A stretch of 20,330 nt of DNA from positions 1-20,330 of the IMG/VR virus record IMGVR_UViG_3300045135_002423; one strand, given 5' to 3'. The notes under the pieces are model-generated. The model was not told the DNA's origin and did not search any database. It saw only the letters and a list, made by a program, of their open reading frames with translations. Source of the DNA: a virus. Of this stretch, positions 1-20,330 are shown in pieces; position 1 is the first letter of the stretch; each line of letters starts with the position of its first letter. The position numbers and the translations under genes are program-made.

Positions 1-419
1 CTGCTTACATTTTGTAATATCGAATAATTGATTTTAAACTTTGTCGTTTCATCATATCTTTTATTATTAGCAGTTTCTAATAACTTATCAAACAGTCTTG
101 CTCTTATAGTAGGATGAACATAATGGAGGTTCAAACCATAAAAACCGTCTGATGTTGGTTGCATTACAATTGTCAATGGAAAGGCATCATAATATGGCAA
201 TGTCTTACGATGTTTTGGATCGTAAAAATACATGTACATCCGTCCGACGCCAACTCGTTGCCGTTTTTGCAATGCAGGGTCTTTTAAAAGGTTATTCCGA
301 TTGATTGTTTTCATATCTTTTAAACGATCTCGGAACCATTCCAAAGACTCTCTTGTACGAGGCGTTAAACCTGCTCGGAATGCCTCGATTTCTAACTTTT
401 GAAAAATTGAATCGCTCAT
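1..419 (-). CDS. Putative DNA end protector (T4 gp2-like), 3' end outside window
   Basis: This minus-strand frame opens with ATG at 419 and stays open for 139 codons to the window edge, so the C-terminus is missing. The protein starts MSDSIFQKLEIEAF. A conserved-looking block lies at residues 61-115, with MYMYFYDPK, LPYYDAFPL and GFYGLNLHYVHP. In T4 the genes transcribed away from the gene 4/gene 53 divergence are 4, then 2, then 3. This gene follows gp4 on the same strand, which is the gp2 position. gp2 binds the DNA ends in the filled head and protects them from host RecBCD. The identification rests on gene order and a remembered family resemblance, not on a catalytic motif. No Shine-Dalgarno sequence precedes the ATG, but a perfect late-promoter element ends 5 nt upstream. 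It could instead be another conserved head or neck protein. Confidence 0.55.
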   Translation of the reverse strand, partial: MSDSIFQKLEIEAFRAGLTPRTRESLEWFRDRLKDMKTINRNNLLKDPALQKRQRVGVGRMYMYFYDPKHRKTLPYYDAFPLTIVMQPTSDGFYGLNLHYVHPTIRARLFDKLLETANNKRYDETTKFKINYSILQNVS

Positions 420-424
420 AAAGA

Positions 425-432
425 TATTTATA
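425..432 (-). promoter_or_regulatory. T4-type late promoter TATAAATA before gp2-like gene
   Basis: The minus strand reads TATAAATA here, a perfect match to the T4 late -10 element, which the phage sigma factor gp55 recognises. Only five bases (TCTTT) separate it from the ATG at 419. T4 late transcripts start about six bases after the element, so the transcript would begin at or next to the start codon and be essentially leaderless. Confidence 0.6.
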
Positions 433-458
433 TGTTTTTCTCTTAAAAAATTGTTTAC

Positions 459-487
459 ATATTATTATTTATGTGATATAATAATAT
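459..487. repeat. AT-only perfect inverted repeat between gp4 and gp2-like genes
   Basis: ATATTATTAT at 459-468 is exactly complementary to ATAATAATAT at 478-487, with a 9-nt spacer. On the minus strand, six T's follow about eight bases later (450-445). That makes a weak terminator or mRNA 3' structure after gp4 possible, although a stem without G-C pairs would be unstable. The minus-strand octamer CATAAATA at 473-466, one base off the late element, overlaps it. The rest of the 420-512 gap shows nothing recognisable. Confidence 0.4.
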
Positions 488-512
488 AGTTCCCGAGGAG
501 GGTAGAGGTATA

Positions 513-959
513 CTAAATAATTTTTATACCAATAGATTTCATAGTCTTTTCAGTCCAAATGGCGAATATTAAACCGTTGTCTTTTGCAAATTCTTCAGCG
601 GCTTTCCATTTCGAAACATTTTTAGCATACGTAAGTTGTTCGTTTAAATATTTTTTACTACGCCTTGGTGGAGCTTTAGGCGGTAATGTTTGTTTTTCTG
701 GTTTAATCTCTATTAGAAATTTTTTATTGTCTACGGTTTCATAATAAATGTCTATATAGTATCTATGCATACGATTATCAGTAGCACATCGATATGGGAT
801 TACCACTTCTTCTGATACCCATCCTTTAACATCGCTATTTTTATCTAACCAAATAAATGCAGATCTTTCCCATCCACTTCGGTAAACAACATCGTTTACA
901 TCCCCTAAATACTTTTGAGGGTTTTTTAATTTATATTTTCCTTTGTGGTATATACCCAT
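513..959 (-). CDS. 4: Head completion protein gp4, PD-(D/E)XK nuclease-like
   Basis: This 148-residue protein matches T4 gp4 (about 150 aa) in length and position. gp4 (gene 4, also called 50) acts in the last step of head maturation before the tail joins. It resembles the TnsA-type PD-(D/E)XK nuclease fold. Visible signature, counted from ATG 959: KNPQKYLGD near the N-terminus, YRSGWER with E31, RYYID with D70, and IEIK with E84 and K86. These fit the acidic and lysine residues of that active site. A TTG two codons upstream (965) is an alternative start. I prefer ATG 959 because the family usually begins close to the GKY/NPxKY motif. A GGAG touches this ATG, closer than a normal ribosome site. 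Transcription probably comes from the minus-strand late promoter at 993-1000. Confidence 0.85.
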   Translation of the reverse strand: MGIYHKGKYKLKNPQKYLGDVNDVVYRSGWERSAFIWLDKNSDVKGWVSEEVVIPYRCATDNRMHRYYIDIYYETVDNKKFLIEIKPEKQTLPPKAPPRRSKKYLNEQLTYAKNVSKWKAAEEFAKDNGLIFAIWTEKTMKSIGIKII

Positions 960-974
960 CTCCAAACTAAACCA

Positions 975-982
975 TATAAATA
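975..982 (+). promoter_or_regulatory. T4-type late promoter TATAAATA, rightward baseplate operon
   Basis: This is a perfect TATAAATA on the + strand. A start about six bases downstream (near 988) gives a leader of roughly 34 nt before the ATG at 1022, with AGGA at 1012-1015 as ribosome site. It is the first promoter of the rightward operon. It faces the leftward promoter at 993-1000. Confidence 0.75.
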
Positions 983-992
983 AACATATAGT

Positions 993-1000
993 TATTTATA
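993..1000 (-). promoter_or_regulatory. T4-type late promoter TATAAATA, leftward gp4 unit
   Basis: The + strand reads TATTTATA, so the minus strand carries a perfect TATAAATA. A start about six bases further left (near 987) gives gp4 a leader of roughly 28 nt to ATG 959. It is separated by only ten bases from the opposing element at 975-982. The two predicted start points are nearly adjacent and point away from each other. Confidence 0.72.
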
Positions 1001-1021
1001 ATAATACTTACAGGAATTACT

Positions 1022-1828
1022 ATGGCTGAAAGAAATGGTGCCACATATAGGTACCCATCAAACCTTAGTGACGCAAATAGAAATAACGTTTATATAGGAT
1101 TTAATTCTTATAACTCGGAAAGTATTCGCCAATTTTCGTGTCATCTTTATGCTCCACCTGGGATAAACATTGTTGATGGTGCTGGGTATGGAGAATTCAA
1201 TTTAGGTGTACTTGGTGGCTCGCCTGAAGGACAAAAGTTTGTGACTGATGTAATGCAAGGGGATAAAGACTTTGATAGTGAAGGTTTAAAGTCTGCATTG
1301 GGCCAAGCCGCTGGTAATAAGTATCTTGTTGCAACTGCATTTGCAAATAACGGTTTAGGCGGCGGTACAGTAGATAGAGTAAAAGACATTTATGGCTATT
1401 CAACAGGACAAGCAGTCAACCCAAACACGGTTCTTCAATTTTCAAATACAAACATTCGTAATTTTTCTTTTGAATTTAGAATGGTAGCTTCGTCTAAAAC
1501 AGAATCGGAAACGATTAAATCTATCATTGGTGGATTTAGGGAAGGGATATATCCAGAAAAAGACGAATCAACATCAATGATATATCGGTACCCAGATATA
1601 TGGTCTATTAATTTTATTTCTGCCAATGGCGGATCTACTGACTTACCAAATCTTGCTGACTGTTATTTAACCGATGTAAGCACAACATATAATTCTCAAG
1701 GAAATTCTTGGCACGAAGGTAAATCGCCTATGGACGTAACGATTCAATTATCGTTTAGAGAATTTAAAGCTTTAAATAAAAACGAAATTTCTCGTCTAGA
1801 AAATGGGCAAGTTGTAATAAAGGTTTAA
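1022..1828 (+). CDS. 48: Baseplate tail-tube cap protein, gp48-like
   Basis: This is a 268-residue structural protein. Its block at about residues 138-178 (LQFSNTNIRNFSFEFRMVAS, then KSIIGGFREGIYP) and its end (MDVTIQLSFREFKAL) resemble the tail-tube-like fold of the T4 tube-initiation proteins gp48 and gp54. These sit on the hub and seed polymerisation of the inner tube. T4 gp48 has 364 residues, so this form is shorter. The start has AGGA six bases upstream and lies behind a late promoter. The next gene, gp53, begins one base after the stop. In T4, gp48 lies with gp54 in the separate hub cluster; here it opens the wedge operon. gp54 is the main alternative, because one such gene is present and the two families are related. 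Confidence 0.68.
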   Translation: MAERNGATYRYPSNLSDANRNNVYIGFNSYNSESIRQFSCHLYAPPGINIVDGAGYGEFNLGVLGGSPEGQKFVTDVMQGDKDFDSEGLKSALGQAAGNKYLVATAFANNGLGGGTVDRVKDIYGYSTGQAVNPNTVLQFSNTNIRNFSFEFRMVASSKTESETIKSIIGGFREGIYPEKDESTSMIYRYPDIWSINFISANGGSTDLPNLADCYLTDVSTTYNSQGNSWHEGKSPMDVTIQLSFREFKALNKNEISRLENGQVVIKV

Positions 1829-1829
1829 T

Positions 1830-2609
1830 ATGAGCTATTTTAATAAATTTCCAAAAATAGATTATACGCTTTATGGTGATAACCGAACTGTTAAGATACC
1901 GGACTTTTCTCTGTATGCAAAAGCATTGGACCGAGGAATAGAAGGCGCCGCTGCATATCAATGGTACGACATTCAAGAGCAAAGGCCTGACCAAGTTTCG
2001 TATGCGCTCTACGGTTCAACTGAATATTATTGGACCTTTTTTGTAATTAATGATCACCTAAAATCTGGAAACAACGGATGGCCATTGTCAGAAGATGCTT
2101 TTGCTAAATATATAGAAGAAAATTATAATGGTTTTACTATTACTCCTTATCGTGGGTTAGATTCTAATCAAGTGCCACATCCACCAGATTATAATGCAAT
2201 TGCAGGCAGATTTCCGATTGGCACTATTTTAAGAAATAATTCAAATGTTGAAGCAAAGGTAATTAAAAGAGTAGCTGAGTTAAACCAATTAGTTTGTCAA
2301 TATACGACAGAAGGTAATTTCACAGAAGGTGAGCCTCTCTTGGCAATCGAACAAAGCGACAATTTCGACCAATATAATATATACGACAATTGGGATTTAA
2401 GAGAATGGAAAAACTCGGCTCATCACTACGAAGACGACGATGGTAATTACGTCACAAGCGGTTTAAATACTGAAAGAAGCAATACAATTGTTACTTATTT
2501 AGATTATGAAACTTCTTTAAACGATCAAAATCGTAGGATACGTGCGTTAAGAAAAGAATATGTTGAGCAATTTTCAACTGCATATAGAAGAATCTTAAAC
2601 AATGGCTAG
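1830..2609 (+). CDS. 53: Baseplate wedge protein gp53
   Basis: gp53 joins neighbouring wedges into the six-fold baseplate ring. The N-terminal half is a clear match to the family: FNKFPKIDYTLYGD, then QRPDQVSYALYGSTEYYWTF at 51-70, then NGWPLSEDAFAKYI at 82-95. At 259 residues it is longer than T4 gp53 (196). The extra part looks like a small inserted module at about 127-175 (FPIGTILRNN, EAKVIKRV, NFTEGEPLLAIEQ), a pattern that recurs in the 2336-aa protein downstream. The C-terminal helix has many basic residues (RRIRALRKEYVEQF). AAAGG lies six bases before the ATG. The end overlaps the start of the hub gene by 8 nt, suggesting translational coupling. Confidence 0.93.
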   Translation: MSYFNKFPKIDYTLYGDNRTVKIPDFSLYAKALDRGIEGAAAYQWYDIQEQRPDQVSYALYGSTEYYWTFFVINDHLKSGNNGWPLSEDAFAKYIEENYNGFTITPYRGLDSNQVPHPPDYNAIAGRFPIGTILRNNSNVEAKVIKRVAELNQLVCQYTTEGNFTEGEPLLAIEQSDNFDQYNIYDNWDLREWKNSAHHYEDDDGNYVTSGLNTERSNTIVTYLDYETSLNDQNRRIRALRKEYVEQFSTAYRRILNNG

Positions 2610-3879
2610 AAAACGCGAATACGCATCAAAAGCTAAGATTAATAAATGTACTCTCACTAACATAGATGGTGAGACAATTGATATTGTCCCTCTTATAGGA
2701 TCTATTCGTATTACTGAATCTATTAATCAGCTTTATGCAATATACGATATATTTGTTGCCGATGCCGTTGTTCTTTTAGAAAAGTACGGAATTATCGGCA
2801 ACGAAAAGATTGATTTAGAAATTACAGATTACTATAATACAGTAACAAAAAAATTGGCCGTTATTGGGATACGTGAATATACAAAACCTAATAACGAATC
2901 ACAGTCGTACCGCATTCAAGCAATGTGCGAAACTGCATTATTAAGTAGTGCTAAAAGAATATCACGTGCGGTGAACGGAACACCTACTCAAATCATACAA
3001 GATCTTTATAGCGAAATTGAATTTAATTTACCTTTAATTCCATTTGATTCGACTTCGCAAGGAAACTTTAAAGGAGTCATACCTAACTTAACATATACCG
3101 ATACATTTGCATATTTGTTATCAAAATCGTATAATGATTCAGGTACAACGTTTCACATGTTTGAAACATTTTGGTTTGGGTTATGGTTGTCTTCATATGA
3201 TAGGATGGTTCAATCCGGATCTACTTTAGAGTATAGGTTATCATCAGATTTGAATTTGCAAAACACCGATGCTGATTATGATGCAATTGTTAGTAAGATA
3301 ACAAAAATAGATTCTAACATCGGCCTTTCTACTTTCGATTCATTTAGAAACGGCGCATTTAAAGCCAGAAATTACGATGTTGATGTGTCAACGAAAACTT
3401 ATACTCTTAGCGATTTTTACATTAATGATTCTTCTACACCAAAATTATCAAAAGACCGAGTCATAAGTGATAACTATGAGATTGCTGGTACGTCTCTAGG
3501 CGATATTGAAAATCCAAAAATTTATATGAGTCATCGTAATACTAAGGCATACGATGGAGCAGAAAATTTTAATAACGGAAATGATTTAGCAGTTCCAATT
3601 AAGCGTGGCACGTTTAATAATATGTTTGCAATTGGTCATAATATCACAGTCCCAGGTTATTCTGCTATATATTGCAGTGCTTGTGTTGATCTTTGGTTGC
3701 CTAAGCCAACTGATCCATCGGCAAAAGGCGAAAACCGCGATGAATTAATGTCAGGAAAATACGTTGTGACTCAAGTTCAACATACAATATATGCAAACAG
3801 CGAATATTCCATGGACATTGTTGTTCGTAAGGATAGTGTTGATCGTAATTCTATGATTAATAAGTATAGGAATTTATAA
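2602..3879 (+). CDS. 27: Baseplate central hub protein, gp27-like
   Basis: At 425 residues it is close to T4 gp27 (391). gp27 trimers form the cylinder that adapts the three-fold gp5 spike to the six-fold baseplate and tube. The N-terminus (KCTLTNIDGETIDIVPLIGS, ITESINQLYAIYDIFVADA) is typical of the first tube-like barrel of hub proteins. The C-terminal part (FNNMFAIGHNITVPGYSAIY, then GKYVVTQVQHTIYANSEYSM) resembles the second barrel found in gp27, gpD and VgrG hubs. The ATG lies inside the last codons of gp53. The gp5 spike gene starts one base after the stop, so spike and holder would be made together. Confidence 0.85.
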   Translation: MARKREYASKAKINKCTLTNIDGETIDIVPLIGSIRITESINQLYAIYDIFVADAVVLLEKYGIIGNEKIDLEITDYYNTVTKKLAVIGIREYTKPNNESQSYRIQAMCETALLSSAKRISRAVNGTPTQIIQDLYSEIEFNLPLIPFDSTSQGNFKGVIPNLTYTDTFAYLLSKSYNDSGTTFHMFETFWFGLWLSSYDRMVQSGSTLEYRLSSDLNLQNTDADYDAIVSKITKIDSNIGLSTFDSFRNGAFKARNYDVDVSTKTYTLSDFYINDSSTPKLSKDRVISDNYEIAGTSLGDIENPKIYMSHRNTKAYDGAENFNNGNDLAVPIKRGTFNNMFAIGHNITVPGYSAIYCSACVDLWLPKPTDPSAKGENRDELMSGKYVVTQVQHTIYANSEYSMDIVVRKDSVDRNSMINKYRNL

Positions 3880-3880
3880 T

Positions 3881-4837
3881 ATGAATTCTTCATTTGAATG
3901 GTTTATGGGTGTTATTGAGGATCGAATTGATCCTGAAAAATTAAATCGAGTTAAAGTTCGTTGCTTTGGTATACATGATGAAAGCATTTCTTTAATTCCA
4001 ACAGAGGATTTACCATGGGCTACTGTTATGTTACCTACTACATCCTCAGGTATGAACGGTCTCCAATCAACACCGCACGGTTTAGTTGAAGGGTCTTGGG
4101 TTGTCGGTTTCTTTAGAGATGGTAATGGCTATCAAGATCCAGTTGTGATGGGTTCTATTGCATCAATGCCGATGACTGCACCTGTTGCCGAGTTAGGATT
4201 TAATGATCCTAATTTAAAATACCCTAAAGAAACTCATTTAGAAGAATCCGATGTAAATCGTTTAGCAAGGGCTGAAGATACCGAGGAAGATATTCCTACT
4301 CTGAAAAAAGATTCAGTCACAAAGGAAATCCCGACAGCAACCGATCAACAATGGGATGAGCCTGAAACACCTTATGCGCCAGAATATCCTTTCAATAAAG
4401 TATATGAATCAGAGTCCGGACATATTTTTGAAATAGATGATACTGAAGGTGTTGAGCGACTTCACGAATACCATAGAACCGGAACATTCAGAGAAGTACA
4501 TCCTGACGGTTCAGTTGTAACGAGAGTCGTTAAAGATACGTATGAAATCGTATACGGAAATAGTTTTGTAAATGTAAAAGGAAATGTATCATTAACAATC
4601 GATTCAAATTGCGAAACGTATATTAAAGGGAATTGGGACATTAAAGTTGATGGCAATGTGACGCAAACAATCGGCGGTACGTTGACTGAAGAAGTCGCCG
4701 GTGATGTTACTGAAACATATAACTCAAACCAAACAACAAAAGTATCAAGCAATGTCAACGAAGACTTTGGTGGAACACAGACCACGAAAGCGGGTGGCAA
4801 TATTGATATTGATGCATCTAAGGTATTCATTAACTAA
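3881..4837 (+). CDS. 5: Baseplate spike gp5 without lysozyme domain
   Basis: This is the central membrane-puncturing spike protein. Residues 8-95 form the OB-fold domain (FMGVIEDRIDP, RVKVRCFGIHD, LPWATVMLP, GSWVVGFFRDG, DPVVMGSI). A linker of about 75 residues follows, rich in E, D, T and P. From about 175 comes the start of the gp5C needle (YESESGHIFEIDDTEG, TGTFREVHPDGS). Residues 230-310 carry repeated VxGN-type strands of the triple beta-helix. T4 gp5 has 575 residues with a lysozyme between OB-fold and needle. Here, at 318 residues, that enzyme is absent and only a linker remains, as I recall for marine T4-like phages. AGGA lies nine bases before the ATG. The stop overlaps the next ATG by one base. 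Confidence 0.92.
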   Translation: MNSSFEWFMGVIEDRIDPEKLNRVKVRCFGIHDESISLIPTEDLPWATVMLPTTSSGMNGLQSTPHGLVEGSWVVGFFRDGNGYQDPVVMGSIASMPMTAPVAELGFNDPNLKYPKETHLEESDVNRLARAEDTEEDIPTLKKDSVTKEIPTATDQQWDEPETPYAPEYPFNKVYESESGHIFEIDDTEGVERLHEYHRTGTFREVHPDGSVVTRVVKDTYEIVYGNSFVNVKGNVSLTIDSNCETYIKGNWDIKVDGNVTQTIGGTLTEEVAGDVTETYNSNQTTKVSSNVNEDFGGTQTTKAGGNIDIDASKVFIN

Positions 4838-5346
4838 TGGCTGTTTTTAATACATACACACCTGGGTCAGGACAATTTGATAATACAATTACCGTCACTG
4901 ATGGGGGTGGATCATTTACAAACGAGACCGATGCAAATGGCGCAGAGACAAAGGCATTGAAATCTGACATCGTTGAGTTTGGTGCAAGCGGGGATGATAG
5001 TAAAGGCGCATTAACAACAACCGCAAGTGGTACACCCCCTGGAGTTTCAGGGGTTGACGAAGGATCTGGCAAATTGCATTTGGCCGGTACACCATCAAAT
5101 TCAATCATACCTACATATGATATATCACTATATGCAAAAGATAATCCTCCTACAATTTCAACAGGAGGAACACCTGCAACATATCGAGTAGGCGATCAGG
5201 TAAACATATATAAAAAATTTGATGTAACAGTCACAAGTAAGCATAAAGCCTCGGCTTCAGTTACAGTACCAATTTATATTGTTAAAGATTGGAATGAAGA
5301 AAAGGATAATTTCCTTGCTTATGTAGATCAAGAATATCCGGAGTAG
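4837..5346 (+). CDS. Unknown protein with Ig/cadherin-like domain between spike and PAAR
   Basis: I do not recognise a named family for the whole 169-residue protein. Residues 64-103 (SGTPPGVSGVDEGSGKLHLA, GTPS, YDISLYAKDN) follow the pattern of putative Ig/cadherin-like 'He_PIG' domains: PPG, substitution of the x-x-GxLxGTP turn, then alternating hydrophobic strand ending in AxDN. The N-terminal 60 residues are Gly/Thr/Asp-rich. The C-terminal 40 residues (WNEEKDNFLAYVDQEYPE) are charged and probably helical. No signal peptide or membrane segment is visible. Its ATG shares a base with the gp5 stop (TAATG), so its translation is likely coupled to the spike. PAAR follows two bases after its stop. 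An accessory spike/tip protein, a chaperone for spike assembly or a virion decoration are all possible; the role is inference from position. Confidence 0.75.
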   Translation: MAVFNTYTPGSGQFDNTITVTDGGGSFTNETDANGAETKALKSDIVEFGASGDDSKGALTTTASGTPPGVSGVDEGSGKLHLAGTPSNSIIPTYDISLYAKDNPPTISTGGTPATYRVGDQVNIYKKFDVTVTSKHKASASVTVPIYIVKDWNEEKDNFLAYVDQEYPE

Positions 5347-5348
5347 TT

Positions 5349-5639
5349 ATGGGAAGACCAGCAGGAAGAGATACTGATATCTGTACAGGGCATGGACCAT
5401 TTCCGCCGCGGACACCAACGTCATCCAGCGGTAATGTTATCATTAATGGTCTTGGCGCATTACGAAAAAATGATTCTTATGATGTGCATTGCGTTGGTTC
5501 AAGCTGTCATGCAAGTGTGTGTCAATCTGGTTCAGGAACGGTATTCATAAATGGTAGGGATGCTATGAGAATGGGAGATCCTATTGCGTGCGGATCTTTC
5601 ATTGCGCAAGGATCTTCTAACGTATTTATTGGAAAATAG
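5349..5639 (+). CDS. 5.4: PAAR-domain spike tip protein (T4 gp5.4-like)
   Basis: This 96-residue PAAR protein forms the sharp cone that caps the gp5 needle and binds one metal ion. It has the N-terminal MGRPAGRDTDICTGHG, two GNVIINGLGALRKNDSYDVH / GTVFINGRDAMRMGDPIACG half-repeats, and the ending GSSNVFIGK usual for the family. Candidate metal ligands are H15, H47, C48, C53, H54, C58 and C81; the family typically uses three His and one Cys. The cysteine count is on the rich side. GGAG at 5340-5343 lies five bases before the ATG, overlapping the end of the upstream gene. Length (T4 gp5.4 is 97 aa) and position after gp5 support the call. Confidence 0.93.
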   Translation: MGRPAGRDTDICTGHGPFPPRTPTSSSGNVIINGLGALRKNDSYDVHCVGSSCHASVCQSGSGTVFINGRDAMRMGDPIACGSFIAQGSSNVFIGK

Positions 5640-5640
5640 G

Positions 5641-5648
5641 TATAAATA
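5641..5648 (+). promoter_or_regulatory. Internal T4-type late promoter TATAAATA before gp25
   Basis: This perfect TATAAATA starts two bases after the PAAR stop codon and ends five bases (AACAA) before the gp25 ATG at 5654. A transcript starting about six bases after the element would begin at the ATG itself. No Shine-Dalgarno sequence lies at normal distance. This could give a leaderless extra message for the wedge half of the operon. Confidence 0.65.
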
Positions 5649-5653
5649 AACAA

Positions 5654-6061
5654 ATGGCAGATTCAATAATTTCATCACAATCATTCGGATACTCAGACTT
5701 GGATTTGAGATTCAAGGCTCACCCCGAATATGGCGACATTTTACCGTTAAAAGATGATGAGGCGGTAAAAGGATCAATACGTAACATATTAAATACCCGC
5801 CCTGGTGAAAAGCCATTTAATCCAGAGTTTGGGTGTGCATTGGATGATTATTTATTTGAACCCAATGATGCAATTACTAGATATCAGATAGGCAAAGAAG
5901 TTGAAAGATCAATTAGCCGATTTGAGCCTAGAATAAAATTACAGGAAATTCAAGTCAGCGATGCACCTGATGATAATTCTTTTGCTGTATATGTTTCTGG
6001 AGTATTAATAAATAGTCAAAGAGAAATAGATATAAACATTCTTATAAAGAGATTTAATTAA
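5654..6061 (+). CDS. 25: Baseplate wedge protein gp25
   Basis: At 135 residues it matches T4 gp25 (132). gp25 is one of the most conserved contractile-system proteins, related to TssE of type VI secretion. With gp6 and gp53 it forms the wedge core and starts sheath assembly. The signature stretch at about 41-75 is present: VKGSIRNILNTRPGEKPFNP, then EFGCALDDYLFEPND. The rest (ISRFEPRIKLQEIQV, DINILIKRF) follows the usual fold. There is no clear ribosome site. A late promoter ends five bases before the start, so expression may come from that promoter, by coupling to PAAR translation, or both. gp6 begins one base after the stop. Confidence 0.96.
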   Translation: MADSIISSQSFGYSDLDLRFKAHPEYGDILPLKDDEAVKGSIRNILNTRPGEKPFNPEFGCALDDYLFEPNDAITRYQIGKEVERSISRFEPRIKLQEIQVSDAPDDNSFAVYVSGVLINSQREIDINILIKRFN

Positions 6062-6062
6062 A

Positions 6063-7910
6063 ATGGCCAACGGAAATATACCAAGCTTAGCTAATTTGGA
6101 TTTTGAAGATATTCGTAATGAATTAAAAAATTATCTAAAAAATCAATCTCAGTTTAACGATTATGATTTTGATGGAGCAGGACTTAGTGTTTTGCTTGAT
6201 GTCTTAGCATATAATACTCAAATGAATGCTATGATATCTCAAGTCACAATTAACGAATCATTTTTGGAATCTGCTCAGATTAGATCAAATGTAGTTTCTC
6301 ATGCAAGGCTACTTGGTTATGTTCCACGTTCAAGAGTATCTTCATCGGCAAAAGTAAATTTGGTTGTACAAGGAGATATTAATAGTCCTACAACAATTAC
6401 AATTCCTTCTGGGTTTAAATTCAAAGGAAGAATTAATAATAAAGAATATTCCTTTGTAACTATTTCATCATATAATGCCACAAGATCTGCTACATATTCG
6501 TATACATTTAACAACGTTGAAATATTTGAAGGCGTAGAAAAAACCGAACAATATCGAACCGATACTTTTTCTGAAGATCAAGAATTCACAATCACAACCA
6601 ATAATGTTGATTTAAATACATTAAGAGTACTTGTATACGACAACGATAACACTTCAGTTGCAACTGTATATAATCGTTATGATGGCTTAGATTCTATTGC
6701 CAACACTAATGAGGTATTTTTCATTAGAGAAAATAAATTCGGAAATTATGTAGTAACTTTTGGGGATGATTACCTTGGTAAAAAGCTAGATAATAACCTT
6801 ATTGTTGAATTAAAATATGTTGTAACAAATGGTCCTGAAGCAAATAACATAAAGGCATTTACAGCAGGTGCATCTATCGGCGGTTTGTCTGCAATAACAG
6901 TTACCTTAGTTGACGGAGTAAACAGCGCAGGTGGTTTAGAAAGAGAAGGCATAGAATCAATTCGTTATAATGCTCCTACTTCGTTTGCCACGCAAAACCG
7001 AGCAGTAACGGCTAATGATTATCGCGTATTAGTTTTAAATAAATTCACAGAGTTTAGTGATTGCAGCATTTGGGGCGGAGAGGATTCAATACCTCCAGCA
7101 TACGGAAAAGTTTTTATTGCTCCTGCATTGCCAAACAGAGGAAGATTAACAACTTCTCAAAAAGAAGCTATATTAATTTACTTAAGAAATAAAAATATTG
7201 GAGCAATATTACCTGAGGTGGTTGATTGCGAATATACCGATATTCGTCTTTTTGTCGGTGTAAACTATGATACGAATAAAACTCGAGAAACTGTAGGATC
7301 TCTCGAGCAAAAGGTTCGTGATGCAATTACAAATTATAACGATACAGTCCTCACGAAATTTAATACTGTCTTTAGGCAATCACAATTCCTTACTACGCTT
7401 GATAGTATTGATACCGGCATTATTAACACGGTTGTTCGAACTGAATTATTTAAACCATTTAATCCTAACCCAACAAAAATTGAAGATTATAAGATAAACA
7501 TCCCTAGTAAAATTTATATTGATTTTGAATCTACAACGAATATTACATCCACACCTTTTTCAATTGAAGGAATACAGGCAATTATTAAAGATGAGCCTCA
7601 TCCTACAAACGATAATTATCGAAGACTATATTTCGCTAATGCGTCAAATAGATTTAAAATAAATGAATATTCTGATGTAGGGTATGCCAATATTACAACA
7701 GGAGAAATTGTTTTACAAAGTATTAAATTTGATTTGGCAAATGAAATCGGCATAATTGTGAAACCAGATTCATACGATATTGCACCTAAGTTTAATCAGT
7801 TGCTTTCAATTTCAATGAGTGATGTTACAATAGAAATGAATTATGATACAGTATCAGCAAACGGTTCTTCCGGATTGGCTACTTACTCGCCATTCACAAG
7901 ACATGAGTAA
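6063..7910 (+). CDS. 6: Baseplate wedge protein gp6
   Basis: At 615 residues it is near T4 gp6 (660) and belongs to the J/gp6-like wedge family. gp6 dimers form the inner ring that holds the baseplate together and changes shape on infection. The N-terminal block is diagnostic: DFEDIRNELKNYLKNQSQFN, FDGAGLSVLLDVLAYNTQMN, then NESFLESAQIRSNVVSHARL and LGYVPRS. The middle has the family's REGIESIRYNAPTSFATQNR and AVTANDYRVLV block at about 295-325. AAGAGA lies ten bases before the ATG and may be a weak ribosome site. It lies between gp25 and the gp7-slot gene, its T4-like neighbours. Confidence 0.95.
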   Translation: MANGNIPSLANLDFEDIRNELKNYLKNQSQFNDYDFDGAGLSVLLDVLAYNTQMNAMISQVTINESFLESAQIRSNVVSHARLLGYVPRSRVSSSAKVNLVVQGDINSPTTITIPSGFKFKGRINNKEYSFVTISSYNATRSATYSYTFNNVEIFEGVEKTEQYRTDTFSEDQEFTITTNNVDLNTLRVLVYDNDNTSVATVYNRYDGLDSIANTNEVFFIRENKFGNYVVTFGDDYLGKKLDNNLIVELKYVVTNGPEANNIKAFTAGASIGGLSAITVTLVDGVNSAGGLEREGIESIRYNAPTSFATQNRAVTANDYRVLVLNKFTEFSDCSIWGGEDSIPPAYGKVFIAPALPNRGRLTTSQKEAILIYLRNKNIGAILPEVVDCEYTDIRLFVGVNYDTNKTRETVGSLEQKVRDAITNYNDTVLTKFNTVFRQSQFLTTLDSIDTGIINTVVRTELFKPFNPNPTKIEDYKINIPSKIYIDFESTTNITSTPFSIEGIQAIIKDEPHPTNDNYRRLYFANASNRFKINEYSDVGYANITTGEIVLQSIKFDLANEIGIIVKPDSYDIAPKFNQLLSISMSDVTIEMNYDTVSANGSSGLATYSPFTRHE

Positions 7911-7916
7911 ATTATA

Positions 7917-10142
7917 ATGTCATTTTCAGAATCAAATAGATTATTAGAGGTAATTCCTCAGAATGTATATAGTAGAGCAGAGCCTTTTGTTGAAATATTA
8001 AAGGCCTATTACGAATACATTTCTCAGACAGATCAACCTTCTGAAGTATTAAATAGAGAGTCTTTATTAAGGGATGTCACTAAGACGACCGAACAATTTG
8101 TTCTTAGTTTGTTTAATGAACTTGGATCAAGTTTTTATTATGATAATGCAACAACACAAGCAAGCTCTCGAGCAATCATTGAAAATATTTCGACAATATA
8201 TAATGCCAAAGGTTCTTTAGAATCAATTAAAGCATTATTTAAAATAATATTCAATGAAGATATTGACTATTATTTACCAAAAGAATTTATGTTGCGACCA
8301 TCAGACGGAGATTGGAAGCAAGATTATTCTATCACATGTAATATTAATTCCGGCGATATTTTTGATATCATTGGAGAATTTGTTACTGTTACTACGCAAT
8401 ACCCCGGCCAGCCTGTACAAACATTTCAGGTAGAAGTTACTCGTGCCGAAAAAATTACTGCAACTATTGCAATAGTATACGTTTCTCGCTTTAGCATTAA
8501 AGCATTTTATGAAGGATCGCTTATTACCTTTGGCGATGTTGAGCTTGAGCTCATTAATACAATGGATGAGGTTCTTTATAATTATAACCCTGGCACAAAA
8601 TTCAAAGCAGGCGATCTTTATAACATTAATTATTATGTTCGTAATAATTCATATAATGATTTAGTTGCTTTGGCCGCTGGCGATGCTGCATATCAACCTT
8701 ATGTTGATCGTATCGGAAAATATTATTCGCAATCAACATCTATTAACCGTTATATTGATTCTGCAAGTCGTATTAACAAATATGGTTACCAAACAGTAAT
8801 TACAAACAGTTATACAGATGGCCTTGTAATTAAAGACATCACAAGATCGCAATTAAGCTTTAGAACAATCACATACGGCGACATTGAAATACAATTAGCT
8901 TTTAACGAGAGCGGAAATCGTACAAAAAAAGTAATTAATTTATCGGCATCACCTGCTCAGTCTCCATTGGTTGATTGGGATGAAATGATTATTGAATTGA
9001 TTAAAGTAGCTGAAGGTGATAATACAACACCATTCTATACTTTTTTTACAACTGATAATGGTGCAGGGTATGCTCGTGGCGATATTAATAATGATGGAAT
9101 TATTGATATAAACGATGTTGAGTTATTTGTTCGAAGGCTAATGGGAAGAACAATCGAAGGATCCTATCTTACATGGATTATCGATAATATTGAAACAGAC
9201 TTATTAGCAACGAGTTATCCTACTCCAGCATTAAGCACTGCCGCAGGCGCAGGATCGGCGACATTACTACCGATCTTATTTAATCAAACTGGCGGCTTAT
9301 CATTATTTAACTTAATTGATTATGGATACGGTTACCCTGATTCTTTTATTACTGTTATTCAGCCAAACGATGTAACCGGTGAACCTTCAGTTCTTATTAT
9401 GCTTTCTGACATTGTGGCAAAATCATCTTCATATTATAATAACACTGCAGGGTTTTTGTCAGCTGATATCAAATTGCAAGACAATGAATTTTACCAAAAC
9501 TTTTCTTATGTAATTCGTACCGGTACTTCGGCTGAACAGTTTAATAAAACAATTAAAAAGACAGTTCATCCTGCTGGGATGAAACCATTTAACGAATTAT
9601 TGATATCAAATTCGATATCAATTGAAGATGATGCGGCATTAAATGCATTAACAAATTTCATTTATAATAGACGGTTTCAAGAATTTGCTTATGGCGAGTC
9701 AGAAAAAGAAACTTGGAATATGCATAAGCCTAGAGAAGATACTGCTTATGCTGCTTCAGGTAAAGAAATATATGACATGTCTAAGCCTAAAGAAGATACT
9801 GCTTATGCAGTATCTGGTAAAGAAATATATGACATGGCTAAACCTTTGTCACAGCAGTTTGCATATGCGGATTCTGGTAAAGAAACGTATGACATGGCTA
9901 AGCCTAAAGAAGATACCGCCTATGCAAGCACAGGCAAAGAAACGTATGACATGGCTAAGCCTAAAGAAGATACCGCCTATGCAGAATCCGGTAAAGAAAC
10001 TTTAGAAATAAATAAACCTTTATTACAACAAACTGCATATGCAGACGAAACTATTAGTATATCCACATATATATACTATGTAGATGAAGGTTATATAGAA
10101 AATCAATTTGATTACGTATTAAAATTTGAAACCTTAATTTAA
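7917..10142 (+). CDS. Baseplate wedge/structural protein in the gp7 position
   Basis: This 741-residue protein is encoded between gp6 and gp8 homologues, where T4 has gp7 (1032 aa). The N-terminal 140 residues (RAEPFVEILKAYYEYISQTD, IYNAKGSLESIKALFKIIFN, then FMLRPSDGDWKQDY) are a block I associate with marine T4-like virion proteins annotated as wedge or structural. Residues 389-400 form a perfect EF-hand/dockerin-type calcium loop, followed by a short helix (VELFVRRLMG). The end (about 590-711) is a tandem 19-20-residue repeat array. A final stretch of some 30 residues (YVDEGYIENQFDYVLKFETL) closes the protein. No ribosome site is evident before the ATG, seven bases after the gp6 stop. The gp7 assignment is positional; the N-terminal family is more secure than the function. 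Confidence 0.8.
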   Translation: MSFSESNRLLEVIPQNVYSRAEPFVEILKAYYEYISQTDQPSEVLNRESLLRDVTKTTEQFVLSLFNELGSSFYYDNATTQASSRAIIENISTIYNAKGSLESIKALFKIIFNEDIDYYLPKEFMLRPSDGDWKQDYSITCNINSGDIFDIIGEFVTVTTQYPGQPVQTFQVEVTRAEKITATIAIVYVSRFSIKAFYEGSLITFGDVELELINTMDEVLYNYNPGTKFKAGDLYNINYYVRNNSYNDLVALAAGDAAYQPYVDRIGKYYSQSTSINRYIDSASRINKYGYQTVITNSYTDGLVIKDITRSQLSFRTITYGDIEIQLAFNESGNRTKKVINLSASPAQSPLVDWDEMIIELIKVAEGDNTTPFYTFFTTDNGAGYARGDINNDGIIDINDVELFVRRLMGRTIEGSYLTWIIDNIETDLLATSYPTPALSTAAGAGSATLLPILFNQTGGLSLFNLIDYGYGYPDSFITVIQPNDVTGEPSVLIMLSDIVAKSSSYYNNTAGFLSADIKLQDNEFYQNFSYVIRTGTSAEQFNKTIKKTVHPAGMKPFNELLISNSISIEDDAALNALTNFIYNRRFQEFAYGESEKETWNMHKPREDTAYAASGKEIYDMSKPKEDTAYAVSGKEIYDMAKPLSQQFAYADSGKETYDMAKPKEDTAYASTGKETYDMAKPKEDTAYAESGKETLEINKPLLQQTAYADETISISTYIYYVDEGYIENQFDYVLKFETLI
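9081..9116 (+). other. EF-hand/dockerin-like Ca2+ loop in the gp7-slot protein
   Basis: The codons read DINNDGIIDIND (residues 389-400). D1, N3, D5, G6, I8, D9 and D12 fit the canonical 12-residue calcium-binding loop. The preceding Gly and the following VELFVRRLMG helix match one half of a type I dockerin repeat. Only one half-repeat is visible. Confidence 0.75.
9684..10049 (+). repeat. Six full plus one partial 57-60-nt tandem coding repeats
   Basis: Unit starts are 9684, 9741, 9798, 9858, 9915, 9972 and 10032 (partial). The consensus peptide is TAYAxSGKExYDMxKPKED (19 aa). Units 3 and 6 have a 20-residue form in which KED is replaced by LSQQ or LLQQ. At DNA level units 4 to 6 are nearly identical, including two exact copies of the stretch coding DMAKPKEDTAYA, which suggests recent duplication. 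Units 1 and 7 are the most diverged. Confidence 0.92.
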
Positions 10143-10169
10143 TAAAACCACAGGAGACTATAACTAGTC

Positions 10170-10640
10170 ATGAATGTTAAAGAAAAATTTAAAGCAACTG
10201 GTAAGTTGCGAATTATACACACAAAAGCAGATGGTACGGTAACCGAAAGTTTTTATAAAAACTTGGTTGTTAACGCTGGTTTGGACCATATTGCAGGGCG
10301 ACTTGTCGACACTGGAACAGATGCTACTCATACAATCCCAGCCGAAATGAGCCACATGGCAATTGGTACTGGTTCTACGGCTGCAGCTGCAGGTGATACG
10401 CAATTAGGCGCACAGGTTGCTCGCGTTACCTTTGATACTGTTCAGGTCACTGAGCCTTCAGTTGAATATACAGCAACCTTTGCTCCAGGTGTTGGAACCG
10501 CAATCCTTCGTGAAGCTGGCATCTTTAATGCATCTAGCGGTGGAACGATGCTTTGCCGTACAGTTTTTCCAACTGTTACCAAAGAAGCTGGCGACCAGAT
10601 TGTTATTTCATGGGTAGTTACAATCGCAGCTACACCATAA
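10170..10640 (+). CDS. Small virion-associated protein of unknown role, GC-rich
   Basis: The protein has 156 residues. The N-terminal half (YKNLVVNAGLDHIAGRLVD, then HMAIGTGSTAAAAGDTQLGA) is a pattern I have seen in small structural proteins encoded beside tail-fibre genes of many tailed phages. The second half has alternating beta-type strands (EYTATFAPGVGTAILREAGI, GTMLCRTVFPTVTK, QIVISWVVTI). No enzyme motif, signal peptide or membrane helix is visible. Base composition differs sharply from both neighbours: by my count 149 of 300 bases are G or C in 10261-10560, against about 34% in sampled flanking lines. AGGAG lies 12 bases before the ATG, a strong but rather distant ribosome site. It sits between the gp7-slot and gp8 genes, where T4 has nothing, so it looks like a later arrival. 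A fibre-attachment or collar-type role is only a guess. Confidence 0.82.
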   Translation: MNVKEKFKATGKLRIIHTKADGTVTESFYKNLVVNAGLDHIAGRLVDTGTDATHTIPAEMSHMAIGTGSTAAAAGDTQLGAQVARVTFDTVQVTEPSVEYTATFAPGVGTAILREAGIFNASSGGTMLCRTVFPTVTKEAGDQIVISWVVTIAATP

Positions 10641-10651
10641 GGTAGTTTTTA

Positions 10652-12220
10652 ATGCCTACTGAGATTAAGTCAACTATACACAGTGAAGTTGCACGTACGT
10701 TTTATAATAGTGTTCTTAATAAAACAAATCGTGCATACTTTACTTTAGGTAGGCTTGAGAGTTGGCCTGATGAATTGGCCCCTCCCCAGCCTTCTTCGTC
10801 TGCGTCAGCTGAAATAGAGGTTAGAAACAGAATCGTACGATATGTTTCGGTAACTTCGGCTAATGTGTCATTACTAGCGGAAAGATATAATTGGCTTTCC
10901 GGCACTGTTTATGATATGTACAATCCATTTGACGATAACCTAGATATACCAAATGCTAGAATGTTTGTTTTAACCGACGACTTTAACATTTATAAATGTA
11001 TCTTTAATAATTATGGTGCGCAATCAACTGTTAAACCGACAGGTACATCAACAGATTACATTGAATTGGCCGATGGGTATGTCTGGAAGTTCATGAAGAC
11101 ATTAACAATTCTTGAACGTAACCGATATTTAACCACATCATCAATGCCAGTATCCGACGTAATTGAAGGCGCCGCAAGAACCGCTGAAGTTGATTTTGTA
11201 TTAAACAGTGGTGGAAGTGGATATGTTATTGATAATACTGTTTTAAGTGTAGATGGCGATGGGACTGGAGCGCTCTTAACGCCAATCATAACGGGTGGAG
11301 TGATTACTGATGTTGTAATTGAAAATGCAGGATCAGGATATAGCACCGCCGAAATTATTGTGACTACTCCAGATCCTGCAAAAGACCAAGGTGTAGGAGC
11401 AGATATTGATGCGGTTCTTGTTCCTATTTCATTAGATACTCCACAAAGTGCAGTTCAGCTCGCGGCAGTAGACGGAGAAATTTCTGCTGTGTATATTACA
11501 GATGGCGGGGCAGGTTACACAAATGCAGCAGTGACAATTACTGGTGATGGTATTAATGCTTCGGCAACAGCGACTATTACAAATGGAACTATTACTGCAA
11601 TTAATTTCCTAAATCGAGGAAAGGATTATACATTTGCTGAAGTAACTGTTACAGGAGATGGTACAGGGTTTGCGTCATATGTAATCATTGCACCTCCAGG
11701 AGGCCATGGTTTTTCGTTGGTTGCTGAATCTTATCCGAAATCCATTGGTTTATTCCTAGGTGACATCAATCCTCCTATTAAAGGGATGGAAACGCCGAAT
11801 ATTGATTACAGACAAGTATGTTTAGTAATTAACCCTACCGTCTTTAATTCTCCTAGTTTATATGGCGGAGATAGTGGAACACCTGCATGGCTGATTGAAG
11901 ATTCAAATATTGTTGCGGCAAATTTTACACCAGGGACTGCACTGTATAAACAAGGGACTGACATAAAAATGTATGTTGTTGCAGTTGAAGATGGGAAATT
12001 ATTAGTTAATATATTATCGGCTTATACTCCAGCAGATGGAGATGTATTAGTTGACGAAACTCCCACTACAGTTTTAACGATAAATACTAGCACAACCACG
12101 ACATTAACACAGCCTGATATTGATGTGACATCCGGTTCTTTATTGTATATAGACAATAGAGCTCCGTTTAGAAAAGACATAACTCAGATTGCAAACATCA
12201 GAACTGTTATAACATTTTAA
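10652..12220 (+). CDS. 8: Baseplate wedge protein gp8 with inserted glycine-rich repeats
   Basis: This is a 522-residue gp8 homologue; T4 gp8 has 334. gp8 dimers sit on the wedge beside gp7 and gp10. The N-terminal domain matches well: FYNSVLNKTNRAYFTLGRLE, SWPDELAPPQPSSS, then LLAERYNWLSGTVYDMYNPF and YVWKFMKTLT at 143-152. The C-terminal end (GSLLYIDNRAPFRKD, ANIRTVITF) is also the family's. Residues about 183-346 are an insertion made of repeats of the form GxGY-x-x-A-x-V-x-x-x-GDG-x-A-x-A-x-I-x-x-G-x-I-x-x-I. Copies start near G188, G227, G286 and K324. Such repeats are beta-rich and probably exposed on the virion surface. AAGG lies nine bases before the ATG. Confidence 0.88.
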   Translation: MPTEIKSTIHSEVARTFYNSVLNKTNRAYFTLGRLESWPDELAPPQPSSSASAEIEVRNRIVRYVSVTSANVSLLAERYNWLSGTVYDMYNPFDDNLDIPNARMFVLTDDFNIYKCIFNNYGAQSTVKPTGTSTDYIELADGYVWKFMKTLTILERNRYLTTSSMPVSDVIEGAARTAEVDFVLNSGGSGYVIDNTVLSVDGDGTGALLTPIITGGVITDVVIENAGSGYSTAEIIVTTPDPAKDQGVGADIDAVLVPISLDTPQSAVQLAAVDGEISAVYITDGGAGYTNAAVTITGDGINASATATITNGTITAINFLNRGKDYTFAEVTVTGDGTGFASYVIIAPPGGHGFSLVAESYPKSIGLFLGDINPPIKGMETPNIDYRQVCLVINPTVFNSPSLYGGDSGTPAWLIEDSNIVAANFTPGTALYKQGTDIKMYVVAVEDGKLLVNILSAYTPADGDVLVDETPTTVLTINTSTTTTLTQPDIDVTSGSLLYIDNRAPFRKDITQIANIRTVITF

Positions 12221-12240
12221 GATTTTGGAGACAATAAAAG

Positions 12241-15200
12241 ATGGCAATTAATTTTAACATTGATCCGTATTTTGACGATTACAATGAAAATAAAAACTTT
12301 CATCGTATTCTGTTTCGCCCAGGCGCATCGGTTCAAGCCAGAGAATTAACTCAGCTTCAAACAATATTACAAAAGCAAATCGAGCGCCATGGATCACATG
12401 TTTTTAAAGATGGCTCTAAAGTTTTTGGCGGTGACTTAACATATAACGGTGCTTTGGATGCAGTTAAAATCCAATCTTTGTTTGGTGTAGAAAATGTAGA
12501 AGATTATGCGGCTGAACTCGTTGGCACAAACATTCGCGGCGGTAATAGCGGAGTAACTGCAAAGGTGGTCGCTTATAGCCCTGCAACACAAACTGATCCT
12601 CTTACGATTTACGTAAATTATACAGGCACAGGTATTGACAGGGTTACATCAAAATTTGCTGAAAATGAAGAACTTATCTGTGAATCATCAATTTTTACAT
12701 ATCAAGCAGGGGTTGCCGTTGCTCAAACAGTAACAACTGATGCAACTGCCGTTGGGTCAGGTTGTTCAATTACAACTGGTGTATTCTATGTTAATGGCTT
12801 TTTTGTATTAGCCGAAGAACAATTTTATGTGATATCAAAGTATACAAATGATGTTGATGGGAGGATCGGTCTTAAGGTAGTAGAAAGCATTGTAACTTCA
12901 TCTGAAGATGATACACTATTAGACAATGCAAGCGGAACAACTAACTTTGATGCTCGCGGCGCAGACCGTTACGCTATAGACTTACAGCTTACTCATGTTG
13001 ATTTAAATTATACCGACTTGGATTTTATTGAATTTGAACGAATTCGTAACGGCATTCTTCAAGGTAAAACTCGTACAACAATTTATAACGAATTATCAAA
13101 AACTCTTGCTAGACAAATTTACGACATTAATGGTAACTTTGCAATTGATCCGTTTACCGTTAGAGTTCGTGAAGCATTAAACGATTATTTGAACGAAGGT
13201 GTTTACGATTTAGGAGATACCTCAAATGACGGCAATTTAATTGATGATGATAGTTATTTTAACTTACAAGTAAGTGAAGGGAAAGCATATGTTTTTGGTT
13301 ATGAAATTGAAAATATCGGATCTCGTTTTGTTGATGTAGAAAAGCCTCGTGATTCGAATACAATTAAAGGCGCAATATCAACTCTTGAAGTTGGCAACTT
13401 TGTAAGAGTTAATAAACTCAGTTCATTGCCTGATATTGTCGGTACCACTAATATTATTGATTATCCTGTTGTTAAATTTTATGATGAGCAAAATACAGTA
13501 GATGGAACGCCGAACGGGAATTTAATAGGTACTGGACGAATACGTTCTATGGAATTCAGCGGTGGAGATGAAGCCACAGGAAATCAAATATTAGATCCAT
13601 CTTCATCAGTATTTAAGCTATTCCTTTTTGACATTAAAATGATGTCAAAAATTATTTTAGATCAAGCTGCACTTGCCGATGATATCTTAACTGGCTCTTA
13701 TGTTCAAGGCCAAACATCTAAAGCATTCGGATATGTCAATAGCGCATCAACATCTACTGAACTATATTTAACCAATGTGTCAGGGACTTTTCTCCCTGGA
13801 GAAGCATTAATTTCTAATAACAGTCATGGTACCGACCGTAAAGTCAGAAATACATCAACAGGGTTCATTAGTGTTCAATCCTTAGATTCATATGCATTTG
13901 ATGCAGCTAAACAAGTATACTTTGAAGACACCGTTAATACACCTGCGGTTAATTTTACAGCAAATTTGGTTCTTGAAAGCCAAACAACATTAACAGGCAC
14001 GGTGTCGACAAACGGTACTACCTCGGTAGCAGGATTCAATACCTCGTTTTTGACTCAATTAAGAGCGGGAGATGTTGTAACCATTGGCGGAAGCGATTAT
14101 ATTGTAGATTCAGTGACCGATAATGAAAATCTTACATTAACAGCAACTGCTGCTGCTGTGACGTCTCCTATTGTTCGTAAACGATCGTTTATTAATGATC
14201 AAGATAAAAATCTTTCTTTACGAAAACTTCGTAAAGATTACACAAAAACTCTGTTAACCGCAGAAAACGGCGGATCATCTTTAAGTAGCATTACTGTTAG
14301 ACGCCAATTTTATGCAACTGCTGACTCAAGCGGTTCATTTACATTAACAGCTGGGGCAAATGAAACATTTAGTGCAGAGTCAAATTTGGATTATCAAATT
14401 GTAATTATTAAAAAGGGAATTGGTGGAGGAGCAACAGGTACTGGAAATGTTGGAGATATCATTAATGTTGATAGCTCTGACGTATCAATTACTGGTGATG
14501 GCACAAATTCGCTAACGGTTACAAGCGGAGCTATTTTCGGAGAAAACGGCGATTTAATAAAAATTAATACAACTCTTACGCAATCAAATGTTAATAGCAA
14601 AGATAAAACAAATATTGTTGCCGCAAGAACTAAAGTAACGAATAAGAAAAATGTTTCTAGTGGAGAAATCCCTTGGGGAACAAGCGCAGATCATTCAGAA
14701 ATTTCCTTAGGTGTTGCTGATGCAACAAAAATCCTTGCGATTTATGACTCAAATCAAATCGGTGTAGATGCTGTCACGCCTACAATGACTATAACAAATA
14801 TTACAGGGTCTTTTACCGCAAAAGAAACCATTGTTGGACAAACAAGTGGAGCGTCCGCAATCATTATTAATAGTTCTAGCCCTTTACAATATGTTCCATT
14901 AACAACAGTGCAATTTGTTGATGGAGAAACGATTGAAGGATCTAGCGCCTCGGCAACGATTACCGCATTATCTGTCGGGTCAACAAACATTACTTCAAGG
15001 TACCTTTTAGATACGGGGCAAAGAGATAATTTTTACGATATTTCTAAGCTAGTGTTAAAACAGCGCGCACCAAAGCCAAACGGTGATCTTTTAATTGTGT
15101 ATAACTATTTTACACATGGCTCAGGAAATTTCCTTGATGTTGATTCTTATACGAGCATAGGTAGCAATTATTATAAAGAAATTCCTTTTTATACGTCAAC

Positions 15201-18200
15201 TCGTATTGATCCTGAAGTAAGGTCTCCAACCGGAGTATACGATTTAAGAAGCGTAATTGATTACCGGCCACGAGTTGCGGATATCGACCCGCCGGCCTCG
15301 ATAAATGATGTTAAAGTAGTTAATTCTACTTCATTTGATTTTGAGTCAAGATCTTATGGCGGATCAGGCGCGTCAGTGTCTGAAACTCCTAAAGATAATT
15401 CAAACTTTGCATATGATTTTGAGCATTATCTTGCGCGTCGAGATGCTCTTTGGTTAACAAGCCAAGGAGAATGGTATGTTGCAAAAGGAAATCCAGCCGA
15501 AAATCCTTTGCCGCCCGAAGATATTCCAAATGCTATGTTAATTGCTAATATAACAATGGCGCCGTATGTTATAAGTTTAGATGATATATCTCTTGAAGTA
15601 AAATCATATAAGCTATATCGTATGGAAGACCTTGAAAAAATTAGAAAAAGATTAGATAACGTTGAATATTATACATCGCTATCTTTATTAGAAGCTGCTG
15701 CTGATACTCTTCAAATTAAAGATGCAAACGGTTTAGATAGATTTAAGTCAGGTTTCCTTGTTGATAGCTTCGGTGGTCATAAAACGGGCGATACCGTTCA
15801 TCAGGATTACCGTATTGCTATTGATATGACTCGCCGTGAATTAAGACCTAAGTATAGCTCAAAAAATATAAGTTTAGAAGAAAGCCCAACCGGTCTTTCC
15901 AATACTTATGTAATTAACGATAATATTGTAACATTGCCTTATACTCATGTTACATCAATTGATCAGCCTTATGCAACTAGAATTGAAAGCTTAACGCCTG
16001 CACTTAATTCGCAGTGGGTTGGGCGTATTAAATTAGATCCTTCGGCTGACACTTGGTTTGAAACAAAATATGCACCAGACGTAACTCAAAATGTTGAAGG
16101 AAATTATAATTCAGTACTTCAGGCGAATCGTAATAGCTTAGGCACAATTTGGGGAGCATCGCAACAATCTTGGTCTGGGTTTTCTACTACTGAAACCGAA
16201 TCAACTCGTCGAAGAACTTCATTTTCTTGGAATGGTGCAACTGGTGCCACCACGCAGTCAACTTTTAATGAAACTGTTGAAAGAACCATCACAACAGCGA
16301 ATAGAATTACTACTCAAGAAGGCGTTAATACCGCTATCATAGAAAGAATAGATACGAAATTAGATAGCGATAGAATTGTTGCTCAAGATCTTATACCATT
16401 TATGAGATCTAAGGAAATTACATTCACTGGGACTGGATTTAAGCCGTATACTCGTGTTTATCCTTTCTTTGATAACGTTAACATTTCTAATTATTGTGTT
16501 TCTTTAGGAGGAGCGGTAGTTGGAACTGTAACTCAAACCCCTAGTGCTGGTCTCCCAGGCCAATGGTCTTCGATTTCTCGAATTCAATTTCCTCAATATT
16601 GGTGCCATAACCATGTGTCAGGGTCTACTGTCTTTAAGATAGAAACTTCTACCGATAACGTTAATTGGACAGTAGTTCATACTGATGAATGGACAAGTAG
16701 AAGCTCATCTATCGGAATAAATGTAACTGGTTTAAATATTACGCCAAACAGCAAAGGCGAAGTATACATAAGAACAAAATTTGAAAATCCAGACCACATG
16801 CAATTTCGCGGCGGTGTGAAAATTTATGACCAAGCAGGCGTTGAAATTTCATACGACATAATTGACCTTGAGGACACAGTTGGAATAACAGTCCCTGGTA
16901 GGATTTTTAATTCTCTCTTATCTCCACCAAGAACCAATTTAAGGCCAAGAAACAGACCAATATTTTTTAATTTTAAAATTAGCGATGGTTCAAAAACTGT
17001 ATTACCAAATGGCGGAGTAATTACTGGGTTTGACAACACTACGTTAAGCGAGAATGCCTTAGTAACAGATTCAATTGGGAGAGTAAGCGGAGTCTTTACA
17101 ATACCTAATCCCAATGTGGTTGGAAATCCTAAATTTAGAACTGGAAAGAGAACATTCCGTTTAACATCAAGTCCTAATGATAGTGAAACGAATCTTATAA
17201 CATCAGGCGAAGGTGAATTTACTTCAAAAGGCGTATTAAACACTCGCCAAAAAACGTATGTTGCAACTCGTAATGCGGAAATTCAACGAACAAGTGTATC
17301 TCGTCAGTCGGTTCAACGTGTCACTGTTAGCAGTAATACGCGAGTAGTTGATCGAGAACTGGTGTCTCAACGAACTTTTGCTTGGAGAGATCCTTTGGCT
17401 CAAACTTTCCAAATCATAACAAATGGCGGAGAGTTTTTAACCAAGGTTGATGTTTACTTTGCAGAAAGAGACGATTTTATCCCAGTTAAATTGCAATTAG
17501 TTGAGGTAGAAAATGGCACTCCTACTCAAAGAATTATCCCAGGTTCGGTTGTAACGCTTGATCCTGTTGACGTATTAACTTCAACTAATGGCTCTGTAGC
17601 AACAACCTTTGAATTCGATCATCCTATTTATGTTAAAGAAGGCGTTGAATTAGCAATGGTTCTTATGACAGATTCGGAACAATATCGAGTCTTTATATCT
17701 AAATTAGGAGAAGCTAATATTTTAGATAATGCGGTGGTTTCTCGTCAACCATATCTTGGTGTATTATTTAAATCTCAAAATGCTTCAACATGGACGCCTT
17801 ACGATAACGAAGATTTAAAATTTACGATTTATCGTGCAAAATTTGATACGAACCAAGGGACTCTTGTTCTTAAGAATTCTCCGGTTGAAAATGAGACTCT
17901 TCAAATTGATCCGATAGAATCTTTTACTGGTGTTGATAGTAATAAAATAAAAGTTTACCACGACGATCATGATATGTATGATCAGTCAAACTATGTAGAA
18001 ATATCTGGAGTTACTTCAGGTATTACCAGTACATTATCTGCTCCTCTCGGCTCAGGCGACTTATCAATGACATTCCCTCTCGTAAGCGGCATGCCTACAT
18101 CAGGAACGGTTATGTTTAGGTTAACTAATTCGAGCGGTGATGTTGGCGAATATGCCACTAATGATGAAGATGGCATCCTTGAAGAAGTTGTCGAAGGCAC

Positions 18201-19251
18201 TGTTAGCGAAGCAGGTGGGGTGGTGACGGTTTCTTCTTTAACTAGAGCTATTGTTAATAATGCAAGTGATTTTCCAGCAACTACAACTGTTGTTGAGTTA
18301 TATGAAATAAATGGAATTAAATTAAATGAAGTAAATAAACTGCATACAAGCATTTATGCCTATGGATTAGACTATTATGTCTTAAATTTAGCCACAAGCA
18401 CGGCAACAACTGCTTCGGTGTTTGGCGGTTCAAATGTAGTTGCAACTCAAAATGCTTTGGTGAATTCATATCAGTTAATGGTTCCAACCGCAGTATCGAA
18501 CAATACATCGATAACTTCATCAATTCAGTTTGCGGCAGGCAAAAACGCAGCAGGATCTCAAACACCATTTACATTGTTAAGTAGCGCTCAAGCAAACTTT
18601 TTGGATATAGTTGATTTACAAACTCCAGGGCTAATTGCAAGTTCAGTTAATGAAGAAGGTGGAAATGTGCCTGGAGGCCGAAGCTGTATATTAACCATGA
18701 CTTTGAATAGCACGCTTGATAACTTATCCCCAGTCATTGATCTTGAAAGAGCTACGATCTCTACCTTTGCAAATAGGTTAGATGCTGTTGTTGCCCAACC
18801 TGATGCCGAGCCTTTTGATACAAAGACTAATCTTTGGTATGCCAGTGGAGAAGAAGATCCTTATAAAGATCCTACTACTCCTGAAGGCGATAGCGGAGAG
18901 GCAATATATATTACTAAGCGAGTTCAGTTAAGCAATCCAGCAACTGCTATTAAGGTATATCTTGACAGTGCCATTATGTCATCCGCTGGTATTCAAGTAA
19001 TGTATAAAACATTACGATCCGATGATTCAGGCGAATTTGACGAAATGGGTTGGAAATATTTTAACACAAACGGAAATCCCGACACGGCAGTAAATCCATC
19101 CGTATCAACTAATGATTTTAAAGAATACGAATTCAGTGTTGATGATATTCCTGAGTTTATTGCATTTTCAATTAAGATACGATTGACTGGAACAAATGGG
19201 TGTGAAGTTCCAAAGGTTAAGAATTTAAGAGCAATTGCATTGGCCGTATAA
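12241..19251 (+). CDS. Giant 2336-aa baseplate/fibre-network protein with DUF4815-like N-terminus
   Basis: The N-terminus (FNIDPYFDDYNENKNFHRIL, FRPGASVQARELTQLQTILQ) is the DUF4815 signature known from T4-like marine phage virion proteins. It occupies the slot after gp8, where T4 has gp9/gp10, so it likely builds the outer baseplate or anchors fibres. Other recognisable blocks: a GTVSTNGTTSVAGFNTSF...GDVVTIGG module at about 584-640; FxxGExI-x-GxTSGA-type modules near 484-535 and 853-915; a helical EKIRKRLDNVEYYTSLSLLE segment near 1130-1150; GFKPYTRVYPFFDNVNIS near 1400; and a beta domain from about 1712 (DPLAQTF, FLTKVDVYFAERDDF, VELAMVL, YRVFISKLGE). No protease or enzyme motif was seen. 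GGAG lies 11 bases before the ATG. One uninterrupted frame supports it as intact. The exact T4 counterpart is uncertain. Confidence 0.85.
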   Translation: MAINFNIDPYFDDYNENKNFHRILFRPGASVQARELTQLQTILQKQIERHGSHVFKDGSKVFGGDLTYNGALDAVKIQSLFGVENVEDYAAELVGTNIRGGNSGVTAKVVAYSPATQTDPLTIYVNYTGTGIDRVTSKFAENEELICESSIFTYQAGVAVAQTVTTDATAVGSGCSITTGVFYVNGFFVLAEEQFYVISKYTNDVDGRIGLKVVESIVTSSEDDTLLDNASGTTNFDARGADRYAIDLQLTHVDLNYTDLDFIEFERIRNGILQGKTRTTIYNELSKTLARQIYDINGNFAIDPFTVRVREALNDYLNEGVYDLGDTSNDGNLIDDDSYFNLQVSEGKAYVFGYEIENIGSRFVDVEKPRDSNTIKGAISTLEVGNFVRVNKLSSLPDIVGTTNIIDYPVVKFYDEQNTVDGTPNGNLIGTGRIRSMEFSGGDEATGNQILDPSSSVFKLFLFDIKMMSKIILDQAALADDILTGSYVQGQTSKAFGYVNSASTSTELYLTNVSGTFLPGEALISNNSHGTDRKVRNTSTGFISVQSLDSYAFDAAKQVYFEDTVNTPAVNFTANLVLESQTTLTGTVSTNGTTSVAGFNTSFLTQLRAGDVVTIGGSDYIVDSVTDNENLTLTATAAAVTSPIVRKRSFINDQDKNLSLRKLRKDYTKTLLTAENGGSSLSSITVRRQFYATADSSGSFTLTAGANETFSAESNLDYQIVIIKKGIGGGATGTGNVGDIINVDSSDVSITGDGTNSLTVTSGAIFGENGDLIKINTTLTQSNVNSKDKTNIVAARTKVTNKKNVSSGEIPWGTSADHSEISLGVADATKILAIYDSNQIGVDAVTPTMTITNITGSFTAKETIVGQTSGASAIIINSSSPLQYVPLTTVQFVDGETIEGSSASATITALSVGSTNITSRYLLDTGQRDNFYDISKLVLKQRAPKPNGDLLIVYNYFTHGSGNFLDVDSYTSIGSNYYKEIPFYTSTRIDPEVRSPTGVYDLRSVIDYRPRVADIDPPASINDVKVVNSTSFDFESRSYGGSGASVSETPKDNSNFAYDFEHYLARRDALWLTSQGEWYVAKGNPAENPLPPEDIPNAMLIANITMAPYVISLDDISLEVKSYKLYRMEDLEKIRKRLDNVEYYTSLSLLEAAADTLQIKDANGLDRFKSGFLVDSFGGHKTGDTVHQDYRIAIDMTRRELRPKYSSKNISLEESPTGLSNTYVINDNIVTLPYTHVTSIDQPYATRIESLTPALNSQWVGRIKLDPSADTWFETKYAPDVTQNVEGNYNSVLQANRNSLGTIWGASQQSWSGFSTTETESTRRRTSFSWNGATGATTQSTFNETVERTITTANRITTQEGVNTAIIERIDTKLDSDRIVAQDLIPFMRSKEITFTGTGFKPYTRVYPFFDNVNISNYCVSLGGAVVGTVTQTPSAGLPGQWSSISRIQFPQYWCHNHVSGSTVFKIETSTDNVNWTVVHTDEWTSRSSSIGINVTGLNITPNSKGEVYIRTKFENPDHMQFRGGVKIYDQAGVEISYDIIDLEDTVGITVPGRIFNSLLSPPRTNLRPRNRPIFFNFKISDGSKTVLPNGGVITGFDNTTLSENALVTDSIGRVSGVFTIPNPNVVGNPKFRTGKRTFRLTSSPNDSETNLITSGEGEFTSKGVLNTRQKTYVATRNAEIQRTSVSRQSVQRVTVSSNTRVVDRELVSQRTFAWRDPLAQTFQIITNGGEFLTKVDVYFAERDDFIPVKLQLVEVENGTPTQRIIPGSVVTLDPVDVLTSTNGSVATTFEFDHPIYVKEGVELAMVLMTDSEQYRVFISKLGEANILDNAVVSRQPYLGVLFKSQNASTWTPYDNEDLKFTIYRAKFDTNQGTLVLKNSPVENETLQIDPIESFTGVDSNKIKVYHDDHDMYDQSNYVEISGVTSGITSTLSAPLGSGDLSMTFPLVSGMPTSGTVMFRLTNSSGDVGEYATNDEDGILEEVVEGTVSEAGGVVTVSSLTRAIVNNASDFPATTTVVELYEINGIKLNEVNKLHTSIYAYGLDYYVLNLATSTATTASVFGGSNVVATQNALVNSYQLMVPTAVSNNTSITSSIQFAAGKNAAGSQTPFTLLSSAQANFLDIVDLQTPGLIASSVNEEGGNVPGGRSCILTMTLNSTLDNLSPVIDLERATISTFANRLDAVVAQPDAEPFDTKTNLWYASGEEDPYKDPTTPEGDSGEAIYITKRVQLSNPATAIKVYLDSAIMSSAGIQVMYKTLRSDDSGEFDEMGWKYFNTNGNPDTAVNPSVSTNDFKEYEFSVDDIPEFIAFSIKIRLTGTNGCEVPKVKNLRAIALAV

Positions 19252-19254
19252 TAT

Positions 19255-19485
19255 ATGTTAAATAATGAAGTAATACCTGTTGAAGGAAGTTCGGATCTCG
19301 TAAGAGATCCGAATTCCGGCGCAATTATAAACACAAATAAAACCGCCTATGAAAATGCATTGGCTGTAGCAAAAGCAGCTAAAGAAAAAGAAGAAAAAAT
19401 AAAATCTTTAGAAAGCGATATAAATACAATTAAAGATGATATCACGTCAATGAAAGAAATGCTTCTGCAACTAATTAAAGGTTAA
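19255..19485 (+). CDS. Small coiled-coil virion-linked protein
   Basis: The protein has 76 residues in two parts. The N-terminal part (VIPVEGSSDLVRDPNSGAII, NTNKTAYENALA) carries the RDPxSGAIINxNxxxY motif that I associate with small conserved proteins next to tail-fibre genes in T4-like marine phages. The C-terminal part from about residue 42 is strongly heptad-like (KEEKIKSLESDINTIKDDIT, then MKEMLLQLIKG) and should form a coiled coil. The function is unknown; a trimeric connector or fibre-assembly factor would fit. The ATG lies three bases after the stop of the giant gene and has no ribosome site, so translation is probably coupled. A strong hairpin lies within its first 63 bases. Confidence 0.8.
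   Translation: MLNNEVIPVEGSSDLVRDPNSGAIINTNKTAYENALAVAKAAKEKEEKIKSLESDINTIKDDITSMKEMLLQLIKG
19285..19317 (+). other. Strong intragenic RNA hairpin with GUAA tetraloop
   Basis: GGAAGTTCGGATCTC (19285-19299) pairs with GAGATCCGAATTCC (19304-19317) around the loop GTAA. This gives 14 base pairs interrupted only by one bulged G at 19289. The loop is of the stable GNRA class when transcribed from the + strand. No T-run follows, so it is not a standard terminator. It begins 30 bases after the ATG of the 76-aa gene. A processing, stability or translation-control role is inference. Confidence 0.8.
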
Positions 19486-19492
19486 TTAACAC

Positions 19493-20330
19493 ATGGCACG
19501 AACTATTACTTTAAGAGACGGTCTAGGCCGAGCTTTAACACACACCGAGCTTGATGCTAACATAAGCGGGCTTGATGCTGATTTGTCTACCGTTGAAGGA
19601 GATTACATAAGCAAAAGTGCAGATGGAACAATCACTGGTACTTTAACCGCTGAAGAATTAATTTCAACCGGCAATTCGTACAAAACCGGCACAAGTAATC
19701 CACAAACTACTTTATCCGCTGGATCTGGTACTCATTATCTTAAAGTTGCAACAATTTTTGAAGGTTATCACGTATTAAAAATTGGACAAATCGGAAACTC
19801 TGGTTATCACGGCGCAAAAATAGATTTAACTCAAGGCTGGACCAGTACAACAAATGCACCCGGAGACCATTTAGCAACCAATCTGGTTAGTTTTAAAACC
19901 GATGCAGGATTTGGCGAATTAGTTAATGTTTTTGCAGAAAGAGTTGGGAATTCTCAAGCCAACATTTGGATTCAAGTCACCGCAGCTGCAGGCGGAACTA
20001 CAACATGGTATTACGAGCTTGAAGGGATTTCTCCTACCACAGGTAATAGCTTACTTTATAGCAGCACTCAAATATCCCCAGGGTTTACTGCTTTAGTCCC
20101 ACAACATCTAAACCGTGGTAATAATGGTCATATATTTAATGGCGATGTTGGTATTGGTACTACGAGTCCTGCTACGGCTTTAGATGTTGTAGGCACAGTG
20201 ACTGCTGATGGTTTGACTGTTGATGGTGATTTAGCTTTTACTGGGACAAGCAGGACAATAAGTGCTGTAGCCAATTTAGATGTAGACATTGACAGTGACT
20301 CAACTAGTGCAGGTGCGGCGTTTACCGTTA
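19493..20330 (+). CDS. Tail fibre protein, N-terminal part (runs off window)
   Basis: The frame opens at ATG 19493 and stays open for 279 codons to the window end, so the C-terminus is missing. The N-terminus (MARTITLRDGLGRALTHTEL, DANISGLDADLS) matches the 'LTxxELDANFxxL' opening of many marine phage fibre proteins. Residues from about 218 (FNGDVGIGTTSPATALDVVG, TVTADGLTVDG) carry the VGIGTxSPxxxLDVxG motif common in long repetitive fibre shafts, often ending in an S74-type chaperone domain that would lie beyond this window. In between (about 75-195) is a beta-rich domain with no recognised motif. AAAGG lies about ten bases before the ATG. The protein probably binds the host and depends on the upstream baseplate-periphery proteins for attachment. 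Confidence 0.82.
   Translation, partial: MARTITLRDGLGRALTHTELDANISGLDADLSTVEGDYISKSADGTITGTLTAEELISTGNSYKTGTSNPQTTLSAGSGTHYLKVATIFEGYHVLKIGQIGNSGYHGAKIDLTQGWTSTTNAPGDHLATNLVSFKTDAGFGELVNVFAERVGNSQANIWIQVTAAAGGTTTWYYELEGISPTTGNSLLYSSTQISPGFTALVPQHLNRGNNGHIFNGDVGIGTTSPATALDVVGTVTADGLTVDGDLAFTGTSRTISAVANLDVDIDSDSTSAGAAFTV

Follow-up and report, generated by a model that had tools for sequence, protein, structure and literature searches.

A stem-loop held near the start codon of a small gene in T4-like cyanophages and their relatives, without a conserved sequence

Structured RNA is usually recognised through covariation within one fixed fold. The stretch of DNA analysed here, hereafter the window, is the entire 20,330-base record of a virus with a T4-type baseplate operon, and it contains a strong hairpin inside a 76-aa gene. 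An Rfam 15 search of the window gave no match above the gathering score, the exact hairpin sequence was found in no other contig of IMG/VR, and a literature search found no paper describing the element. The question raised by this locus is whether such a hairpin is an accident of the way in which a short peptide is encoded or a selected part of the mRNA, and, if it is selected, what it might act upon.

An earlier note, made from the letters alone, had described a 14-bp stem with a GUAA loop as the strongest inverted repeat that it saw, and this description holds with the addition of one bulged G. The letters read GGAA G TTCGGATCTC GTAA GAGATCCGAA TTCC, in which a perfect core of 10 bp is extended by the pairing of GGAA with TTCC across the bulge. 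With a score of 26 the hairpin ranks first among the nine strong short-loop stems of the window (the runner-up has 23), and together with its flanks, as a 73-mer, it folds at -23.7 kcal/mol, with a z of -5 against dinucleotide shuffles. The stem score alone is mildly surprising in 20 kb, because 0.17 stems of this strength are expected per order-1 Markov sequence of the same length, which amounts to roughly one in every six windows. When only synonymous changes are allowed, as the earlier note had advised, 3 of 50,000 usage-weighted synonymous versions fold equally well, as do 2 of 20,000 uniform ones. The stem codons that had been singled out as unusual are indeed rare in the window, TCG accounting for 10% and TCC for 5% of serine codons, CTC for 4% of leucine codons, and CCG for 9% of proline codons. 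By itself the window hairpin would be a moderate finding, and its relatives decide. As a separate observation, the nine strong short-loop stems of the whole window (score >=20) compare with 2.7 expected from order-1 Markov sequences, and some of them sit within long baseplate genes.

The gene that carries the hairpin (Table 1) matches phrog_473 with an E value of 3.1e-22 (hmmscan; residues 6-75 on positions 3-72 of 75), and the T4-GC112 label is found in the records of S-PM2, P-SSM2, S-SM2, and P-HM1. On sequence similarity, its family is a Kyanoviridae-type one, encoding a small structural protein of the virion in T4-like cyanophages and their relatives, and the cyanophage neighbor at the position of the 7-kb gene is of VrlC type. 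The hairpin had previously been placed, within this gene, at the junction between the 7-kb gene and the fibre gene; it is not at a gene junction, beginning 30 nt past the ATG of the 76-aa gene and lying about 170 bp before the fibre-like gene. In nearly all relatives, with start codons inferred by taking the first ATG, the gap between the upstream stop and the start is -1, +1, -4, or -19 (the first three dominate), as compared with +3 in the window, and an obvious Shine-Dalgarno sequence is likewise missing in nearly all of them. The family as a whole therefore has the adjacent or overlapping arrangement of stop and start that is found in termination-reinitiation coupling.

Table 1. Coordinates of the hairpin, of the gene that contains it, and of the neighboring genes in the window
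Feature	Position	Strand	Basis or description
7-kb baseplate gene, 2336 aa	12241..19251	+	phrog_358 and phrog_877 matches; stop abuts start of 76-aa gene
76-aa gene, phrog_473 / T4-GC112	19255..19485	+	hmmscan match to phrog_473, T4-GC112 labels, family HMM search
ATG start codon	19255..19257	+	3 nt past upstream TAA; no obvious Shine-Dalgarno sequence upstream
mRNA stem-loop	19285..19317	+	14 bp, one bulged G (G19289), GUAA loop, MFE -20.0 kcal/mol
5' arm of perfect 10-bp core, TTCGGATCTC	19290..19299	+	
GUAA tetraloop (GNRA type)	19300..19303	+	
3' arm of 10-bp core, GAGATCCGAA	19304..19313	+	
Fibre-like gene, cut by contig end	19493..20330	+	no confident family; outside the element

An HMM search of IMG/VR and isolate records provided 226 loci of the family (numbered with an L below), reduced to 98 non-redundant relatives that are at least 15% apart in DNA. 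For every relative, a 60-nt segment at the site was tested against synonymous recodings that follow the codon usage of that locus. The mean z at the site is -1.83 to -2.03, with p<=0.01 in 32 of the 98 relatives; when the 60-nt segment is slid along the gene, the effect is maximal at the site, weaker in overlapping neighbors, and further on reaches mean z values of 0 to -0.64, and the same test at the 3' end of the upstream gene gives +0.13 to -0.52. Folding stronger than that of synonymous versions is found in this family at 30-70 nt past the start codon, the interval in which selection for strong folding has been described for about 45% of the organisms analysed by Peeri and Tuller (2020, PMC7063772). 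Among close pairs of relatives, synonymous change in the hairpin codons is weakly lowered (0.101, versus 0.118 elsewhere), and in close pairs that lack the hairpin the values are 0.204 at those codons versus 0.137 elsewhere. Selection for the fold beyond peptide and codon usage is well supported, and the feature is very probably a selected mRNA hairpin. The stem is not universal: about half of the lineages are without a strong one, including S-PM2 (L119), Melnitz (L115), C48C1 (L118), and L008, and among isolate or single-cell records chosen for protein similarity it is present in 10 of 22.

Those absences are among the points that might be cited for coincidence, in which the peptide S-D-L-V-R-D-P happens to be writable as a near-palindrome and phage genes tend to fold strongly near their beginnings, with no dedicated element at all. 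The motif D-L-x-R-D does permit GATCTN..NAGATC, the synonymous null itself has lower values here than it has further along the gene, and in four cyanophage genomes early windows of genes in general fold slightly better (mean z -0.7 to -0.87, versus about -0.5 in gene interiors). The null, however, fixes both the peptide and the codon usage, and comparison with other genes sets the family apart. Strong stems lying no more than 100 nt from the AUG are present in 36 of 97 relatives, but the four cyanophage genomes have them in only 37 of their 817 other genes (Fisher 6e-19), a rate approximately eightfold that of the other genes; with the family's own members counted, 41 of 821 genes in these genomes have such a stem. 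Of 104 ortholog groups, the 76-aa gene family alone has a strong stem in each of the four genomes, a first rank that is biased because the genomes were chosen partly with knowledge that the stem was present. This excess, together with the occurrence of stems in unrelated registers that track the AUG (below), already disfavors coincidence, which is distinctly unlikely.

A more general cause of early hairpins was also considered, namely stop/start overlap or a missing Shine-Dalgarno sequence, and it is unsupported across the 821 cyanophage genes. Overlapping starts are generally without such stems, so that coupling alone is not the reason, and something particular to the 76-aa gene must be. Separately, very strong hairpins not accounted for by synonymous recoding occur early in other genes of the S-SM2 and P-HM1 genomes (L229-L248), examples in S-SM2 being the genes that start at 125971, 150629, and 98804; these stems are not consistently common to orthologs.

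Comparison of the stems themselves illustrates how thoroughly they have been rebuilt between lineages. The nearest relative (L034) has AGAATAAGGATCTC-GTGA-GGGATCCTTATTCT, with several pairs altered on both sides, a compensatory rebuild. In other relatives GGGTCAC pairs with GTGACCC (L093, L129, and L130), ATTCCTGTCGAGG with CCTCGGCAGGGAT (L055, L057, L059, and L226), CATCCCGA with TCGGGATG (L036), TCTCATCCCC with GGGGATGAGA (L218), and, in P-SSM2 (L120), ACCTGTTTC with GAAACAGGT. Relatives that share the register of the window have GCAA, GTGA, or GTAA loops, and one register class is a uniform GGATCTC-GNRA-GAGATCC hairpin; across the family, loops vary from 3 to 12 nt, stem and loop sequences are unrelated, and 43 stem-bearing rows show 15 register values. 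On a tree built on the upstream gene, outside the hairpin, register switches 19 times; on starred branches, presence or absence of the hairpin switches no fewer than 12 times (parsimony gives 22 switches, and shuffling 31.5).

The compensatory changes that the earlier note had proposed to look for in relatives are seen in the rebuilt stem of L034 but not as covariation in a fixed register, which in the 44 DLxRD relatives is no better than in a control slid by -1; it fails in these relatives because their registers differ. Within a subset of 19 sequences that share the register of the window, which was picked for pairing, covariation is clear, and the covariation score is 0.140 versus 0.073 in shuffled data (0 of 500). 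Relatives with the same peptide and no pairing had been named as evidence that would count against the element. One locus (L008) does have the same SDLVRDPN peptide with no pairing, whereas L023-L027, with SDLVRDPNSGAII, have a hairpin that is different and shifted. It follows from these cases that what is kept is structure near the AUG in many lineages, not the exact stem of the window.

The position of the stem is far more regular than its sequence. The 5' stem base lies about 17-45 nt past the AUG (median 28 when counted from its A, with most values at 17 to 31), and of 38 strong stems located anywhere from -60 to +200, 35 are centered at +20 to +80. Across rows, the position of the stem relative to the peptide follows the distance between AUG and peptide with a slope of -1.04 +- 0.23; on unique combinations the slope is -1.22 +- 0.34 (permutation 0.0007). 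Where the N-terminus of the protein is longer, the stem is shifted in the 5' direction with respect to the conserved L-x-R-D motif, and the distance between AUG and stem therefore stays similar. The stem is anchored to the start codon and not to the peptide. A single-cell virus, AG-345-L05 (L122:1484-1590), has a 13-bp stem unusually far downstream in the same gene, at +53 to +88.

Which molecule is selected can be approached from the mismatches in the stems. When stems are called strand-neutrally, with no preference for G.U over A.C, the family stems contain 33 G.U and 7 A.C, versus 37 and 31 in gene interiors of the four cyanophage genomes (Fisher 0.004, or 0.012 when each combination of register and start distance is counted once). 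When sense and antisense folding are compared directly, the difference has the same sign and is weak (p 0.56 and 0.015 in two windows). Because position tracks the start codon and mismatches favor G.U over A.C, it is probably the sense mRNA on which selection acts. With this bias added to the synonymous null, the gene-wide and genome-wide controls, and the compensatory rebuilding in L034 and others, the proposal of the earlier note that selection acts on the RNA as well as on the protein is strongly supported.

The same observations bear on the suggestion, made in that note, that the variable fibre gene might have a recombination point beside it. A DNA-level palindrome, serving either as such a point or as a protein-binding site, would suit the nearness of the fibre-like gene in the window, but it would not account for a preference for G.U on the sense strand or for complete turnover of the sequence. 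Moreover, the genes that follow differ, being neck genes in Bellamy and S-SM2 and fibre-like in the window, and the stem is equally present where neck genes follow; it lies inside a conserved gene and not at a breakpoint. This explanation, already disfavored on these grounds, is very improbable, and the link between the hairpin and fibre variation looks incidental.

Termination and frameshifting represent a different set of roles for a stable GC-rich stem in late mRNA. Attenuation had been among the earlier candidates, yet the absence of a T-run, correctly reported at the time, speaks against an attenuator or terminator: the sequence 3' of the stem is GGCGCAATTATA, and the site is absent from the terminator scan of the window. 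For classic read-through the stem is too distant from the stop. A programmed -1 frameshift stimulator, which would need a fixed frame relation and a slippery site 5-9 nt before the stem, was considered and rejected; the family gaps of -1 and +1 correspond to different frames relative to the upstream gene, so that no fixed frameshift product is possible. Roles of this type, likewise already disfavored, are extremely improbable.

The preferred reading of a sense-strand structure at a set distance from one start codon is an effect on the early translation of the coupled gene, for which the chances fall somewhat short of even. As the start lies on or beside the upstream stop and has no obvious Shine-Dalgarno sequence, ribosomes probably come from the 7-kb gene, and those finishing that gene would be the main translators of the 76-aa gene. 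With the AUG in the P site, the hairpin would stand just past the mRNA entry of the ribosome and could slow or gate the first elongation steps. The stem base is usually several nucleotides past the entry point, and the stem would therefore be met in early elongation, within the first few codons, and not in initiation, which it would leave possible. Tuning of the hand-over or of early elongation appears the most likely role; the hairpin may also keep other pairing off the start region. In either way it could set the output of the small virion protein per baseplate protein, by promoting or by limiting it. The full reading, a gene-specific, cis-acting stem-loop that T4-like marine phages hold at a fixed distance from one coupled start by repeated new stems, with no conserved sequence, and that sets how much small virion protein is produced in proportion to the giant baseplate protein, is given a probability of roughly 0.4.

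The main rival of translational tuning is a role in mRNA processing or stability, in which the stem would shield against exonucleases or guide an RNase so that the message for the small gene and the later genes outlives that of the 7-kb gene. A strong sense-strand stem directly after a very long cistron, with neck or fibre genes following, would suit such a role, and a requirement for structure only is compatible with the turnover of sequence and register. A processing stem, however, need not keep its distance from the AUG, and yet that distance is kept; in addition, ribosomes unwind a stem that lies within a translated frame. Processing or stability is on balance unlikely, while retaining an appreciable chance. 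A translational operator, to which a protein of phage or host origin (the product of the gene being one candidate) would bind to shut down translation, has classical phage precedents and would fit the register class with a uniform sequence. Across the family, though, neither loop nor stem sequence is kept, which is unusual for an operator bound by a protein, and domain searches found no known RNA-binding domain in the 76-aa protein; an operator is thus quite improbable.

Comparison with known systems places translational tuning by this stem between several paradigms. The “transition peak” of PMC7063772 resembles it in place relative to the AUG, in the use of a synonymous null, and in that structure is kept rather than sequence; that peak, however, is a weak genome-wide average, whereas here a single family has a discrete stem of 8-16 bp in over a third of its lineages. 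Ribosomes are stalled by hairpins at the mRNA entry of the 30S subunit, which lies 11-12 nt downstream of the P-site codon (PMC7282821), and the pausing stem-loops of dnaX and HIV likewise confront a ribosome close to where reading begins. Those stems stall at that distance and serve frameshifting, whereas the base of the present stems usually falls at +17 to +31 of the AUG, and no context for frameshifting was identified. Coupled starts reviewed in PMC12548453 share the stop/start overlap and RNA structure near the junction, and in one screen cited there, as summarised in the review, structure just past the stop reduced coupling. The inhibitory structures in that review cover the ribosome-binding site, but here the stem is within the downstream frame and leaves the AUG outside. 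T4 itself has in-frame hairpins that act on the ribosome, as mentioned in PMC7282821, in the post-start hairpin of gene 32 and the take-off hairpin of gene 60; in that account these are short, gene-specific, and at other genes, and the likeness implies no claim of homology.

How a structure can be maintained while its sequence is not is of broader interest for the detection of RNA elements. What persists in this family is the fold, with a position that tracks the start codon; the letters of the stem, and even the codons taking part in it, change from lineage to lineage. Alignment-based searches for RNA families would miss such an element because its pairing register shifts, which is a reason to scan phage genes for RNA elements that are conserved in position and free in sequence. 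The locus also offers a small, testable case of how phages may tune protein ratios in a polycistronic late mRNA whose genes touch and have no Shine-Dalgarno signals.

Several other features of the window lie outside this element. A tandem repeat array at 9725-10042, with 57-nt and larger units that are ~78-80% alike, encodes KEDTAYAxSGKETYDMAKP-like units near the end of a 741-aa baseplate-wedge-like gene. A Gp5-like spike gene with OB and trimerisation domains is followed, within 3881-5639, by one gene of 169 aa and then by a PAAR-motif tip protein. On the minus strand, opposite in direction to the baseplate operon, positions 513-965 encode a head-closure protein (phrog_218) that also matches a TnsA-like endonuclease N-terminal domain (Pfam E 4e-17).
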